Assembly: GCF_001598215.1 (NCBI RefSeq)
Contig: NZ_BCXJ01000001.1
Span: forward strand, 868,001 to 932,000
Source: Shouchella clausii
GTDB lineage: Bacteria > Bacillota > Bacilli > Bacillales > Bacillaceae_D
Direction: 5' to 3'
Length of the DNA: 64,000 nt
The notes below the pieces were generated by a model, which saw nothing but the letters and a program-made list of their open reading frames with translations, did no database searches and had not been told where the DNA came from. Positions within the stretch are counted from its first letter, which is position 1; each line of letters begins with the position of its first letter. Below are positions 1 to 64,000 of this stretch, one piece after another. The translations under genes were made by a program, and so were the position numbers.

Positions 1-833
1 AACGTGGCGATGATCCAAAAAACGGCCTCGCGGTGGTGGCCTTCATCAATCAGTTTTTCTGTGCCATCTACCGCCAGCGGACGTGCTTCTAGTGAAATAT
101 CAGAGCTAAAAAAGAAAGGTGTTTTTTTCAGCTTTACCGTAACGTCAAACGTATGGGCCAGTGCCGTCAAATGACGCTTGGCCTGTTTGGCATCCATGTG
201 TTGGCAATCTAGTTGGCTAAGCAAATGCTCATATACGTCCTCTAGTTGGTAAGAGGTGAGCACTTCTTTTGCCGCTAAATAACGAAGCCGTACAGTAGGG
301 TTGCGTAAGGCGGCAACAAGAAAAAGATGGGCGACGACACCAGTCGGGAAAAGCCAGTTCATGACAAGCTCGTGAAACGGTTTTTTAACGTGAAGCTGTT
401 CTAGCCCTCTCTCTGATTTTGAACGGACATCGTCAAGGCGGCGCTTGACCCATTGTTCTTGGCAAAATTGGCGTGATACTTCCTTTTGCAAAGGCTTGAG
501 AAACCCTTCTAGGTCAACGATAATCGTATCGGTTTGAAAGGCATGGGCGATATGGTAGTGGGACAGAACGGCCTCAGACGATGAAAGCGCCCTTTCGGGA
601 ATATATGAAACTTCTAGTAAAACACCTTTATAGCGAAATTTTCCAATTTTTAAAGGAGGCTCCTCTAAAGACGTGACAACCATGATGTCTAAGTCTGAGT
701 GAGGCGCCAAGTACGAAGTATCTGCCTGTTCAGCGGCGGAACCACTAAAATAAGCTCCTTTGAACCACTTTTTTCCCTCGGCATATGCCCATACCCATTC
801 ATGAGCAATTTCCTTGGCTTTCCATACCTTCAT
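1..833 (-). CDS. Nucleotidyltransferase-like protein, C-terminus cut by window edge
   Basis: The reverse strand stays open from the ATG at 833 to the window edge, so at least 277 residues are present and the C-terminus is missing. A GGGAGG ribosome binding site lies 8 bases before this ATG; another ATG at 840 is out of frame. Residues 29-51 carry the nucleotidyltransferase signature: FSGS, a short loop, then HSDLDIMVV, in which Gly31-Ser32 and the acidic pair Asp47/Asp49 would bind the nucleotide and metal. The rest looks helical, as in aminoglycoside-adenylyltransferase-like and MNT-type proteins. Substrate unknown. It is divergent from the metal ATPase, separated by about 390 bases. The fold assignment is fairly safe; the function is not. 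Confidence 0.7.
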   Translation of the reverse strand, partial: MKVWKAKEIAHEWVWAYAEGKKWFKGAYFSGSAAEQADTSYLAPHSDLDIMVVTSLEEPPLKIGKFRYKGVLLEVSYIPERALSSSEAVLSHYHIAHAFQTDTIIVDLEGFLKPLQKEVSRQFCQEQWVKRRLDDVRSKSERGLEQLHVKKPFHELVMNWLFPTGVVAHLFLVAALRNPTVRLRYLAAKEVLTSYQLEDVYEHLLSQLDCQHMDAKQAKRHLTALAHTFDVTVKLKKTPFFFSSDISLEARPLAVDGTEKLIDEGHHREAVFWIIAT

Positions 834-1075
834 CAAGCATTCCTCCCTTTATGACTGCTAGGCTTCGCGAGAAAGTCATTTTTTCCTCTATGAAAATTTT
901 AAAATTAGCGATAAACACATACTCTCCCCCCGTGGTGTATAAGAGTGTAGGCTAACGTTCGCATACGTTGTTGTTTGTGGCAGTCACACGTTCTATATGC
1001 CTCTTCATTAGCCTCACTCCTAGCGTTCTACCAGTCTGAATGAGCTTTTATTTTTAAAATAGAATAACATTTTAA

Positions 1076-1090
1076 TGATAATTATTATCA
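1076..1090. promoter_or_regulatory. Fur-family box upstream of metal ATPase
   Basis: TGATAAT-T-ATTATCA is a perfect 7-1-7 inverted repeat and matches the classical Bacillus Fur box base for base; PerR and Zur boxes share the architecture but differ in the outer bases (PerR prefers TTATAAT). It lies 136 bases before the ATPase start, in an AT-rich stretch that probably holds the promoter. A weaker partner, ATTCTCA-N5-TGAAAAT, sits at about 1183-1201. Inference: iron- or peroxide-responsive control of the ATPase. Confidence 0.7.
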
Positions 1091-1225
1091 TAAGAAAATC
1101 TTTATAATTATATGGTATACTTAATTTTGAACGAATATAAGGCTGTTTTTAAGGACTTAAATGAAATAGAGAAAACGATATTCATTCTCAATTAGTGAAA
1201 ATAATTGAAAAGAGAGGGGATTACA

Positions 1226-3139
1226 ATGGCTGCTACTACAGAGAGACTTGTGATCAATAACCGAAGGAACTGGTTTGGAAAATGGAGGGACCATGCTGAA
1301 CTACTTGCAGCACTTGTATCGGGTGTGCTGATCGTTGTTGGCTGGCTCCTTGACAGCTACGGTCTGGCCGCTGCTGCTATTCCTGTATATTGCGGCGCTT
1401 TTATAATCGGCGGTTATGCAAAGGCAAGGGAAGGCATTGAAGAGACGTTTAAAAACAAACAATTGAACGTGGAAATGTTGATGGTATTCGCAGCGATTGG
1501 CGCAGCTATAATCGGTTACTGGGCAGAAGGAGCCATCTTAATTTTTATTTTCGCTTTAAGCGGCGCTTTAGAGACTTATACAATGGACAAAAGCCATAAA
1601 GAAATTTCGGCGTTGATGAAGTTACAGCCAGAGGAAGCTGTCCTGCTTGAAAGCGGCCAAGAAACGATTGTGCCAGCCGCGAAGTTGCGAATTGGCGATT
1701 CGATTTTAATTCGGCCAGGGGAACGTGTGCCAGCGGACGGAAACATCATAGAAGGAATGACTGCTTTAAATGAAGCGGCTATTACAGGGGAAGCAATCCC
1801 TGTTACGAAAGCAGTCGGGCAAGAGGTATTTGCTGGAACATTAAATGTGCAAGGCTCGGTGGTCGTAACGATAACTAAGCCGATGGAAGAAACAATGTTT
1901 CAAAAAATTATCCGCATGGTACAAACGGCAAAAGAAGAGAAATCGCCTTCGCAACTATTTATTGAGCGCTTTGAAGGACTCTATGTGAAAGTGGTGTTAA
2001 TCGCAGTGGCGCTTGTGGCGCTGTTGCCTCCCTTCCTGTTTGACTGGACTTGGCTGAATGCATGGTATCGAGCAATGATCTTGCTTGTGGTTGCTTCGCC
2101 TTGTGCACTCGTCGCTTCCATTATGCCAGCAGTTTTATCGGCGATTTCGGCTAATGCGAAACGAGGCATTTTATTTAAAGGCGGTGTTCATGTGGAACAT
2201 GCCGGCAAAATCAAAGCGATTGCGTTTGATAAGACAGGAACGTTGACAAAAGGGAAACCAGAAGTATGTGATTTCATTTTACGAGAAGGCGCTAATAAAG
2301 ATGATGTTCTCCTTCATGCGGCTTCAATTGAGCACCATTCTACCCACCCATTGGCAGAAGCAATTGTTGCTTATGCGAAGGAAAATGGCCGTACTAGGCT
2401 GTTAAACCCCATTCAAGTGCAAGATACGCCTGGAGCTGGCGTGAAGGGCCGATTTGATGATGGAGAATGGCGGGTAGGCCAGGCTGCATTTGTAGGTGAG
2501 CAGGAAGCGGAACATTTTCAAAATGGCGTAGCGAAGAAGCTAGCGGCTGAAGGAAAAACGGTTGTATTCATTCAAGACCCTAATGGCATTGCCGGTGTGC
2601 TGGCGCTTAGGGATGAAATCCGTCCAGAAACGCTTGCTGCAATGAAAGCATTACAAAAACTGGGGATTAAACTTGTGATGTTGACAGGTGATGGAGAGGA
2701 AACGGCGCAAGCAATTGCAGGACAAAGCGGGGTGGACCGTTATGTGTCCCGCTGTATGCCAGACAAGAAAGCGGAGGAAATTAAGCGTATACGCCAAGAA
2801 ATAGGGACTGTCGCTATGGTAGGTGACGGCATTAACGATGCCCCCGCATTAGCAGCGGCTGATTTAGGAGTCGCGATGGGCGGTGGCAGCGATGTAGCGT
2901 TAGAAACAGCTGATATGGTCTTAATGAAGAATGAATTGCCCAACATCGCTGACGCAATCAAACGGTCAAAAAAAATGAACCGCATTGTGAAGCAAAACAT
3001 TGTTTTTTCGATTGCCGTTGTCCTTTTGCTCGTGTTTTCCAACTTTATGCAAGTGTTGGATTTGCCACTCGGTGTCATCGGCCATGAAGGAAGTACGATT
3101 TTAGTTATTTTAAATGGGCTTCGTTTGCTAAATGGGTAA
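1226..3139 (+). CDS. P1B-type metal-transporting ATPase (ZosA/PfeT/CadA-like)
   Basis: A 637-residue heavy-metal P-type ATPase of the inner membrane. Start: ATG 1226, with AGAGGGGA 6 bases upstream; the frame is open to a TTG at 1205 but that has no ribosome binding site. Visible motifs are TGEAIP (actuator), SPC at 291-293 in the metal-translocating helix, DKTGT with phospho-acceptor Asp335, the P1B-specific HP dipeptide in STHPLAEA, and GDGINDAP. No N-terminal HMA domain or Cys-rich metal-binding tail is present. The SPC rather than CPC motif and the HEG in the last helix place it with PIB-4-type pumps, whose Bacillus members (PfeT/ZosA) export Fe(II) or handle Zn and are PerR/Fur controlled. 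The Fur box upstream favours iron efflux. Monocistronic, followed by a strong terminator. Confidence 0.9.
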   Translation: MAATTERLVINNRRNWFGKWRDHAELLAALVSGVLIVVGWLLDSYGLAAAAIPVYCGAFIIGGYAKAREGIEETFKNKQLNVEMLMVFAAIGAAIIGYWAEGAILIFIFALSGALETYTMDKSHKEISALMKLQPEEAVLLESGQETIVPAAKLRIGDSILIRPGERVPADGNIIEGMTALNEAAITGEAIPVTKAVGQEVFAGTLNVQGSVVVTITKPMEETMFQKIIRMVQTAKEEKSPSQLFIERFEGLYVKVVLIAVALVALLPPFLFDWTWLNAWYRAMILLVVASPCALVASIMPAVLSAISANAKRGILFKGGVHVEHAGKIKAIAFDKTGTLTKGKPEVCDFILREGANKDDVLLHAASIEHHSTHPLAEAIVAYAKENGRTRLLNPIQVQDTPGAGVKGRFDDGEWRVGQAAFVGEQEAEHFQNGVAKKLAAEGKTVVFIQDPNGIAGVLALRDEIRPETLAAMKALQKLGIKLVMLTGDGEETAQAIAGQSGVDRYVSRCMPDKKAEEIKRIRQEIGTVAMVGDGINDAPALAAADLGVAMGGGSDVALETADMVLMKNELPNIADAIKRSKKMNRIVKQNIVFSIAVVLLLVFSNFMQVLDLPLGVIGHEGSTILVILNGLRLLNG

Positions 3140-3200
3140 AGGCGACTGAGTTTTAAGCTGTATCAGTCTAAGGGCGGTTATCGACTTTGTCGACAACCTC

Positions 3201-3232
3201 AAGCCGGTTCGCACAGGGAACCGGCTTTTTTT
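3201..3232 (+). terminator. Intrinsic terminator after metal ATPase
   Basis: A 10-bp perfect stem (AAGCCGGTTC pairing with GAACCGGCTT), 7-base loop, then a run of seven T. It separates the ATPase from the PTS operon. Confidence 0.9.
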
Positions 3233-3287
3233 GTGATGACGATGTACGCATCCAAACGTTGTACAATTTGTGCCCGCAAAGTTGTGA

Positions 3288-3301
3288 TGAAAGCGCATAC
3301 T
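3288..3301 (+). promoter_or_regulatory. Possible cre (CcpA) site before PTS regulator
   Basis: TGAAAGCGCATACT matches the TGNAANCGNTNNCA catabolite-responsive-element pattern at 12 of 14 positions, about 50 bases before the regulator start. Catabolite control would be expected for a polyol PTS operon, but the two mismatches keep this tentative. Confidence 0.3.
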
Positions 3302-3349
3302 TTTTAGGCGGCAACGATGATAGAATGGACGTTGAAAGGAGGGGCTGCA

Positions 3350-5410
3350 TTGACGCTTAATGGTCGAAGCCAGCAAATACTCAATGAAATCGCAAGCAAT
3401 CGCCGGGTCACAAGCGCAACGATCGCCAAGAAATACGGCCTTACCCGCAGGCAGATCAGCTACGCGATTGAAAAAATCAATGAGTGGCTGCAAAGGGAGC
3501 ATATCCCTGAAATCGAGCGGACAAGGCAAGGCCATTTTATTGTTGATCAATCCGTTTTTTCAAAAATTACGGGGAAACAAGATTGCCTGCTCCGAGATGG
3601 ACAAGGGTTTTTAACCGAGGAGCAGCGCGTCCACTTTATTTTATTAATGCTGTTGGCAAAAAAGGAAGAGCTGTCACTGCTCCATTTTCATTCCCAGTTA
3701 GGTTACAGCAAAAACACCATTTTAAATGACTTGAAAAAAGTGCAGGAGTTTGTAACGCCATTCCAATTGGCGGTTCGCTATTCGCGGAAATACGGTTACT
3801 TGTTGGAAGGCAAAGAACTGCAAATCCGCAAATTGCTGATTCACTTAACGGAAGTGGTCGTGCAAACGCAGACAGGCAGACGGCAACTTGAAATCGGTAC
3901 AGACATTGGAAAACACGAAATCAGCGAAGTCCATGCCTGCATTGAGAAAGTCGAACAGAAGCTAGGCATCCAATTTACAGATGAAAAACTGATGGCAATG
4001 CCTTATATTTTAACGCTCGTTTTAAAGCGAATTGGCATCGGACATGTGTTGCCACCGTTTCCGATCGAATACGAGGAACTCTCAGATACGAAAGAGTACC
4101 ACGCAACAGAGGAAATTTTCCGCCATTTAAAAGACGTGCCAAAGCAGGAGCGGCTATTCGTAACGCTTTACTTGCTGACGACAAGCCGTTATTGGACTGA
4201 ATGGGTAAATGCGGAAGAGGCGCTGCCTGATTTAATGCCAGCATTGGCCGATGTTTTAAGGCTATTTGAAAAAAGCGCCTGTATTTATTTGCAGGAACGG
4301 GATTTGCTGTTGAAAAAGTTGATTCAGCATATTAAGCCGGCGTACTACCGCATGAAATATGAGTTGACAGCAGTCGAAGCCGCCAAACCAACCCTTCCTG
4401 ACGAGTATAAGGAATTGCACCATCTAGTCAAGCGTAGCCTTGGGCCGCTGGAACGGCAATTAGGGAAGCCGATGCCAGAGGCGGAGAAAATGTATGTGAC
4501 GATGTTAATCGGCTCCTGGATGATAAGGCAAGGGGAGAGCATTCATAAGAAAATAAAAGCGATCGTTGTCTGTCCGCAAGGTGTCTCGGTGTCTGGCTTT
4601 ATGTTAAAGGAGTTAAGCGAGCTTTTTCCTGAGTTTGTATTTTTGGATTCTTTATCGGTTCGTGAATTCCAAACGTGTGATTTGGCGTTTGATTTGGTGT
4701 TCTCGCAAACGCCTCTTGAAACAAACAAAAGGCTGTATATGACTAGCTCATTGTTAAGGAAAGAAGATAGGGCAAGACTACGGCGCCAGGTAATGGAGGA
4801 CGTTTACGGATATGCACCTGTTGAGTTCAATGTCAACGCAGTGATTGAGATTATCCGAAACCATGCCTTGATCACAGACGAAAGCGGGTTGCAAAAACAA
4901 TTGCAGCAATATTTCTTTCCTAATCGTGAAGAACGAATGCCTGATGGCCAGGCAGAGGAGAAGCAGAATCTCCAATCCTTTATCAAACCAGATTCGATTA
5001 CGTTTGCCCCTGAAGCCCCTTCATGGGAAGAGGCGTTGTCTTTGGCTGCCCAACCTTTGCTCGATCAAGGGAAAATTGAACAGAGATATGTGGAGGCGCT
5101 GATTTCAAATAAAGAACGGGACCCATATATCATTATTGGCCCACACATCGCCATTCCCCATGCTGCTCCTGAGGAAGGCGCAATTGAGGCAGGAATGAGC
5201 TTACTGCATTTGCAAAAACCAGTTGCCTTCTCAGACGATGAATGGGTCCGCGTTATGGTTGTGATTGCAGCTGTTGATAAGCATCAACATATCCGAGCAT
5301 TAAGGCAGTTGATTAAGCTAGCTGGTTCAAAAGAAGATCGAAACCGGTTGATCGCAGCAAAAACAGAGACAGAAATAATGGAGCTCGTATCATTTTATTC
5401 AATGGATTAG
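3350..5410 (+). CDS. BglG/MtlR-type PTS-regulated transcriptional activator
   Basis: A 686-residue multidomain regulator. Start: TTG 3350, preceded by AAAGGAGGGG with a 5-base spacer; the ATG at 3317 has no such site. Order of domains: N-terminal DNA-binding helix-turn-helix (RRVTSATIAKKYGLTRRQIS), a second HTH-like segment, PRD-type helical domains in the middle, an EIIB-Gat-like domain around residue 410 with the Cys in VVCPQGVSVSG, and a C-terminal EIIA-like domain with the His in IAIPHAAPEEG. Such proteins (MtlR, ManR, LicR family) sense PTS phosphorylation through these His/Cys residues and activate the adjacent operon. It is the first gene of the galactitol-type PTS cluster, 12-24 bases before EIIA, so it very probably activates its own operon. 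Confidence 0.88.
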   Translation: MTLNGRSQQILNEIASNRRVTSATIAKKYGLTRRQISYAIEKINEWLQREHIPEIERTRQGHFIVDQSVFSKITGKQDCLLRDGQGFLTEEQRVHFILLMLLAKKEELSLLHFHSQLGYSKNTILNDLKKVQEFVTPFQLAVRYSRKYGYLLEGKELQIRKLLIHLTEVVVQTQTGRRQLEIGTDIGKHEISEVHACIEKVEQKLGIQFTDEKLMAMPYILTLVLKRIGIGHVLPPFPIEYEELSDTKEYHATEEIFRHLKDVPKQERLFVTLYLLTTSRYWTEWVNAEEALPDLMPALADVLRLFEKSACIYLQERDLLLKKLIQHIKPAYYRMKYELTAVEAAKPTLPDEYKELHHLVKRSLGPLERQLGKPMPEAEKMYVTMLIGSWMIRQGESIHKKIKAIVVCPQGVSVSGFMLKELSELFPEFVFLDSLSVREFQTCDLAFDLVFSQTPLETNKRLYMTSSLLRKEDRARLRRQVMEDVYGYAPVEFNVNAVIEIIRNHALITDESGLQKQLQQYFFPNREERMPDGQAEEKQNLQSFIKPDSITFAPEAPSWEEALSLAAQPLLDQGKIEQRYVEALISNKERDPYIIIGPHIAIPHAAPEEGAIEAGMSLLHLQKPVAFSDDEWVRVMVVIAAVDKHQHIRALRQLIKLAGSKEDRNRLIAAKTETEIMELVSFYSMD

Positions 5411-5422
5411 GAGAATAAGCAA

Positions 5423-5914
5423 ATGGAGGTTACCATGCTAGTCGATGAGAGCACAATTTTGATCAATGTACATGCGAAACATAAAGAAGATGTTCTACAG
5501 CTCATGTCGGACAACCTCGTCGCTCACGGGTTTGTAAACAAAAGTTTCACGGCCGCGGTTATAGCGAGGGAGCGTGAGTTTCCCACAGGTTTGCCGATGG
5601 ATGGGATGGCAGTAGCCATTCCCCATACGGATATTGAACATGTGCGCAAAAAGACGATTAGCATTGCCCAGTTAAACAAGCCAGTAGAATTTGGCGTAAT
5701 GGGCGGAGCTGATTCAGAAAGAGTAACCGTCAAACTTGTCTTTATGTTGGCGATGGAAGAGGCCCATTCCCAGTTAACGATTTTGCAGCAACTGATGAAG
5801 TTATTTCAAAACAAAGAAGCAATGACACAATTAGCCTATGCAACATCGAAACGAGAAATCAAAACGGTCGTTCTAGATCATTTAGGAACAGAAGCTAAAG
5901 GAGGAAGATGTTGA
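5423..5914 (+). CDS. gatA: PTS galactitol-type EIIA component
   Basis: A 163-residue cytoplasmic phosphocarrier of the mannitol/fructose EIIA fold. The FPTGLPMDG segment and the active-site His68 in VAIPHTD are typical of GatA. It takes phosphate from HPr and passes it to EIIB. Two starts are possible: ATG 5423, with GGAGA 8 bases away, or ATG 5435, with GGAGG 5 bases away; the second would give 159 residues. It overlaps the EIIB start by one base (TGATG), so A and B are translationally coupled. Confidence 0.9.
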   Translation: MEVTMLVDESTILINVHAKHKEDVLQLMSDNLVAHGFVNKSFTAAVIAREREFPTGLPMDGMAVAIPHTDIEHVRKKTISIAQLNKPVEFGVMGGADSERVTVKLVFMLAMEEAHSQLTILQQLMKLFQNKEAMTQLAYATSKREIKTVVLDHLGTEAKGGRC

Positions 5915-6198
5915 TGAAAACAAAAAAAGTTCTGGTCGCTTGTGGTGCAGGAATTGCGACATCAACAGTAGTAAACAGCGCAATTGAGGAAATGGCGAAA
6001 GAGAACGGCTTAAATGTCAACTTAGTGCAAATCAAGATATCGGAAGTAGGCAGCCATAAGGATACAGCTGACTTGCTAGTGACAACAGCGATGACGCAAG
6101 CAGACTTTCCTTTCCCTGTGATCAATGCCCGCTCTTTTTTAACGGGCATCGGCACGGATCAAACAAAAAAAGAAATTCTAGAAGCACTTAAAGCTTAA
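5914..6198 (+). CDS. gatB: PTS galactitol-type EIIB component
   Basis: A 94-residue phosphocarrier. Start: ATG 5914, 9 bases after AAAGGAGG; the ATG at 5908 lies only 3 bases from that site and is unlikely. The phospho-accepting Cys10 is in VLVACGAGIATSTVV, the signature loop of GatB/lactose-superfamily EIIB. It overlaps the stop of EIIA by one base and is followed after 34 bases by EIIC, so EIIA, EIIB and EIIC are separate polypeptides of one permease, as in the E. coli galactitol system. Confidence 0.9.
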   Translation: MKTKKVLVACGAGIATSTVVNSAIEEMAKENGLNVNLVQIKISEVGSHKDTADLLVTTAMTQADFPFPVINARSFLTGIGTDQTKKEILEALKA

Positions 6199-6232
6199 GC
6201 GAAACTGAGTTTTTCAATAGAGGAGGAACGTC

Positions 6233-7492
6233 ATGGATGGGTTTGTCAACTTTATTCAAGGGTTCTTAGATTTAGGCGCGACCGTTATTTTGCCCGTTGC
6301 TATCTTTTTATTAGGTTTGTTGTTCGGGCAAAAACCAGGTAAAGCGTTTCGGTCTGGTTTAACGATTGGCATCGCCTTCGTCGGCATTTTTCTAGTCGTC
6401 GACTTGCTCGTCAACAATCTAGGGCCGGCTGCGCAAGGGATGGTTGATCGGCTAGGTGTGGAACTGAATGTCATTGATGTAGGCTGGCCGGCATCTTCAT
6501 CGATTGCTTGGGCTTCCATGGTGGCTGCTTTTATTATTCCGTTAGGTCTTCTGGTCAATGTGCTTATGCTTGTGACAAAAACGACAAAGACAATGAACGT
6601 CGATATATGGAATTTCTGGCACTATACGTTTACAGCAGCCATGGTATATGTGGCGACGTCCAATTTGTTTTTGTCTTTGCTGGCAGCCGTCATTTTTCAA
6701 GTTGTTTGTTTAAAGATTGCCGATTGGACGGCGCCGATGGTGAGCGAATTTTATGACTTGCCCGGGGTCTCCATTGCTACAGGTAGCACGATTTCCTATG
6801 CACCAGGCATCTTTTTAGTAAAAGGGCTGCAAAAGCTACCAGGCGTCAATAAATGGAACGCTGACCCAGCAACGATTGAAAAACGGTTTGGCATTTTAGG
6901 AGAATCGATGTTCATTGGCTTAGTTCTCGGCGCTGCCATTGGCTTGCTTGCTGGCTATGGCATTGGGGATGTGATCGATATTGGCATTGCTATGGCTGCA
7001 GTAATGGTGCTGATGCCGCGAATGGTTAAAATTTTAATGGAAGGGCTCTTGCCGATATCGGAATCGGCCCGCGAATGGCTGAACAAACGCTTTGGCGACC
7101 GAGAAATTTATATCGGCCTTGACGCCGCTGTCGCACTCGGGCATCCGTCTGTTATTTCAACCGCTCTTATTTTAGTGCCCATTACAGTCGCTTTAGCGAT
7201 CATTCTTCCTGGCAATGCCCTTTTGCCTTTTGGCGATTTGGCAACAATCCCATTTATTGTTGCGTTTATCGTCGGTGCTGCACGAGGCAATATCGTCCAC
7301 TCAGTCATTGTGGGAACGATTATGATTGCGATTTCGCTTTATCTGGCCACAGATGTTGCCCCATTATTTACGCAAATGGCGATGGAAGGGAACTTCACAA
7401 TGCCGGAAGACTCGGCACAAATATCGAGCATTGACCAAGGAGGCAATCTGATTAACTGGATAATCGTTCGTTTATTCGGTATATTCAATTAA
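6233..7492 (+). CDS. gatC: PTS galactitol-type EIIC permease
   Basis: A 419-residue polytopic membrane protein with about 10 hydrophobic segments. It aligns along its length, from memory, with E. coli GatC: DLGATVILPV near the N-terminus, VGWPASSSIAWAS, VDIWNFWHYTFT, IGLDAAVALGH, LPFGDLATIPF, and a SIDQGGNLINW tail. It translocates the polyol with phosphorylation by EIIB. The ribosome binding site GAGGAGG lies just before ATG 6233. Galactitol is the likely substrate because the downstream dehydrogenase resembles galactitol-1-phosphate dehydrogenase, but related polyols (arabitol, xylitol) cannot be excluded. Confidence 0.9.
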   Translation: MDGFVNFIQGFLDLGATVILPVAIFLLGLLFGQKPGKAFRSGLTIGIAFVGIFLVVDLLVNNLGPAAQGMVDRLGVELNVIDVGWPASSSIAWASMVAAFIIPLGLLVNVLMLVTKTTKTMNVDIWNFWHYTFTAAMVYVATSNLFLSLLAAVIFQVVCLKIADWTAPMVSEFYDLPGVSIATGSTISYAPGIFLVKGLQKLPGVNKWNADPATIEKRFGILGESMFIGLVLGAAIGLLAGYGIGDVIDIGIAMAAVMVLMPRMVKILMEGLLPISESAREWLNKRFGDREIYIGLDAAVALGHPSVISTALILVPITVALAIILPGNALLPFGDLATIPFIVAFIVGAARGNIVHSVIVGTIMIAISLYLATDVAPLFTQMAMEGNFTMPEDSAQISSIDQGGNLINWIIVRLFGIFN

Positions 7493-7518
7493 TTATATAA
7501 AAAGTAGGAGGGCTCGAA

Positions 7519-8547
7519 TTGAAAGCATTAGTAAAAACAGCACCTGGATTTGGACATGTTGAACTCCAAAACAAGCCCGAACCTGCTCCAGGGGAAAAGC
7601 AAGTCAAAATTAAAGTCAAATATGCCGGCATTTGTGGGTCCGATATCCATACGTATGAAGGCCATTATAAAGTGGCCTTTCCGGTAACACTTGGCCATGA
7701 ATTTGCAGGAGAAATTGTTGAAGTGGGACCTGGCGTTCAATCCTTTAAAGTAGGGGATCGAGTCACCTCTGAAACGACTTTCTCCGTTTGTGGGCAATGT
7801 CCGTATTGCCAAACGGAAGACTACAACCTTTGCAGCGAGCGCAGAGGGCTTGGTACCCAGCAAGATGGCGGGTTCGCCGAGTATGTACTTGCCCGGGAAG
7901 AGAGTTTGCACCTTTTGCCAGACAATGTTGATTTCCGTTCAACAGCGATGACAGAACCATTAGCCTGCACGCACCATGCGCTAGCGAAAACAACAATAAG
8001 CGAAGGCGATTTGTGTGTTGTCATTGGTCCTGGCCCGATTGGTTTGCTCGCCGCCCAAGTCGCGAAAAGCAGAGGCGCGAACGTCATGATAACTGGGCTC
8101 AACCATGACAAAATTCGCCTTGAGAAGGCGCGTACCCTTGGGATTGATTACATCGTCAATGGCGAAGAAACCGATGTCGACGAAGTCGTGAAAGAACTGA
8201 CAAACGGCAAAGGGGCCGATGTGGTGCTTGAATGTTCAGGCGCCGTAAAAGCAGCCAATCAAGGGTTAAAGTTATTGCGGAAAAAGGGGCAGTATAGCCA
8301 AGTCGGCATCTTTGCTGCCTCAGAAATTCCCTTTGATCTCGAAAAAATCATTCAGAAAGAAATTTGCGTCATTGGCAGCAGAAGCCAGAAGCCGGCCGAT
8401 TGGGAACCTTCTCTGATGCTTTTAAAAACAGGCAATGTCAACGCTCGTGACCTGGTCACCCATGAATACGAGCTTCATCAATGGGAGGAAGCTTATCAGG
8501 CGATAAAAAGCGGAGAAGCGATAAAAGTGCTTTTAAAACCAGAGTAA
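7519..8547 (+). CDS. Zinc-dependent medium-chain polyol dehydrogenase
   Basis: A 342-residue zinc alcohol dehydrogenase/sorbitol dehydrogenase-family enzyme. Start: TTG 7519, after GGAGGG. Catalytic zinc ligands are in GICGSDIHTYEGH and LGHEFAGE; the structural zinc Cys cluster is in CGQCPYCQTEDYNLC; the nucleotide-binding turn is GPGPIGLLAAQ. It lies 26 bases after EIIC in the PTS operon. It is probably an NAD(H)-dependent dehydrogenase for a polyol or polyol phosphate. A second, only distantly similar family member follows in the same operon, so the two may act on different substrates or on successive steps. Confidence 0.85.
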   Translation: MKALVKTAPGFGHVELQNKPEPAPGEKQVKIKVKYAGICGSDIHTYEGHYKVAFPVTLGHEFAGEIVEVGPGVQSFKVGDRVTSETTFSVCGQCPYCQTEDYNLCSERRGLGTQQDGGFAEYVLAREESLHLLPDNVDFRSTAMTEPLACTHHALAKTTISEGDLCVVIGPGPIGLLAAQVAKSRGANVMITGLNHDKIRLEKARTLGIDYIVNGEETDVDEVVKELTNGKGADVVLECSGAVKAANQGLKLLRKKGQYSQVGIFAASEIPFDLEKIIQKEICVIGSRSQKPADWEPSLMLLKTGNVNARDLVTHEYELHQWEEAYQAIKSGEAIKVLLKPE

Positions 8548-8572
8548 AGCAGAAGAGCGATGGAGGGACAGA

Positions 8573-8725
8573 ATGGTTGAACATTTGCTAGATTTTATGC
8601 TTGGGCCGCTTAGAGGACTGGGGCGCTTTTACTTTGAACACCAACTTATCTTTAATACGCTCATTGTGGCTGCGGCGTTCGCCAACATCATTCGCTATAA
8701 AAAAAAGCCGCAGCATAACGAGTAA
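8573..8725 (+). CDS. Small membrane peptide, 50 aa, within PTS operon
   Basis: A 50-residue ORF starting at ATG 8573 with a strong TGGAGGGA site 4 bases upstream. Spacing to both neighbours is tight: 25 bases after the first dehydrogenase and 21 before the second. The peptide has an amphipathic N-terminus (MVEHLLDFMLG), one hydrophobic segment (LIFNTLIVAAAFANII) and a basic tail (RYKKKPQ), so it should be a single-span membrane peptide with a cytoplasmic C-terminus. No family is recognised. Its place in the operon suggests a role with the permease, which is inference. Confidence 0.65.
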   Translation: MVEHLLDFMLGPLRGLGRFYFEHQLIFNTLIVAAAFANIIRYKKKPQHNE

Positions 8726-8746
8726 AGCGATTTAGGAGGAAAGCGA

Positions 8747-9832
8747 GTGGAGGCTTTAAATTTATATGGCACAGGCGATATCCGCTTTGAGCAATCGCCA
8801 AAGCCAACGATCATGAATGGCAATGAAGTCATCGTCCGCGTAGAAACGGCAGGCATTTGCGGATCAGACTTATCCCGTTATAAAAAACTAGGGCCTTATA
8901 TTTCCGGGACGACGTTTGGCCATGAATGTTCAGGTACGATTGATGAAGTAGGCAGCAATGTCAACCATCTAAAGGAAGGAATGCGAGTCGCTGTGTGCCC
9001 CGCTCTTCCATGCGGTGACTGTAACCAATGTCGGCAAGGGGTTTTTTCCCGATGCCATTCGCTAACGGTTATCGGAGCTGTCCAGCCAGGGGCGTTTGCG
9101 GAGTTTGTGAAGGTGCCTGCCGCAAACGTCCTCCCGTTGCCGAATGACATTGATGCTGATACGGCAGCGTTCATTGAGCCAGCAGCTGTCGTTGCCCACG
9201 GTTTTTACAAGACAGCGATCGAACCAGGAGCAGATGTTGCCGTTATCGGCTGTGGAAGCATCGGCTTGCTCGCTGTTCAATGGGCAAAAATGTTTGGTGC
9301 CAGGTTTGTGTATGCGATTGATATCGATGAACAAAAATTAACAGTAGCCGAAAGACTTGGCGCTGACCAACGGGTAAACCCACTTGATGGCCCAGTACAT
9401 GAACAAATTCAGGATCTCACTGCTGGAGAAGGAGTAGATGTCGCTATTGAAGCAGCAGGGACAGCAATTACTTCTGCCCAAGCATTAGCATTGCCGAAAA
9501 AAGGGGGAGAAGTTGTATTTCTTGGCATTCCATACGGGGACGTGACGATCGAGCGTTTTTACTTTGAAAAAATTGTACGAAACGAATTGCGTGTCCATGG
9601 TTCTTGGAATGGACTGTCCGCCCCATTTCCAGGAAAAGAATGGAGAACGGCGATTCATTCTATGCAAACAGGAGCATTGCAAGTAAAGCCTCTCATTACA
9701 CACCGGTTGCCTTTATCCGATGGGCCATTTGTTTTTAAGGAAATGGCCAGCGGTTCCCCTGGGTATATAAAAACGTTGCTTTATCCAGGGAAAACGGGGC
9801 CAAAAGAACGAGTCATCAATCATCTAAATTAG
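8747..9832 (+). CDS. gatD: Galactitol-1-phosphate 5-dehydrogenase-like enzyme
   Basis: A 361-residue zinc-binding medium-chain dehydrogenase with GTG start after TTAGGAGGA. It has the GatD-type N-terminus ALNLYGTGDIRFEQ and GICGSDLSRYKKLGPYI, the Cys cluster CGDCNQCRQGVFSRC, and the Rossmann turn VIGCGSIGLLAVQ. In the galactitol pathway GatD oxidises galactitol-1-phosphate to tagatose-6-phosphate. It is the last gene of the operon. No tagatose-6-phosphate kinase or bisphosphate aldolase is encoded nearby, so later steps would have to come from elsewhere in the genome. Confidence 0.85.
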   Translation: MEALNLYGTGDIRFEQSPKPTIMNGNEVIVRVETAGICGSDLSRYKKLGPYISGTTFGHECSGTIDEVGSNVNHLKEGMRVAVCPALPCGDCNQCRQGVFSRCHSLTVIGAVQPGAFAEFVKVPAANVLPLPNDIDADTAAFIEPAAVVAHGFYKTAIEPGADVAVIGCGSIGLLAVQWAKMFGARFVYAIDIDEQKLTVAERLGADQRVNPLDGPVHEQIQDLTAGEGVDVAIEAAGTAITSAQALALPKKGGEVVFLGIPYGDVTIERFYFEKIVRNELRVHGSWNGLSAPFPGKEWRTAIHSMQTGALQVKPLITHRLPLSDGPFVFKEMASGSPGYIKTLLYPGKTGPKERVINHLN

Positions 9833-9951
9833 CGTTTGTTCGGCAAAGTATGTCAAGACGGTTCGATTTCCCAGGAAATAAAGGCGAATTTTTAGAGATA
9901 AACGGGTTTGATGATGAACGAATGTAATGGCGTTGTGGTAAAGCACTGGTA

Positions 9952-9985
9952 CTGCAATGACAAATGATTTGCTTATTTTCGTGTA
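9952..9985. repeat. 34-bp direct repeat, left copy, edge of sulfatase island
   Basis: CTGCAATGACAAATGATTTG and the following 14 bases recur at 17837-17870 in the same orientation with 32 of 34 bases identical; weaker similarity (CTTATG blocks) continues about 40 bases further on both sides. The two copies enclose the AT-rich sulfatase cluster. They may be relics of one mobile element, or homology that allowed integration or excision. The rest of 9833-10086 holds no recognisable gene. Confidence 0.6.
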
Positions 9986-10086
9986 TTCTCCAAAAATAAG
10001 GTCATCTTTTCTATCTTCTTATGGTATCGTTCTGCTGCCCAGATGATCAGCTGTTCAAAGCTATGAATGTGGTTTGCAAAAATTAG

Positions 10087-10236
10087 ACGTTTACCTATCA
10101 AAACTATAAAACAATAAAAGTGGAACTTTTGAAGCGTTTAGAGACATGGATGAAAGATACTAATGATCTGCTCTTGTTAGGGGAAGTACCGTTGGCAGAA
10201 GGTGAGAAAGTACTAGGTGGACCGTCCTTTAGTTAG
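10087..10236 (+). pseudogene. C-terminal fragment of a sulfatase
   Basis: The frame ending at TAG 10234-10236 reads LKRLETWMKDTND, then LLLLGEVPLAEGEKV. This is the typical C-terminal tail of alkaline-phosphatase-superfamily sulfatases, in which RLxxWMxxTND is followed by a GxVP segment. The frame is closed by a stop at 10084 and nothing upstream resembles the catalytic domain. It is therefore a remnant of a third sulfatase, on the plus strand, just inside the left repeat. Confidence 0.6.
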
Positions 10237-10344
10237 TAACTGATCTTCTACGAAGAATCAATTATACAGTAAAGGAAATGGCTTTTCTCAAAACTTGAGG
10301 AGGGTTATTTCCTGTTACAAATGAATTAAATACTGGTCTTTTAT

Positions 10345-10390
10345 AAAAAAGAACCTACAATAATTCTTGAGGAGAAGGGATTGTAGATTC
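10345..10390 (-). terminator. Intrinsic terminator after FGE gene
   Basis: On the minus strand, GAATCTACAAT pairs with ATTGTAGGTTC (11 bp with one G-U), followed by TTTTTT. It lies 12 bases after the FGE stop codon. Confidence 0.65.
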
Positions 10391-10401
10391 TAATCATATA
10401 A

Positions 10402-11373
10402 TTATTCAACATCGGCTACACAACGAAAGCCTAAATGCCCTGATGAACTATCAGGAGTATTTGAAGTTCGAGCTGCAACACGGTAACGATTACAATAAGA
10501 AACATGACATAAATAAGAGCCACCACGCATAATCTTTGTTTTGCCCTTTAGCGGTCCTTGAGGATTTTCACGTCCCCCTCGACTGTGGATACTTCTGCTA
10601 AACCAATCGGAACACCATTCCCATACATTTCCTGACAAATTATATAGACCGAATCCATTTTCTGGGAAGGACTTTGCTGGAGCTGTTCCCTTAAAACCAT
10701 CCTCATTGGTATTTTTATCAGGGAATTTTCCTTGCCAAATATTGCAGTAGTGCTCACCATTAGGAGTCAATTCATCACCCCATGGGTATCTTTTTTGCTC
10801 ATGGCCTCCGCGTGCAGCATATTCCCATTCAGCTTCAGTTGGCAATCTCTTGCCTGCCCATTTACAAAAGGCTAGGGCATCATTCCACGTTACGTGAACA
10901 ACTGGATGATCCATACGGTCATCAATTGTCGAACCTGGACCTTCCGGTTGGTACCAAAAAGCACCGTCGACTGCACACCACCATGGGGTCGAAACAACTC
11001 GATTTACCCGAGCTAACACCTGTGGAGGTAAGAAGTTGTGAAACACATAAGACCAGCCAAATTTCTCTGATTCTGTTACATATCCAGTAGCTTGGACAAA
11101 TTCCCTATATTCAGCATTTGTGACAGTATACTGGTCAATTAAGAAAGGATCTACTTTTATTTTTCGAACTGGCCCTTCACCATCAGCTGGAAAACCTTCT
11201 TTTTCATTTGTCCCCATTAAAAATTCCCCACCTGGAAGATATACCATTTTGTCTTTGAATAGAATTTCGTTTGATGATGTAATTTCTGGATTTTGTTGTG
11301 TTACAATTCCTTTATCTTTAAGAGTTTCTCCTCTTTTTATTGAACAACACGACATTTTTTGTTCGGTGTTCAT
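10402..11373 (-). CDS. Formylglycine-generating enzyme (sulfatase-activating, SUMF1 family)
   Basis: A 323-residue FGE-sulfatase-domain protein. It oxidises the active-site Cys of sulfatases (CxPxR) to C-alpha-formylglycine with O2 and Cu. Seen: MVYLPGGEFLMGTNE at the domain start, HPVVHVTWNDALAFCKWAGKRLPTE in pieces around residues 160-185, WEYAARGG, NVWEWCSDW, and near the C-terminus GGSYLCHVSYCNRYR with Cys289 and Cys294 spaced as the two active-site cysteines of true FGEs. The N-terminal MSCCS motif is common in Firmicute copies. Start ATG 11373 has AAGGATGTGAGG upstream; an internal ATG at 11355 lacks a site. It follows the LacI-type regulator on the same strand and is divergent from two Cys-type sulfatases, its likely clients. 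Confidence 0.92.
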   Translation of the reverse strand: MNTEQKMSCCSIKRGETLKDKGIVTQQNPEITSSNEILFKDKMVYLPGGEFLMGTNEKEGFPADGEGPVRKIKVDPFLIDQYTVTNAEYREFVQATGYVTESEKFGWSYVFHNFLPPQVLARVNRVVSTPWWCAVDGAFWYQPEGPGSTIDDRMDHPVVHVTWNDALAFCKWAGKRLPTEAEWEYAARGGHEQKRYPWGDELTPNGEHYCNIWQGKFPDKNTNEDGFKGTAPAKSFPENGFGLYNLSGNVWEWCSDWFSRSIHSRGGRENPQGPLKGKTKIMRGGSYLCHVSYCNRYRVAARTSNTPDSSSGHLGFRCVADVE

Positions 11374-11432
11374 TTCCTCACATCCTTATTAAATTTCTTG
11401 TTACAGGACTGAGTCATTATAGTTATTAATCA

Positions 11433-12479
11433 TTAACTATTACTCAATTCAGTCATTTTTTTAACAGACTTCCGTTCTATGATCTTAGAATCAACAATAA
11501 TTTCTCTTGAATAGTCTCGTGACTCTTGTAAATACGCAAATAGAATCTTAGCGGCTTCAGCGCCCATTTGATAAGCAGGTACATACACACTTGTCACAGA
11601 AGGAAAACATTTTTCAGCATCGCGATATTTATGTTCGATCGTCATGATTGAAACATCTTCTGGAACAGACAAATGAATATTGTTTAAAAAATTAATGGTC
11701 TGTTGGACCTTAGATAAATCATGCACTAATAATGCTGATGGTTTATCCTCACTAGTAAAGATTTTCTTTAATAAGTTAAGGTATGATTCTAGGTTATCCG
11801 GGTCAAAGTAATGCTTAACTTTTAGCCGTTCACTTTGTACATCTTCCTTGAACTCACGGATAACAGTATCTAATTTTTCTTCTTCCCAACTAATAACAGC
11901 TATATGCCGATGGTCTCTACTATAAAAATAATTCAAAATATCTTTATTATATTGCTTAAATTGAGCGTAAACATTAAGACCATTATTAGGAAACAATTTT
12001 TCACCAATATACGCCAATGGCAATTTGAGATTGAGCAGCTCTAATAAGGAAGAGCATGCTATCGGTGCACTTCCCAATATAAGCCCATCAATACGGTTTT
12101 GCTTAATAAAAGAATAATACTGAGGCCTACATTTATCAGATATAATTTGTTCCCTATCATTCAGTTCATTAATTAAAAGAAGATGATAGCCCTTTTGTAT
12201 CAAAATATCATTAACTCCCTTTATGAACTCAAGGATGTACGTACTTGATAGAACTTCTGTTGAGTCAAGTGAAGGGGGAAAATACAATCCGATCAATTTT
12301 GTTTCACTTTTCGCTAAGTTTTGCGCCACAACGTTAGGTATATAATTTAATTTATTAACTGCCTCATATACTTTCTTTTCCGTTTTGTTGCTTACATAGC
12401 CACTTTTATTTAAAACTCTTGAAACAGTGGAGATGGAAACCCCAGCTAAATTTGCTACATCATAGATAGATGCTTTCAT
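11433..12479 (-). CDS. LacI-family transcriptional regulator of the sulfatase island
   Basis: A 348-residue LacI/GalR protein. Residues 5-25 form the helix-turn-helix and hinge (YDVANLAGVSISTVSRVLN), followed by a periplasmic-binding-protein-like effector domain beginning at LIGLYFPP. The gene is divergent from the first sulfatase; the 357-base gap contains three GC-centred palindromes of the LacI-operator type. It is upstream of the FGE gene with 59 bases between. It probably represses both directions until a desulfated or sulfated sugar binds. Confidence 0.9.
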   Translation of the reverse strand: MKASIYDVANLAGVSISTVSRVLNKSGYVSNKTEKKVYEAVNKLNYIPNVVAQNLAKSETKLIGLYFPPSLDSTEVLSSTYILEFIKGVNDILIQKGYHLLLINELNDREQIISDKCRPQYYSFIKQNRIDGLILGSAPIACSSLLELLNLKLPLAYIGEKLFPNNGLNVYAQFKQYNKDILNYFYSRDHRHIAVISWEEEKLDTVIREFKEDVQSERLKVKHYFDPDNLESYLNLLKKIFTSEDKPSALLVHDLSKVQQTINFLNNIHLSVPEDVSIMTIEHKYRDAEKCFPSVTSVYVPAYQMGAEAAKILFAYLQESRDYSREIIVDSKIIERKSVKKMTELSNS

Positions 12480-12550
12480 AGTTGTTCACCACAATATTAT
12501 GAATTTTATTTTTGCAAACATCCGATTGTCCCTTTCGTCGAAAAAAGATA

Positions 12551-12564
12551 TGGAAGCACTTTCA
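12551..12564. promoter_or_regulatory. LacI/cre-type operator 1
   Basis: TGGAAGCACTTTCA, whose reverse complement TGAAAGTGCTTCCA differs by one base from operator 2. It is nearest to the LacI-family gene, about 70 bases before its start, so it could serve autoregulation. Confidence 0.55.
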
Positions 12565-12706
12565 TATTTAAAATTTACCAAATATATTAAGTATGGTCAA
12601 TTGATTAGCATAATTTCTAGAAGAATAGATATAACGTTTTGTTATACCCTATAAATTAATTGTTGTTGCGTGGTTTTTAAAAATTTGATAAATTTGAGCA
12701 TATAAC

Positions 12707-12720
12707 TGAAAGCGCTTCCA
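12707..12720. promoter_or_regulatory. LacI/cre-type operator 2
   Basis: TGAAAGCGCTTCCA fits the cre pattern TGNAANCGNTNNCA completely and is also a plausible site for the local LacI-family protein. It lies 117 bases before the sulfatase start. Confidence 0.6.
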
Positions 12721-12758
12721 TATTTGCTGTGAATGATTGGTTTTTTATTTTTTACATT

Positions 12759-12776
12759 TATAAAAGCGCTTTTATA
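12759..12776. promoter_or_regulatory. LacI-type operator 3, perfect 18-bp palindrome
   Basis: TATAAAAGCGCTTTTATA is a perfect palindrome centred on GC, 61 bases before the sulfatase start, where a repressor would cover the promoter or early transcript. Its AGCGCT core is the same as in operator 2. Confidence 0.6.
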
Positions 12777-12836
12777 TAACTGCAAATATACTTAACCATT
12801 TTTAGGATTGGAAATCAATAAAGGAGATGAGCGGAT

Positions 12837-14615
12837 ATGCGAGCAATTATGGTTATGTTTGACTCACTAAACAGACATATGCTGCCAAACTATGGTTGTG
12901 ACTGGACACATGCACCGAATTTCAAACGATTAGGAGAGAAAACAGTTGCGTTTGACCAGTGTTACGCAGGGAGCTTACCATGTATGCCAGCAAGAAGAGA
13001 ACTCCATACTGGTCGCTATAACTTCTTACACCGTAGCTGGGGTCCGATCGAACCATTCGACAATTCGATGCCGGAAATGCTGAAACAAAATGGTGTATAC
13101 ACACATTTAGTAACGGATCACCAGCACTATTGGGAAGACGGGGGTGCCACCTATCACCCAAGATATAATTCCTTTGAAATAGTTCGTGGACAAGAAGGTG
13201 ATCCTTGGAAAGGTCATGTGAAAGATCCGGACATTCCAGAAACTGAAACACCAGAACCATTTTCTAGTTCTACTATGTTTAAACAAGATATTGTTAATCG
13301 AAGTTATTTTGAAACAGAAGAAAAGCATCCACAAGCTGTTACTTTCTCTTTAGGAATGGATTTTATCCAGAAAAATAAAGACGAGGACAATTGGTTTCTA
13401 CAACTAGAAACATTTGATCCTCATGAGCCATTTTTTGCTTATCAACAATATAAAGATCTTTATCCTCATGAGTACAATGGTAAACATTTTGATTGGCCAC
13501 CTTATTATTTTGTTCAAGAGTCTCATGAGGTTGTCGAACATGGTAAGTATGAATATGCAGCACTATTGAGTATGTGTGACAATTATTTAGGAAAAGTAAT
13601 GGATATGATGGACAAGTACGATATGTGGAAGGATACGATGTTAATTGTTAATACTGATCATGGATTTTTATTAGGTGAGCATGGATGGTGGTCCAAGAGC
13701 GTTATGCCAGTTTATGATGAAATTGCTCACACACCACTATTCGTTTGGGATCCTAGAGAAGGTAACAAAGGAGAAAGAAGACAGTCAATTGTACAAACAG
13801 TTGATTTAGCTCCTACTCTACTTGAATTCTTTGGTGTTACACTACCAGAAAATATGGATGGAAAACCTTTAAGACAAGTTATTAAAGCTGATCAGCCAAT
13901 TCGGGAAAGCGCTTTATTTGGCTTCCATGGAGGGCATGTCAATATAACAGATGGTCGTTATGTCTATATGAGAGGTCCCGTATCTCCAGAAAATAAACCG
14001 TTATTCGAATATACATTAATGCCAACCCATATGAGACAGCCTTTTGATCGTGGAGAATTACAAAACATAGTCATTCATGAGCCATTTTCATTTACTAAAG
14101 GGTGTCAGTTAATGAAAATTGAAGCTGGAAGTGGATTTGTAAACCCATTTCAATATGGATCTAAATTATTTGATCTAGTTAATGATCCTGATCAGGAAGA
14201 GGAACTGGATAATTTGGAAATAGAATTACAACTAATTAAAAAAATGGCGGAATTAATGAGAGCTAATGAAGCCCCTGATGAACAATATGAAAGATTAGGA
14301 ATCCCCAAAGATGGAAGGATGACTGTCGAAGAATTAACTAAACAGAAAGCGGAAATAAAAAAGGCAGAGCAGTTAGGTATTTTAAAGGATTATTCTTGGG
14401 ATAGAGGGGCAAAAAATCAAATGAGGGCATTGCTTAACATCTTTCCAGAGAATGAGCGACAACATCTATTAAATATGTTTGAAGACTTTGTCGTAGGGTC
14501 TAAGACCTCGAAAATCGATACAAGTTTGGTAGATAATTTTATTGATATGTCAATCTCAAAGGATAAGAAAGCACAAGCATCTTATTTCTTAAAGTTAGCG
14601 AGTCGTACTAGTTAG
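12837..14615 (+). CDS. Cys-type sulfatase (arylsulfatase family), 592 aa
   Basis: A 592-residue alkaline-phosphatase-superfamily sulfatase. Near the N-terminus are the metal ligand Asp9 in MFDSLNRH and the CxPxR activation motif C49-M-P-A-R53 within PCMPARRELHTGR, where Cys49 would be converted to formylglycine. A further metal-site motif is NTDHGFLLGEHGWWSK. No signal peptide is visible, so it probably acts in the cytoplasm on imported substrate. Start ATG 12837 follows AAGGAGATGAG. It is the first gene of the divergent transcript sulfatase-transporter-sulfatase. Substrate unknown; a sulfated sugar or glycoside is inferred from the transporter. Base composition is AT-richer than the flanking genes. 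Confidence 0.9.
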   Translation: MRAIMVMFDSLNRHMLPNYGCDWTHAPNFKRLGEKTVAFDQCYAGSLPCMPARRELHTGRYNFLHRSWGPIEPFDNSMPEMLKQNGVYTHLVTDHQHYWEDGGATYHPRYNSFEIVRGQEGDPWKGHVKDPDIPETETPEPFSSSTMFKQDIVNRSYFETEEKHPQAVTFSLGMDFIQKNKDEDNWFLQLETFDPHEPFFAYQQYKDLYPHEYNGKHFDWPPYYFVQESHEVVEHGKYEYAALLSMCDNYLGKVMDMMDKYDMWKDTMLIVNTDHGFLLGEHGWWSKSVMPVYDEIAHTPLFVWDPREGNKGERRQSIVQTVDLAPTLLEFFGVTLPENMDGKPLRQVIKADQPIRESALFGFHGGHVNITDGRYVYMRGPVSPENKPLFEYTLMPTHMRQPFDRGELQNIVIHEPFSFTKGCQLMKIEAGSGFVNPFQYGSKLFDLVNDPDQEEELDNLEIELQLIKKMAELMRANEAPDEQYERLGIPKDGRMTVEELTKQKAEIKKAEQLGILKDYSWDRGAKNQMRALLNIFPENERQHLLNMFEDFVVGSKTSKIDTSLVDNFIDMSISKDKKAQASYFLKLASRTS

Positions 14616-14651
14616 AAGCCTTTTTATAAATTTAATTATGGGGTGAGTTAT

Positions 14652-16043
14652 TTGGGAGCAAATATTAGAAAATCGACTAAAAGTGAGATATTTAGATATG
14701 CCTTTGGGGGGTTAGGTTCCAATATACCTTTTCTGTTGACGTTGACTTACTTAATGTTTTATTTAACTGATGTCGTTGGGATATCCCCTATAGCTATAGG
14801 GGGGTTGTTTCTCGTATCTCGTATTATTGATGCAGTAACCGATCCTATAATGGGGATGATTGCTGACCATACTAAAACAAAGTTTGGTAAGTTTAGACCA
14901 TATGTTATGTTTGGGGCACCTTTACTAGGTTTAATAACAATAGCTTTGTTTAACGTACCTGCTGTTTCTGATAGTCTACAAGTTGTATATATCTATATTA
15001 TATATATTGTTTATTCTTTAATCTCAACAGTGGTAAATATACCTTATCATTCCTTAACACCGATATTGAGTGAAGACAGTGACCAAAGAACTACTATTGC
15101 AACTGCCAAAACAGCTATGTCGGTCCCAGCTAATATCATTGTCAATGTTTTAGTATTGCCAATGGTTGCAATGTTTGGCGGCGGACAACAAGGTTGGACA
15201 GTAACATCTATTATTCTAGGGACTGTACTTACAATTAGCTTCTGGATTTGTGCTAGTAGTGCTAAGAGACATGATGTGATTGTTAAAAACGATGACAGAA
15301 TTAATAAACGTAAGTTTAGCTTAAAAGAACAGCTATTCTTAATTGGGAAAAATAGACCACTGTTAATGATTATGATAGCGATGTGTACGAATTTAATCGC
15401 CAGTTCTTCTGTAGGAGCAATTGCCCTTTACTATTTCACCTATAATTTAGGGAGAGCTGATTTATTCCCATTACAGAGCTTAGTAGCTATTCCATTTACA
15501 ATTCTAGCGTTTATTTTATTACCCGTCCTGTCTAAGAAAATAGGGAAAAGAAATGTTTTCCTATACGGAAGTATGATTGCCATTATTCCTGCACTAACAA
15601 TATTATTTACCCCATTTGAATTCGTGTGGGTAATCTTTGCAGCAGCAGTAACCATAGCAGCACTCACACCTTTTACAGGCAACATTGCTTGGGCGATGCT
15701 TCCTGATTGTGTGGATTACGCCGAGTGGAAAACAGGTGTTCGTGGTGATGGTGTAGTAACCTCAAGTCTTACTTTCATTAACAAACTTGGATCCGCCTTA
15801 GGCGGATTACTAGGAGGGGTATTATTAGGGATATCAGGATATGTTGCCAATCAAGCGCAAACTCCAGAGACTATGCAAATGATTGTTTATATTTACGCAA
15901 TAATGCCAATTGCGGGACATATCTTCTCTATTATCGCATTAAAGTTTTATAATATTGATAACAAATTGCATAAGCAAATTATTAAGGAACTTAAAGAAAG
16001 AAAAAATTCAAAAATTGACACGGCAGGACAAACTATCATTTGA
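14652..16043 (+). CDS. GPH-family (MelB/XynP-like) sugar:cation symporter
   Basis: A 463-residue membrane protein with about 12 transmembrane segments. Family signs are the N-terminal FRYAFGGLGSNIPF, YLTDVVGISPIAIG, RIIDAVTDPIMGMIADHTKTKFGKFRPY (seen in two parts) and the DCVDYAEWKTGVR motif of glycoside-pentoside-hexuronide symporters. Start chosen at TTG 14652 because GGGGTGAG precedes it by 5 bases; GTG 14643 has no site. It lies between the two sulfatases and 36 bases after the first. It probably imports the sulfated sugar that the sulfatases then act on. Confidence 0.85.
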   Translation: MGANIRKSTKSEIFRYAFGGLGSNIPFLLTLTYLMFYLTDVVGISPIAIGGLFLVSRIIDAVTDPIMGMIADHTKTKFGKFRPYVMFGAPLLGLITIALFNVPAVSDSLQVVYIYIIYIVYSLISTVVNIPYHSLTPILSEDSDQRTTIATAKTAMSVPANIIVNVLVLPMVAMFGGGQQGWTVTSIILGTVLTISFWICASSAKRHDVIVKNDDRINKRKFSLKEQLFLIGKNRPLLMIMIAMCTNLIASSSVGAIALYYFTYNLGRADLFPLQSLVAIPFTILAFILLPVLSKKIGKRNVFLYGSMIAIIPALTILFTPFEFVWVIFAAAVTIAALTPFTGNIAWAMLPDCVDYAEWKTGVRGDGVVTSSLTFINKLGSALGGLLGGVLLGISGYVANQAQTPETMQMIVYIYAIMPIAGHIFSIIALKFYNIDNKLHKQIIKELKERKNSKIDTAGQTII

Positions 16044-16288
16044 CGGTCCATATAGAGTAGTAGAAAGGTACAATAAAATCAACACAGAATGAAGTGTGAA
16101 GTATTGTGCCCATTATTTCGCAAGACGAACTAGCTAGAGCAATTAGTTGCAATTAGCCTGTGCTTTTTGGGAATTTTTATAAAATTAATGGATCGAGCGA
16201 GGAGCTACTAGTCTAAAGATTATTTTAAAGGACGAGGAAATTACGTTAAACACAACTTAAAAAATATATACGAGGAGGAATTTTTAAA

Positions 16289-17782
16289 GTGAAGAAAAAA
16301 AGACCTCATATTATATTATTTAATCCTGACCAATGGAGAGGCGATGTAATGGGTCATATGGGAAACAAAGCTGCCATTACACCAAATTTAGATAAGTTTG
16401 TTTCAGACGATGGCGTTTCTTTTAGAAATGCATTTTGTCAGAACCCTGTATGTACACCAAGTCGATGTTCATTTATGTCAGGATGGTACCCACATGTAAG
16501 AGGTCACCGAACGATGTATCATATGATGAGTCCTGATGAGCCGGTATTGTTGAAGCAATTAAAGGATGATGGATATTTTGTTTGGTGGGGCGGAAAAAAT
16601 GATCTCATCCCATCAGAAAATGGATTTGAAGATTATTGTGATGTTAAATATGTACCAAAACAAACGCCAAAGCCGATGTTTGGTGGGGCTTTTAATGGTG
16701 AAGGAGATAATTGGAGAGGTCAGCCAGGCAGTGACACTTATTATTCATTTTTTGTAGGTGAGCTTAAAAAGAGAAGTGATGAAGATTACTATTATGATTC
16801 AGATTGGGCAAACATTTTAGGAGCTATCGAATTAATTAAAAATAGACCAACAGATAAGCCGTTATGCATTTACTTGCCAATTCTCTATCCTCATCCACCA
16901 TATGCTGTGGAGAAGGAATGGTACAATCTTATTGATAAGTCTCGTTTACCAGAGCGAATTTCTGTTAATAAACTCTCTAAAAACAAACCATCTATGCTTT
17001 CTGGCTTACGTGAGCGGTATAATATGCAGGAATGGACAGAAGAACGTTGGACAGAGCTTCGTGCAACGTATTATGGTATGTGTTCACGTGTAGACTTCCA
17101 GTTTGGATTGCTGATGGAAGCGCTAAAAGAAGCTGGAATCTATAATGATACAGCTGTGTTCTTCTTCTCAGATCATGGAGATTTCGCAGGCGATTATGGA
17201 CTTGTAGAAAAAGCACAAAATACGTTTGAGGATTGTTTAACCAAGGTCCCATTTATAGTGAAACCACCGGCCAATAACGCTGTGAAACCTAGAATAAGTG
17301 ATGCACTTGTAGAACTAGTTGATTTAACTGCGACAGTTCAACACTATGCTGGAATTACCCCAGATTATACTCACTTTGGAAAACCATTGGATTCTATTAT
17401 TTCTGGAGAGACGGATGATCATCGTGATGCTGTATTTTGCGAAGGAGGACGTCTGCAAGGTGAATTTCATTGCAATGAGTCTGCACCAGCCAATGAGGAT
17501 CCTTCCATGTTGTATTGGCCAAGAGGTGAGATGCAGCGAAGCGAAGGACCAGAGCACACAAAGGCTACAATGATTCGAACGAAAAAGTATAAATATGTCC
17601 GTAGGTTCTATGAAACGGATGAACTATACGACCTTGAACAAGATCCAGGAGAAACAACAAATAAAATAGACGATCCATCTCTATCAAATGTTCTAGTTGA
17701 ATTAAAGGAGAGAATGTTGACATTTTATCAAGAAACATGTGATGTGGTACCCCATGTGAGATCAAGCAGAGAAATAAAGTAA
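16289..17782 (+). CDS. Cys-type sulfatase (arylsulfatase/choline-sulfatase-like), 497 aa
   Basis: A 497-residue sulfatase with GTG start after GAGGAGG. Motifs: Asp14 in LFNPDQWRGD (metal ligand), activation motif C55-T-P-S-R59 in NPVCTPSRCSFMSGWYPH, FFSDHGDFAGDYGL (metal site), and the tail ELYDLEQDPGETTN. No signal peptide. It is related to, but clearly distinct from, the first sulfatase, so the two may remove sulfate from different positions or sugars. It depends on the FGE encoded at the other side of the island. The 245-base gap from the transporter has no clear terminator or operator. Confidence 0.9.
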   Translation: MKKKRPHIILFNPDQWRGDVMGHMGNKAAITPNLDKFVSDDGVSFRNAFCQNPVCTPSRCSFMSGWYPHVRGHRTMYHMMSPDEPVLLKQLKDDGYFVWWGGKNDLIPSENGFEDYCDVKYVPKQTPKPMFGGAFNGEGDNWRGQPGSDTYYSFFVGELKKRSDEDYYYDSDWANILGAIELIKNRPTDKPLCIYLPILYPHPPYAVEKEWYNLIDKSRLPERISVNKLSKNKPSMLSGLRERYNMQEWTEERWTELRATYYGMCSRVDFQFGLLMEALKEAGIYNDTAVFFFSDHGDFAGDYGLVEKAQNTFEDCLTKVPFIVKPPANNAVKPRISDALVELVDLTATVQHYAGITPDYTHFGKPLDSIISGETDDHRDAVFCEGGRLQGEFHCNESAPANEDPSMLYWPRGEMQRSEGPEHTKATMIRTKKYKYVRRFYETDELYDLEQDPGETTNKIDDPSLSNVLVELKERMLTFYQETCDVVPHVRSSREIK

Positions 17783-17836
17783 GGAATAAAGAAAAAGAAT
17801 CTTCATATAGTCTAGTCGTAACGATCTTGCTAACGG

Positions 17837-17870
17837 CTGCAATGCCAAATGATTTGCTAATTTTCGTGTA
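17837..17870. repeat. 34-bp direct repeat, right copy, edge of sulfatase island
   Basis: Direct repeat of 9952-9985 with two mismatches, located 55 bases after the stop of the second sulfatase. Right of this repeat the sequence returns to the GC-richer style of the rest of the window. Confidence 0.6.
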
Positions 17871-18028
17871 AGCAGTTGACATCCTGGCTTTCTTATGCCA
17901 TGATAACGTCAAATACGAAGAAAGGAAAAGGTACCTCAGCCAATGAAGCAGTAATTCTATCTACAAACAGTAATTAAACATCCATTGAACGAGCGTTTTT
18001 GTCCGCTCCATGAATATGGCGATTAATT

Positions 18029-18061
18029 ATGTTTAGAGATGGGATTCGTCTGCTTTTTTGA
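18029..18061 (+). CDS. Possible leader peptide of ABC-F gene (10 aa)
   Basis: ATG 18029 to TGA 18061 encodes MFRDGIRLLF upstream of the attenuator of the ABC-F gene. No clear ribosome binding site is visible, and an overlapping alternative (ATG 18010, MNMAINYV) exists. It is listed because antibiotic-induced ABC-F genes such as vmlR use stalled leader ORFs; this assignment is inference. Confidence 0.3.
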   Translation: MFRDGIRLLF

Positions 18062-18111
18062 TAGAGGTGCACGTATACTGCGATTTTTTCTGCCCGTATA
18101 TGGGCAAAAGT

Positions 18112-18174
18112 GGGTCGTCGTATGCGCACATTCCTGCGGACGGACTCTCTCTAACATATAGAGGGGGTTTTTTT
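18112..18174 (+). promoter_or_regulatory. Transcription attenuator (antiterminator/terminator) of ABC-F gene
   Basis: ACTCTCTCTA (18144-18153) pairs with TAGAGGGGGT (18159-18168; two G-U), loop ACATA, followed by seven T ending at the base before ATG 18175. The terminator stem thus contains the ribosome binding site GAGGGGG. Upstream GGGTCGTC (18112-18119) can pair with GAC-G-GACTC (18139-18147), which overlaps the left arm of the terminator and would act as antiterminator. This is the layout of drug-induced ABC-F leaders. Pairings were found by eye. Confidence 0.6.
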
Positions 18175-19797
18175 ATGTTGTTAATGAAAGCAAAAGAGAT
18201 TAAGAAAAGCTTTGGTGCACGGGAACTGTTGAATATTAAGGCGCTCTATCTTTATAAAGGCGACCGGGTCGGGCTTGTCGGAAACAATGGCGCAGGCAAG
18301 TCGACGCTTTTGCGCATACTGGCCGGCGAGGAAAAAGCCGATTTGGCGACTGTTGAAACATACGGCTCAGTCGCTTATGTGCCCCAGCTAGAAGACGAAA
18401 ATCAGACAGTGGCAGGGGAGTTGGCCAGCAAATGGCATGTCCCAGATGGAAGCGTACAAACAATGAGCGGCGGGGAACAAACACGCAAAAAAATTGCGGC
18501 TGCTTTAGCATCCAATCCGCATATTCTTATTGCTGATGAGCCAACGAGCCATTTGGACATCGATGGAATGGAGCAACTAGAAAAAGAGCTAACTGCTTTT
18601 AAAGGAGCCGTGCTGTTAACTTCCCATGATAAAGTATTGGTTAATAAAGTGTGCACGGCCATTTGGGAACTGGAAGATGGCTGCCTCACCATATATGAGG
18701 GAAATTACGATCATTATCTCAAGCAAAAGCAGGCCAATAACCAAAAAGCCCATAAAGAGTACGAAGCGTTTGTCCAAGAAAAGAACAGGCTAGAACAGGC
18801 GGCCAAACAGATCCAAGCAAAGTCGGCGAAAATTAAGAAAGCACCAAGCAGAATGGGCAATTCAGAAGCACGGTTGCACAAACGGAGTTCAGGCGTTCAG
18901 AAAGCAAAGCTAAACCGCGCTGCTGAAGCAATGCGGACGAGAATGGAGCAGCTCGAAGTGAAAGAAAAGCCGAAGGAGGTTGAGCCGATTCGTTTTGATA
19001 TGGCGCAATTTCCTATTCTTCATAGCAAACGAGCGGTCCAATTTCAAGGCTGCGCTGTACAAATCGGTGCCAACATTCTAAAAACGAAGGTTCATGGGGA
19101 AGTGCCGACAGGGGCTAGGTTGGCGATTATTGGCCCAAACGGTTCGGGAAAAACAACGCTTGCTCGGCAAATTGTTGACCGCAGCGGCGGCTTGCATGTA
19201 GCAGCACCAGCTAAGATCGGATTTTTTCAACAGCAGCAAGAAAACTTACTCGAAGGAAAAACCGTTTTAGAAAATATGATCGAAGACAGCCCGTATACAC
19301 AAACATTTATTCGCACAGTCTTGTCAAGGTTGGCATTTTCCCGGAACGAGGTCGATAAGAAAGCGGCTGTGTTGAGCGGCGGTGAGCGAGTAAGGGCTTC
19401 CCTTGCCAAAGTCTTCCTTTCAAATTGCAATGTCCTTGTCCTTGATGAACCAACGAACTACTTGGATATCGCGACGAAGGACTCACTGTTAGAAGTGCTG
19501 AAGGCCTACCCTGGGACGATTTGCTTTGTTACGCACGAACGAGCATTGATTGATGACCTTGCAACCCATATCCTTTCCTTCGCTGACGAGGAACCGACCG
19601 TAACAATGGTTGCGCCTGATAAAAAAGAGCAAAAACGAGACGGTGCTGAAGAAGTAAAAGCGGCCTTATTGGCAGTTGAACTGAAACTGTCGGAAACGCT
19701 CGGCCGCCTTTCCACAGCAGTCGATGAACACGAAAAGCAAGAATTGGACCAAACCTTTCAGCAGTTGCTTGCTGAAAAAAAGCGGCTTTTGCAGTGA
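18175..19797 (+). CDS. ABC-F ATPase, probable ribosome-protection antibiotic resistance protein
   Basis: A 540-residue protein with two fused ATPase domains and no membrane segments: Walker A GNNGAGKST near residue 40 and GPNGSGKTT near 325, signature MSGGEQTRKK and LSGGERVRAS, Walker B ILIADEPT and VLVLDEPT, and a charged linker with many Lys/Gln between the domains. ABC-F proteins of this size (VmlR, Vga, Lsa types) bind the ribosomal E site and displace lincosamide, streptogramin A or pleuromutilin drugs. Start ATG 18175 follows GAGGGGG by 7 bases; ATG 18184 is an alternative. The frame is open further upstream but without a start site. Attenuator control supports a resistance role. The exact drug range cannot be read from sequence. 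Confidence 0.85.
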   Translation: MLLMKAKEIKKSFGARELLNIKALYLYKGDRVGLVGNNGAGKSTLLRILAGEEKADLATVETYGSVAYVPQLEDENQTVAGELASKWHVPDGSVQTMSGGEQTRKKIAAALASNPHILIADEPTSHLDIDGMEQLEKELTAFKGAVLLTSHDKVLVNKVCTAIWELEDGCLTIYEGNYDHYLKQKQANNQKAHKEYEAFVQEKNRLEQAAKQIQAKSAKIKKAPSRMGNSEARLHKRSSGVQKAKLNRAAEAMRTRMEQLEVKEKPKEVEPIRFDMAQFPILHSKRAVQFQGCAVQIGANILKTKVHGEVPTGARLAIIGPNGSGKTTLARQIVDRSGGLHVAAPAKIGFFQQQQENLLEGKTVLENMIEDSPYTQTFIRTVLSRLAFSRNEVDKKAAVLSGGERVRASLAKVFLSNCNVLVLDEPTNYLDIATKDSLLEVLKAYPGTICFVTHERALIDDLATHILSFADEEPTVTMVAPDKKEQKRDGAEEVKAALLAVELKLSETLGRLSTAVDEHEKQELDQTFQQLLAEKKRLLQ

Positions 19798-19870
19798 GGG
19801 ATCGCAAGTTGACTCAAAACCGGTAAATAAAAGGATAAAACAGTTAAACAAAAATACGGGAAAGCATCGA

Positions 19871-19905
19871 AACTGGGTGAACCAATGAACGGTTTACCCG
19901 GTTTT
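19871..19905 (+). terminator. Intrinsic terminator after ABC-F gene
   Basis: AACTGGGTGAACC pairs with GGTTTACCCGGTT (13 bp, two G-U), loop of 7 bases, followed by a short T run. The remainder of 19798-20085 shows no gene. Confidence 0.65.
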
Positions 19906-20085
19906 ATGTATAGTCTAAAATCCCCTTCCGTTAAATCGTTGATAGGATGCTAGGGAAGATCAATGATTGAATAAGTGAACGTGCGGATTTATAATGAAAT
20001 TGATTGAATATTTGATTTTTATTGCCGCCCTTTTTAGTTGATAACCTATTAGGGGAAAAATCATATAGAACGGAGAGTTCGTTTA

Positions 20086-20716
20086 ATGATGGCACAAGAG
20101 CATATTAAACTGGTGATTGGTGCAGGGGATTACAACAACAACCCAACATGGTTGCAAACTCAAGAAGTAGAATTGAGTTTATTAAGACGAGTTGATTGGG
20201 AAAAAAAGTTTGAACGCCGTTGATAAGCGCGATTTTTGCTGAACATGTATGGGAACATTAACGTATGAAGAAGGAGTTCAAGCTGCAAGGACTTGCTTTG
20301 AATTTTTAATGCCTGGAGGGTATGTTCGTTGTGCTGTCCCCGATCGTTCTTTTCCTAATGAAAATTACCAGTTAAATGTACGAGTGGGAGGGCCAGGACC
20401 TATAGACCATCCTGCAGCAAGCCATAAAATTATCCATACATATAAAACGATTACCGCCATGTTTGAAGAGGAGGGGTTCGTTGTTTCTCTTTTAGAGTAT
20501 TGCGATGAAAACGGTCAATTTCATTACAATGATTGGAATGAACAGCAAGGGTTTATTGATCGCTCAAAACGCTTTGATCATCGAAACCAACAGGGAGCTC
20601 TTCGTTTTGTTTCTCTTATCGTTGATGCGAAGAAACCAATAGACGTTAAGGCCGGGAATCTACGGCCTTTCATTATAGATGGACGATGTGGAAAGTGCTC
20701 TTCAACCGAAATGTAG
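20086..20716 (+). pseudogene. SAM-dependent methyltransferase-like gene, broken by two frameshifts
   Basis: Three frames together encode one protein: MAQEHIKLVIGAGDYNNNPT to FERR (frame of ATG 20086/20089, stops at 20222), then ISAIFAEHVWEH in a second frame, then LTYEEGVQAARTCFEFLMPGG to the stop at 20716. Each junction is explained by loss of a single base (near 20220 and at the CATTAACG at about 20256). Intact relatives that I recall have the pattern LAEHVWEHLTYEEG and PDHPAASHKI. The ribosome binding site CGGAGAG precedes the ATG. It is probably a decayed gene, unless the frameshifts are sequencing errors. Confidence 0.65.
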
Positions 20717-20936
20717 TGTTTTTTCATCGCCGTTTCAGCTGTTTATTTTTTTTGCTGTCTTTACAGTGGAAGAATGATCGCTCGTTAGCTAGCTTCAGCC
20801 AATGAGGAGCCTAGCCGATGTTTAAAGACGGCGGAAGATGAACAAGCGGCAAAAACTATGCTACAATACGTGATAAGTGCCCACGATCCTAACTACTCGT
20901 GGTGTGCTTATTTTATCTGTAAGGCGGGACAAACTG

Positions 20937-21251
20937 ATGTATTCTTTTGTGCTTCTGCTCGTATTGATCGCCGTTTTGTGGTATGCCTATCAGAAAAACA
21001 AAGAAACGTTCAAACAGCTTTCAATTGGGCAAACTGCCGGTGTTTTCGTTTCGTATGGCGCTGCGATCGCCATCATTGTGGCGGCGCTCTATTATGTGGT
21101 GCAGCCATTAACGGAGCCGATTGCCAATGAGCTGCTAAAGCTAGCTGCTCGTTTTGGGTTTCTCATTATTGTATTGTTTGTTTGCATGTTTTTCCTAGAA
21201 AAAGTACTTAAAAAGATCACGAATGGCGTCTTTCCACCAAAGAGGGGATAA
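20937..21251 (+). CDS. Small membrane protein of unknown function, 104 aa
   Basis: Starting at ATG 20937, preceded by AAGGCGGGA, the product has three hydrophobic segments: SFVLLLVLIAVLWYAY, VFVSYGAAIAIIVAALYYVV and FGFLIIVLFVCMFFLEKVL, ending in a basic tail (KKITNGVFPPKRG). The frame is open 20 codons further up but without a ribosome binding site. No family is recognised. It stands alone between the broken methyltransferase and the convergent YdhK gene. Confidence 0.6.
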   Translation: MYSFVLLLVLIAVLWYAYQKNKETFKQLSIGQTAGVFVSYGAAIAIIVAALYYVVQPLTEPIANELLKLAARFGFLIIVLFVCMFFLEKVLKKITNGVFPPKRG

Positions 21252-21388
21252 GCGCCTTTCTACACAATTTATTCGTACGTAGGAACCAAGAGTCGATTCC
21301 CCTCATTTAGGGGGAGGGCATTCAGGTCTTGAGCCACCACAGCCCTTGCCAAGCAGCAATTGGGCTATGGTTGTGGGTTGATAGGCGA

Positions 21389-21955
21389 TTACGGTGACCG
21401 CAATTCTTCTTCTGTTACCCATTTATGGTTTTGGACTGTTTCGCCATCTATCTCAAAATCAACCATATACACAGTTGTCTGCTCACTTGAATCAATGACT
21501 GCTTCGGCTCCGTCCATCCCTTCCATATGATCGGCGTTTATTATAACCGTATCGCCAGGAGCATAAGCCTGATCTTCATGACCTTGCAACTCTTCATGTA
21601 TAACCCATTTGTGGTTTTCAACAGGCGCTTCCCCCGTCGTCGGCGTATACGATACAGCGTAAGCCGTTGTTTTATAGGCACCGACAATGGTCGCTTCCGT
21701 GCCTTTCATTCCTGGCATATGGTTGGCTTCCATCATTGCTTTGCTCCCGACTGGGTAGGAAGGGTTGTCTGCCACCTTTAAATTGTCAGGCACTTCACCA
21801 GAACTTGAATGGTTTCCATGGTGGTGCTCGCTGTTGTGATCGCCTGTCTCTTCATGAGCTGGTTGTTCGGCCGGTTCTAAGTTGTCCGAGTCGGTTCCGC
21901 AACCTGCTAAACTAAAGGCCAATACAGTACTTGTTACCAATAACCGTTGCTTCAT
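21389..21955 (-). CDS. ydhK: YdhK-family lipoprotein with two DUF1541 repeats
   Basis: A 188-residue exported lipoprotein: Lys/Arg N-terminus, hydrophobic segment and lipobox LAGC at residues 16-19. A His-rich linker (HNSEHHHGNH) follows. Two copies of the DUF1541 unit are visible, each with an HMxGMxGxEA segment and a NHKWVxxEEL end (about residues 78-124 and 142-186). YdhK-type proteins are linked to copper and often sit next to copper regulators. The His/Met-rich sequence and the palindrome upstream fit that. The function itself is unproven. Start ATG 21955 follows AGGAGGCG. Confidence 0.85.
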   Translation of the reverse strand: MKQRLLVTSTVLAFSLAGCGTDSDNLEPAEQPAHEETGDHNSEHHHGNHSSSGEVPDNLKVADNPSYPVGSKAMMEANHMPGMKGTEATIVGAYKTTAYAVSYTPTTGEAPVENHKWVIHEELQGHEDQAYAPGDTVIINADHMEGMDGAEAVIDSSEQTTVYMVDFEIDGETVQNHKWVTEEELRSP

Positions 21956-21988
21956 TAAAACGCCTCCTGTTCATTTTTCTTTTACATC

Positions 21989-22005
21989 ATACCCTTATAG
22001 GGTAT
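21989..22005. promoter_or_regulatory. CsoR-like operator upstream of ydhK
   Basis: ATACCC-TTATA-GGGTAT is a perfect inverted repeat 34 bases before the ydhK start. It resembles copper-sensing CsoR operators (TACCC-spacer-GGGTA). No csoR or copper ATPase gene is in the window, so regulation would be in trans. Confidence 0.5.
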
Positions 22006-22076
22006 TTTTAAAACCACTAGAGACAGGCTGTTCTTGCTAGAGAAAGCAGTTGAACGTATAACGAACGAAGAAAATG

Positions 22077-22113
22077 AAAAAAGAAGCTCGCCCTATTTTG
22101 AGGCAAAAGCTTC
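22077..22113 (-). terminator. Intrinsic terminator after LD-carboxypeptidase gene
   Basis: On the minus strand GAAGCTtttGCCT pairs with AGGGCgAGCTTC (interrupted stem), followed by TTTTTT. It lies 31 bases after the LD-carboxypeptidase stop. Confidence 0.6.
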
Positions 22114-22143
22114 CTACAGACAATTCGTTGACTTGGGGACAGC

Positions 22144-23064
22144 TTAACTCACTGTATTTTCCAAAATCGTAATCCGCCCGTTTGTTCCGTCTACTTCCAC
22201 TTCTGCTCCGATTGGCACACTGGCTTTGTAGTAACCGTGTCCTGATTGGAGATTCGTGACGAGTGGTTTGCCTAAAGGCACAAGAAAACCGGAAATCAAA
22301 TCGTCATAGCTTGTGTTGTAGGCGATCGGACAGCTTGTGCATGTGCCCATAATAATCGCTTCGCAATCAGCAAATTTGCCAGCCGCCTCAAGGTGTGCCA
22401 AATAGCGGTAGACAGTATTGACTGGTTCATGCGTATCTTCTAAAAAAATGACTTTTCCGGCTGTATCAATTTCATAAGGTGTGCCAAGGCTGTCAACAAA
22501 AGAGGTGAGGTTGCCACCAACAAGCGGGCCTCTTCCTCTGCCATTAACGAGGCCGTTAAGCGGGAAGCCAGGTGGGTTTTCTAGAAGGCGCGGGCTTGAT
22601 GGCATCATCGTTGATGAGAAGAACTGGTTGAAATTGTAGTCAGGCGTGCCGTTGTGAAAATCAAGCAAAAGCAAACTATGAAAGCCAATCAAGTCTGCTT
22701 CCTGGTAAAGCACATTTAATAAAATCGTAATGTCGCTATAGCCAGAAATGATTTTTGGGTTGGCACGGATGGTTTCAAAATCAAGGTATGGAAAAATGCC
22801 AGCAACTCCTACGCCGCCTCGTGTCGGCAAAATCCATTTAATCGAAGGGTCTTCGATCATCGCCATAAAATCACTGGCGCGGTCTTGTGGCGGGCCAGCT
22901 AAAAATCCGGTACGGGCATAGACATGTTCGCCGAGCACAGGCTCGAAGCCGAGCCCCCTTAAATAAGCAACATTCGCATTTATCGCATCAGCAGAGCGGG
23001 GGCTACCAAGGGTGACGATACCAACGGCATCCCCTTGCTGTAAACGCGGTGGTTTTTGGGCCAT
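22144..23064 (-). CDS. LD-carboxypeptidase / MccF-like serine peptidase (S66)
   Basis: A 306-residue family S66 enzyme, which removes the terminal D-residue from peptidoglycan tetrapeptides in recycling, or cleaves microcin C-type peptide-nucleotides (MccF). Start ATG 23064 has a strong AAAGGAGG; the much longer open frame upstream has no initiation signal and would run through a terminator. Seen: GDAVGIVTLGSP at the N-terminus, LPTRGGVGVAGIFPYLDF, the nucleophile Ser in GYSDITILLN, the Glu in FLEDTHEPVN and the His in SGHGYYK, together forming the Ser-Glu-His triad. It lies downstream of the PTS EIICB gene but behind a terminator. Confidence 0.85.
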   Translation of the reverse strand: MAQKPPRLQQGDAVGIVTLGSPRSADAINANVAYLRGLGFEPVLGEHVYARTGFLAGPPQDRASDFMAMIEDPSIKWILPTRGGVGVAGIFPYLDFETIRANPKIISGYSDITILLNVLYQEADLIGFHSLLLLDFHNGTPDYNFNQFFSSTMMPSSPRLLENPPGFPLNGLVNGRGRGPLVGGNLTSFVDSLGTPYEIDTAGKVIFLEDTHEPVNTVYRYLAHLEAAGKFADCEAIIMGTCTSCPIAYNTSYDDLISGFLVPLGKPLVTNLQSGHGYYKASVPIGAEVEVDGTNGRITILENTVS

Positions 23065-23163
23065 TGTATACCTCCTTTGCGGCGTCTTTGCTTTTGCATG
23101 TATATGTGGAAGAGGCCTGCACAAAGAACAGCAAATCATGATAGTTGAATCCAGGCATAGCAA

Positions 23164-23193
23164 AAGCCCTGCACACTTGTTGGTGCAGGGCTT
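23164..23193 (-). terminator. Intrinsic terminator between EIICB and LD-carboxypeptidase
   Basis: Perfect 11-bp stem AAGCCCTGCAC / GTGCAGGGCTT with an 8-base loop and TTTT on the minus strand. It ends the antiterminator-EIICB transcript. Confidence 0.8.
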
Positions 23194-23305
23194 AGACTGT
23201 AAACACACGCTCGCATACGTCATCGTTTGTCTCGTTCGTGCTTTGCAACTGTTGCTCAAGAACTTCCTTTGACCAAAACAGGTTCTCTTTAGTCTGAGTC
23301 CGTTT

Positions 23306-24766
23306 TTAACGGTTGCGGATTTTCTCGATTTCGTCAGCGACAAATTGAACTTGTGGGCCAATAACGACTTGAATATTATGGTTGGATACGACATTAATGC
23401 CAGGAATGCCGGTACGTTTAATTTTTGCTTGGTCAACTACATCCATGTTTTTGACTTCGACACGCAAGCGCGTGACACAGTTCTCCATTGAGACGACATT
23501 ACGATCACCGCCTAGTCCATCATAGATCATGGCCGCCATCGCTGTATACTTGCTCCCGTCTTGAGCGTGTTCGCCGGCCTCTGGCACTTTTTCTTCATCG
23601 TCCTCCTCTTCGCGCCCAGGGGTCATCAAGTTAAATTTAACAATCGTAAAGCGGAATAGCGCGTAATAAACGACGGCAAAGCCAAGCCCTTGCACAAGCA
23701 GCATCCATGGCTGGTTCGCTAGCGGCAGCCTTGAGCTTAAAATAAAGTCAATCAGTCCGGCGCTAAAGCCGAATCCAGCTGTCCACTGAAAATAGGCGGC
23801 AATGGCCAACGACAAGCCGGTAAGCGCCGCATGGATTACATAAAGAACAGGCGCTACAAACATAAACGCAAATTCAAATGGCTCGGTCACGCCTGTGAAA
23901 AACGAAGCAAATCCAGCAGCGAGTAGCAACGACGCTGTTTGTTTTTTACGTTTCGTTTTCGCCGTATGGTACATCGCTAGCGCCGCGGCTGGAAGGCCAA
24001 ACATCATGACTGGAAAAAAGCCAGCTTGGTACATGCCCGTAATGCCTTTTTCACCGCTTCCAGACCAGAAATTCGCAATGTCATTGATGCCAGCAACGTC
24101 AAACCAAAAGACCGAATTTAGCGCGTGGTGAAGACCAGTTGGAATGAGAAGGCGGTTAAAAAATCCATATAAACCAGCGCCTACATAGTGCAAGTTGCTA
24201 ATCCACGTGCCAAATGTGACAAGGCCTGAGTAAACAAATGGCCAAACGATAAAAAGAAGGGCGGAAATGAGCAACATCGAAGCTGCCGTCATAATAGGCA
24301 CGAGCCGTTTTCCGCTGAAAAAAGCAAATGCGGCCGGAAGTTGGACATGGCTGAAACGGTTATACATCATAGCAGCAACAATACCGGATAAAATTCCAAT
24401 AAATTGCGTCTGAATCGACCCAAACGCAGCATTGACATTTTCTGCGGCCGTGCCTGTCAGCAAGGCAACTGAATCGGTAGACAACAAATGGGTCACAACG
24501 AGAAAAGCAACGAGCCCGCTTAGTGCAGCTGATCCGTCACGCTCCTTAGCCATGCCTAAGGCAACACCGATCGCAAACAAAAGGCCCATGCTCGGCCCGC
24601 TAACAAGAGATTCGCCTGCTGCGATTAAAAAGGCAGCGACGGGATTGCCTTCTCCCCAACCGCTCGGGTCCATCCAATAGCCGATTCCCATTAATATTGC
24701 AGCTGCAGGCAACACGGCAACTGGCAACATCAATGAGCGCCCGATGCGCTGTAAGTAATTCGTCAT
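23306..24766 (-). CDS. PTS EIICB permease, glucose/maltose/N-acetylglucosamine type
   Basis: A 487-residue protein. The N-terminal EIIC domain has about ten membrane segments, starting YLQRIGRSLMLPVAVLPAAA, with GLHHALNSVFWF and the GVTEPFEFAFMFVAPVLY motif of the glucose family. After a charged linker, the C-terminal EIIB domain contains the phosphorylated Cys in MENCVTRLRVEV. No EIIA domain is attached, so it must use a separate EIIA-Glc, as MalP, TreP and NagP-type permeases do. Start ATG 24766 follows AAAGGATGG. It is preceded by an antiterminator gene and a RAT/terminator leader, so expression depends on antitermination. The sugar is not determined by the sequence. Confidence 0.88.
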   Translation of the reverse strand: MTNYLQRIGRSLMLPVAVLPAAAILMGIGYWMDPSGWGEGNPVAAFLIAAGESLVSGPSMGLLFAIGVALGMAKERDGSAALSGLVAFLVVTHLLSTDSVALLTGTAAENVNAAFGSIQTQFIGILSGIVAAMMYNRFSHVQLPAAFAFFSGKRLVPIMTAASMLLISALLFIVWPFVYSGLVTFGTWISNLHYVGAGLYGFFNRLLIPTGLHHALNSVFWFDVAGINDIANFWSGSGEKGITGMYQAGFFPVMMFGLPAAALAMYHTAKTKRKKQTASLLLAAGFASFFTGVTEPFEFAFMFVAPVLYVIHAALTGLSLAIAAYFQWTAGFGFSAGLIDFILSSRLPLANQPWMLLVQGLGFAVVYYALFRFTIVKFNLMTPGREEEDDEEKVPEAGEHAQDGSKYTAMAAMIYDGLGGDRNVVSMENCVTRLRVEVKNMDVVDQAKIKRTGIPGINVVSNHNIQVVIGPQVQFVADEIEKIRNR

Positions 24767-24914
24767 CAACCATCCATCCTTTTTTAAAGTAGTGTTTGAT
24801 ATAAAAGACTTTTCAACATACTGATGGCAATAAGGAAAACATAAATGGCGGAGGTATCTCATGGAACCGTAATGACTTAACGCCCCCTGCCAGCATGAAT
24901 GGAATGATCTCCAT

Positions 24915-24984
24915 AAAAAAATCCAAACAGCAGCATAAATATGCTGCCATTTGGATTATGCCTGGTTTTTCCCAGTAACACGCC
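24915..24984 (-). promoter_or_regulatory. RAT antiterminator site and overlapping terminator before EIICB
   Basis: On the minus strand, 24984-24953 reads GGCGTGTTACTGGG, AAAAACC, AGGCATAATCC, close to LicT/SacT/GlcT RAT sequences (TGTTACTG...AGGC). Its 3' end overlaps the left arm of a terminator (ATCCAAATGGCAGCATA pairing with TATGCTGC..TTTGGAT, then seven T; 24956-24915). Binding of the antiterminator protein encoded just upstream would block the terminator and let EIICB be transcribed. Confidence 0.8.
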
Positions 24985-25003
24985 AATTGTCTATTACGTT
25001 CGT

Positions 25004-25837
25004 TTAATAAAGCAAACGCCAAATATGCAACGTTAAATAGAGCTCTTCATTAGAGGAGAGTTCCCAGCCATACTGCTTATGAAGGATACGGCCAATTTTT
25101 GTTGCACATTGATAGGCTTTTTTGTATGTTCCTTGGATAAGTTCAATTAATTCAGGGTCAAACTGCTTGTATTCGACCTTCTCTTGGTGAAGCTGGCGTA
25201 AAACAAAGTACCGTAAATGCGTGAGCAGCCGCAAGTAATCAAATGACTCTTCATTTAGCTGGAGCTCGTAATCGAACTCAATGATTTTGACAATCCGGTT
25301 AATTACTTCTGTCATTTTTACCGTTTCTTTCATGTGCCGTTGTTGCCCTTGGGCATTCACAAAATGGTACGTTAAAAACGCCTCTTCGCTTTTCGGCAAT
25401 AGCACATCTAATTCGTCAAAGACAATCCGAACCGCTTCTTTTGCAGCCTTATGCTCTTTTGGGTAAAGGCGATCAAGCTCCCACGGATGTGAATGGGGGT
25501 AATCGATGCCATCTAACGTTCGCTGAATCGCGTAATTGAGATGGTCGGCCAGCGCTAAAAACAAATGGTCGCTTAACTGGACGTCAATAATCGTTTCTGC
25601 TTTGCGGATCATGGCCGCTGCCACTTCGAAAACGGCAACGGGGATGTTGTCAATTAACTCTGAAAAGGGGTGAGTGCTAGAGCCTTCAGCCGAATATTTT
25701 TTAGTGACCAATGTTTCATCAATCGCATCGCCTTTTTTGCGGTTAAAGCCGATGCCTGTTCCAATGACAACCCATTCTAAGCCAGCAGCATCCTCCACCA
25801 AAGCAATATTGTTATTAAACGATTTGATGAGGTTCAT
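25004..25837 (-). CDS. BglG/LicT/GlcT-family RNA-binding antiterminator
   Basis: A 277-residue antiterminator. Residues 1-57 form the RNA-binding CAT domain (KSFNNNIALVEDAAG, VVIGTGIGFNRKKGD). Two PRD domains follow: PRD1 with DHLFLALADHLNYAIQRT, PRD2 with DYLRLLTHLRYFVLRQL and the tail NEELYLTLHIWRL. Conserved His residues in the PRDs are phosphorylated by HPr or the cognate EIIB. Start ATG 25837 follows AGGAGG; an ATG at 25867 is upstream of that site. The RAT site in the gap before EIICB is its obvious target, so the pair forms a self-contained sugar-induced unit. Confidence 0.9.
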   Translation of the reverse strand: MNLIKSFNNNIALVEDAAGLEWVVIGTGIGFNRKKGDAIDETLVTKKYSAEGSSTHPFSELIDNIPVAVFEVAAAMIRKAETIIDVQLSDHLFLALADHLNYAIQRTLDGIDYPHSHPWELDRLYPKEHKAAKEAVRIVFDELDVLLPKSEEAFLTYHFVNAQGQQRHMKETVKMTEVINRIVKIIEFDYELQLNEESFDYLRLLTHLRYFVLRQLHQEKVEYKQFDPELIELIQGTYKKAYQCATKIGRILHKQYGWELSSNEELYLTLHIWRLLY

Positions 25838-26044
25838 GCGATGCCTCCTAGCCATCAGAGCGGCCATAGCTGGTGCCTGATCGGATCAGTAACACGTACG
25901 ACCTTGTTTGTACGTATTATAGTACATGAAAGCATTTCCGTAAATAGCGAGAAGTGGAAATGAATGCTTGACGTAGCACAAATGGACGGCATTTCTTAAA
26001 GTCGCCGCCACTATTGTGGTACAGGCCGCGAAAATAATGGCTAG

Positions 26045-26689
26045 CTAGGAACGTTTCGGCCAAAATGTATAGGACCATGAATAAATCGTGTCGATGAAGA
26101 AAATCAGACCCCAAAGCATTGAAATCGAGTGAATCGTTTCATTTGGATAAGGGCTGTTAGCTGGATTGTACGATTCGCTGCCTAGCCATGACAAGTCCCG
26201 TAAATAAGAAAGCGCGTCATTCCAATTGTTCGTGCCGAGTGCGAAAAACACCGTTTGTGCGATGAGAAACACCAACAAATGGGCAAAGGAGGATCGGCGG
26301 TACATACGAGCTTGATAACTTGGGTCCTTTTGTTTTGCGATTTGCTCTCGATCTTTGTCCGTAAGCAAATCAATGCCCCGTAAACGGCCTATTTTTTCTT
26401 TCATCCAACGGTCAAGCTTTTTAAAGTCTTGGATGCCAAATGTGACAGCGTACAGGACAAAGACCGTAATGATGATTTGCAATGTTGATAATTCGCCAGT
26501 TTCCTTGTACAACAGCCAGCCAAGCCCGGCTTCCAATGCATTGATGCCGACAAACAAAAAAATAAAGACAATACTGGTACCCCGTTTATCAAGACCGTAA
26601 CGAGCCACGCCAAACAAAAGCAAGCAAACGAGCGATGCAAGTTCCATCGCAATAAAAAGCGGTGCGGCAAATTCGACAATTCCATTCAT
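26045..26689 (-). CDS. Membrane protein of unknown function, 214 aa, with two-component system
   Basis: Starting at ATG 26689, five bases after the response regulator stop, preceded by GGATG. There are about five hydrophobic segments: IVEFAAPLFIAMELASLVCLL, a second near residue 45, LQIIITVFVLYAVTFGI, FAHLLVFLIAQTVFFAL and MLWGLIFFIDTIYSW. A charged cytoplasmic stretch (KKLDRWMKEKIGRLRGID) is in the middle. No family is recognised. Close spacing to the kinase-regulator pair suggests a single transcript, so it could be the membrane target or accessory sensor of that system. Confidence 0.75.
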   Translation of the reverse strand: MNGIVEFAAPLFIAMELASLVCLLLFGVARYGLDKRGTSIVFIFLFVGINALEAGLGWLLYKETGELSTLQIIITVFVLYAVTFGIQDFKKLDRWMKEKIGRLRGIDLLTDKDREQIAKQKDPSYQARMYRRSSFAHLLVFLIAQTVFFALGTNNWNDALSYLRDLSWLGSESYNPANSPYPNETIHSISMLWGLIFFIDTIYSWSYTFWPKRS

Positions 26690-26693
26690 GCTC

Positions 26694-27299
26694 TTACATC
26701 CATCCTTTCTCTTCTGCGATCCGCAATGCGTCGTGGCGGTTAGTCGTTTCGAGTTTTTGCATCGCAGATGATAAATAGTTGCGGACGGTTCCAATGGAAA
26801 GGTGCATGGCAGAGGCGATCGTTTCTGTGCTTTCGCCATTGCGCACTCGCCGGAGCATTTCTTGTTCACGGTCATTTAGTGGGTTGGGCTGCAAACGAAA
26901 CAACATGTTGCTAAGTGCCGGAGAGATGACATTTTCGCCAGCTACAATGCGGCGGATCGCTACAATCAATTGGTCAATCGGGTCATCTTTAAGCAAATAG
27001 CCGTCCACGCCAAGTTTCATCGCTTGTTCAATATAGCCTGGTCGCGAAAAGGTCGTTAACAGTGCAATTTTCCCTTTGAAACCGTGGTGTTTCACGTATT
27101 TAGCTGTCTCGAGCCCTGTTTCATTAGGCATTTCAATATCCATAAGGAGCAAATCTAGTTCCTCAAGGCCGGGAAACGAGCGGACTGAGGCGCCGCTGGA
27201 AACCGCTCCGGCAACATGGATGTCTTCTTCTAAGTTAAGCAGTGACTCAAGCGCATTGCGCAAAATCGTTTGATCTTCGGCAATTAAAATTTGAATCAT
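26694..27299 (-). CDS. NarL/DesR-type response regulator
   Basis: A 201-residue regulator. The receiver domain has AEDQ at 7-10, phospho-acceptor Asp54 in LLMDIEMPNETGLE, Thr in LLTTFSR and Lys in GYLLKDDP. The C-terminal LuxR-type helix-turn-helix is LNDREQEMLRRVRNGES and MHLSIGTVRNYLSS. The start ATG 27299 overlaps the kinase stop by 4 bases (ATGA), which fixes it; the upstream ATG at 27380 lies inside the kinase gene. It is the partner of the adjacent kinase, like DesR, YvfU and LiaR of Bacillus. Confidence 0.92.
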   Translation of the reverse strand: MIQILIAEDQTILRNALESLLNLEEDIHVAGAVSSGASVRSFPGLEELDLLLMDIEMPNETGLETAKYVKHHGFKGKIALLTTFSRPGYIEQAMKLGVDGYLLKDDPIDQLIVAIRRIVAGENVISPALSNMLFRLQPNPLNDREQEMLRRVRNGESTETIASAMHLSIGTVRNYLSSAMQKLETTNRHDALRIAEEKGWM

Positions 27300-28417
27300 T
27301 TTCCTTCTCCTTTTACGAGTACAGTTGGGACGGCTAACGTAACCGTCGTCCCTGAATCGATGCCGCTTTTCCATGTACATGTGCCGCCAACAAGGCGCAT
27401 ACGTTCTTTCATTGAAGCAATGCCGTCGCCCTGTTTTATGTCGGGTGATTCGATCCCCACGCCATCATCGCGAATATGGCAAATAAGCTCGTTGTCTGTA
27501 TGGAAAAACGCCAATTCCACTAAATCAGCGCGGCTATGTTTGTAACAGTTTACAAGCGCTTCGCGAATCGACAACGCCACCATTGTTTCAACGACTTCCG
27601 TAAGGATGGGGATTTCTGCTTCCCCGCGGACAGAAAAGGCGGTGAACGTTCCTTTAAACAACGTTTTCGCATGGTCGATTTCAGGCTTGATTTCGATATG
27701 CTTTAAACCAGCCACCACCTCGCGGACTTGCTTGGCAGCGGAACGCGCCGTTTCAAGGACATCGCCCATTTCTTGTTTGGCTGCTACAGGGTTGCTGTCT
27801 GCTAATCGAATCGCCAGTTCGCTTTTAAATTTGATGACGGCAAGTGTATGGCCTAGCGTATCGTGCAAATCCCTAGCAATCCGGTTTCGTTCTTCTTCTT
27901 TCGCAAAAGCAGCAAGTTCCGATTCGGCACTAGCGAGGTCCCGTTCGAGACTGTGTGCTCGTTTCATATAGCGAATCGTAACTGGCAAAATGAGTTGTAA
28001 GAATAAAAACGGCGCGTAAACAGTCGTCAAAAACGAAAGCGGCTCGCCTGTCGTAACCGTAAAGACTAGCACATAACTGGATACTAAAAACAACATCGAC
28101 AAGCACAAGTAAGGCCAAAAGCGGACTCTACCGCTTACATCGCTAAAAAGAAAAAGGTAAATCAATAAGCTGTGATCGATATGCACGGCGACGAATGCGA
28201 AAAGGCAAATGCCGATGGCACAAGCAGCGACAAAGCGCCAATCTTTCCACCAAAGTGCGACGTAGTAAGCTGCTAAAATAGCCGTAAAACAAAACAAGCG
28301 TAGCGACAACGGCAGTTCGCTTTCTATTGTTAACAAATTAAAGAATAAAAAAGTAAATACGAAAATATCAAAGAAAAGATAGCGTTTCATTTGTTCCCGT
28401 GGATAAAGTTGAATCAT
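27296..28417 (-). CDS. DesK-like sensor histidine kinase
   Basis: A 373-residue HPK7 kinase. The first 150 residues hold five or six membrane segments with almost no extracytoplasmic domain, so it probably senses the membrane itself or a ligand within it. The H box is RDLHDTLGHTL with His185; the N box is SIREALVNCYKHS; the G box is IRDDGVGIE with a second glycine loop GDGIASMKERM. AAAGGAG precedes ATG 28417. Unlike desKR there is no desaturase gene next to it, and unlike many resistance-type systems no ABC transporter; the third gene is an unknown membrane protein. Confidence 0.9.
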   Translation of the reverse strand: MIQLYPREQMKRYLFFDIFVFTFLFFNLLTIESELPLSLRLFCFTAILAAYYVALWWKDWRFVAACAIGICLFAFVAVHIDHSLLIYLFLFSDVSGRVRFWPYLCLSMLFLVSSYVLVFTVTTGEPLSFLTTVYAPFLFLQLILPVTIRYMKRAHSLERDLASAESELAAFAKEEERNRIARDLHDTLGHTLAVIKFKSELAIRLADSNPVAAKQEMGDVLETARSAAKQVREVVAGLKHIEIKPEIDHAKTLFKGTFTAFSVRGEAEIPILTEVVETMVALSIREALVNCYKHSRADLVELAFFHTDNELICHIRDDGVGIESPDIKQGDGIASMKERMRLVGGTCTWKSGIDSGTTVTLAVPTVLVKGEGK

Positions 28418-28734
28418 AGGGAGGCGCTCCTTTATAGGCGATCCCTTTTATTATAGCGCCTTTATAGATTAAGCGATAACCCGATAGAGTGCTATTCATA
28501 GATGTCATTGTTTTTTTGTGACAGGTGTCATATGCAAATCGATTTAAAAAAATATTGTGATTTAAATTTTTAAATTGTATGATAGAACGTAAAGAAAGAG
28601 CGGTTGCGCGATTAGAAGAAGGGCAGGCTCACTTGATCTACGCCTTGACCGTAAGCTGTACCTCCACACTCCAGTGAGGCATGCAATAGGCAAAGGATGA
28701 GAGGAACAAAAAACATGATGAAGAGGGGACGGAA
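28418..28734. other. 317-base gap between kinase and MFS genes
   Basis: Divergent promoter region. It contains AT-rich sequence (ATTTAAATTTTTAAAT at about 28559-28575) suited to promoters, and a 32-codon ORF (28579-28677) without a ribosome binding site. GAGGGGACGG before 28735 is the site of the MFS gene. No terminator or known riboswitch is seen. Confidence 0.4.
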
Positions 28735-29997
28735 ATGAAAACACGATCGTTTTTACTTGAAAGAAATTTTATGATTTTGCTTTCTGGCGTGTTTATTAAT
28801 GGAATTGGTGCAGGCGTTTATGCGGTTTCGGGTATGTTGCTTGTCCTCTATTTGAGCGGAAATGTCTTTTATTCAGGTCTCGCGTATTTCGCAGTGACAG
28901 TGGCAAATGCATTGGCTTTCTTAATCGCACCATTTGCTCGATACGTAACGTACAAAAAAGGCTTAATTGTATGCGAAGTGTTGAAGTCAGCATTGCTTTT
29001 TACACTACCACTCTTTTACGCAACGATTGGCCTGAACGTTTATTATGTGATCACACTGCTATTTGCGGTTTCTTTGCTAGCCCAGTTTACATACCCGATC
29101 GAATCGACGATTATGCCGATTATTGTCGGTAAAGAAAACATTATTAAAGCAAATGCGTACTTGCAAACGGTGAGGGAAGGAATGGATATCGCCTTTGTTG
29201 CTGGCGCCGGTGTTCTTGTTGCTTTCATTGGCCCTGTTCAAGCAATTTTGATTACAGCGGTTTGCCATTTGTTATCATCATTAACGTACACACTATTCCG
29301 CTTTAGACAAAACACTGTCCCTCAAGAAAGACAAGGCGTGAAACAAAGCGCGGTCGCCTACAAAACAGATTTAAAGGCAGGGATGACGTATATTTCTCAA
29401 TCGCTTATTCCAAAAATGATTGGATCGATTATCTTTATTAATTTGGCGATGGGCGTGATGGTTCCGAATTTGCCTGCATTTACATTAATGAAAGGCAATA
29501 GTGAAGCCATTTATGGGTTTTATTTGGCTGGATTGTCACTTGGCGTCATGATTGGCACACTGATTACTCCGAAAGTCAAAGAATGCCGTTTCGGGCTTTT
29601 GACGATCGTTGGTTTCTCTAGCACTGGTATCGCCTGGCTTGGTACTGCTTTTCTGCCCATTTACTTTTCTTTGCCTTTCTTTTGTATCGGCAGTATCGCG
29701 ATTGGCATTTTTAATATCCTCCTTTTTTCTTCCCTTCAACAACAGGTGGAAGAAGCAATGATTGGCCGTGTCGTGACAGTCATATCCAGTGCAGCAGCAG
29801 TCGGTACGCCGTTTGGTTCCCTTATAGGTGGAGCGCTTGGCTCTATCTTTACCCCTGTCTTGCCTGTTGCGCTTTGTGGAATAGCGATGTTGTTATTTAG
29901 TACCAGCTGGTTGATTCACCCAGTACTCCGAAAACTTCCTGCCATTGAAAAGGCCTCTTTGTTTGTTCGCAAGCCAACCCATAGTCAATCGGTGTAG
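28735..29997 (+). CDS. MFS transporter, macrolide-efflux/Bcr-like exporter
   Basis: A 420-residue protein with about 12 membrane segments. Start ATG 28735 after GAGGGGACGG. The N-terminus (RNFMILLSGVFINGIGAGVYAVSG) and a ten-residue stretch after segment 4 (IVGKENIIKANAYLQTVREG) resemble the MFS_3/Mef-like branch, whose members export macrolides or other drugs. A charged loop (QNTVPQERQGVKQS) separates the halves. Substrate unknown. It stands alone and ends in a good terminator. Confidence 0.8.
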   Translation: MKTRSFLLERNFMILLSGVFINGIGAGVYAVSGMLLVLYLSGNVFYSGLAYFAVTVANALAFLIAPFARYVTYKKGLIVCEVLKSALLFTLPLFYATIGLNVYYVITLLFAVSLLAQFTYPIESTIMPIIVGKENIIKANAYLQTVREGMDIAFVAGAGVLVAFIGPVQAILITAVCHLLSSLTYTLFRFRQNTVPQERQGVKQSAVAYKTDLKAGMTYISQSLIPKMIGSIIFINLAMGVMVPNLPAFTLMKGNSEAIYGFYLAGLSLGVMIGTLITPKVKECRFGLLTIVGFSSTGIAWLGTAFLPIYFSLPFFCIGSIAIGIFNILLFSSLQQQVEEAMIGRVVTVISSAAAVGTPFGSLIGGALGSIFTPVLPVALCGIAMLLFSTSWLIHPVLRKLPAIEKASLFVRKPTHSQSV

Positions 29998-30052
29998 AAA
30001 AAACATGGTTGTGATTCAGGAGAAAGGAAAAAGGAAACGAATTGCTTTGCTG

Positions 30053-30082
30053 CCCAAGGAGAGTCCCTTCTCTTTGGGTTTT
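30053..30082 (+). terminator. Intrinsic terminator after MFS gene
   Basis: CCCAAGGAGA pairs with TCTCTTTGGG (10 bp, one G-U), loop GTCCCT, then TTTT. Confidence 0.75.
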
Positions 30083-30260
30083 GGCGTTTGGTTTAGGCGA
30101 ATACGGCAAATGTAGTAGATTGATAACAATGGGGACAAGTTACTATGTTTTTTTCATTTTTTATAAGCGATATTATGTTGGGAAAATGTAATTCCATTCC
30201 ATTTAGAGGAGAAATCTTTTAAACTGTAAGTATAAACGATTAGCAAAGGGTGGTGTTGAG

Positions 30261-31742
30261 ATGAAGCGTATTATTGTGTGTGACCGTGACTTAAGCGAGT
30301 GCTATGGAATGGAGTGGCTAATTCGTTCTTCTCATTTGCAAGTAGAGCGTGCCGGAATTGCGTGTTCGCCTGAAGAACTGTTTGAACAAATGGAAACAGA
30401 ACGTCCTGATGTCATTTGCCTTGAATTGGATATGTTTCAAGGGCGTGAATGGGAACAACTAAAACATTATGCAGCTATCTTTACGCCTGCTCTTGTGGCG
30501 GTTTCTGCAGAAGCAACGTATGCAAAAGCAATGCAGGCGCTAGAACTTGGCTGTGTCGACTTGCTTATAAAACCACTTGATTCTGAGAAACTACTACGGC
30601 ATTTGCACAAGCTACTGCGTGAAAAGCGTCCTGTTGTTGTCCAGGGCGAAAAAGAAGAGCCTAAGTGGCCCTGTCCATCGTACCGTGACCTTTTTTTGCC
30701 TGGCCGTGCCGATTCGTACCCAGGAGATGTGGTGCTCATCCAACATGAAGAGAAAGGCAAAACCATAAAATTGCTTGAATTTGCCGAAGCTTTCCCATTT
30801 ACAGATAAACCGGCTATTCTCCCGCTTAGTGACGTTGTTATGCTTGTGTTTCCTGATCGTGACCCTTGGCGGGAGAAACTGTGCCATAAGCTGCTTAATA
30901 GTTGGGATGACCAAGACAATGGCTTAGCCGTCTTTGTTTTGGACCAAAAGGAAAACCGTTCCTTGCAGGAGGCCTATCAGCGAGCGCTACTCCATTTGCA
31001 GCGGGCATTTTTTATCGGTTTTGACCAAGTGATCGTGACTGGGGAAGCGTTCTCATGGAAACGAATCGATCCACTTTTGACGCCAGAGGAACAACGGATT
31101 TGGATCGAAATGTTGAGAGACAATAAACTCACTTCCCTCAAGCAATGGCTATATGGGGAATTTTATTATGCTGGCGGCGCTTTGCCCGATCCTGGGCTGC
31201 TGCGGATAAAATTGACAAGCATTCTTGCCCAAGTGCGCCGCTATATGCGTAATTGGAAAATGGCCGGAGAAGACGTGGAACGCGCCTATTACAACCTGTT
31301 TAATAGCGTATTAAATATGCCAGTTCTAGCAAGGATTGTCCAGGAGCTCATTTTGTTTATTCAATTTCTGTTTGAGCAAACGCGCCGCGTGGAAACGGTC
31401 CAAAAAACAGACGTTGTCCATGAAGCGCTCCGCTATATGAACAAGCATTACCAAAACCCTAAGCTTAATTTAACACGTGTAGCAGAGCATGTCGGCAGAA
31501 ATCCTTCGTATTTAAGCCAGTTGTTTTCAATACGGCTCAAACAATCATTTCGCCATGCGCTCCAAGACATTCGGATTGCCGCTGCCAAGGAGCTGCTTGC
31601 TGACCCTATGCTCGCCATCGGTGAGATAGCCGAACGGGTAGGCTATGCAAACCCAGCCTATTTTTCAAAAGCATTCAAAAAACAAACTGCATACAGTCCG
31701 AACCAGTACCGCATTCGAGAATTAACTAAAGAAAAGGAATAA
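30261..31742 (+). CDS. AraC-family response regulator (YesN-like) with Glu at phospho-acceptor site
   Basis: A 493-residue protein. Residues 1-120 form a receiver domain: acidic pocket CDRD (8, 10), Ser in VAVSAEA and Lys in LLIKPLD are in place, but the acceptor position is Glu55 in PDVICLELDM, where active members have Asp. The middle 250 residues match nothing I recognise. The C-terminus has two AraC helix-turn-helices: LTRVAEHVGRNPSYLSQLF and IGEIAERVGYANPAYFSKAF. No sensor kinase gene is adjacent. It precedes hutU by 152 bases on the same strand, so it is a candidate hut regulator. Glu can mimic phospho-Asp, so constitutive or ligand-driven activity is possible. Confidence 0.85.
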   Translation: MKRIIVCDRDLSECYGMEWLIRSSHLQVERAGIACSPEELFEQMETERPDVICLELDMFQGREWEQLKHYAAIFTPALVAVSAEATYAKAMQALELGCVDLLIKPLDSEKLLRHLHKLLREKRPVVVQGEKEEPKWPCPSYRDLFLPGRADSYPGDVVLIQHEEKGKTIKLLEFAEAFPFTDKPAILPLSDVVMLVFPDRDPWREKLCHKLLNSWDDQDNGLAVFVLDQKENRSLQEAYQRALLHLQRAFFIGFDQVIVTGEAFSWKRIDPLLTPEEQRIWIEMLRDNKLTSLKQWLYGEFYYAGGALPDPGLLRIKLTSILAQVRRYMRNWKMAGEDVERAYYNLFNSVLNMPVLARIVQELILFIQFLFEQTRRVETVQKTDVVHEALRYMNKHYQNPKLNLTRVAEHVGRNPSYLSQLFSIRLKQSFRHALQDIRIAAAKELLADPMLAIGEIAERVGYANPAYFSKAFKKQTAYSPNQYRIRELTKEKE

Positions 31743-31894
31743 ACATAAAGAAAGTATAAATGAAAGGAAAATTTTCGGACAGAAATAAATGAAAAGTCAA
31801 ATATATTAAACAAAAATCCAATCGAAATCAGCTAGGCGCAAATGGTGTGGCTCCCTATACTGCTAAGTAAGACATATAAAGGGGGAATGCCACA

Positions 31895-33574
31895 ATGAAT
31901 CTGAACAATGAACCAATTCGTGCGAAAAGAGGCACCGCCTTAACGGCCAAAGGTTGGGTGCAGGAAGCAGCGCTCCGTATGCTTATGAATAATTTAGATG
32001 AAGAAGTAGCAGAACATCCAGATCATTTAGTTGTCTACGGCGGAATTGGCAAGGCTGCGCGCAATTGGCCGTCTTATCACAGCATTGTTGAATCGTTAAC
32101 AGAGCTTGATAACGATGAAACGTTACTCATTCAATCTGGGAAACCGGTTGCTGTCTTTAAAACACATGAAGATGCACCACGGGTTTTGCTTGCCAATTCC
32201 AACCTTGTCCCTGCTTGGGCGAATTGGGAAACATTTCATGAGCTTGATAAGAAAGGCTTAATCATGTACGGGCAAATGACAGCCGGAAGTTGGATTTATA
32301 TTGGTAGTCAAGGCATTGTTCAAGGAACTTACGAGACGTTTGCTGAATGTGCCAGACAACATTTTGGCGGCTCATTAAAAGGAACCATTACCGTAACAGC
32401 TGGATTAGGCGGCATGGGTGGCGCCCAACCGTTAGCTGTCACGATGGCAAATGGCGTGGCCATCTGCGTTGACGTAGATCGTTCTCGGATCGATAAGCGT
32501 ATGGAGACCAACTATTTGGACATTGTCGCCCATACGCTAACAGAGGCAATTGAAGAAGCAGAACTCGCGAAAAAGGAAGGCATTCCCCTTTCGATAGGCC
32601 TTGTCGGCAATGCGGCTGAAGTGTTGCCAGAAATGCTTGATCGCGGATTTGTTCCAGATATTGTCACTGATCAAACGTCTGCCCATGATCCTTTGAATGG
32701 CTATTTGCCAAAAGGGTTCACTCTTGAACAAGGGCAAGTACTTCGAAAGGAAGATCCCAAAGCTTACATTGGTCTCGCTAAAAAGAGCATGGCCGAGCAT
32801 GTTGAAGCCATGCTTGAGCTAAAAAAGCGGGGCGCGATCGTGTTTGACTATGGCAATAATATTCGCCAAGTTGCTTTTGATGAAGGAATTCGCGACGCCT
32901 TTTCGTTTCCTGGTTTTGTTCCTGCTTTTATCCGGCCACAATTTTGCGAAGGCAAAGGGCCTTTCCGCTGGGTGGCGCTTTCTGGCGATCCAGCAGACAT
33001 TGATAAAACCGATGAAGTGATCTTGCAAGAGTTTGCCGACAACGAACCGTTATGCCAATGGATCCGCATGGCACGTCGCCATATTTCCTTCCAAGGCCTT
33101 CCGGCAAGGATTTGCTGGCTCGGCTATGGAGAACGTGCCCGTTTTGGCAAACGGATTAATGAAATGGTCGCTTCTGGAGAATTGTCCGCCCCAATTGTAA
33201 TCGGGCGTGACCACCTTGATGCAGGTTCGGTCGCCTCGCCGAATCGGGAAACAGAAGCAATGAAAGACGGCAGTGACGCGGTTGCCGACTGGCCGATTTT
33301 AAATGCACTTGTTAATACGGCAGCAGGGGCAAGCTGGGTATCTGTCCATCATGGTGGCGGCGTCGGTATGGGCTACTCCCTTCACGCTGGCATGGTGGTA
33401 GTGGCAGATGGGACAGCGGAAGCGGCACGGCGTTTGGAGCGTGTGCTGACAACGGATCCAGGGCTGGGCGTCGTTCGCCATGCCGATGCTGGCTATCAAA
33501 AAGCTGTGGAAACGGCAAAAGCAAAAGGCATTGTCATTCCGACCCTTACAAGGGAGGGAAAAGAAAATGGCTGA
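31895..33574 (+). CDS. hutU: Urocanate hydratase
   Basis: A 559-residue enzyme (typical length about 555) that converts urocanate to imidazolone propionate with tightly bound NAD+. Seen: [58 protein letters not shown] (NAD-binding), [16 protein letters not shown] with active-site region, [11 protein letters not shown] and the tail [10 protein letters not shown]. Ribosome binding site AAAGGGGG precedes ATG 31895. It is the first gene of the cluster. Histidine ammonia-lyase (hutH) is not in the window, so urocanate must come from elsewhere in the genome or from outside. The stop overlaps hutI by 8 bases. Confidence 0.96.
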
Positions 33575-34910
33575 ACTCTTATATATCAAGGAGGCTGAAC
33601 AAGTTGTCACTGTTGCTGGCGCAAGCGACAAACCAAAAGTAGGAGAGGATTTGTCTGAAATTGGCGTCATCGAATGTGGGAGTGTCATCGTTGAGGGAGA
33701 GAAGATTGCCTTTGTAGGTACAGACGGAGATGCTTATCAATACTTGCAAAAACGTTCAGGAAAGGTGAAAACCATTGAGGCAAGGGGGAAGATCCTCACG
33801 CCAGGACTCGTCGATCCCCATACACATCTCGTCTTTGCCGGCAGCCGTGAACACGAATTGGCGATGCGTTTGAAAGGCAAGTCGTATATGAACATTTTAC
33901 AGGCAGGCGGCGGCATATTAAGCACAACAAAAAGCACAAGAGCAGCCACTGCTGAACAGTTGGCCTATGAATCGCGGGTACGGCTTAACCGTTTTTTGCA
34001 GCACGGGGTGACGACTGTTGAGGCGAAAAGCGGCTACGGGTTAGCGACAGACGCTGAACTAAAACAGCTCCGTGTCGCTAAACAATTAAACAATGAACAC
34101 CCAGTAGACGTCGTCTCGACTTTTATGGGGGCGCATGCGATCCCGCCTGAGTGGAAACAGGATCCTAATGCGTTTGTAAAATTAGTTGCAGAAGAAATGA
34201 TTCCCCAAGTCGCAGCTGAGAATTTAGCTGAGTTTTGTGATGTCTTTTGTGAAGAGGGCGTCTTTACGGTCGCCCAATCGCAATACATTTTGGAGGAAGG
34301 GGAAAAGCATGGGCTTAAGCCAAAAATCCACGCCGATGAATTGGTTTCCTTTGGAGGGGCCGAGCTGGCCGCAAAAGTCGGCGCAGTCAGTGCAGACCAT
34401 CTGTTAAAAGCCTCACCAACAGGCATTAAACAAATGGCCGAGGCAGGCGTTATTGCCGTGCTCCTGCCAGGAACAGCCTTTTTTCTAATGACCGAGCCGG
34501 CCAATGCTCGGGCCATGATTGAAGCAGGAGTCCCAGTTGCCTTATCGACAGACCGTAACCCAGGTTCATCGCCAACTGAATCATTGCCATTCATTATGAA
34601 TTTGGCTTGTCTGACAATGAAAATGACGCCAGAAGAGGTGCTTGCTGCTGCCACGATCAATGCCGCCCACGCCATTGATAGAGCGAAGGACATCGGCAGC
34701 ATTGAAGCAGGCAAAAACGCTGATCTCGTGCTATTTGACGCACCGAATTATCAAACATTGCAGTATAACTATGCTGTCAATCGAGTCGATACAGTCATGA
34801 AAGCAGGGAAAATCGTCGTGGAAGGCGGTGTTTTACTTGAAGAAACCGACAATCAACGGCGCTCGCTTGCAACGGAAAATCGAGGAACTCGGCCAATTTG
34901 GCAAAAATGA
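33567..34910 (+). CDS. hutI: Imidazolonepropionase
   Basis: A 447-residue amidohydrolase that opens the imidazolone ring to N-formimino-L-glutamate. Start ATG 33567 after AGGGAGGG, inside the last codons of hutU; upstream ATGs lie in the hutU gene. Metal-binding HxH in [17 protein letters not shown], then [19 protein letters not shown] with HADE, SADHL, and the Asp in [13 protein letters not shown]. Typical of the family. The start of the M20 hydrolase lies 74 bases inside its 3' end in another frame. Confidence 0.95.
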
Positions 34911-36105
34911 GAAAGGGGGATTAGACCGGACAACGTTCACGGCAGCGGAACTCGCTGCTCGGGAATGGTTGCAAACACAATGTGTCAGCCTTGGGCTTGA
35001 TGTCAAGTGCGATCCCGCCGCCAATATTTGGGCTTTTCGCAACGGACAGGAGCGTCTTCCTGCTATTGCGTTTGGCTCCCATATTGATACGGTGCCAAAC
35101 GGTGGCATGTATGATGGCGCGCTCGGCGTTCTCATTGCTTTAGAAGTAATGGAACGACTGAACGAAGAAAAGATCGGAACGCGCCATCCATTCGCACTCG
35201 TTTCCTTTACGGCAGAAGAACCGAACCCGTTTGGCTTATCGACATTTGGCAGCCGGGCAGTAGCTGGAAAACTAACAAAGCAAGACTTGGAGGGCGTGAC
35301 AGGTGACGCCGGGTTGTTATTGACGGAAGCGCTCAGGCAAGCAGGAGGCGATCCGGATCGTTTTGAAGACACGTACGAGTTAGCGCCACTTTTATCTGCT
35401 TACCTTGAAGTCCATATTGAACAAGGGAAACGCTTAGTCACAAGCAGCATCCCCGTTGGCATTGTTTCTGGAATTACGGGCATTTACAGGGAGCGTGTAA
35501 CCGTAATAGGGGACGCCAATCACGCGGGAACGACTGTCATGGCTGAACGTAAGGATGCACTCGTAGCTGCGGCGGAAGTGGTGGTAGCTGTCGAACAGGC
35601 GGCGGAAACGCATGCAGAAGAAGTAGTCGCAACAGTTGGCGCACTTGACGTGCGCCCGAACGCCGCCAATATTATCCCTGGTCAAGTGGAAATGGTTGTG
35701 GAGATTCGCGGCAAAACAATCGCAGAAATCGAAGCTGTCCGCCATGCTTTAAACAGCCAAATCGCTGAACTCAAAAGTAGACGTGGCGTTTCGATTAAGC
35801 AAGAAACGTTTTTATCGCAACCACCTGTGCCAATGGACCAATCACTTATCGATACATTTGCGGAGCAAGCCCATTCACTTGGTTACAAGACGCTGACACT
35901 CGGGAGCATGGCTGGGCATGATGCAGCCCACATGGCGGCGATGACAAGAAGCGGCATGTTGTTTGTCCCTAGCATTGGCGGCAAAAGCCATTGTCCTGAA
36001 GAAGCAAGTGCACTCTGTGACATTGAGGCAGCTGCGAATGTGTTGTTCCATGCGCTGCTGAAACTTGACCAAAACCTTGACCAGAAAGGGACGGATAACA
36101 GATGA
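34837..36105 (+). CDS. M20-family Zn amidohydrolase (allantoate/N-carbamoyl-amino-acid hydrolase type)
   Basis: A 422-residue M20 peptidase-fold hydrolase. Best start is TTG 34837, with GGCGGTG 6 bases before it; GTG 34828 lies too close to any site. Both lie in the 3' end of hutI. Family motifs: [32 protein letters not shown] (metal ligands His, Asp), SFTAEEPNPFG, VEIHIEQG-like EVHIEQGKRL, DANHAGTTVM and SMAGHDAAHMA, KSHCPEEAS. Homologues hydrolyse allantoate, N-carbamoyl- or N-formyl-type bonds. Its place between hutI and a HutF-like deiminase suggests that it releases formate from N-formylglutamate, replacing HutG. That role is inference. Confidence 0.85.
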   Translation: MKKPTINGARLQRKIEELGQFGKNEKGGLDRTTFTAAELAAREWLQTQCVSLGLDVKCDPAANIWAFRNGQERLPAIAFGSHIDTVPNGGMYDGALGVLIALEVMERLNEEKIGTRHPFALVSFTAEEPNPFGLSTFGSRAVAGKLTKQDLEGVTGDAGLLLTEALRQAGGDPDRFEDTYELAPLLSAYLEVHIEQGKRLVTSSIPVGIVSGITGIYRERVTVIGDANHAGTTVMAERKDALVAAAEVVVAVEQAAETHAEEVVATVGALDVRPNAANIIPGQVEMVVEIRGKTIAEIEAVRHALNSQIAELKSRRGVSIKQETFLSQPPVPMDQSLIDTFAEQAHSLGYKTLTLGSMAGHDAAHMAAMTRSGMLFVPSIGGKSHCPEEASALCDIEAAANVLFHALLKLDQNLDQKGTDNR

Positions 36106-37433
36106 GAACACTTTATTCAGCTGATTTAATGTATACAGATGGCGCGTTTCAACAAGGCTATGCGATGTGTGTAAACAACGGGGAAATTGAAGCCATTGGC
36201 CCGCAAGAAAACATGTCACGCTTATATAGCCATGTGCCTTTTGTTCACATGGATGGTAAAGCGATTGTACCTGGCACTGTGAATGCCCACAACCATTCTT
36301 TTCAAAGCTTGCTAAGAGGCATTGCCGCCGATCAGCCGTTTTTAGAGTGGCGCGACAAGGCACTGTACCGGTATACGCCGTTCTTGGATGAGGATGCAAT
36401 TTATACAGGGGCCCTATTTGCTTTTGGTGAAATGTTGAAGTACGGCGCAACGACAGTCAGTGACTTTTTCTACGTCCATCGTGGCGGCGTGGAAACCGAT
36501 GAAGCAGTGATTCAAGCAGCAAAAGATGTCGGGATACGCCTCGTTTTTGCGCGGACGATGTATGATTGGGCAGGAGCGCCGGAAGCGTACCAGGAAACAG
36601 TGGATGAAGCTGTTGCACGGACACGGAAATTGGCGGCCAAATACGAGAGTGATCCGATGGTATCGATCCAGCCAGCCCCTCATAGCCCACATGCTGCCTC
36701 GCCAGAAATGATCAAAGCTGGCCATCGCCTCGCCCAAGAGCTAGGCACACCATTTCATATTCATGTAGCAGAAGAACCGTTTGAAGTCGACGAAACATTG
36801 AAGGCATATGGCTTGCGACCTGTCCATTATTTGGACTCATTAGGCGTCGTTGATGAAAGCATGATTGCGATCCACCTTGTCTGGCTTGACGATTCGGAAG
36901 TATCTCTTCTTGGCAGCAGAGGGACGGGGTTGGCCTATTGCCCGTCAAGCAACATGTTCCTTTCAGACGGCGTGACGCGCATCCCAGATCTCCAGCAAGC
37001 GGGCGTGCGCATGGGTCTCGGTTCAGATGGAGCTTGCAGCAATAACCGCATTAGCGTGTTTGAAGAAATGCGGATGTGCTCGTTGCTGCAAAAAGTTACG
37101 CGTCTTGATGGCACATGCATCACTGGAAAGCAAGTTTTTGAAATGGGCACAAAGACAGGAGCTGCTTTGCTAAAGCTGCAAACTGGCGAGTTGAAAAAAG
37201 GCTTTCGTGCTGATTTTATTGCACTCGATTTGAATGACTTATCTTTATCGCCACGAACGGAACTGTTGGCAAATCTCGTGTATGCAATGCAGCCAACAGC
37301 GATTGCCGACGTATTTGTGGACGGCAAGCATGTAGTGGCGAACAAACAGCTAGTAACGCAATCTGAAAAAGTGATTGTCGAGAAAGTGGGACGTCTCCAT
37401 CAAACATGGGCCCATGCCCTAGCTGCCCAGTAA
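36102..37433 (+). CDS. HutF-like formimidoylglutamate deiminase (amidohydrolase)
   Basis: A 443-residue TRZ/ATZ-type amidohydrolase. Metal and active-site motifs: NAHNHSFQSLLRGIA (HxH), HIHVAEEPFEVDE, IHLVWLDDSE and LGSDGACSNN (Asp). The HutF enzymes of Pseudomonas-type histidine pathways deaminate N-formiminoglutamate to N-formylglutamate and ammonia, have this length, and contain the NHSHAFQ-like loop. The four-base overlap (ATGA) with the M20 gene couples the two. Cytosine/guanine deaminase-type activity is a possible alternative, but the hut context argues for the formimidoylglutamate step. Confidence 0.75.
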   Translation: MRTLYSADLMYTDGAFQQGYAMCVNNGEIEAIGPQENMSRLYSHVPFVHMDGKAIVPGTVNAHNHSFQSLLRGIAADQPFLEWRDKALYRYTPFLDEDAIYTGALFAFGEMLKYGATTVSDFFYVHRGGVETDEAVIQAAKDVGIRLVFARTMYDWAGAPEAYQETVDEAVARTRKLAAKYESDPMVSIQPAPHSPHAASPEMIKAGHRLAQELGTPFHIHVAEEPFEVDETLKAYGLRPVHYLDSLGVVDESMIAIHLVWLDDSEVSLLGSRGTGLAYCPSSNMFLSDGVTRIPDLQQAGVRMGLGSDGACSNNRISVFEEMRMCSLLQKVTRLDGTCITGKQVFEMGTKTGAALLKLQTGELKKGFRADFIALDLNDLSLSPRTELLANLVYAMQPTAIADVFVDGKHVVANKQLVTQSEKVIVEKVGRLHQTWAHALAAQ

Positions 37434-37442
37434 GGGGGCGCC

Positions 37443-38782
37443 ATGGAGCCATTTAAGCAACAGCCGCGATCAGAGGCTAAGCAAGGACACGGTTCTTCCC
37501 CTCGAGCGCTGATCCGTTTCTTGCTTTATAGCAGCATTGGCGCGTTTATGTTTTTCGTGCCCGTGCCAATCAACGGTACGTCTTCCATTATGCTTGACCA
37601 TATCGTGACCGCCATTAGGCAGGCTTTCCCTGCAATTGTGCCGTATTATGCGTTGCTTGTGATTTTTCTTGGCGCGCTTTATCCGTTTTACAAGGGGACA
37701 TGGCGGCAGAGAAATACAGATTTGCTTTTGTCTGTTTTTCAACTTGCTGGTTTAGCGATTACTGTCATGGTGCTATTCGGCATAGGCCCACAATGGATGT
37801 TGGCAGAGGACATGGGCCCATTTCTATTTGATCGCCTTGTTGTCGCTGTAGGTCTTCTTGTCCCAATTGGTGCTGTATTTTTGGCTATGTTAACAGGATA
37901 TGGTTTGCTTGAGCTTGCCGGTGTATGGATGGAGCCAATCATGCGGAAAGGGTGGAACCTGCCAGGGCGCTCTGCGATTGATGTTGTCGCTTCGTTTGTT
38001 GGCAGTTATTCACTTGGATTGTTGATTACAAACAGGCTTTTTCGCGAGGGGCGCTATTCGGTAAAAGAAGCAACGATCATTGCCACTGGCTTTTCCACTG
38101 TTTCCGTTACCTTTATGGTTGTCGTTGCCAATACACTCGATTTAATGGCAATCTGGAACGTGTATTTTTGGTCTTGTTTAGGCGTTACATATACAGTGAC
38201 GGCGGTAACGGCTCGAATATGGCCATTAAAACAAACAACGGAAAGCTATTATAACGGGATGATAGGCAACCCTGAAGCAGAGCAGCAAGGGCGCCGTCTC
38301 CAACGTGGCTGGGCTCAGGCGATGGCACAAGCGCAAGGGAGCCTAAGCCTATCTGCCAATATTTGCGCAAACGTCCGTGATGGGTTCCGCATGACGATGA
38401 ACATTTTGCCTTCGATTATGTCCATTGGCCTTTTCGGGTTAGCGCTGGCTAAGTATACGCCCCTGTTTGCGTGGCTTGGAGTTTTATTTTACCCAGTAAC
38501 AGCACTCGTCCAATTGCCTGATCCTGCTTTTGCTGCGAGTGCAGCTGCGACTTCGATTGCTGAAATGTTTTTGCCAGCAGCTATTGCTGCCAACGCTGAT
38601 CTCATCACCCGTTTTACGATTGGAGTTGTTTGTGTGTCTTCCGTGTTGTTTTTTCCGCGGTCATTCCGACCATCTTAGCGACAGACATTCCTATTAGCGT
38701 GCCAAAACTGCTTGTCATCTGGTATGAACGGGTTGTGTTAAGCATCTTCTTGGCTGCACCTATTGCTCACTTGTTTTTATAA
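37443..38782 (+). CDS. YjiH-like nucleoside-recognition-domain membrane protein, C-terminus frameshifted
   Basis: A membrane protein with about ten hydrophobic segments (SSIGAFMFFVPVPINGTSS, DVVASFVGSYSLGLLITN, ATGFSTVSVTFMVVVANT, NILPSIMSIGLFGLALAKYTP). It resembles YjiH/gate-domain proteins that accompany amino acid or hut-like catabolic operons and may be transporters. In frame it stops at 38678, after VLFFPRSFRPS. The minus-one frame after a T6 run (38649-38654) continues as SAVIPTILATDIPISVPKL and reaches ERVVLSIFLAAPIAHLFL before TAA at 38782, which is clearly the natural C-terminus. Thus one base is missing, or slippage on the T run is used. ATG 37443 lies 10 bases after the deiminase stop. 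Confidence 0.8.
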
Positions 38783-38809
38783 GGCAGTAAAAAATGGCGC
38801 ACATGCGAA

Positions 38810-38848
38810 AACCCCTCTTTCCGGTGCAATTAGTTGGAGAGAGGGGTT
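38810..38848. terminator. Bidirectional terminator between hut cluster and hydrolase
   Basis: AACCCCTCTTTCC pairs with GGAGAGAGGGGTT (13 bp, one G-U). The convergent genes end 28 bases before and 8 bases after it, so it can serve both. Confidence 0.75.
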
Positions 38849-38855
38849 CTACCTG

Positions 38856-39821
38856 TTATGCGAAATAGCGAGCTTCAACAATTTGCGGCTCATATTTTTT
38901 AAATGTCCGGTCAAGAAAGTTTAACACGCGTTCTTCGTACTCAGCTTTGTAATGAAAATAGCTTCTTATATGGCCGCCTTTTTCAGGTAGCCAAAGTTCA
39001 CTGCCAGCGGCGTGGTTGTGTATCACTTCTGATTCTGTATAAGGAATCGCTCCATCTTTACGGCTATGGATTAGAAATAAACCTTTTTCTTGATTGTACT
39101 GCGTTGCTGCATAAATGGGCCGTACGTCTTCTAAGTTAAACGTTGGGACAATCGCTTCAACTGCACGAGCTGTTCCTGACGCAAGGGATTTTGGCAGCCC
39201 GGTCCAATAGTGGAAGCTGTTTTTAGCGTATTCGTTTAGATCGGAAAACGGACTGTCAGCAACAACTGCTTTTACCTCATCGGCTTCCGCTCCTGCCATA
39301 ATAGAAGTGGCCGCACCCATCGACCAACCTACCAAGGCAATGTTTTCAACCCCTTTTTGGTCATGTACATAGCGGATCGCGCTAAGCAAGTCGTTTTTTT
39401 CATTTCCGCCAAATGTCGTAGGTGCTTTTTCAGACATGCCAGAATTGCGGAAGTCAAACATGAAAACATGATAGCCGGCTTCATGCATGGCTGCTGCCAA
39501 TTCAAGACTGGAAAACGGCATTTCAGTGCGATTGTAGCCATAGCCGTGTGAAAATATAACCGCTTTTTCATTTTGAAAAAGCGATTGCTGGTCGGAAGGA
39601 ATCCACCAGCCGCTTAATGAAATATTGTCGACAATGTTCGAGAATAAGACATCTTCATAGTCAAGACCTACGTTAGTAGGATTTGTATGAAGCAAACGGA
39701 TTGTTGGGTTGGTTACCTTATAGCCAATAAATACAGTTAATGCAGCGAGGAGAACCACAATAGCCATAAGCGTTGTCAAAGCAAGCAGAAGCCATTTCTT
39801 AAAGCTGAATGTGTTTCCCAT
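38856..39821 (-). CDS. Membrane-anchored alpha/beta hydrolase
   Basis: A 321-residue alpha/beta-hydrolase with an N-terminal membrane anchor (WLLLALTTLMAIVVLLAALTVFIGY). Start ATG 39821, with GGAG 9 bases upstream; the ATG at 39854 has no site. Fold markers: FSHGYGYNRTEM (oxyanion region), nucleophile Ser in VGWSMGAATS, Asp in HSRKDGAIPYT and His in EKGGHIRSY. It resembles YqkD-type Bacillus hydrolases with the DUF-like cap of the S9 group. Substrate unknown; probably a surface-exposed or membrane-side esterase. Confidence 0.85.
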   Translation of the reverse strand: MGNTFSFKKWLLLALTTLMAIVVLLAALTVFIGYKVTNPTIRLLHTNPTNVGLDYEDVLFSNIVDNISLSGWWIPSDQQSLFQNEKAVIFSHGYGYNRTEMPFSSLELAAAMHEAGYHVFMFDFRNSGMSEKAPTTFGGNEKNDLLSAIRYVHDQKGVENIALVGWSMGAATSIMAGAEADEVKAVVADSPFSDLNEYAKNSFHYWTGLPKSLASGTARAVEAIVPTFNLEDVRPIYAATQYNQEKGLFLIHSRKDGAIPYTESEVIHNHAAGSELWLPEKGGHIRSYFHYKAEYEERVLNFLDRTFKKYEPQIVEARYFA

Positions 39822-40234
39822 AACATCAACTCCTTCATACAAGGTTCGGATCATAAGTTTGAAAATTTAGATACTTTAATTTAGTATATGAAAAAAATGA
39901 ATCATTGTGTGTGCAGGAAAGCAGTTGCAGCCACTAAAGAATGAGGAACGAGCTTATCCCATGCTAACAAACGGGCATTTGCTAGAATCGTTGTTCTTAT
40001 CTTTTATTATATGGATAAATTGTTGCAAACGCAAGAGATTTGTCTGGTTTTCTCTCACAATAACACACATTTATACATAATGTCGAAACAGCTCGTCTCT
40101 TTTACTGCCACTGGATGCAGATAGGCTACAGATTGAATCGTACTTCTTTTTCTAAATCGATGTTTAGGAAACTTTGCTTTTAAGTAAGAAGGAACACGGG
40201 GAGCGAAGCCAAACAGAAGGAAAACATAGAGGAC
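39822..40234. other. 413-base gap between hydrolase and tRNA gene
   Basis: AT-rich, stops in all frames, no recognisable gene. It should contain the hydrolase promoter (minus strand) near 39860-39900 and the 3' end of the tRNA transcript near 40200-40234. No inverted repeat with a T run stands out. Confidence 0.4.
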
Positions 40235-40307
40235 GCGCCTAGCAGGAATTGAACCTGCAACCCTCAGCTTAGGAGGCTGATGCTCTATCCGATTGAGCTA
40301 TAGGCGC
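40235..40307 (-). tRNA. tRNA-Arg (anticodon CCU)
   Basis: 73 bases fold into a full cloverleaf. Acceptor stem GCGCCTA/TAGGCGC; D arm GCTC...GAGC; anticodon stem TCAGC/GCTGA with loop CTCCTAA, giving anticodon CCU (reads AGG, Arg); T arm GCAGG-TTCAATT-CCTGC. CCA is not encoded. It stands alone; no integrase or attachment-site duplication is seen next to it. Confidence 0.97.
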
Positions 40308-40557
40308 ATAAAAAGTTCCGACTTGATTAGATTATCGCAACAAAGCGTGAGAAGCAAGCCCTTGACGGGAAAATTTTTGCGAAAAACGTTGTGAATGCTA
40401 AAATAATCGAAAGAACCCTATTTCACTAGAAAACAACATAAATGGGCTCCCTGTTTCCCCAAAGGTTAGCTAAAAGGAAACTTACGAAAATGCGAGTAAA
40501 TAGCAATTGCGCGAATTTGACCTGTTCTGATGTTAAGTCAAAAAAGAGGAGGAACCC

Positions 40558-41082
40558 ATGGACCAACAAAAAACCGATGCCCTTTTTACGGTAGCAAGCA
40601 AGTTAAAAGCGAATCAGATTGCTTTTTCATTAGGTGGGAGCGGCCTGCTGTATGCATTAGGATTGACGGAAACGGTAAACGACTGGGACATTATGACAAA
40701 CGCTAACAAGAACGCTGTGACGCAAGCCCTTTTCCCAATAAAAGCGTTAGAAACAGGACAAACGGGTGACAACTTATTTGTGAGTGGATATAAGCTATTT
40801 GTCGAAAAAAACGGTCAAGAAGTTGAAATCATCGGCGATTTTGCGCTTCGCTCAGAAGTAGGCATTTGCCGCATTCCTGCGGATGCTGCTTTTCATTGGC
40901 AAGGCATACCAGTAGGAAGCCCTGAAGCTTGGCTTGTTGCCTACGTCTTAATGGGGCGAGATAAAAAGGCAGCGATGCTCGAGTCCTACTTGCATATGCA
41001 TGGGGCAAACCTAGCTATGCTTGAACGGTTAAAGCAACAACCGCTTGGCGATAAGCTTAAAGAAATAAAGTGGTTTGCTTGA
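40558..41082 (+). CDS. Nucleotidyltransferase-fold protein, 174 aa
   Basis: A 174-residue protein. The segment FSLGGSGLLYALGLTETVNDWDIM shows the GGS...DWD pattern of nucleotidyltransferases (seen at residues 25-46), and EVEIIGDFAL supplies a third acidic position. Later residues PVGSPEAWLVAYVLMGRDKKA resemble the helical part of AbiEii/DUF-type nucleotidyltransferases. ATG 40558 follows AGAGGAGG. Substrate unknown. It is not related closely to the partial nucleotidyltransferase at the left end, and no toxin-antitoxin partner gene is adjacent. Confidence 0.7.
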   Translation: MDQQKTDALFTVASKLKANQIAFSLGGSGLLYALGLTETVNDWDIMTNANKNAVTQALFPIKALETGQTGDNLFVSGYKLFVEKNGQEVEIIGDFALRSEVGICRIPADAAFHWQGIPVGSPEAWLVAYVLMGRDKKAAMLESYLHMHGANLAMLERLKQQPLGDKLKEIKWFA

Positions 41083-41412
41083 TGCTGCTAGACTTGTTCC
41101 GAAAAAGGAATCACTCTATGCAAACATTGGGCGTAGGGGTTTCAGTAATGATTTCCGTTTTTGCTAAACGATCGGATACAATAATAAATAGGAGGAGGGG
41201 AGAGCGTAAAGGCAGTACGCAATAGCGAAATCGGCAAGCAAGCCGCCCAGTTGTATCGTTGTATTGTCAAACGCCAAGTGGAACGAGCAGCAATCTTAAA
41301 AGAAGAGCTTTAACATATTCTTGTACTATATCTATGACTTCATCCGGAAAATACGCTATTTCAATTCTTACAAAGTACGAAAAAGAAATTCAATCCGTTT
41401 TAGGATTAGATT
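41083..41412. other. 330-base gap with decayed sequence before TnpB remnant
   Basis: Reads as degraded coding DNA. At about 41208-41312 one frame gives KAVRNSEIGKQAAQLYRC and then IVKRQVERAAILKEEL before a stop, downstream of an AGGAGGGG site but without a normal start codon. This piece is not recognised. It may be the body of the decayed IS605-type element that ends at about 41714, or an unrelated remnant. Confidence 0.35.
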
Positions 41413-41598
41413 TTGCATGGATGGGCTCCATCCACAAAGACTTGTTCGCACTGTGCTTCCATAAAAGAAATGGCCTTATCCGAACGTACGTATCAATGTG
41501 TTTGTGGACGAAGCGTTGATCGAGATGGCAATTCAGCAGTCACTATCAAAAAAGAAGGGATTCGCTTATTAGCCACTGCCTGCCTAATAAATCGATAA
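41413..41598 (+). pseudogene. TnpB (IS200/IS605 family) C-terminal zinc-ribbon remnant
   Basis: The frame reads WAPSTKTCSHCASIKEMALS and then ERTYQCVCGRSVDRDGNSA, AVTIKKEGIRLL. This is the C-terminal zinc ribbon of TnpB/OrfB: CxxC...CxC and the RDxNAAxNI motif with the last RuvC Asp. The frame is closed by a stop 6 bases before and the adjacent frame carries the preceding residues (DFAWMGS), so the gene is truncated and frameshifted. No TnpA is present. Confidence 0.75.
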
Positions 41599-41714
41599 AC
41601 TCTTGGAACAAGAGGGTTCGCTTGGTCTATTTTGTCAGCTACCAAAAGGGGCGATGATCCAAAAAGCCCCCACTTCAAGCGACCGCCAAGGGTGATAAGT
41701 GGTAGGTAGTTCAC
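41599..41714 (+). mobile_element. Right end of IS605-type element, possible omega-RNA relic
   Basis: After the TnpB stop, AAAAAGCCCCCACTTCAAGC (41661-41680), a short spacer, AAGGGTGATAAGTGG and TAGTTCAC form the subterminal hairpin and end pattern I know from Bacillus IS605/IS1341 right ends. In active TnpB loci the guide RNA covers the 3' end of tnpB and this right end, with the guide just outside. Here the guide-equivalent would start at about 41715 (AGAACTGCTCCGC). No left end was found. Confidence 0.5.
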
Positions 41715-41848
41715 AGAACTGCTCCGCGACGACAAAGAGGAAAAGGCGATGCCTTAAGGGCAAATGGAGGCGCTTTGTCGACAAACTTACTGACACTGGC
41801 ACAGTCTGCTGCAGGCAAGTTGGCCTGTATTTTTTTGGGAGTGATAAA

Positions 41849-42829
41849 ATGATGGTGTTGGAAGACATGCTTTATGGTTCAATGGAAGTTGAACCGATAC
41901 TAGGCGATTTAGTGAACAGCAGGCTGCTTCAGCGATTAAAAGGCGTCCATCAGGCTGGAGCAGCTTATCTTGTTTGTCCAAAGTGGAATGTAACTCGCTA
42001 CGAGCACTCGATTGGAGTCATGCTGTTAATACGCCGATTAGGGGGTTCGTTAAAAGAACAAGCGGCTGGCTTGCTGCATGATGTTTCTCACACAGCTTTT
42101 TCCCATGTATCTGACTATGTGTTTAAGAATGAAAAGGAAGATTATCATGAACAACTCTTTCATAAACAAATTGCCGAATCGGACATTCCTGCTATTTTGA
42201 AGAAGCACCAAATTGATGTAAACGAGATTGTCGGCAATATCGAGAAATGGCCGTTGCTTGAACAGCCTGCGCCACATTTATGTGCTGACCGAATCGACTA
42301 TACATTGCGCGATTTATATACTTATCGATTCATTTCCCTTCAGGAAGCCCATCATTTCTTAGAGCAGCTTATTGTGAAAGACGGGAAAATTGTTGTTCAA
42401 TCGTTGGCTGCGGCAGAATGGTTTATTGAAGCCTACAATAAAGAAACAATCGAATTTTTCATGGAACCGCGAAATGTGTATGCCAACTGGAAAATCTCAG
42501 AGGCGCTGCGTTTAGCCCTTGAGTGCAACGTAATAAACGAATGGGATCTATTGGCTGAGGATGACCAACTTTTAAAAAAACTGAACAAAAGTGGGGATGA
42601 ACAGATCCGGCGCCTCCTGGCCGAGACTTCTCCTGGCGTTTGCGTAAAGGAAGCAACAGGCGAGTATGATCATTACCGTAAAAACAAAGTCCGTATCGTT
42701 GACCCGTTGGTAGATGTAGGTGGCACCTTTGTGCCTGTGTCAAAACGTTCTAAAAAAGCGGCCGACCTAATCAGCAAAGCGAGAGAGAAGGCAGAAAAAG
42801 GCATCTATTTGAAAGTCATGCGTGATTAA
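41849..42829 (+). CDS. HD-domain phosphohydrolase
   Basis: A 326-residue HD-superfamily protein. Metal-binding HD motif LLHDVSHTAFSHVSD with the preceding RYEHSIGVM and the later ADRIDYTLRDL, the order found in SAMHD1/dGTPase-like and YdhJ-like hydrolases. Start ATG 41849 (or 41852) after GGGAG; the frame runs on upstream into the IS remnant, but no start signal is there. It probably hydrolyses a nucleotide or other phosphomonoester. The substrate is unknown. It stands alone, 60 bases before the HIT gene. Confidence 0.85.
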   Translation: MMVLEDMLYGSMEVEPILGDLVNSRLLQRLKGVHQAGAAYLVCPKWNVTRYEHSIGVMLLIRRLGGSLKEQAAGLLHDVSHTAFSHVSDYVFKNEKEDYHEQLFHKQIAESDIPAILKKHQIDVNEIVGNIEKWPLLEQPAPHLCADRIDYTLRDLYTYRFISLQEAHHFLEQLIVKDGKIVVQSLAAAEWFIEAYNKETIEFFMEPRNVYANWKISEALRLALECNVINEWDLLAEDDQLLKKLNKSGDEQIRRLLAETSPGVCVKEATGEYDHYRKNKVRIVDPLVDVGGTFVPVSKRSKKAADLISKAREKAEKGIYLKVMRD

Positions 42830-42888
42830 TCGTGGCACACCTGTATACTTGAAGGGTAAATAAACGAACTAGAAAGTAGGAATATACG

Positions 42889-43221
42889 ATGAAGACAGAA
42901 GACTTTTATTGTGAAGAAGTGTTAAGCGGCAAAACAGCAGTGAAAAAAGTAATGGAAACAGAAAATGTCCTAGCTTATCACCATACAAATCCTTATTACC
43001 CTGTGCATATTGTCGCGATCCCGAAAAAGCATATTCCCTCATTATTGTCGTTAGAGGAAGAAGACGATGCCCTTTTGCTTGAACTGTTTTCTGTTATCAA
43101 AACAGTCGCTGCACAAGTCAAGGCCGAGCATGGCGCCTGCCGTGTGTTGACGAACCTCGGCAACTACCAAGATTCTAAGCATTTGCATTGGCATATTGCG
43201 TTTGGCCAGCCACTTAAATGA
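42889..43221 (+). CDS. HIT-family nucleotide hydrolase/transferase
   Basis: A 110-residue histidine-triad protein. The active-site triad is in KHLHWHIAFG (HxHxH), preceded by VHIVAIPKKHIPSLLSL and the strand CRVLTNLG. It lies near the short end of the family. HIT proteins cleave nucleoside phosphoramidates or dinucleoside polyphosphates. The start ATG 42889 has only a weak site (GTAGG). It is followed after 42 bases by the kinase-like gene, possibly on the same transcript. Confidence 0.88.
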   Translation: MKTEDFYCEEVLSGKTAVKKVMETENVLAYHHTNPYYPVHIVAIPKKHIPSLLSLEEEDDALLLELFSVIKTVAAQVKAEHGACRVLTNLGNYQDSKHLHWHIAFGQPLK

Positions 43222-43263
43222 GTAATAGTCAAGTCAGAAAACGCTAGAGAAGGAGATCTGTCT

Positions 43264-44124
43264 ATGGTCATACAAAAACTAGGAAGTAAGAGCGTTTCAT
43301 TAAAAGAAGCACATGACTTTGATTGGCTTTTGCAGCTAGGGGATGTCTTTGCTGTTTTTGACCAACAGGACTCTGGAAATGTAAGTTTTGGTGTAGCGGA
43401 TGGCGTCAAGAAGTGGTTTGTCAAATATGCAGGTGCTAAGACGCTTTATTATGAGGGGGATATTCCACAGGCAGTTGAGCGTATAAAAGAAGCGGTTGCT
43501 GTTTATGAACATCTTGCTCATCCAAACTTGGTTACATTGCACGCCCATTTCGCCACTAATGGGGGCTATGCCCTTGTGTTTCCTTGGGCAGAGGGCGAAT
43601 GTTTGCATGCCCATTGGTTATTTCCGCCGCCTGCCAAGTATACCGATCCAAACTCACCGACCTATAAGCATAAACGGCTGCCTGTAGCAAAGCGCTTGGT
43701 TACGCTTGATGCCATTTATTCCTTTCACGAACACGTCGAACGTAACGGCTACGTCGCGATCGACTTTTATGATGGCAGCATTTTGTATGACTTTTCAACA
43801 GGGGTAACGACGATATGTGACATTGATTTGTATCGGAAAAAACCTTATGTCAATACAATGGGAAGAATGTGGGGGTCAAAGCGATTTATGGCCCCAGAAG
43901 AGTTCGAACTTGGCGCAGCGATTGATGGGCAGACGAATGTCTATACAATGGGGGCCGTCGCTTTCGCCTTGTTAGGGAATGAAAACAAGCGGACGTTGGA
44001 CAACTGGGACGCTAGCACCGCTCTGTTTGAAGTGGCAAAACAGGCAACAGCAGCTGAGCGAGAAGCGCGATTTCCGACTGTTGCTGGTTTCGTTGCGGCG
44101 TGGCAAGATGCGAAAAAACGTTAA
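43264..44124 (+). CDS. Protein-kinase-fold protein with divergent catalytic loop
   Basis: A 286-residue single-domain protein of the Ser/Thr kinase fold without membrane anchor. Seen: an ATP-lysine candidate in WFVKYAG, hinge region ALVFPWAEGE, catalytic loop VAIDFYDGSIL (in place of HRDxKxxN; Asp kept, His/Arg and Asn lost), metal motif CDIDLY in place of DFG, and the APE-like FMAPEEFE with GSKR before it. Similar proteins occur in Bacilli as distant kinases or small-molecule phosphotransferases. AGAAGGAGAT precedes ATG 43264. Activity is likely but the substrate is unknown. Confidence 0.75.
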   Translation: MVIQKLGSKSVSLKEAHDFDWLLQLGDVFAVFDQQDSGNVSFGVADGVKKWFVKYAGAKTLYYEGDIPQAVERIKEAVAVYEHLAHPNLVTLHAHFATNGGYALVFPWAEGECLHAHWLFPPPAKYTDPNSPTYKHKRLPVAKRLVTLDAIYSFHEHVERNGYVAIDFYDGSILYDFSTGVTTICDIDLYRKKPYVNTMGRMWGSKRFMAPEEFELGAAIDGQTNVYTMGAVAFALLGNENKRTLDNWDASTALFEVAKQATAAEREARFPTVAGFVAAWQDAKKR

Positions 44125-44243
44125 GAGATAAAGGCGCGAACCACATAGACAATCGCTAAAATGAAAAATCTAGTATGTTTCGAGGCATCAATTGTCCAAA
44201 CTAGGAATACACGTAAAACAAAAAGTTTTTAGGAGGTTCCTAG

Positions 44244-44750
44244 ATGGACAAGCGTGTGGTGCTTTGTATTGCTGCTGTTATGCTGCTCATTGGACAACCA
44301 ACGGGCGATCATCAGAAAGCTGATCCAAAAAGCGGGCAACCATCGATAAACGAAGTAGTGGATGGAAAAGAAGAACCCCATTTACACTATAAAATCCAGG
44401 AAGAGGGCATTTCTTATTCGGAAAGCACGCTCATCTACGATAAACAACCGATTGCCCGCGTGTGGATGAAAGTAAATGGTGAAGCGGGCAATTACGAGCA
44501 ACAAGTTGCAGTCGCACAAGCGCTTCATAACGAATTGGAAAAAGCTTATCCAGGCTTGAGCAGAGGGGTTTTGGCTGATTCTGCTCAGGCAACAACAGAG
44601 GATCCAAACTCAGTGTCGGTCTATGTTGGTGGGCAGGAAAATGGCAAGGAAGAAATAGACATGGCGATTGTCCTCGTTCAGGAAATGGCGGACAAGCTTA
44701 AGATCAAACAAGACCAGGAACGGAGCGGAAGAATCGTCGATTTCGATTAA
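44244..44750 (+). CDS. Exported protein of unknown function, 168 aa
   Basis: A 168-residue protein with an N-terminal signal sequence (Lys3, Arg4, then VVLCIAAVMLLIGQPTG); there is no lipobox Cys at its end. The mature part is acidic, with HYKIQEEGISYSESTLIY and KQPIARVWMKVNGEAG, and mixed helices and strands. Strong AGGAGGTTCC site before ATG 44244. No family recognised; it may be a cell-envelope or spore-related protein. It ends 13 bases before the acetyltransferase, so the two are probably co-transcribed. Confidence 0.7.
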   Translation: MDKRVVLCIAAVMLLIGQPTGDHQKADPKSGQPSINEVVDGKEEPHLHYKIQEEGISYSESTLIYDKQPIARVWMKVNGEAGNYEQQVAVAQALHNELEKAYPGLSRGVLADSAQATTEDPNSVSVYVGGQENGKEEIDMAIVLVQEMADKLKIKQDQERSGRIVDFD

Positions 44751-44763
44751 CGGGGAAGGGGTT

Positions 44764-45570
44764 ATGATGATTGCGACAACGGCGTTTGTGGATCGTTTGG
44801 AAGAGGCTGAGACGAACATGCTCTGTTCACGCTTGAGAGCAATTGAAACGATAGACGGCAATTCGCTCGGAGTAGCGATTGAAACATTTGGACAGGCATA
44901 CGCGTTTTCTGCAAAGCGTATGCCAGGACCTGCTTTTAATACAGTCCGTGGTTTGCGTGAGGAAGAGGAAGGGCAAATTGGCGAAATCATTCCGTTTTAT
45001 GAAAAAAAAGAATTAGAACCACAAATTCAATTGGTGCCTGGCGTGGCTGGGATCAAGGTGATGCAAGCCCTGTACCACCAAGGCTTTTGCCAAACCGGTT
45101 TTCATTCCGTCCTTGCAGGAAGTTGCAGTAGACAAGCAGAGGAGAGGCACGAAGGAATAGCGATTCGGACGTTAAAACTGGAAGACTATCGTCTTTATGG
45201 CCATATTTATACTGAAAGTTTTGGCATGCCTGTTTTTTTAACGGAAAGTGTAGCGACAAACAACGCCGTATTGCATGAAGAACCAAATTGGACATTTTAT
45301 TTGGCTGAAGTCGAGGAAGAACCAGCCGGGGTTGCCGCTTTATTCACTAGTGGCAGCATCGCCGTACTTGCTGCTTGTGCCGTACTTGCTCCGTTTCGGA
45401 AGCAAGGTGTACAGCAAGCGCTTATTGCTAGGCGCCAGGCAGATGCAGCAGCTGCTGGATGTACATACATTTGCGGGCAAGCCGGATTTGCGACAACAAG
45501 CCAGCGCAATATGGAGCGGTCAGGCTTGCAAACCATTTATACGAAAGCGCTTTGGCAGCGTGTTTCATGA
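44764..45570 (+). CDS. GNAT-family N-acetyltransferase
   Basis: A 268-residue protein starting at ATG 44764 (or 44767), after GGGGAAGGGG. The N-terminal half is only loosely GNAT-like; the C-terminal half has the acetyl-CoA-binding region: EPAGVAALFTSGSIAVLAAC, then VLAPFRKQGVQQALI (the RxxGxG/A-type P-loop, here RKQGVQ) and SQRNMERSGLQ. The upstream part of the frame lies within the preceding gene. Substrate unknown. A terminator begins at its stop codon. Confidence 0.8.
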   Translation: MMIATTAFVDRLEEAETNMLCSRLRAIETIDGNSLGVAIETFGQAYAFSAKRMPGPAFNTVRGLREEEEGQIGEIIPFYEKKELEPQIQLVPGVAGIKVMQALYHQGFCQTGFHSVLAGSCSRQAEERHEGIAIRTLKLEDYRLYGHIYTESFGMPVFLTESVATNNAVLHEEPNWTFYLAEVEEEPAGVAALFTSGSIAVLAACAVLAPFRKQGVQQALIARRQADAAAAGCTYICGQAGFATTSQRNMERSGLQTIYTKALWQRVS

Positions 45571-45600
45571 GAGCTGTGCCTTGATGGGCAGCTCTTTTTT
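45570..45600 (+). terminator. Intrinsic terminator after acetyltransferase
   Basis: AGAGCTG pairs with CAGCTCT, extended by GCC/GGG with one bulge, followed by TTTTTT. It starts at the last base of the acetyltransferase gene. Confidence 0.8.
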
Positions 45601-45687
45601 GTGCTGCTATGATGCATAAATATTCTTTTTCGTTAATTTACATAAAATTTGTGCTTGCTTTTTAGGAGGAAGGGGACTAAACTATTG

Positions 45688-45705
45688 CTAACTAATATTC
45701 GTTAG
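45688..45705. promoter_or_regulatory. TetR-type operator before permease/hydantoinase operon
   Basis: CTAAC-T-AATATT-C-GTTAG is palindromic at 16 of 18 positions and ends 12 bases before the TetR start, so the encoded repressor would block its own operon. Confidence 0.6.
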
Positions 45706-45716
45706 GTGGACGGACG

Positions 45717-46310
45717 ATGACAAAAGAAAAAATCAAACAAGCGGCATTGGTTGCGTTTGCTAAAGGTGGCTACGAAGGGATGAGCCTGGCGGAAGTTGCC
45801 AGTGCAGTTGGGATAAAAACGCCTTCGATTTACGCGTTTTTTAAGAGCAAAAAAGATTTGTTTATGACTATTTATCGTGAGCTTCTTGATGAGCATGCCG
45901 CCCAATTAGTTCAGCAAACAAATGTGATGGAGATTGAAGGAAGTGAACAACGGCTCCGAAAAGTGGTGGAGGCTATGCTTGATTATCATCTCCACGAACA
46001 AACAAAAACGGAATTTTTAACACGTGTGAATTTGTTTCCTCCTGATTTTCTTGAGGAGGAGATGCGCAGTCGGTTTGCTCATAATGAACACCAAATCCGT
46101 TCCTCACTAATCGCTATTTTTTCAGAAGGGATTCAACAAGGGGACATCCGCAGCGAACCGTTGCATGAGCTGGTCGATTCTTTTCTTTGCTTAATGGATG
46201 GGCTGTTTTTACAAACGTTTTACTATGACAAAGAGAAGTTGGAAACCTCCTTTTCCCATGCGTGGAAACTTTATTGGCAAGGAATTTCTACTAGTATCAC
46301 CAAACGTTAA
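45717..46310 (+). CDS. TetR-family transcriptional regulator
   Basis: A 197-residue repressor. The N-terminal helix-turn-helix reads KIKQAALVAFAKGGYEGMS and LAEVASAVGIKTPSIYAFFKSK; the rest is the usual helical ligand-binding domain. It is the first gene of a four-gene operon (19 bases before the NCS1 permease) and has a palindrome in front of it. It probably responds to the imported heterocycle. Confidence 0.9.
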   Translation: MTKEKIKQAALVAFAKGGYEGMSLAEVASAVGIKTPSIYAFFKSKKDLFMTIYRELLDEHAAQLVQQTNVMEIEGSEQRLRKVVEAMLDYHLHEQTKTEFLTRVNLFPPDFLEEEMRSRFAHNEHQIRSSLIAIFSEGIQQGDIRSEPLHELVDSFLCLMDGLFLQTFYYDKEKLETSFSHAWKLYWQGISTSITKR

Positions 46311-46328
46311 CAAGGAAGTGAGCGGGAG

Positions 46329-47618
46329 ATGGAAGAAGCATATAAAACAATTAAAGACTATGAAAGGGAGCCTGTGCCAAAGGAAGTACGAAAAGGATGG
46401 CTGCCGATGGCGACTGTTTGGTTTGCCATCGGCATTGATTTATCAGGCATGTTGTTAGGCGCGCAACTTGGAGCGGGGATCCCATTTGTTGAAGCGTTGC
46501 TGGCAGTTGCAGTCGGCTCTCTTTTTCTTGGTTTGCTAGGCGCAATTTGTGCCAATATTGGCGCTGCAACCGGCCTGTCCACGACGATGATTTCCAATTT
46601 TGTTTTTGGCGCGGCTGGAGCAAAAGTGATTTCAGTCGTTATATCGATTTCGATGATCGGATGGTTCGGCGTCCAAGCTGGATTTTTTGCCGAAAATACC
46701 GTTTCTGTTGTTGAACATTTAACAGGCTGGACACTGCCCCTTCCGGCGGTTGCCTTTGTTGGCGGACTACTGATGATGACGACCGCGTTTGCGTTTAGAT
46801 GGTTCGAAAAGCTGACGAATTGGACAAGTCCGCTGCTTGTTGTCTTAATTTTGGCAGCGCTGGTTTTAGCATTTGCGCAAAGAGATGCCAGTGCTGTGTT
46901 GGCGCCAGTAGAAGCGAAGTTTTCATTCGGAGTTGCCGTTTCCTTAGTGATAGGCATTTATGTACTTGGCACAATCCTATCTCCTGACATTTCTAGATGG
47001 GCAAAATCAAAGAAAGATGCGATGATTGCTGCTTTCTTGGGCTTTTTCTTTGGAAATAGCTTTATGGTCGTCATTGCCGTGCTGTTGTCGAAATTGTTAA
47101 ACACGGATGATTTGGCGCAAGTATTTATCCTGCTTGGTTTAAGCTTACCGGCGTTAATTGTCCTTACTTTTTCTCAGTGGACGACAAATACGAATAATCT
47201 CTATTCGGCTTCTCTAAGCATGTCGGTGCTGATCCCGAAAGCAAAGCGTCCAGTATTGACACTTGTTATGGGAGTTGCCGCTTCGACATTAGCGTTTATA
47301 GGCATATTTGATCACTTTATTACATTTTTATCATTGATGACGATGCTGATTGCTCCAGTTGGGGGAGTGTATGCTGCTGAATATTATGTCATTGACAAAC
47401 AAAAATTTTCATTTCAAGCTCTTCACAGCCGTAAGCTGATTGGCCGTTCTCTGGCCGTATGGCTCGTTACTTCGTTGTTTTGTTGGTTGACGACGCCGGC
47501 ACCTGATGGGTTAGGCTTGCTCGTTTTCACAACCATTCCAGCACTTGATGGCTTTATCGTCGCGTTTGTCTTACAAGCGCTAATTGGAAAAGCAGTGTTC
47601 GCACGCAAGAACAGATAA
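46329..47618 (+). CDS. NCS1-family cytosine/purine/hydantoin-type permease
   Basis: A 429-residue protein with 12 membrane segments. It starts GWLPMATVWFAIGIDLSGML, with the NCS1 pattern of GAQLGAG, STTMISNFVFGAAGAK, IGWFGVQAGFFAEN, LSPDISRWAKSKKDA and QWTTNTNNLYSASL. NCS1 symporters of the CodB type import cytosine, purines or hydantoins with protons or sodium. GAGCGGGAG precedes ATG 46329. The DUF917 and HyuA genes follow immediately, which points to a hydantoin- or lactam-like substrate. Confidence 0.88.
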   Translation: MEEAYKTIKDYEREPVPKEVRKGWLPMATVWFAIGIDLSGMLLGAQLGAGIPFVEALLAVAVGSLFLGLLGAICANIGAATGLSTTMISNFVFGAAGAKVISVVISISMIGWFGVQAGFFAENTVSVVEHLTGWTLPLPAVAFVGGLLMMTTAFAFRWFEKLTNWTSPLLVVLILAALVLAFAQRDASAVLAPVEAKFSFGVAVSLVIGIYVLGTILSPDISRWAKSKKDAMIAAFLGFFFGNSFMVVIAVLLSKLLNTDDLAQVFILLGLSLPALIVLTFSQWTTNTNNLYSASLSMSVLIPKAKRPVLTLVMGVAASTLAFIGIFDHFITFLSLMTMLIAPVGGVYAAEYYVIDKQKFSFQALHSRKLIGRSLAVWLVTSLFCWLTTPAPDGLGLLVFTTIPALDGFIVAFVLQALIGKAVFARKNR

Positions 47619-47640
47619 ACAGGAAAAGGAGAGCATAAGC

Positions 47641-48732
47641 ATGAGATGGCTAACGGAAGAATCGATTGAACATATTGCCCTAGGAGCGGCCGTTCTAGGT
47701 ACTGGGGGAGGGGGCGATCCATACCTAGGTAAATTAATGGCGCTTGAAGCGATCAAAACATATGGGCCCATTAAGTTGCTATCGATTGATGAATTGGCAG
47801 ACGATGCTTTAATTGTGCCTTTATCGATGATGGGTTCACCGACGATAGGCGTTGAAAAAATCCCTTCGATCGAAGAGTTGGTGGCTCCACTTGAAAAAAT
47901 CGAGGAGACGCTTGGCCAAAAAGCAGCTGCCTTGATGCCAATTGAGGTCGGGGGCGTCAATTCACTTGTACCCGTGCTAGCTGCTGCGGCAAAAGGCTTG
48001 CCTCTTGTAGACGCTGATGCAATGGGACGCGCTTTTCCAGAGAGTCAAATGGTCACTTTTTACTTGGATGGCCATTCGGCCGATCCGACCGTGTTAGCCG
48101 ATGAAAAAGGCAATACGGTTGTGATTACGCCAAAGGACGGCCACTGGGGCGAAAAGCTTGCTCGGGCCATCACTGTGCAAATGGGTGGGTCTAGTACGGT
48201 GTGCGACTATGCACTTCCTGGTTCTGTTGTAAAGCAGAGCGCCATTCCAGGCACGTTGACAAAATCAGAAGAAATAGGGCGGCTGCTGCTTGATAAAAGC
48301 GGAGATGGCACTCACCCGATTAAACGGATGCTTGCCGTCCTTAACGGCTATAAGCTGTTAACTGGCAAACTTACTGAAATCAAGCGTACGCTAACGGGGG
48401 GATTTACCCGGGGGATTTGCGAAGTCGAAGGCATCCATGACGATGCAGGCCGCGTGGTAACACTCCATTTTCAAAATGAACAATTGTTAGCAACAGAAGG
48501 GGAGAAACCACTGGCCATTACGCCTGATTTGATTGCGATCCTTGATGTTGAAACGGGGCAGCCGATTACGACTGAAGGATTGCGCTACGGCACACGGGTG
48601 ACGGTCATTGCATTTCCGTGCGACCCAAAATGGCGTACAAAAAAAGGTATTGAAACGGCAGGGCCTCGTTATTTTGGCTATCCTGTCGAGTATGAGCCTG
48701 TAGAAAAGTTGCAGGAAGGTGGAGGCAAATGA
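47641..48732 (+). CDS. DUF917 (S-methyl-thiohydantoin desulfurase-like) protein
   Basis: A 363-residue DUF917 protein. Start ATG 47641 after AAAAGGAGAG; the frame upstream belongs to the end of the permease gene. Typical features: ALGAAVLGTGGGGDPYLGK with a glycine-rich loop, VPLSMMGSPTIGVEKIP, VEVGGVNSLVP-like IEVGGVNSLVPVLAA and DADAMGRAFPESQM. DUF917 proteins occur next to hydantoinase/oxoprolinase genes. One group is assigned to S-methyl-thiohydantoin desulfurase. It overlaps HyuA by 4 bases (ATGA). Confidence 0.85.
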   Translation: MRWLTEESIEHIALGAAVLGTGGGGDPYLGKLMALEAIKTYGPIKLLSIDELADDALIVPLSMMGSPTIGVEKIPSIEELVAPLEKIEETLGQKAAALMPIEVGGVNSLVPVLAAAAKGLPLVDADAMGRAFPESQMVTFYLDGHSADPTVLADEKGNTVVITPKDGHWGEKLARAITVQMGGSSTVCDYALPGSVVKQSAIPGTLTKSEEIGRLLLDKSGDGTHPIKRMLAVLNGYKLLTGKLTEIKRTLTGGFTRGICEVEGIHDDAGRVVTLHFQNEQLLATEGEKPLAITPDLIAILDVETGQPITTEGLRYGTRVTVIAFPCDPKWRTKKGIETAGPRYFGYPVEYEPVEKLQEGGGK

Positions 48733-50282
48733 GCTATCGGATTGGAATTGATGTAGGCGGCACAAACACAGATGCGGTTCTACTTGATCACACATTGCAC
48801 GTAATAGCGAAAGCAAAAGAGCCAACTACTGAGGATGTCATGACTGGTATTTGGAAAGTGTTAACTGCCATTCTAGAGGAATCAGCTATATCGCCTGACG
48901 AAATTGGCTATGCGATGCTTGGCACTACCCATTGCACGAATGCCATTGTTGAGCGGAAACAGCTAAATAAAGTTGGCATCGTTCGCCTTTGCAAACCGGC
49001 AGCAACGGCTGTCCCTCCTTTAGCGGCTTGGCCTGATGACTTAAAAGCGGCAGTAGGCGAGCACCATTATTTAGTAGCTGGCGGGTATGAGTACGATGGT
49101 ACGTTGATTTCAGAACTAGACGAAAATGAAATCCGTTCCGCACTGGAGGATATGAAAGGAAACGTTAAATCAATTGCTGTTACAGGCATATTTTCGCCAG
49201 CCCGATCCGAGCGAGAACTGAAAGTAGCGCGCCTCGCCGACGACATCATGCCTGGCGTGCCGATTTCGCTGTCTCATCAAATTGGCAGCATTGGTTTGTT
49301 GGAACGGGAGAATGCGACGATTTTAAATGCAGCACTGCAAACGACGATACGTACCGTCGTTTCCGGGTTCCGTGAAGCACTAAACAAACTTGGCATTTCT
49401 GCGCAAATATTTATCGGCCAGAATGACGGCACATTAATGGAAGCCGATTATGCGATCCGTTACCCGATTTTGACGATTGGCTGCGGGCCAACGAACTCGA
49501 TTCGCGGGGCCTCGTTTTTGTCTGGTTTAAAAGACGCCCTTGTTTTAGACATCGGTGGAACGACTTCTGATATCGGCGTTCTATCAAATGGATTTCCACG
49601 CCAGTCAGCCATTGCCGTTGATGTCGGCGGCATTCGCACCAACTTCCGCATGCCAGACATTCTCTCAGTTGGCTTAGGAGGCGGAACGATCATCCGTACA
49701 GACGAACAGGGAGCAATCACGGTTGGCCCTGATTCAGTCGGCTATCGTTTATTGCAGGAAGCGCGCTCTTTTGGAGGCGAAACATTGACAGCAACGGATG
49801 TGGTGTTAGCTGTGACAGACACAACGATTTCTGGTGCTAATACAAGCGATTTAGACAGCAATATCTGTCAACAGGCGTACAAACGAATGATCGAAAAGCT
49901 TGAGGTTGCGATTGACCAAATGAAAACGTCTAAAGAGCCTGTTCCTGTCATTTTAACAGGCGGGGGGAGCATTCTAGTTAACAGTCGATTGGCAGGGGCT
50001 TCAGAAGTGATAAAGCCACACCATCATGATGTCGCAAATGCGATTGGGGCTGCACTGGGAACTATTTCCGGGGAAGCGGAGAACATCTATGCGTTGGAAG
50101 GGCGAACGTATGAAGATGCAGTCGAAGAAGCGAAACAACATGCAATTGGGAATGCGGTCGAGGCAGGGGCAGTTCCGGACACAGTCGAAATTGTTTCTGT
50201 TGAGGACGTCCCACTCGCATACATGCCGGGTAACTCTGTTTTTATTAAAGTAAAGGCAGTCGGAGAGCTGGATGCAAGATAA
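48729..50282 (+). CDS. Hydantoinase/oxoprolinase A-subunit-family protein
   Basis: A 517-residue HyuA-type protein of the ASKHA fold: RIGIDVGGTNTDAVLLD (phosphate-1 loop), MLGTTHCTNAIVER, LSLSHQIGSIG-like segment with GLLERENATILNAAL, then ALVLDIGGTTSDIGVLSNG (second ATPase loop) and the adenosine-side GGGSILV. The family hydrolyses 5-oxoproline or hydantoins with ATP. The usual B subunit (HyuB) is missing, as often in DUF917-associated operons. It is the last gene of the TetR-controlled operon. Confidence 0.88.
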   Translation: MSYRIGIDVGGTNTDAVLLDHTLHVIAKAKEPTTEDVMTGIWKVLTAILEESAISPDEIGYAMLGTTHCTNAIVERKQLNKVGIVRLCKPAATAVPPLAAWPDDLKAAVGEHHYLVAGGYEYDGTLISELDENEIRSALEDMKGNVKSIAVTGIFSPARSERELKVARLADDIMPGVPISLSHQIGSIGLLERENATILNAALQTTIRTVVSGFREALNKLGISAQIFIGQNDGTLMEADYAIRYPILTIGCGPTNSIRGASFLSGLKDALVLDIGGTTSDIGVLSNGFPRQSAIAVDVGGIRTNFRMPDILSVGLGGGTIIRTDEQGAITVGPDSVGYRLLQEARSFGGETLTATDVVLAVTDTTISGANTSDLDSNICQQAYKRMIEKLEVAIDQMKTSKEPVPVILTGGGSILVNSRLAGASEVIKPHHHDVANAIGAALGTISGEAENIYALEGRTYEDAVEEAKQHAIGNAVEAGAVPDTVEIVSVEDVPLAYMPGNSVFIKVKAVGELDAR

Positions 50283-50332
50283 AGCTTATTTGGTCACTAA
50301 CGAACGAAGCGAAATTCAAATTTAACCGGTGT

Positions 50333-50362
50333 ATGAGCCAGTGCCATCGTGCACTGGCTCAT
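50333..50362. terminator. Perfect 12-bp hairpin between convergent genes
   Basis: ATGAGCCAGTGC pairs exactly with GCACTGGCTCAT, loop of 6 bases. It lies between the HyuA stop and the convergent small membrane-protein gene. It has no T run on either strand, so it may be an RNA 3'-end stabiliser rather than an intrinsic terminator. Confidence 0.5.
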
Positions 50363-50377
50363 GCCGCCTACATGTTG

Positions 50378-50581
50378 TTATCGGTTCTCATCACCTTGTT
50401 TTTCCAATCGATCTAGTTTGGCCAATACTTGATCAAGTTTTTTATCGATATCTTCAATTTCTGGGCCAAAGCCTTGGCGCATTTCCAGTTCTCGTAAACG
50501 AGAGCGGCTTTCAAGATGTTTGGTAATGACCGGTACCAAAATTGCGGCAAGGGGGATGAGCACCCACCATGGAATCGTCAT
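50378..50581 (-). CDS. Small membrane-anchored coiled-coil protein, 67 aa
   Basis: Start ATG 50581 after TAGGAGGCG; the ATG at 50605 lies before that site. One N-terminal membrane segment (PWWVLIPLAAILVPVI), then a charged helical tail with heptad pattern (EIEDIDKKLDQVLAKLDRLE). It is PspB-like in layout but not recognisably that family. Function unknown. Confidence 0.7.
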   Translation of the reverse strand: MTIPWWVLIPLAAILVPVITKHLESRSRLRELEMRQGFGPEIEDIDKKLDQVLAKLDRLEKQGDENR

Positions 50582-50694
50582 CGTTTCGCCTCCTAATAAA
50601 AACACCGTTGATTTAGTTACGGTTGTTAGCTAGTAAAAGATTCGGTTACTTGATAAAATAGGAAAAATCGTGCTACATCCGTGAGGAGGCCATT

Positions 50695-51345
50695 ATGGGG
50701 GAACAGGAAAAAAATGAAACGGTTAAATTGACGGCTGACTGGGTGAGGGGCCAATTATTAACGGAATCAACGGGCCATGATTGGTACCATATTGAGCGCG
50801 TCACAGAAATGGCTAAAGGGATTGCCGCTGAAGAGGGCGCGGACATGTTTGTTGTGGAAATGGCCGCACTGCTTCATGATTTAGCAGATGACAAACTTGT
50901 GGCGAGTGAAGAGGAAGGCATACAGGAAATCAATAAATGGCTTGTAGAAAGGTCAGTGGGAAAAGCCGATTCAGCCCATATCATTGAAATCATTGAGACG
51001 ATTTCTTTTAGCAAAGGCAAATCGTTGCATACGTTAGAAGCAAAAGTCGTCCAAGATGCAGACCGCCTCGATGCGATTGGTGCAATTGGCATTGCCCGTA
51101 CGTTCCAATATGCAGGCGCAAAAGGACATGCCTTATATGACCCAAAGGCAAAAGTGCGGACAGAGATGACAAAAGCCGAATATCGGAGTGGACAAGGATC
51201 AGCTATTCACCATTTTTATGAGAAACTGCTATTGTTGAAAGACCGAATGAATACACATACAGGTAAGAAATTGGCTGAATCTCGCCACGCGTTTATGGAA
51301 CAGTTTTTAAAACGTTTCTATATAGAATGGGATGGAAATGGCTAA
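50695..51345 (+). CDS. HD-domain hydrolase (YpgQ/YedJ-like)
   Basis: A 216-residue HD phosphohydrolase. Metal ligands: His in GHDWYHIERV, HD in LLHDLADDK, and Asp in VVQDADRLDAIGAIG, the arrangement of YpgQ and YedJ. YpgQ of B. subtilis is a nucleotide pyrophosphatase with broad substrate range. GTGAGGAGG precedes ATG 50695. The hisS leader begins 61 bases after its stop without an evident terminator, so read-through into hisS is possible. Confidence 0.9.
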   Translation: MGEQEKNETVKLTADWVRGQLLTESTGHDWYHIERVTEMAKGIAAEEGADMFVVEMAALLHDLADDKLVASEEEGIQEINKWLVERSVGKADSAHIIEIIETISFSKGKSLHTLEAKVVQDADRLDAIGAIGIARTFQYAGAKGHALYDPKAKVRTEMTKAEYRSGQGSAIHHFYEKLLLLKDRMNTHTGKKLAESRHAFMEQFLKRFYIEWDGNG

Positions 51346-51406
51346 AGAAAGGCCTTTTCAGCAAAGTGTGTGTATGTTAATGTGTTTATACTAGGAGAGA
51401 TGCCGA

Positions 51407-51454
51407 ATGTTTTCCGCTATCGCCAAACAAAACAAACTACATCATATGTATTAG
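51407..51454 (+). CDS. Histidine leader peptide of hisS (15 aa)
   Basis: ATG 51407, 8 bases after GGAGA (51394-51398), encodes MFSAIAKQNKLHHMY and stops at TAG 51452-51454. Two adjacent His codons (CAT CAT, 51440-51445) lie three codons before the stop. The stop codon is the first base-paired part of a large hairpin, and a terminator follows before hisS. A leader ORF with tandem codons of the amino acid whose tRNA synthetase is encoded downstream is the hallmark of ribosome-mediated attenuation. No experimental support; the reading is direct. Confidence 0.65.
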   Translation: MFSAIAKQNKLHHMY

Positions 51455-51494
51455 CCTTGCTATTTGATTTTAAAAATCATACATAGGAAGGCTA
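51452..51494 (+). promoter_or_regulatory. Hairpin at leader-peptide stop, attenuator segment
   Basis: TAGCCTT (51452-51458) pairs with AAGGCTA (51488-51494), continued by CTAT/ATAG and GATTT/AAATC. A competing pairing exists between TATGTAT (about 51446-51452) and ATACATA (about 51479-51485). A ribosome stalled at the His codons would cover the left arm and change which structure forms. Confidence 0.55.
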
Positions 51495-51502
51495 TTTTGC
51501 AT

Positions 51503-51547
51503 AACCGCATGGATTCGTTTTAAAAGCTGGATCCCATGCGGTTTTTT
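51503..51547 (+). terminator. Leader terminator before hisS
   Basis: AACCGCATGG (51503-51512) pairs with CCATGCGGTT (51534-51543), extended by AT/AT with one bulged C, followed by TTTTTT. It lies 25 bases before the hisS start, between the leader ORF and hisS, so full expression requires readthrough. The T-box sequence (AGGGTGGTACCGCG) is absent. Confidence 0.85.
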
Positions 51548-51572
51548 GTTTTAAAAAAAGGAGGCAGATGGA

Positions 51573-52850
51573 ATGAAGAAATGGGATTATCAAAATGTAC
51601 GTGGCACACAGGATTATTTGCCTGAGGATGAAAGTGTTCGTGTTTGGCTGCGCAGAGTGTTGGAAGAAGTGTTTCAGCAGTATGGTTGCAAGCCAATGGA
51701 AACGCCAATGATTAATTACGCCGACTTGCTTGCCTCAAAATACGGCGGAGGGGCAGAAATCAAAAAAGAAATGTATACGTTGACAGATCGCGGCAAACGA
51801 GCCTTGGCGCTCCGCTATGATTTAACGATTCCGTTTGCAAAAGTTATGGCGATGAATCCGGAAATTCGCAAGCCGTTTAAACGCTATGAGATCGGCAAAG
51901 TGTTTCGCGATGGTCCGATTAAAGCAGGACGTTTCCGTGAGTTTACCCAATGCGATGTTGACGTAGCTGGTGTCGATTCTCCATTGGCAGAAGCAGAACT
52001 TTTAGAGATGGCAACTGAAGTGTTCCGGCGGATCGGGCTGAACATCCACATCCAATACAATAATCGCAAGCTGCTGACGGGGGTGTTGGATCTTTGCGGA
52101 GTCAGAAACGATCAGCACAGTGCTGTTATATTGGTACTCGACAAACGAGAAAAAATCGGTGATAAACAAGCATTGACCGAACTAAAGGAAATCGGCGTTG
52201 ACGGAAAAGCGATTAGCAAAATCGAACAATGGCTCAAGCAAACGAGCCAAAGTAGAAGTGTCGATTTTGCCAACAACCGTCCTACTACTCCGATAATGGC
52301 GGAAGGGATAGCGGAGCTACAAGAGTTAGAAGAAGCGCTTCGCTACTTAAACATTGATAACCAATGTACGTTTAATCCCTTTCTAGCTAGAGGCCTTGAA
52401 ATTTATACAGGCACTGTATATGAATTGTTTCTGACAGAGGGACCAATCCAATCAAGTGTTGGCAGCGGCGGCCGTTATGACCAAGCGATTAGCGGTTTAA
52501 TTGGCGAGGAACAGCCTATGCCGACAGTTGGGATCTCGTTTGGCATCGATGTCATTTATACAGCTTTAAAGATGGAGGGGCGAATCAACCAAAAGCGACT
52601 ACTCGATTACTACGTTATTCCATTGCAAAAACAAAAAGAAGCGCTTGCGGTCGCTTCTTCGTTGCGGAAACAAGGCTTTCGTGTAGACGTAGAGTTCAAA
52701 AACAAAAAACTTACTAAAGCGCTGGAAAGAGCAAACAAAGAAAGGGTTCCATTTGTGATTATTATTGGAGAAGAGGAAGTGGCTTCGGGCCGTTATAAGC
52801 TCAAAAACATGGAGACTGGCGCCGAACAAGATGTTCCCTTCTCTTTTTAA
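51573..52850 (+). CDS. hisS: Histidyl-tRNA synthetase, second (clostridial-type) form
   Basis: A 425-residue class II synthetase that charges tRNA-His. Motif 1 region RGTQDYLPED; motif 2 KRYEIGKVFRDGPIKAGRFR and EFTQCDVDVAG; histidine-binding LARGLEIYTGTVYE (usual form RGLDYYTG); GSGGRYDQAISGLIG as motif 3 region; C-terminal anticodon domain from YYVIPLQKQKEAL to VIIIGEEEVASG. The anticodon domain makes HisZ unlikely. The sequence type and the lack of an adjacent aspS suggest this is not the housekeeping copy but a paralogue. AAAAAAAGGAGG precedes ATG 51573. Expression is probably controlled by the His leader upstream. Confidence 0.92.
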   Translation: MKKWDYQNVRGTQDYLPEDESVRVWLRRVLEEVFQQYGCKPMETPMINYADLLASKYGGGAEIKKEMYTLTDRGKRALALRYDLTIPFAKVMAMNPEIRKPFKRYEIGKVFRDGPIKAGRFREFTQCDVDVAGVDSPLAEAELLEMATEVFRRIGLNIHIQYNNRKLLTGVLDLCGVRNDQHSAVILVLDKREKIGDKQALTELKEIGVDGKAISKIEQWLKQTSQSRSVDFANNRPTTPIMAEGIAELQELEEALRYLNIDNQCTFNPFLARGLEIYTGTVYELFLTEGPIQSSVGSGGRYDQAISGLIGEEQPMPTVGISFGIDVIYTALKMEGRINQKRLLDYYVIPLQKQKEALAVASSLRKQGFRVDVEFKNKKLTKALERANKERVPFVIIIGEEEVASGRYKLKNMETGAEQDVPFSF

Positions 52851-52922
52851 AAACGAATGGTTGCCGCTGCCTTTGTTCGGTTTCGCTATAAAAATCTTCG
52901 CTGGGGGATTAGGTGCTCAGCT

Positions 52923-53471
52923 TTACCCTGTCCCTTTCCCTTCTTTTGATTCTTTCCTGTTGCTTTGCTGTCTGTTTGTCTGATCACGTTCTTTTAAATA
53001 ATCAGAGCGTTCGCCATAATAGAGTAAATCGAAAATGGCACGCCCATTGGTCGGCTGCCCATCAGGCAAATAAACTGGGATCACATCGAAAAAGACAAAA
53101 TAGAAGATGTAGAATAAAAATGTTTGGAAAAACATATTGTTTGGCAAAACCTCAGCAGCAATGAAGGTATTGATTGAAAAGCCAACTATGATACATGTTA
53201 GAATCGGCGAAGCATACATAAAGCCATGCCAAAAACGGCTGTTTGTTTTTAGTTCTTCGTACTCCATCCAACTGTACATAAAAAAATAGCGGCGGACTTC
53301 AATCGTAGACACGGAAAAAAGTTTAGGGCCACTACCAATCACTAGTTTTTTCTTGGTAGCGCCAAGGAGAATGGCTGCGAGGTAATAGCCTGATTCACGA
53401 ATAATCGTTGTTAGCGGCAAAATGATCAGCACCGACATTAAAAGCCGCAGGAAGTCGGACAAGCCAAACAT
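52923..53471 (-). CDS. M50-like membrane protein with degenerate zinc site
   Basis: A 182-residue protein with four or five membrane segments. Start ATG 53471 after AAAGGAGGG. The site-2-protease-like HExxH is replaced by RESGYYLAA, so at least one catalytic His/Glu arrangement is lost, while the second motif, FFDVIPVYLPDGQPTNGRAI, still resembles the family's NxxPxxxxDGG. The C-terminus is a charged tail (KERDQTNRQQSNRKES). It is probably an inactive relative with a binding or chaperone role. It is convergent with hisS. Confidence 0.65.
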   Translation of the reverse strand: MFGLSDFLRLLMSVLIILPLTTIIRESGYYLAAILLGATKKKLVIGSGPKLFSVSTIEVRRYFFMYSWMEYEELKTNSRFWHGFMYASPILTCIIVGFSINTFIAAEVLPNNMFFQTFLFYIFYFVFFDVIPVYLPDGQPTNGRAIFDLLYYGERSDYLKERDQTNRQQSNRKESKEGKGTG

Positions 53472-53542
53472 AGACAGCCCTCCTTTCATATAGATCCATA
53501 CCCGTTTGCATCTAGATTGAACGTCCCGATTTCGCTAATTAG

Positions 53543-53579
53543 AAAAAACACGGTGAACACACTTGGCGTTCACCGCGTT
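53543..53579 (-). terminator. Intrinsic terminator after GlsB-like gene
   Basis: On the minus strand AACGCGGTGAAC pairs with GTTCACCGTGTT (12 bp, one G-U), followed by TTTT. It starts 12 bases after the stop codon. Confidence 0.8.
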
Positions 53580-53590
53580 TGATCTTGTCT

Positions 53591-53839
53591 TTATTTTCTG
53601 AAGAGGCGAAGTATAAGACTGACAATCGCCACTAAAATAATAGCGCCTAATAACGCTGGCAAAATCGCAAAGTCGCCAAGCGTAGGGCCCCAACTACCAA
53701 AAATGGCAGCTCCAATATTGGCACCAATAAAGCCGGCAATAATGTTGCCGATAATGCCGAATGGTATGTCTCTTCCTGTAATGGCTCCGGCTGCCCAGCC
53801 AATTAAACCACCGACAATTAAGTTCCAAATAATACTCAT
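53591..53839 (-). CDS. GlsB/YeaQ/YmgE-family stress membrane protein
   Basis: An 82-residue protein with three hydrophobic, Gly-rich segments: IIWNLIVGGLIGWAAGAI, IIGNIIAGFIGANIGAAIFG and LGAIILVAIVSLILRLF. These match the transglycosylase-associated GlsB/YeaQ family of general-stress membrane proteins. Start ATG 53839 has GGAGTG upstream; the ATG at 53857 would precede that site. Biochemical role unknown in the family. Confidence 0.88.
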   Translation of the reverse strand: MSIIWNLIVGGLIGWAAGAITGRDIPFGIIGNIIAGFIGANIGAAIFGSWGPTLGDFAILPALLGAIILVAIVSLILRLFRK

Positions 53840-54157
53840 GCGATTCACTCCAATCATTAGCAGTACGGTTTTAGTATTCCCGGCTTTTTAAAAATAAAAC
53901 CTATGCTATCATGGAAAGAAGAGAGGCTGGGCGGCATCGATAAACAAAAATGGACGACAACAAGTAAACATATACGGCGATTGGAAGCGCTTTCTTATAA
54001 AGGTGAATCACGTCATGGGTAATCGTTTAGTCGCGTTGTGAAAGGTCAACTGTGCAGAGGAAATCGATGCAAAAGCGGTCAATAAGCTGTTTTGCCTGCC
54101 ACCATTAGCGAAAACGCGTATACGATCACATGTTCAAGTGATGAATTCATGGCAAAA
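53840..54157. other. 318-base gap with decayed sequence and cre-like palindrome
   Basis: No gene can be supported. A short frame at about 53925-54021 and another at about 54057-54160 have no start signals. TGGAAGCGCTTTCT (53982-53995) matches the cre pattern at 13 of 14 positions but no gene is placed to use it. Probably the remains of old coding DNA. Confidence 0.35.
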
Positions 54158-54304
54158 CTAAGAGGAATAGGGTACCTCTTTCTTTTCCTCTTTCGCAATC
54201 ATTTCTTGGAGCAACATGTTTTCCTGTGCGGTCAATTCGCGACATAAGCGTTTTTCAAAATCCTGTTTTAAGGCGAGAAAACGTGCTGCTAAATCTTCAG
54301 ACAT
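54158..54304 (-). CDS. Small helical protein, 48 aa
   Basis: ATG 54304, preceded by AAGGGG 8 bases upstream, to TAG 54158. The peptide MSEDLAARFLALKQDFEKRL with CRELTAQENMLLQEMIAKEE is charged and amphipathic, as in small Bacillus regulators such as Spo0E- or SinI-like peptides, but I see no specific family motif (no SxxxD). It lies in an otherwise empty stretch. Confidence 0.45.
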   Translation of the reverse strand: MSEDLAARFLALKQDFEKRLCRELTAQENMLLQEMIAKEEKKEVPYSS

Positions 54305-54531
54305 AATGGAACCCCTTCTCTCATAGCCGTGTTCCCCTCCTATTTTACCATTAACAAAGTGTTAAGACAATCAGTGAACGAAAGCTTTTAAGAAAGAGAA
54401 GGGCCCAATTAAAGAAAAAAAGATTAAGCAGCAATACGAGAAAACTCGATGTAAAACTTGTTTCAATGTCCATCATGCCCATTGTCCATGAGGCAAGCTT
54501 CGTTTGTAGCAAAACATAAAAAGGAGGAACT

Positions 54532-55041
54532 ATGCAAATTCGCGCTGCTTGTAAAAACGATATAGAAGGAATCGCCAAAGTCCATGTAGACAGCTGGCAA
54601 GAAACGTATAAAGGCATCATTCCAGACCAGTTCTTAGAAAGCCTTACGTACGAATCAAGGGAAAAAGGATGGGAAGAGCTTGTTGCTGACCCAAGGCAAG
54701 AAATTTTAGTGGTGGAAAATAACGAAGGTAAGATCGTTGGTTTTGTTAGTGGGTCGATACAGGAAGACAAACGCCCCCTGGTTGGGGAGTTGAAGGCAAT
54801 TTATTTGTTGAAAAAAGAGTGCGGGAAAGGGATTGGCCGGCAGTTAGTTAGGATGCTTTTCAGCCGATTGAAAGCAAAAGGCTGTGAAACAATTTTTGTG
54901 GAAGTCCTTGCACAAAATGATGCCTGCCGTTTTTATGAAAAACTTAATGCGAAATGGCATGCAACGACTTCGATTGCCATTGCCGGTAAACTTCTGCGCT
55001 TATGTGTGTATAAATGGGAGGGCGCTGATTTAGAGATTTAG
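54532..55041 (+). CDS. GNAT-family N-acetyltransferase, 169 aa
   Basis: A complete GNAT domain: N-terminal IRAACKNDIEGIAKVHVDSWQ, strand 4 VGFVSGSI and GELKAIYL, the acetyl-CoA loop CGKGIGRQLVRMLF, and FVEVLAQNDACRFYEKL near the end. This type includes RimI-like and small-molecule acetyltransferases. Substrate unknown. AAAGGAGG precedes ATG 54532. It shares a bidirectional terminator with the convergent XRE regulator. Confidence 0.9.
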   Translation: MQIRAACKNDIEGIAKVHVDSWQETYKGIIPDQFLESLTYESREKGWEELVADPRQEILVVENNEGKIVGFVSGSIQEDKRPLVGELKAIYLLKKECGKGIGRQLVRMLFSRLKAKGCETIFVEVLAQNDACRFYEKLNAKWHATTSIAIAGKLLRLCVYKWEGADLEI

Positions 55042-55070
55042 TGCTTTTTTTTATGAGTGTTCGTTCATAT

Positions 55071-55109
55071 GCAAAAAGCTGGCCGGATTATTCATGGCCA
55101 GCTTTTTGC
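55071..55109. terminator. Bidirectional terminator between acetyltransferase and XRE regulator
   Basis: GCAAAAAGCTGGCC pairs exactly with GGCCAGCTTTTTGC (14 bp), loop of 11 bases; A and T runs inside the stem serve both strands. Confidence 0.88.
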
Positions 55110-55110
55110 A

Positions 55111-55683
55111 TTAAAGAAGGGAGTAAGAAATGAGAAAATGAAGCACGGCTGTCTCGTTCCCTAGATTGATGTAAGCATGGGGGCGGTCGCCTTTGAAACG
55201 GATCGAGTCATAGGTTGACAAATGGTGGCTTTCCCCATCGACTTCAATTGTCAGTTGTCCAGCCATAACCGTTACCGTTTCGATCACGCCAAGGCGGTGT
55301 GCTTCTGATTCATAGCGGCATTGAGGCCGCAAATAACCACGATAGCATTCCATTAGGCCTTGTGAGCGAAACAACGGCTCAGCGATGAACTCGTCATCTG
55401 AGCTTGAGAGTTTCATCGCCTTGTTGGCTCGGGCGATGGCCACATCAGCTTCAAATGATAGCAAGGCGGTAATCGGGATATGAAGTCCGTTGGCGATTTT
55501 CCAAATGACAGATAGTGTCGGGTTGCCTTCCCCTTGTTCAATTTTTAGCAATGTCAGTTTGCTGACACCAATTTGTTTGGCGAGTGCTTCGATGCTCATA
55601 CCTTTGCCTGTCCGCAATTGCCGTAGGTTTTTACCAATCTGTTTTCCAGCTTCTTGATTTTCGGCAAGCTCTTCTTTCGCCAA
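55111..55683 (-). CDS. XRE-family regulator with cupin domain
   Basis: A 190-residue protein with an N-terminal helix-turn-helix (LRQLRTGKGMSIEALAKQIG, VSKLTLLKIEQGEGNP) and a C-terminal cupin (RLGVIETVTVMAGQLTIEVDG, YDSIRFKGDRPHAYIN). Start: TTG 55683, 9 bases after AAAGGAG; an ATG at 55707 has no site. Divergent from azlCD, with a 24-base palindrome between. Regulators of this architecture often control adjacent amino acid or amine transporters. It probably represses azlCD. Confidence 0.85.
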   Translation of the reverse strand: MAKEELAENQEAGKQIGKNLRQLRTGKGMSIEALAKQIGVSKLTLLKIEQGEGNPTLSVIWKIANGLHIPITALLSFEADVAIARANKAMKLSSSDDEFIAEPLFRSQGLMECYRGYLRPQCRYESEAHRLGVIETVTVMAGQLTIEVDGESHHLSTYDSIRFKGDRPHAYINLGNETAVLHFLISYSLL

Positions 55684-55730
55684 TTGGATCACTCCTTTCT
55701 CAACCATGTAATAGATAAACGAATGAACAA

Positions 55731-55754
55731 TATGGTATATTATAATGTACCATA
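55731..55754. promoter_or_regulatory. Operator palindrome between XRE regulator and azlCD
   Basis: TATGGTATATTATAATGTACCATA is a near-perfect palindrome (arms TATGGTA and TACCATA exact; 22 of 24 bases). It lies 33 bases before azlC and 47 before the regulator start, within overlapping -10-like sequence (TATTATAAT), so it can shut off both. Confidence 0.65.
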
Positions 55755-55786
55755 ATATAATTTATAATATACTTGGAGGTGGGACA

Positions 55787-56479
55787 ATGGTTGGACGAAA
55801 ACAAATAGCGAAAGCTGCGATCACCGAAGCTTTTCCTCTTGCGCTTGCAATCGCTGCGTACGGCATCTCTTATGGAGTGCTTGCTACGCAAGGAGGGTTT
55901 ACATTCGGGCAAACAGTGGCGATGTCGATTTTTGTTTTTTCAGGATCGGCGCAACTTGTAACGGCTGGTATGATGGCAGGCGGCGCAAGTGCGATCAGCA
56001 TACTAGCGGCGGTGTTGCTGTTAAATTTGCGCAATTTGTTATACGGCGCTGCCTTAGCAAACACGGTATCATTAGCCGGAAAATGGCGCTTTGCCCTTGC
56101 TTTTGGTGTGTCAGACGAACCATTTGTGCTTACAAGCGCCAGGGAACAAAAACATGGGCCGGACCCTTTTTATTTTGCGATCGTGTTCGTTAGCTTTTAC
56201 TTGTCTTGGGTGTTTGCTTCTTTGGCTGGCGCACTTCTCGGCGCCCAAGTTGACCCACTCACCTGGGGGCTCGATTTCGTTTTTCCTGTCACGTTTACGG
56301 CATTGCTTGTCCCTTCATTAAAGGGCCGTCCAGCGATTGCCACAGCCTTTGCGGCGGTTGGCATTTGCCTGTTGTTCTACTATTATGGCTTCCGTGAAGA
56401 ACTAATTGTGATTGCGGCGGGCATGCTCGCTCCCCTCGCAGGGCTACTCGTTGGAGGTGGGGAGAGCGATGGACCATAA
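55787..56479 (+). CDS. azlC: AzlC-family branched-chain amino acid exporter, large subunit
   Basis: A 230-residue protein with about six to seven membrane segments: EAFPLALAIAAYGISYGVLA, SGSAQLVTAGMMAGGASA, NLRNLLYGAAL, FVLTSAR, SFYLSWVFASLAGALLG and FVFPVTFTALLVPSLK. This is the AzlC pattern; with AzlD it exports branched-chain amino acids or analogues such as 4-azaleucine. Start ATG 55787 after TTGGAGGTGGG. The gene overlaps azlD by 11 bases. Confidence 0.92.
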   Translation: MVGRKQIAKAAITEAFPLALAIAAYGISYGVLATQGGFTFGQTVAMSIFVFSGSAQLVTAGMMAGGASAISILAAVLLLNLRNLLYGAALANTVSLAGKWRFALAFGVSDEPFVLTSAREQKHGPDPFYFAIVFVSFYLSWVFASLAGALLGAQVDPLTWGLDFVFPVTFTALLVPSLKGRPAIATAFAAVGICLLFYYYGFREELIVIAAGMLAPLAGLLVGGGESDGP

Positions 56480-56792
56480 CTGGCCGTTAATTGCAGGAAT
56501 CGCTGTCATTACTTATCTGTCTCGCATTGCTGGCATCGAAATGATGGCCAAACGTCCTTTGCCGCCAAAATTAAAAACGTTTTTTCGTTATGTCCCGATT
56601 GCGATGATGGCAGCGTTAATTGCCAACCAAGTCGTGTTCTCAGAAGGCGAAGGGATGAGCGTGTCTTATCCAATGCTATTTGGTTGTATTGCTTGTGCCA
56701 TTGTTCTTCAAACGAGCAAGCGTTTTTTGCTTGCAGTCGTGGCTGGCGTCCTAGTTGGACTGGCTGCCCGTTATCTGCTACATCATTTATAG
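56469..56792 (+). CDS. azlD: AzlD-family branched-chain amino acid exporter, small subunit
   Basis: A 107-residue membrane protein with four hydrophobic segments: WPLIAGIAVITYLSRIAGI, FRYVPIAMMAALIANQVVF, MLFGCIACAIVLQTSKRF and LLAVVAGVLVGLAARYLL. Start ATG 56469, with GGAGGTGGGGAGAG in front, overlaps the azlC stop. It pairs with AzlC as the two-component exporter. Confidence 0.9.
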   Translation: MDHNWPLIAGIAVITYLSRIAGIEMMAKRPLPPKLKTFFRYVPIAMMAALIANQVVFSEGEGMSVSYPMLFGCIACAIVLQTSKRFLLAVVAGVLVGLAARYLLHHL

Positions 56793-56898
56793 CATCCAAT
56801 TTTAATTTTGCAAAGCATCAGGTAAGATGAGCGCCATTGCTTCAGGCAATGGAGGCTTCATGACTGATGCTTTATTCCGTTTTAGCAAAGGACAACAT

Positions 56899-56927
56899 TT
56901 GACGGCTATAATTGAAAGCGTTATCAT
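56899..56927 (+). promoter_or_regulatory. SigmaA promoter with overlapping cre site for sugar ABC importer
   Basis: TTGACG (56899-56904), 17-base spacer, TATCAT (56922-56927). TGAAAGCGTTATCA (56913-56926) fits the cre consensus exactly and covers the -10 box, so CcpA would repress the ABC operon when glucose is present. Confidence 0.7.
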
Positions 56928-56970
56928 CGTGGTGCAACTTCTTACTATTTACCAAAAGGGAGTGGAAGTC

Positions 56971-58266
56971 ATGCAGAGAATAGTCATGCCGCTAGGAATC
57001 GCTTTACTGATTGCTCTAGGAGGGTGCAGTCAGAAGACAGACCAGGCGGTCGATAAGCCTTCGGAAGAAATCACTGTCTGGGCTTGGAATTTAGAAGCAG
57101 AATATTTAAAAGATATCGTCCCAGCTTTTGAAGAAAAGTATCCCGATATTAAGGTAAATGTGTTGAAGTTGAGCGCTGACCAAGTTTACCAACGGCTGAC
57201 GACAGGGTTGGCTGCCGGAATAGAAAGCCAATTGCCTGACTTGGTCCAGGTCGAAAACCAGCGCATCGATTTGTATATGGACCGGTTTCGTGAAAGTTTT
57301 GTCGATTTGTCAGAAATGGGCTTTGATGAACATCGCGACAAATTTGTTGAAGGAAAAATCGCGCCATTAATGAACGAGGATGGCGGCGTCATGGCGTTCC
57401 CACGGGATATAGGACCGATGGCTGTCTTTTATCGCGCTGATTTGTTTGAAGAAGCAGGCATTGATCCAGCCGACATAAAAACATGGGATGATTATGTAGA
57501 AGCAGGCGTGAATATGCGTGAACAAACTGGGACGCTGATGACAGGCATCCAGCTTAATCACGACACGTCGTTTTACCGCGCGATGCTCCAGCAGCATGAG
57601 TTGTTCTATTTTGACTTAGAAGGCAATGTTGCTGCCAATACCGAGGCGGCGCGCCGCTCAATGGAAATGCTCAAAAAAATGGAGGACGCAGGCATTTTGC
57701 TTCATGCCGCTACAGCAGAAGAAATTAACGCCGCTATTAAAAACGACGCGGTCGCTTCGGTCATAAGCGGTTCTTGGCAAAAGGGAATCATTGAGGATCA
57801 AATGCCTGAACAAGAAGGGTTATGGCGAGTCATGAAAATGCCTGCTTTTGAAGAAGACGGTTTGACCGCGGCTAATGACGGTGGTTCTAATTTGGCAATT
57901 ACATCAGTGTCAAGCAACAAAGAGGCGGCCTATTTATTTGGTGAATTTGCTTCTGTCGATGTCGAAAATCAGCTTTATGGTGCCATGGAATACGGGGCTT
58001 ACCCTGCCTTAATAGATGCGATTGAGCGGCCAGAACTGGATGAGGGCATTCCGTTTTACGGTGGACAAAAAATCTTTTCGATTTTTGCGGAAGAGGCGGT
58101 TGATTTGCCTGTTGTCAATTTTACAAGCGACTTTTTACGTGCCCGGGAAACGTATAATGATGCGATCGGACGTGTCGTCCTCCAAGATGTGCCTGTTGAG
58201 GAAGCGCTTGAGACAGCAGCCAACAGGCTTGAAGCCAGCACAGGACGGGGGGCTAGCAATGAGTAA
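56971..58266 (+). CDS. Sugar ABC transporter substrate-binding lipoprotein
   Basis: A 431-residue lipoprotein. Signal MQRIVMPLGIALLIALGGCS with lipobox Cys at residue 19; mature part begins ITVWAWNLEAEYLKDIVPAFE, the usual first strand of family 1 solute-binding proteins, with FPRDIGPMAVFYRADLFEEA and WDDYVEAG. Start ATG 56971, 8 bases after AAAGGGAG. Binds a sugar at the membrane and delivers it to the two permeases downstream. No ATPase gene is in the operon, so a shared MsmX-type ATPase is likely used. Confidence 0.9.
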   Translation: MQRIVMPLGIALLIALGGCSQKTDQAVDKPSEEITVWAWNLEAEYLKDIVPAFEEKYPDIKVNVLKLSADQVYQRLTTGLAAGIESQLPDLVQVENQRIDLYMDRFRESFVDLSEMGFDEHRDKFVEGKIAPLMNEDGGVMAFPRDIGPMAVFYRADLFEEAGIDPADIKTWDDYVEAGVNMREQTGTLMTGIQLNHDTSFYRAMLQQHELFYFDLEGNVAANTEAARRSMEMLKKMEDAGILLHAATAEEINAAIKNDAVASVISGSWQKGIIEDQMPEQEGLWRVMKMPAFEEDGLTAANDGGSNLAITSVSSNKEAAYLFGEFASVDVENQLYGAMEYGAYPALIDAIERPELDEGIPFYGGQKIFSIFAEEAVDLPVVNFTSDFLRARETYNDAIGRVVLQDVPVEEALETAANRLEASTGRGASNE

Positions 58267-59164
58267 TCCAGCATTGTCAAAGGGAACAAAGCACATAAAA
58301 CGGAAAAAGACATCAACAGGACTAGCGCCTTATGTTTTCATTGCGCCTGTTGCGATTTTGTTTATCATCTTTACAGGCTACCCGGTTATCTACTCGTTTG
58401 TGCTTAGTTTTACGGTAAACGAGAACGGCGTTAACACATTTGCTGGTCTCAGCAATTACATTCGTTTGTTCCAAGATAGTTTGTTTTATGAAGCGCTCTT
58501 TAATACGTTTATCATTTTGCTCGTACAAGTGCCTGTAATGATATGTATGGCCGTTATACTGGCGAACGTGCTCCACAGCGGTATCCGCCGTTTTAAAGGG
58601 CCCCTACGTGTAGCGTTTTTCACGCCGACAGTCACGTCGTTAGTAGCGACAGCGGTTATTTTTCTGCTGATTCTAAACCAAGACTTCGGCATCATCAACT
58701 ATGTGCTAACAAGCGTTGGCATAGAGCGGATCCCTTGGCTAAACGATCCGTTTTGGGCCAAAGTGTCTGTCATTCTCGCCATTATTTGGCGGTGGACCGG
58801 TTATAACATGGTGATTATTCTTGCTGGGCTGCAAGTCATTCCGAAAGACCTGTATGAAGCCGCCGAAATAGATGGGGCAGGCACCGTAAAAAAGTTCTTC
58901 TCGATTACCGTTCCCCAATTAAAACCTGTGCTTTTGTTTGCTTTTGTTATGTCGACGATTGGAACATTCCAACTGTTTGATGAAGTGTTTATTTTGACTG
59001 GAGGCGGTCCGATAAACGCAACGATGACGGTGACGATGTATTTATACGAAAATGGCTTTGAGTATTTTGATTTTGGCTATGCATCGGCAATTGCCTATGT
59101 GATTGTCATTATCATTGCCTTCTTGTCCTTCATCCAGTTTAAAGTGGCAGGTGATCGTGAATGA
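58259..59164 (+). CDS. Sugar ABC transporter permease (MalF/UgpA type)
   Basis: A 301-residue protein with six membrane segments. Start ATG 58259, overlapping the binding-protein stop by 8 bases. The EAA loop for ATPase contact reads YEAAEIDGAGTVKKFFSITV followed by PQLKP. The N-terminal segment APYVFIAPVAILFIIFTGYP is typical of the MalF-like half. Four-base overlap with the second permease. Confidence 0.92.
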   Translation: MSNPALSKGTKHIKRKKTSTGLAPYVFIAPVAILFIIFTGYPVIYSFVLSFTVNENGVNTFAGLSNYIRLFQDSLFYEALFNTFIILLVQVPVMICMAVILANVLHSGIRRFKGPLRVAFFTPTVTSLVATAVIFLLILNQDFGIINYVLTSVGIERIPWLNDPFWAKVSVILAIIWRWTGYNMVIILAGLQVIPKDLYEAAEIDGAGTVKKFFSITVPQLKPVLLFAFVMSTIGTFQLFDEVFILTGGGPINATMTVTMYLYENGFEYFDFGYASAIAYVIVIIIAFLSFIQFKVAGDRE

Positions 59165-59979
59165 ATTGGATTGGAAAACTAGGCAAATATGCAGTGCTGG
59201 CAGCTGGCTTGTTTATTACGCTTGGGCCATTCTACTGGATGGTAGTAGGAGCGACCAATTCATCTGGAGCATTGCTGTCCGTGCCTCCGAACGTGATACC
59301 TGGAACGCACATGCTAGAAAACGCCCGCAATCTTTTAAACAACATCGATATTTTCCGGGCCTTGTGGAACTCGATTTTCATAACGGTCACATTTACCGTT
59401 ATCGCCGGGCTGTTTAGTGCCGCGGCAGGGTATGCATTTGCCAAATATGAGTTTAAAGGCAAGAATGCTATATTCTCAATGTTTCTTGTATCGATGATGA
59501 TCCCATATCAAGCACTGATCATCCCACAATTCGAGCTGTTTGCGCGAATGGGTATCCTTAATTCGTATAGCGCGATCATCCTGCCCCAGCTTGCCTATCC
59601 ATTTGCGATCTTTTTAATGCGGCAAAGCATGAAGTCGATCCCTGATTCGGTGCTTGAATCAGCACGAATCGATGGTTGCGGCGAGTACCGGATGTTTTTC
59701 CAAATCGCGTTGCCGACGATGTTGCCTGCCATTGGCGCTGTAGGAATTTTCTTGTTCACACACCAATGGAACAACTTTCTGTGGCCTTTAGTCGTAATAG
59801 TCACTGAAGATATGTATACGCTTCCAATTGTTTTGTCGATTTTAGGTGGACAAGACAACTTGGATTATGGCCAACTTATGCTCGCTGCTACCATTTCAGT
59901 TTTGCCGATTTTTATGATGTTCTTGTTTTTGCAACGGTACTTCATTGCAGGAATATCAAGTGGGGCTGTAAAAGAATAA
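59161..59979 (+). CDS. Sugar ABC transporter permease (MalG/UgpE type)
   Basis: A 272-residue protein with six membrane segments, ATG 59161 overlapping the previous stop. The EAA loop reads LESARIDGCGEYRMFFQIAL with PTMLPA after it; GPFYWMVVGATN near the N-terminus is typical of MalG-like permeases. It completes the heterodimeric importer and is followed by a terminator. Confidence 0.92.
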   Translation: MNWIGKLGKYAVLAAGLFITLGPFYWMVVGATNSSGALLSVPPNVIPGTHMLENARNLLNNIDIFRALWNSIFITVTFTVIAGLFSAAAGYAFAKYEFKGKNAIFSMFLVSMMIPYQALIIPQFELFARMGILNSYSAIILPQLAYPFAIFLMRQSMKSIPDSVLESARIDGCGEYRMFFQIALPTMLPAIGAVGIFLFTHQWNNFLWPLVVIVTEDMYTLPIVLSILGGQDNLDYGQLMLAATISVLPIFMMFLFLQRYFIAGISSGAVKE

Positions 59980-59990
59980 ATCATAGGAGC

Positions 59991-60024
59991 AAGCGGGTAT
60001 TCGGGGAACGGATGCCCGCTTTTT
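59991..60024 (+). terminator. Intrinsic terminator after sugar ABC operon
   Basis: AAGCGGGTATTC pairs with GGATGCCCGCTT (with two U-G pairs), loop GGGGAAC-like, then TTTTT. Confidence 0.8.
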
Positions 60025-60195
60025 AAAGCCGGTCTGGCGAAAAGGTCGATGGTGCATTTATGGAACAAACGTTCTGTTTGTGGTATGCTGAACGAAACAT
60101 GATGACAATGGTAGCCAAATGTCGAATTTAGCACAAGGCTGGGCCCGTAGCAGCTTTTTTTGTTGTTCCCAGCTACGCAAAAAGGAGTGGGCAAC

Positions 60196-60840
60196 ATGCC
60201 AATGAAGTTAAAAGCGCCGACTTTGCCGGTGCAATTTGAGGAAAGTGAACTGGCAACACAACTTGAAGAAGAGGAACCGTTTTTAATGAATATGGCCTTT
60301 AATGGGGAAGAACAGGCCGGTTTGCATGTAGAAAAGCTAACGGTTTCGAAAGCAATATTTAAACAAAGCAAATTCTTGCATAGTGCTTTCCCAAAAGCCG
60401 ACTTTACAGATGTGGTGTTCGAACGGTGTGATTTTTCCAATTGTACGTTTCCTGGAGCGATTCTTCACCGTGTCCAATTTATAGGCTGTAAATTGACTGG
60501 GGCAGCCTTTTCTGAAGCGAATCTTGGCCATGTAGCGTTTCAAGATTGCTTAGTAAACTTAACGGATTTTGTCGAAGCCCGTTTAAAACATGTCGCTTTT
60601 CGCCAATGTTCCCTTGACACGGCCAACTTTTCCGATTGTCTGTTAAAGCCAGTCGAACTGAATGAATGTAGTATCGATGACATCCATTTTGGGCAAACAC
60701 TGTTAGCCGGGTTGGACATAAGTACATGTACATATAACCGCATTCAAGCTTCTCTTGCTCAACTTGACGGCCTTACCATTTCCAAAGCGCAAGCAGTTGG
60801 ATTTGCGAAATTGCTTGGATTAAAAATCAAAGACGAGTAA
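60196..60840 (+). CDS. Pentapeptide-repeat protein, Qnr/MfpA-like
   Basis: A 214-residue protein made largely of A(D/N)LxX-type pentapeptides in rows: [68 protein letters not shown]. The tail [19 protein letters not shown] resembles the C-terminal dimerisation helix of Qnr proteins. Length is close to Qnr (about 218). Such beta-helices mimic DNA and can protect gyrase from quinolones or regulate it. The N-terminal 50 residues lack repeats. Start ATG 60196 after AAAGGAG. A Qnr role is inference. Confidence 0.82.
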
Positions 60841-60961
60841 ATCTGGAAAAATGCTCAGAAAAAGGGCAAAGCGCAAAAAAACGCCTAAATGGCTCTTTAG
60901 TTTGCTTAAAATCACTGGTACACTAAGAAGGTCAAATGAATTTTATTTTTGGAGGGGTAGA

Positions 60962-61870
60962 ATGGGGAAACGTATCCTTTTGTTTATCGGGACAAATATC
61001 CTGGTCATGACGACGATTTTGGTCGTTTGGACATTGGTTACATCGTTTACAGGCATAGACGGTTCGTTTGTAAGCAGCAGTGGCGCGATCCAATTTGTTC
61101 CGATCCTAATCTTTAGTCTCATTGTTGGGTTCTCGGGCTCGTTTATTTCGCTAGCGATGTCGCGCTGGATTGCGAAGAAGATGATGAAAGTCCATGTGCT
61201 TGATCCAGACGGGTCATTGAGTGCTGAACAAAAAGCGATTGTTGACAAAGTGCACCGTTTGTCGAGAGCGGCAGGGCTGACACATATGCCGGAAGTCGGG
61301 ATTTACCAATCGGCGGAAGTCAATGCTTTTGCAACAGGCCCATCTAAAAAACGTTCTCTTGTCGCCGTATCCACTGGCTTGTTAGACGTAATGGATGACG
61401 ATGCAGTCGAAGGGGTTATCGCTCATGAAGTCGCCCATGTCGCAAATGGCGATATGGTGACGATGACGTTGCTGCAAGGAATTGTGAACACATTTGTTGT
61501 CTTTTTGTCCCGTGTTTTAGCGATTGTTGTCTCACGGTTTGTGAAGCCTGAACTTCAGTTCATTGTGCAATTCCTGGCCATAATTATATTGCAAATTTTG
61601 TTCTCCATCCTTGGCAGCCTTGTTGTCAACGCGTACTCACGTTATCGTGAATATCACGCAGACAGGGGCGGCGCGGATTTGGCTGGTAAAGATAAAATGG
61701 TTCATGCCTTGCATGCGCTAAAAAATTATGTGGACCGAGCGAAAGCCAATGACCAAACAGATGATACAGCGGTACAAACGATGAAAATTAGTGGCGGCAA
61801 CTCCGTACTAAAGTTATTTTCAACACACCCGGATTTAAATGACCGTATTGCCCGCCTACAAGAACGGTAG
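60962..61870 (+). CDS. htpX: HtpX membrane zinc metalloprotease
   Basis: A 302-residue M48B protease. Two N-terminal membrane segments ([41 protein letters not shown]), zinc motif HEVAH in [14 protein letters not shown], third ligand Glu in [15 protein letters not shown], and two further membrane segments between. It degrades misfolded membrane proteins with FtsH in stress. Start ATG 60962 after GGAGGGG; the frame is open upstream without a site. Ends at a strong terminator. Confidence 0.95.
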
Positions 61871-61873
61871 GCG

Positions 61874-61897
61874 AAAAAAGCCCAATCGGGCTTTTTT
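61874..61897. terminator. Terminator after htpX
   Basis: AAAAAAGCCC pairs with GGGCTTTTTT, loop AATC. It works on the plus strand and, by symmetry, on the minus strand for the TauE/SafE gene. Confidence 0.9.
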
Positions 61898-61947
61898 ATT
61901 TATTTGCTGTTTACCCGCAAAGGGCGTGATAGATTTTTTTCGCATAC

Positions 61948-62742
61948 CTAGAGAGTTAAACCGATCGTAATGATATTGTAGATATTTATTCCAATTATAA
62001 GAATTACTGAAAAAGTGAATATTTTCTCGATGTGTAAATTAGATAATTTTAATAGGAGACTATTTCCAATAATCCCTCCAATGATACCCCCGGGAATCAT
62101 AACAAGCAGCATGTATAGATTGTAGTCACCAAAGCCGGTAGTAAATGCAACGACTAAAAGAGCGGAGATTTGCGAGAAAAATATAATAAAAATGGAATGG
62201 TATCCTGCATATTTTGTCGTCATCGAAAAAAGCAAACATAGTACGGCTACATTTAATGGCCCTCCGCCAATCCCTATAAATGAAGACAGAAACCCTAAGG
62301 CAAGCCCAACTAACAAAATGATCCATTTATTTGCGAGCCTATAGGATTTTGACTTACCCTTATTTTTAAAATAAATAATGATTAATAACAGCAATAGCAC
62401 TAATAAACTAGATTGAATAATAGCCGTTATATTGGGTATGTTTAGGGAAATAGCGATTAAATTGAAAATCGTTTTTCCTAATATCCCTCCCATAATCGAT
62501 CCAAAAGCAATAATGGAACTCGATACTTTATCAAGCTTAATTTTTTGCTGTTTCATTTTCATAAGAGAAACGGTAGCCATTGATAAAACGGTTGTTGCAG
62601 ATAAAATACTAATTGTTGGTAGATCAAAATGCCCAAACAAGTCCAAAACAGGTTTTATAATGACGCCTCCGCCCAGACCTGCGGCTGCCCCAATTGTTGT
62701 AGCGAGAAGGCCTAACAAAAAATATAGCACAAAAATAACCAT
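61948..62742 (-). CDS. TauE/SafE-family sulfite/organosulfur exporter-like permease
   Basis: A 264-residue protein with eight membrane segments. Family repeats: LLATTIGAAAGLGGGVIIKP at the N-terminus and LALGFLSSFIGIGGGPLNVA in the second half, the two G-rich motifs of the TauE/SafE (DUF81) superfamily, which exports or imports sulfite, sulfoacetate or other sulfur anions. TAGGAGG precedes ATG 62742. It is divergent from the GntR regulator, with AT-rich codon use compared with htpX. Substrate unknown. Confidence 0.88.
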   Translation of the reverse strand: MVIFVLYFLLGLLATTIGAAAGLGGGVIIKPVLDLFGHFDLPTISILSATTVLSMATVSLMKMKQQKIKLDKVSSSIIAFGSIMGGILGKTIFNLIAISLNIPNITAIIQSSLLVLLLLLIIIYFKNKGKSKSYRLANKWIILLVGLALGFLSSFIGIGGGPLNVAVLCLLFSMTTKYAGYHSIFIIFFSQISALLVVAFTTGFGDYNLYMLLVMIPGGIIGGIIGNSLLLKLSNLHIEKIFTFSVILIIGINIYNIITIGLTL

Positions 62743-62934
62743 TAACTCCTCCTAAACTTGCGCTCTATTGATCATTTGTATTTTATCAAATTAAAAGTGG
62801 TTTACATAATACCGATAAGTTATAGGATATAAGCAAAGGTTATGATCGATAATGATTATTTAGAGGGATAATGGTTAACTCGCTTTAAATTTGCTATATT
62901 GAAGGTATAACATGTGAACGTGGAGGTTAATCTG

Positions 62935-63657
62935 TTGTCTCAAAAGCCTAAAAGAATTGCGAAGTATAAAATGATTGAAGAATATATACTTGAAAAAATA
63001 AAGAGCGGAGAATATACCAAGGGACAATTAATCGAGACGGAGCAAGAATTAGTGGATAAATTTGGCGTTAGTCGAGTAACCGTGCGGCAGGCTACGAATA
63101 ATCTTGTTGCAAAGGGATATTTATCAAGAAGTCAAGGCAGTGGCACTTATGTATCGAGCTCTCAAATTGTTGGGAGAACAACGAACGTGAAGAGTTTTAC
63201 AGAAGAAATGAAGGAAATGGGGAAAGTTGCCAGTACAGAAATAAAAGAATTCAAAATAACGTCTGCTAGCCAAGAGATCGCTCATAAATTACGAATTGAG
63301 AACGGCAGTCCTGTTTATTTTATTAAAAGGCTTCGAAAAGCGGATGACATTCCTATGATGCTGGAGTCTACTTATATGAGTGTAAAGGAATATCCTGACC
63401 TCTCCTATGAGGATATGACGAAGTCCAAATATAAGTATATTGAAGAAGTGAAAAATCAGATCATTGATCATTCCCACCACGTTGTTGTACCAATCATGCC
63501 TACAGAAGAGATTATTAAGTATTTTAACTATAACCCAGATCAACCGCTCATCAAATTGCTAAATACCACGTTCTTATCTACAGGAAAAGTATTGGATTAT
63601 ACCGAAGTCATTCTGAATTCCGAGAAGTACCAATATCAATCAATAAGAGCTAAATAA
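62935..63657 (+). CDS. GntR-family (HutC/UTRA type) transcriptional regulator
   Basis: A 240-residue regulator. Winged helix: KYKMIEEYILEKIKSGEY, TEQELVDKFGVSRVTVRQA, GYLSRSQGSGTYV; C-terminal UTRA effector domain from NVKSFTEEMKEMGK to YTEVILNSEKYQYQS. Start TTG 62935, 8 bases after GGAGG; an in-frame GTG at 62914 lacks a site. A TATATT -10-like box is at about 62896. It probably regulates the divergent TauE/SafE gene and/or a gene to the right of the window, whose promoter is seen at the edge. Confidence 0.88.
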   Translation: MSQKPKRIAKYKMIEEYILEKIKSGEYTKGQLIETEQELVDKFGVSRVTVRQATNNLVAKGYLSRSQGSGTYVSSSQIVGRTTNVKSFTEEMKEMGKVASTEIKEFKITSASQEIAHKLRIENGSPVYFIKRLRKADDIPMMLESTYMSVKEYPDLSYEDMTKSKYKYIEEVKNQIIDHSHHVVVPIMPTEEIIKYFNYNPDQPLIKLLNTTFLSTGKVLDYTEVILNSEKYQYQSIRAK

Positions 63658-63971
63658 TTTGTATTAACAAATTTACAAGGTGATTTGCTGCTGAAATCGT
63701 CTCAATCTTAAATAGTTAATTGCTGAGGCATTCGTCAACGGTGATGAATGCCTTTATTTACCGCCTGTTTTTTCATACGTCGGGGGCTTTATAATTGCCG
63801 TAAACCTTGAGAAGAAGGCAAGATTTCAGGAAAGGTTGGAAAACTCCTCTCTAGAAGGATATTTTAGTTTGAAGACCATATAGTTGTCATTTCCACATGA
63901 TGAATGATAACCACTATTTGATAGTTATTCCGGTTAAACGACAAAACATTAACACATAAAAATAAATTGTA
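63658..63971. other. Gap after GntR gene, no ORF seen
   Basis: Holds the terminator at 63726-63753 and an inverted repeat, ACTATTTGATAGT, at about 63913-63925 that could be an operator for the edge promoter. No ORF of useful length on either strand. Confidence 0.4.
63726..63753 (+). terminator. Terminator after GntR regulator
   Basis: AGGCATTCGTC pairs with GATGAATGCCT (11 bp, one G-U), loop of 6, then TTTATTTA. Confidence 0.7.
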
Positions 63972-63999
63972 TTGACATATTTAATGGATTTGATACTAT
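63972..63999 (+). promoter_or_regulatory. SigmaA-type promoter at right edge
   Basis: TTGACA (63972-63977), 16-base spacer, TACTAT (63994-63999). It points out of the window, so the gene it drives is not visible. Confidence 0.6.
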
Positions 64000-64000
64000 G

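Follow-up and report, generated by a model that had tools for sequence, protein, structure and literature searches.

The second histidyl-tRNA synthetase gene of Shouchella clausii, designated here as hisS*, is very likely preceded by a genuine leader-peptide attenuator that senses His. On comparison of the sequences, it is probably a ribosome-mediated transcription attenuator which would sense charged tRNA-His and would control the gene of a spare HisRS. It lies in a stretch of 64,000 nucleotides from this organism, referred to as the window. Three features emerge from the comparison of relatives: a leader ORF that is conserved and has codons for the amino acid of the synthetase downstream, a hairpin, P1, which starts at the stop codon of this ORF or close to it, and an intrinsic terminator. 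The class itself is not new because Naville and Gautheret reported in 2010 that in bacilli the hisS paralogue and hisZ have 5' UTRs containing short ORFs with consecutive His codons, and they took this to argue for a His leader peptide (PMC2965389), and the locus in the window fits that description. This analysis adds the anatomy of the leader, its distribution, a natural version with Gln codons, and an f50-family form that has a third helix; it also finds no detectable antiterminator in the form present in the window.

All the elements of the leader are on the + strand. The preliminary description had pointed out a 15-codon ORF with a ribosome binding site and two adjacent CAT codons and this was confirmed. 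The Shine-Dalgarno site AGGAGA is at 51393-51398, where relatives have GAGGTGA-like sites, and the ORF at 51407-51454, with its ATG at 51407 and its TAG at 51452-51454, encodes MFSAIAKQNKLHHMY and is conserved in relatives in its frame and its His codons. The CAT CAT pair at 51440-51445, the putative regulatory codons, is indeed made of adjacent His codons, and its position just before the stop is to be understood as two codons, ATG and TAT, standing between it and TAG. The stop codon does open a long hairpin, as described: P1 is 43 nt in length (51452-51494; UAGCCUUGCUAU/AUAGGAAGGCUA), its 5' arm (segment B) begins with TAG, its 3' arm (segment C) is at 51483-51494, and it is supported by folding, z-scores, permutations, and double changes. 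Directly 3' of P1 is CTATTT (51492-51497), which resembles the NusG pause motif TTNTTT and is a candidate pause site. The intrinsic terminator that had been noticed between the leader and the synthetase gene consists of arms E and F plus a T run at 51503-51547 (hairpin about 51503-51543); its folding energy is -20.0 kcal/mol and it is likewise supported by z-scores and permutations. The Shine-Dalgarno site of hisS* is at 51560-51564 and the gene itself, of 425 codons, is at 51573-52850. Its product belongs to NCBIfam NF009085 (PRK12420), scoring 657.9 bits with the PRK12420 model (cut-off 540) and 386.3 with TIGR00442 (cut-off 286.75), and S. tritolerans (L024) encodes a protein that is 99% identical to it. 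Thus the gene is paralogous, as had been stated, with another hisS elsewhere in the genome. That it is of clostridial type could not be established, only four of 299 genomes in a phylum sample having a match outside the class. Upstream of the leader is an HD-domain gene that ends at 51345.

When the 201-nt leader region was folded, its energy was -54.9 compared to a shuffle mean of -39.15 (z -3.34). In the fold of 51445-51503, P1 is lengthened because the final codons of the leader pair with the bases immediately before the terminator (TATGTA/TGCATA). A simple consensus scan of 51200-51620 gave no terminator-like and no promoter-like sites, and we attribute the failure to pick up the terminator to its bulge. 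As a check on chance, we counted ORFs of 9-30 codons that have a Shine-Dalgarno-like site and neighbouring His codons within the final six; there is one in the window compared to a mean of 0.175 in 40 shuffles, of which seven had such an ORF. This count alone is only suggestive and it is conservation that decides. At the Rfam gathering score the only match in the window was a tRNA gene at 40234-40307 on the - strand, and eight weak scores up to E 5, including a trpB motif (E 1) and Phe_leader (E 4.4), were obtained far below the gathering score in 51200-51620. The His_leader family RF00514 gave no match at gathering in the window and none up to E 5 in 51200-51620. The preliminary description had also seen no T-box here, and the RF00230 covariance model gave no match at the hisS* leader, whereas the other hisS of this genome, which adjoins an apparent aspS (named by eye), has a T-box just upstream.

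When 149 relatives were searched for hisS* at a threshold of E <= 1e-80, 26 had a match and in 25 of them the gene was complete. All 25 complete genes were preceded by a leader with HH or HHH, P1, and a terminator, and the 26th match (L051) was a gene fragment that had no leader. A covariance model, R1, whose input was 26 leaders, all of them with His codons, was then used to search 397 genomes of the order, and it gave matches at E <= 0.01 in 69 of them. The strong matches (E <= 1.7e-8) were 64 in 63 genomes, 18 of which had contributed to R1. In 60 of these 64, hisS* was downstream, the match lying 122-497 nt past the leader stop with 52-100% identity. All 60 leaders had a Shine-Dalgarno-like site, a short ORF, and adjacent His codons, with HHH or longer in 57, and 42 of the 60 came from genomes outside the training set of R1; considering only such genomes, 42 of 46 strong matches precede hisS*. 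Leaders that keep the hairpins and lose the His codons, the frame, or the terminator had been named beforehand as evidence against an attenuator; all of these features were conserved in 60 of the 60 strong hisS* leaders and before 25 of the 25 complete hisS* genes. The remaining four strong matches were two leaders with Gln codons (L108 and L112), a His leader without hisS* (L078), and a leader before a decayed hisS* (L107). L078, in genome G088, has an intact-looking His leader, P1, and terminator in front of a HAD-like hydrolase gene (by eye) and no hisS* in the stretch read, and it may be labelled a putative orphan attenuator. In L107 (G184; about 270-560 of its stretch) a leader ending in HHHIK is kept before the decayed hisS* frame and P1 is partly decayed too. 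One genome, G414, has two copies of the leader (L057 and L084), each followed by a hisS* match that starts about 490 nt past the stop, at residue 46-48. Among the 13 weak R1 matches, six were opposite-strand shadows of strong ones, one more was in G105, and L114-L119 were read. Of these six, L114 proved to be a His leader upstream of hisS* whose hairpin differs, and no such leader was seen in the other five.

Outside the order, a second model, R2, was used, which covers the part of the leaders after the stop and had the Gln leaders L108 and L112 among its input sequences. At E <= 0.01 it gave matches in seven of 398 genomes of the class. Three of these matches (L136, L138, and L139) were leaders before hisS*, with peptides ending in HHHIH, HHHHH, and HVHQHTE, and L140, L141, and L142 were not leader-like. 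Among the strong matches of R2 in the 397 genomes of the order and the 398 of the class there was no third class of codons. In the phylum sample of 299 genomes, hisS* was found in six besides that of the window; leaders were seen in L210 and L213 with HHH and in L211 with HYYH, and in L207, L208, L209, and L212 no leader was seen within 450 nt. L213 and L209 are neighbouring hisS*-like copies in one genome (G931), with a His leader (HLHHHT) before one and none seen before the other. In the Paraliobacillus stretch L026, Rfam gave a c-di-GMP-I riboswitch match (67.1 bits) at 321-404 on the other strand.

The strongest test of the attenuator reading comes from the two Gln leaders. L108 and L112, which encode MMNARLQLQQQN and MKNAHTYMTIQQQQ, precede an RlmI-like methyltransferase gene and a GlnRS gene, and both were picked up by the His-only model R1 (80.9 and 57.6 bits). 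In the family to which they belong, GlnRS is encoded in 35 of 35 genomes, and upstream DNA was compared for 34 of 36 GlnRS matches, G422 and G429 not being among them. The leader scaffold was present before the methyltransferase-glnS operon in eight of the 34: seven were found by R2 (E <= 7.6e-4), with L108 and L112 having been part of its input, and L177 was found by eye. These loci are L133 (G240), L134 (G263), L173-L177, and L204. All eight leaders have Gln codons (QQQN, QQQQ, QQQQI, QQQK, QQQHK..., QFQLQR, and, in two genomes, QFQRQS...), which are consecutive in five and at every second codon in three. In two of the eight, the identity of the GlnRS was confirmed with TIGR00440 (725 and 730 bits; cut-off 425.8). 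In L173, L204, and L177 the stop codon comes several codons later, inside P1, and L177 also has a weak Shine-Dalgarno site. Upstream of the remaining 26 GlnRS matches neither the ORF scan nor R2 found such a leader, the nearest cases being an ORF ending in IIQQ without a terminator (L189) and an R2 match at E 0.14 (L179); in L191, L193, L194, and L196 the methyltransferase gene is present and the scaffold is absent. Thus, as far as sequence comparison can show it, the identity of the leader codons tracks the amino acid of the downstream synthetase, which supports the leader-peptide attenuation proposed in the preliminary description. No report of a Gln leader before glnS in Bacilli was found in the openly licensed literature searched, which is no proof of its absence; a glnS leader has been predicted in Shewanella (PMC2659441).

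For the structural comparison 80 leaders were compiled; 77 remained once L114 was skipped and L105 and L129, which lacked an anchor, were dropped, and 76 after the removal of L107, with its decayed hisS*. L051 and second copies of a genome (L024, L028, L034, L036, and L082 or its window equivalent) had been excluded earlier. In 22 cluster representatives and the window, the mean z was -5.1 for P1 and -6.1 for the terminator, compared to 0.14 for the stretch when the 5' arm of P1 was masked and -0.09 for D..E. For each of these two helices, none of 20000 permutations of the pairing was as good, and RNAalifold found double changes in nine of 21 pairs. When 36 segment pairs were subjected to swap tests in the 22 representatives, only B:C, the apical part of B with C, and E:F stood out. 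Thus, P1 and the terminator are the only helices that are supported and that coevolve in the window's type. The sequence of P1 is conserved beyond its pairing, including a mismatched G.G and GGAAG, and its first paired base is 12-15 nt after the first His or Gln codon in 64 of the 76 leaders; in the remaining 12 the spacing is 7-11 nt. Even when the stop comes just before the TAG that opens P1 (L047, L065, and L123) or inside P1 (L129, by eye), the distance from the first His codon to the beginning of P1 remains about 13-15 nt. After P1, CTATTT is present in 43 of the 76 leaders, TTATTT, which fits TTNTTT exactly, in 11, and other forms in 22.

The preliminary description had seen no perfect antiterminator, and this held in the swap, covariation, and RNAalifold tests. 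The swap tests in the 22 representatives gave p values of 0.74 for D:E, 0.99 for C:E, 0.59 for C:D, and 0.88 for A:B, and the lesser values for A with the post-terminator segment (0.012), apical B with F (0.026), and U with the post-terminator segment (0.044) are about what chance would give in 36 tests. RNAalifold showed no antiterminator in C..E of the window's type. With a tree-simulated null the only pair with significant covariation (E 0.025) was in the terminator and the next, which are compatible with P1 or the terminator, were at E 0.68 and 0.75, so that the power of this test is low even for known helices. When the C:E duplex was compared with shuffled partners in 25 of 26 rows, the z values were between -2.5 and +1.2, overall no better than the shuffles, with four rows at -2.2 to -2.5. 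In ribosome-masked partition functions the terminator wins at equilibrium under every mask; prior to synthesis of the 3' arm of the terminator, C:E and C:D pairing is seen if the ribosome is placed at the stop or on the third codon. D:E and C:D antiterminators had looked good by eye in single sequences and failed over the leader set, and a second ORF from an ATG after P1 was dropped because this ATG is not conserved. In the window's type, an antiterminator was not detected, although a weak or kinetic one may exist.

In the family f50, hisS* was matched in 42 of 148 genomes, and the 30 matches with a locus (L210 and L214-L242) were compared, anchored by a pattern around the stop codon that is present in all 30. 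The stop codon is inside the P1 5' arm in every one of these leaders, and adjacent His codons are present in 22, the other eight having Tyr or Arg within the run (HYYH, FYYH, HYY, HYHY, HRH, and HYF). The first paired base of P1 is 14 nt after the first His codon in 23 of the 30. In this family the mean z is -6.0 for P1, -5.6 for C:D, and -5.9 for the terminator, and C:D coevolves, as in L236 and L240, with none of 5000 permutations being as good. The complementarity of D and E (mean -12.3 kcal/mol) does not exceed that of shuffles (z -0.5), and the two do not coevolve (p 0.14). A ribosome covers 13-14 nt ahead of the codon in its A site, and this footprint was assumed in the ribosome-masked folding. 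With the ribosome on the first His codon and before the last terminator arm is made, the means were 9.7 B:C, 5.4 C:D, and 7.2 D:E pairs, whereas with the ribosome at the stop they were 0, 12.6, and 4.3, respectively. In the full-length RNA there were 7.2 E:F and 2.8 D:E pairs with the ribosome on the first His codon, compared to 10.5 and 0.3 with the ribosome at the stop. When the mask was moved to the second or third His codon, the result was already like that for the stop. This trend in the model agrees with the switching logic of the his leader in E. coli, as a shift and not as a clean switch.

How then might the leader work? A probable course of events is that when charged tRNA-His is short the ribosome would stall on the first His codon with its front edge just before P1, and P1, left largely free, would form and RNA polymerase would read through the terminator. 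If there is plenty of His, the ribosome would go on to the stop and cover the 5' arm of P1, and the terminator would act. That P1 marks the read-through state is what we infer from its spacing from the first His codon and from the f50 relative as a guide. In f50, B:C together with D:E would be set against C:D together with E:F; in the window's type, the step connecting P1 with the terminator may be weak, replaced, or yet to be found. One candidate for this step, possible though not probable, is that P1 and YTATTT make up a hairpin-stabilized NusG-type pause, or some other element acting on the polymerase, so that the position of the ribosome sets the action of P1 and hence the terminator. It would agree with the lack of a detectable antiterminator in the window's type, with the conservation of G.G and GGAAG in P1, and with CTATTT or TTATTT following P1 in 54 of the 76 leaders. 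In NusG pauses, TTNTTT occupies -11 to -6 and a hairpin stands 11-12 nt back from the RNA end (PMC12288461), and in B. subtilis vmlR and tlrB such pauses are joined with leader ORFs (PMC12288461, PMC9226507). However, exact TTNTTT is present in just 11 of the 76, a pause before the terminator gives no account of how termination would be decided, and the f50 relatives have the C:D helix instead. A pause at YTATTT might also solve the problem that RNA polymerase outruns ribosomes in B. subtilis (PMC9226507). The wider claim, that one scaffold is retargeted between His and Gln by codon exchange and that the window's type acts without an antiterminator, through an effect of P1 on RNA polymerase set by the ribosome position, in bacteria whose transcription is believed to run ahead of translation, is put forward only tentatively and we consider it rather doubtful.

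Early C:E and C:D pairing, as seen when the third codon or the stop was masked, would be expected if the switch worked in reverse, as it does in vmlR (PMC9226507), with P1 as an anti-antiterminator whose base is covered by a ribosome on the last His codons so that C pairs with the 5' arm of the terminator and the terminator is read through. This is unlikely, because C:E was no better than shuffled or swapped partners, P1 is largely free with the ribosome on the first His codon, and P1 would be covered to a greater extent by a ribosome that has reached the stop than by one that is stalled. The peptide itself is conserved in part: Q[LF]HH occurs in 49 of the 60 leaders that are of the window's type, and in 26 of the 30 f50 leaders the run of His or Tyr follows QL or QF, which could mean that the QLHHH end is an arrest sequence responding to a ligand or drug and that charging with His is secondary. 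Paralogues of aminoacyl-tRNA synthetases can be resistance genes. Nevertheless, the His run is replaced by Gln codons before glnS, and the leader in the window ends in NKLHHMY and not QLHH, so that arrest by the peptide is very improbable. Lastly, since the HD-domain gene adjoins the leader, the hairpins could be its plain terminator together with a protein-binding element and the ORF incidental, but the frame, the Shine-Dalgarno site, and the His codons are kept across many genera and the codons change together with the synthetase, and we give this hardly any credence. Sensing of charged tRNA-His by a ribosome in the leader is the reading we prefer.

The His leader described in PMC2965389 is like the one in the window in having a His-run ORF and a predicted terminator before a Bacillus hisS paralogue, but, unlike the present analysis, the section on that leader gives no structure or antiterminator, and glnS, clausii, and Paenibacillus are absent from the main text. 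According to the same source, amino-acid-sensing leader peptides were known in 2010 only from Proteobacteria and Actinobacteria; a Leu-rich attenuator peptide has been described in S. aureus (PMC5794164). The his leader of E. coli and Salmonella (RF00514) shares the His codons, the stop by the first switching arm, and the terminator (PMC9413887), and the f50 RNA has the stretches for its A-F logic, whereas the window's leader has no match to that Rfam family, no detectable antiterminator, and a synthetase paralogue as its target. His leader attenuators, also with a His-rich peptide and a terminator, precede the his operons of the B. cereus group, Peptostreptococcaceae, and Erysipelotrichales among the Firmicutes (PMC9413887), but those are biosynthetic operons and not a synthetase gene, and hisS is absent from the main text of that paper. 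In the B. subtilis vmlR, tlrB, and bmrBCD leaders, stalling of the ribosome in a leader ORF also controls a terminator (PMC9226507, PMC12288461, PMC4191407), with NusG pausing reported for vmlR and tlrB of the three (PMC9226507, PMC12288461), but they respond to ribosome-targeting antibiotics and not to one amino acid. The His leaders in many Bacilli, the f50 relative, and the exchange of His for Gln provide natural variants for studying ribosome-controlled attenuation in cells of the kind where polymerase is reported to outrun the ribosome. The arrangement also suggests that the hisS paralogue is a spare enzyme induced by starvation. The T-box of the other hisS, like the leader of hisS*, would sense tRNA charging to control a HisRS; a T-box binds tRNA directly and needs no ORF. 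In the same genome there is also a hisZ-like gene before an apparent hisG, both named by eye.
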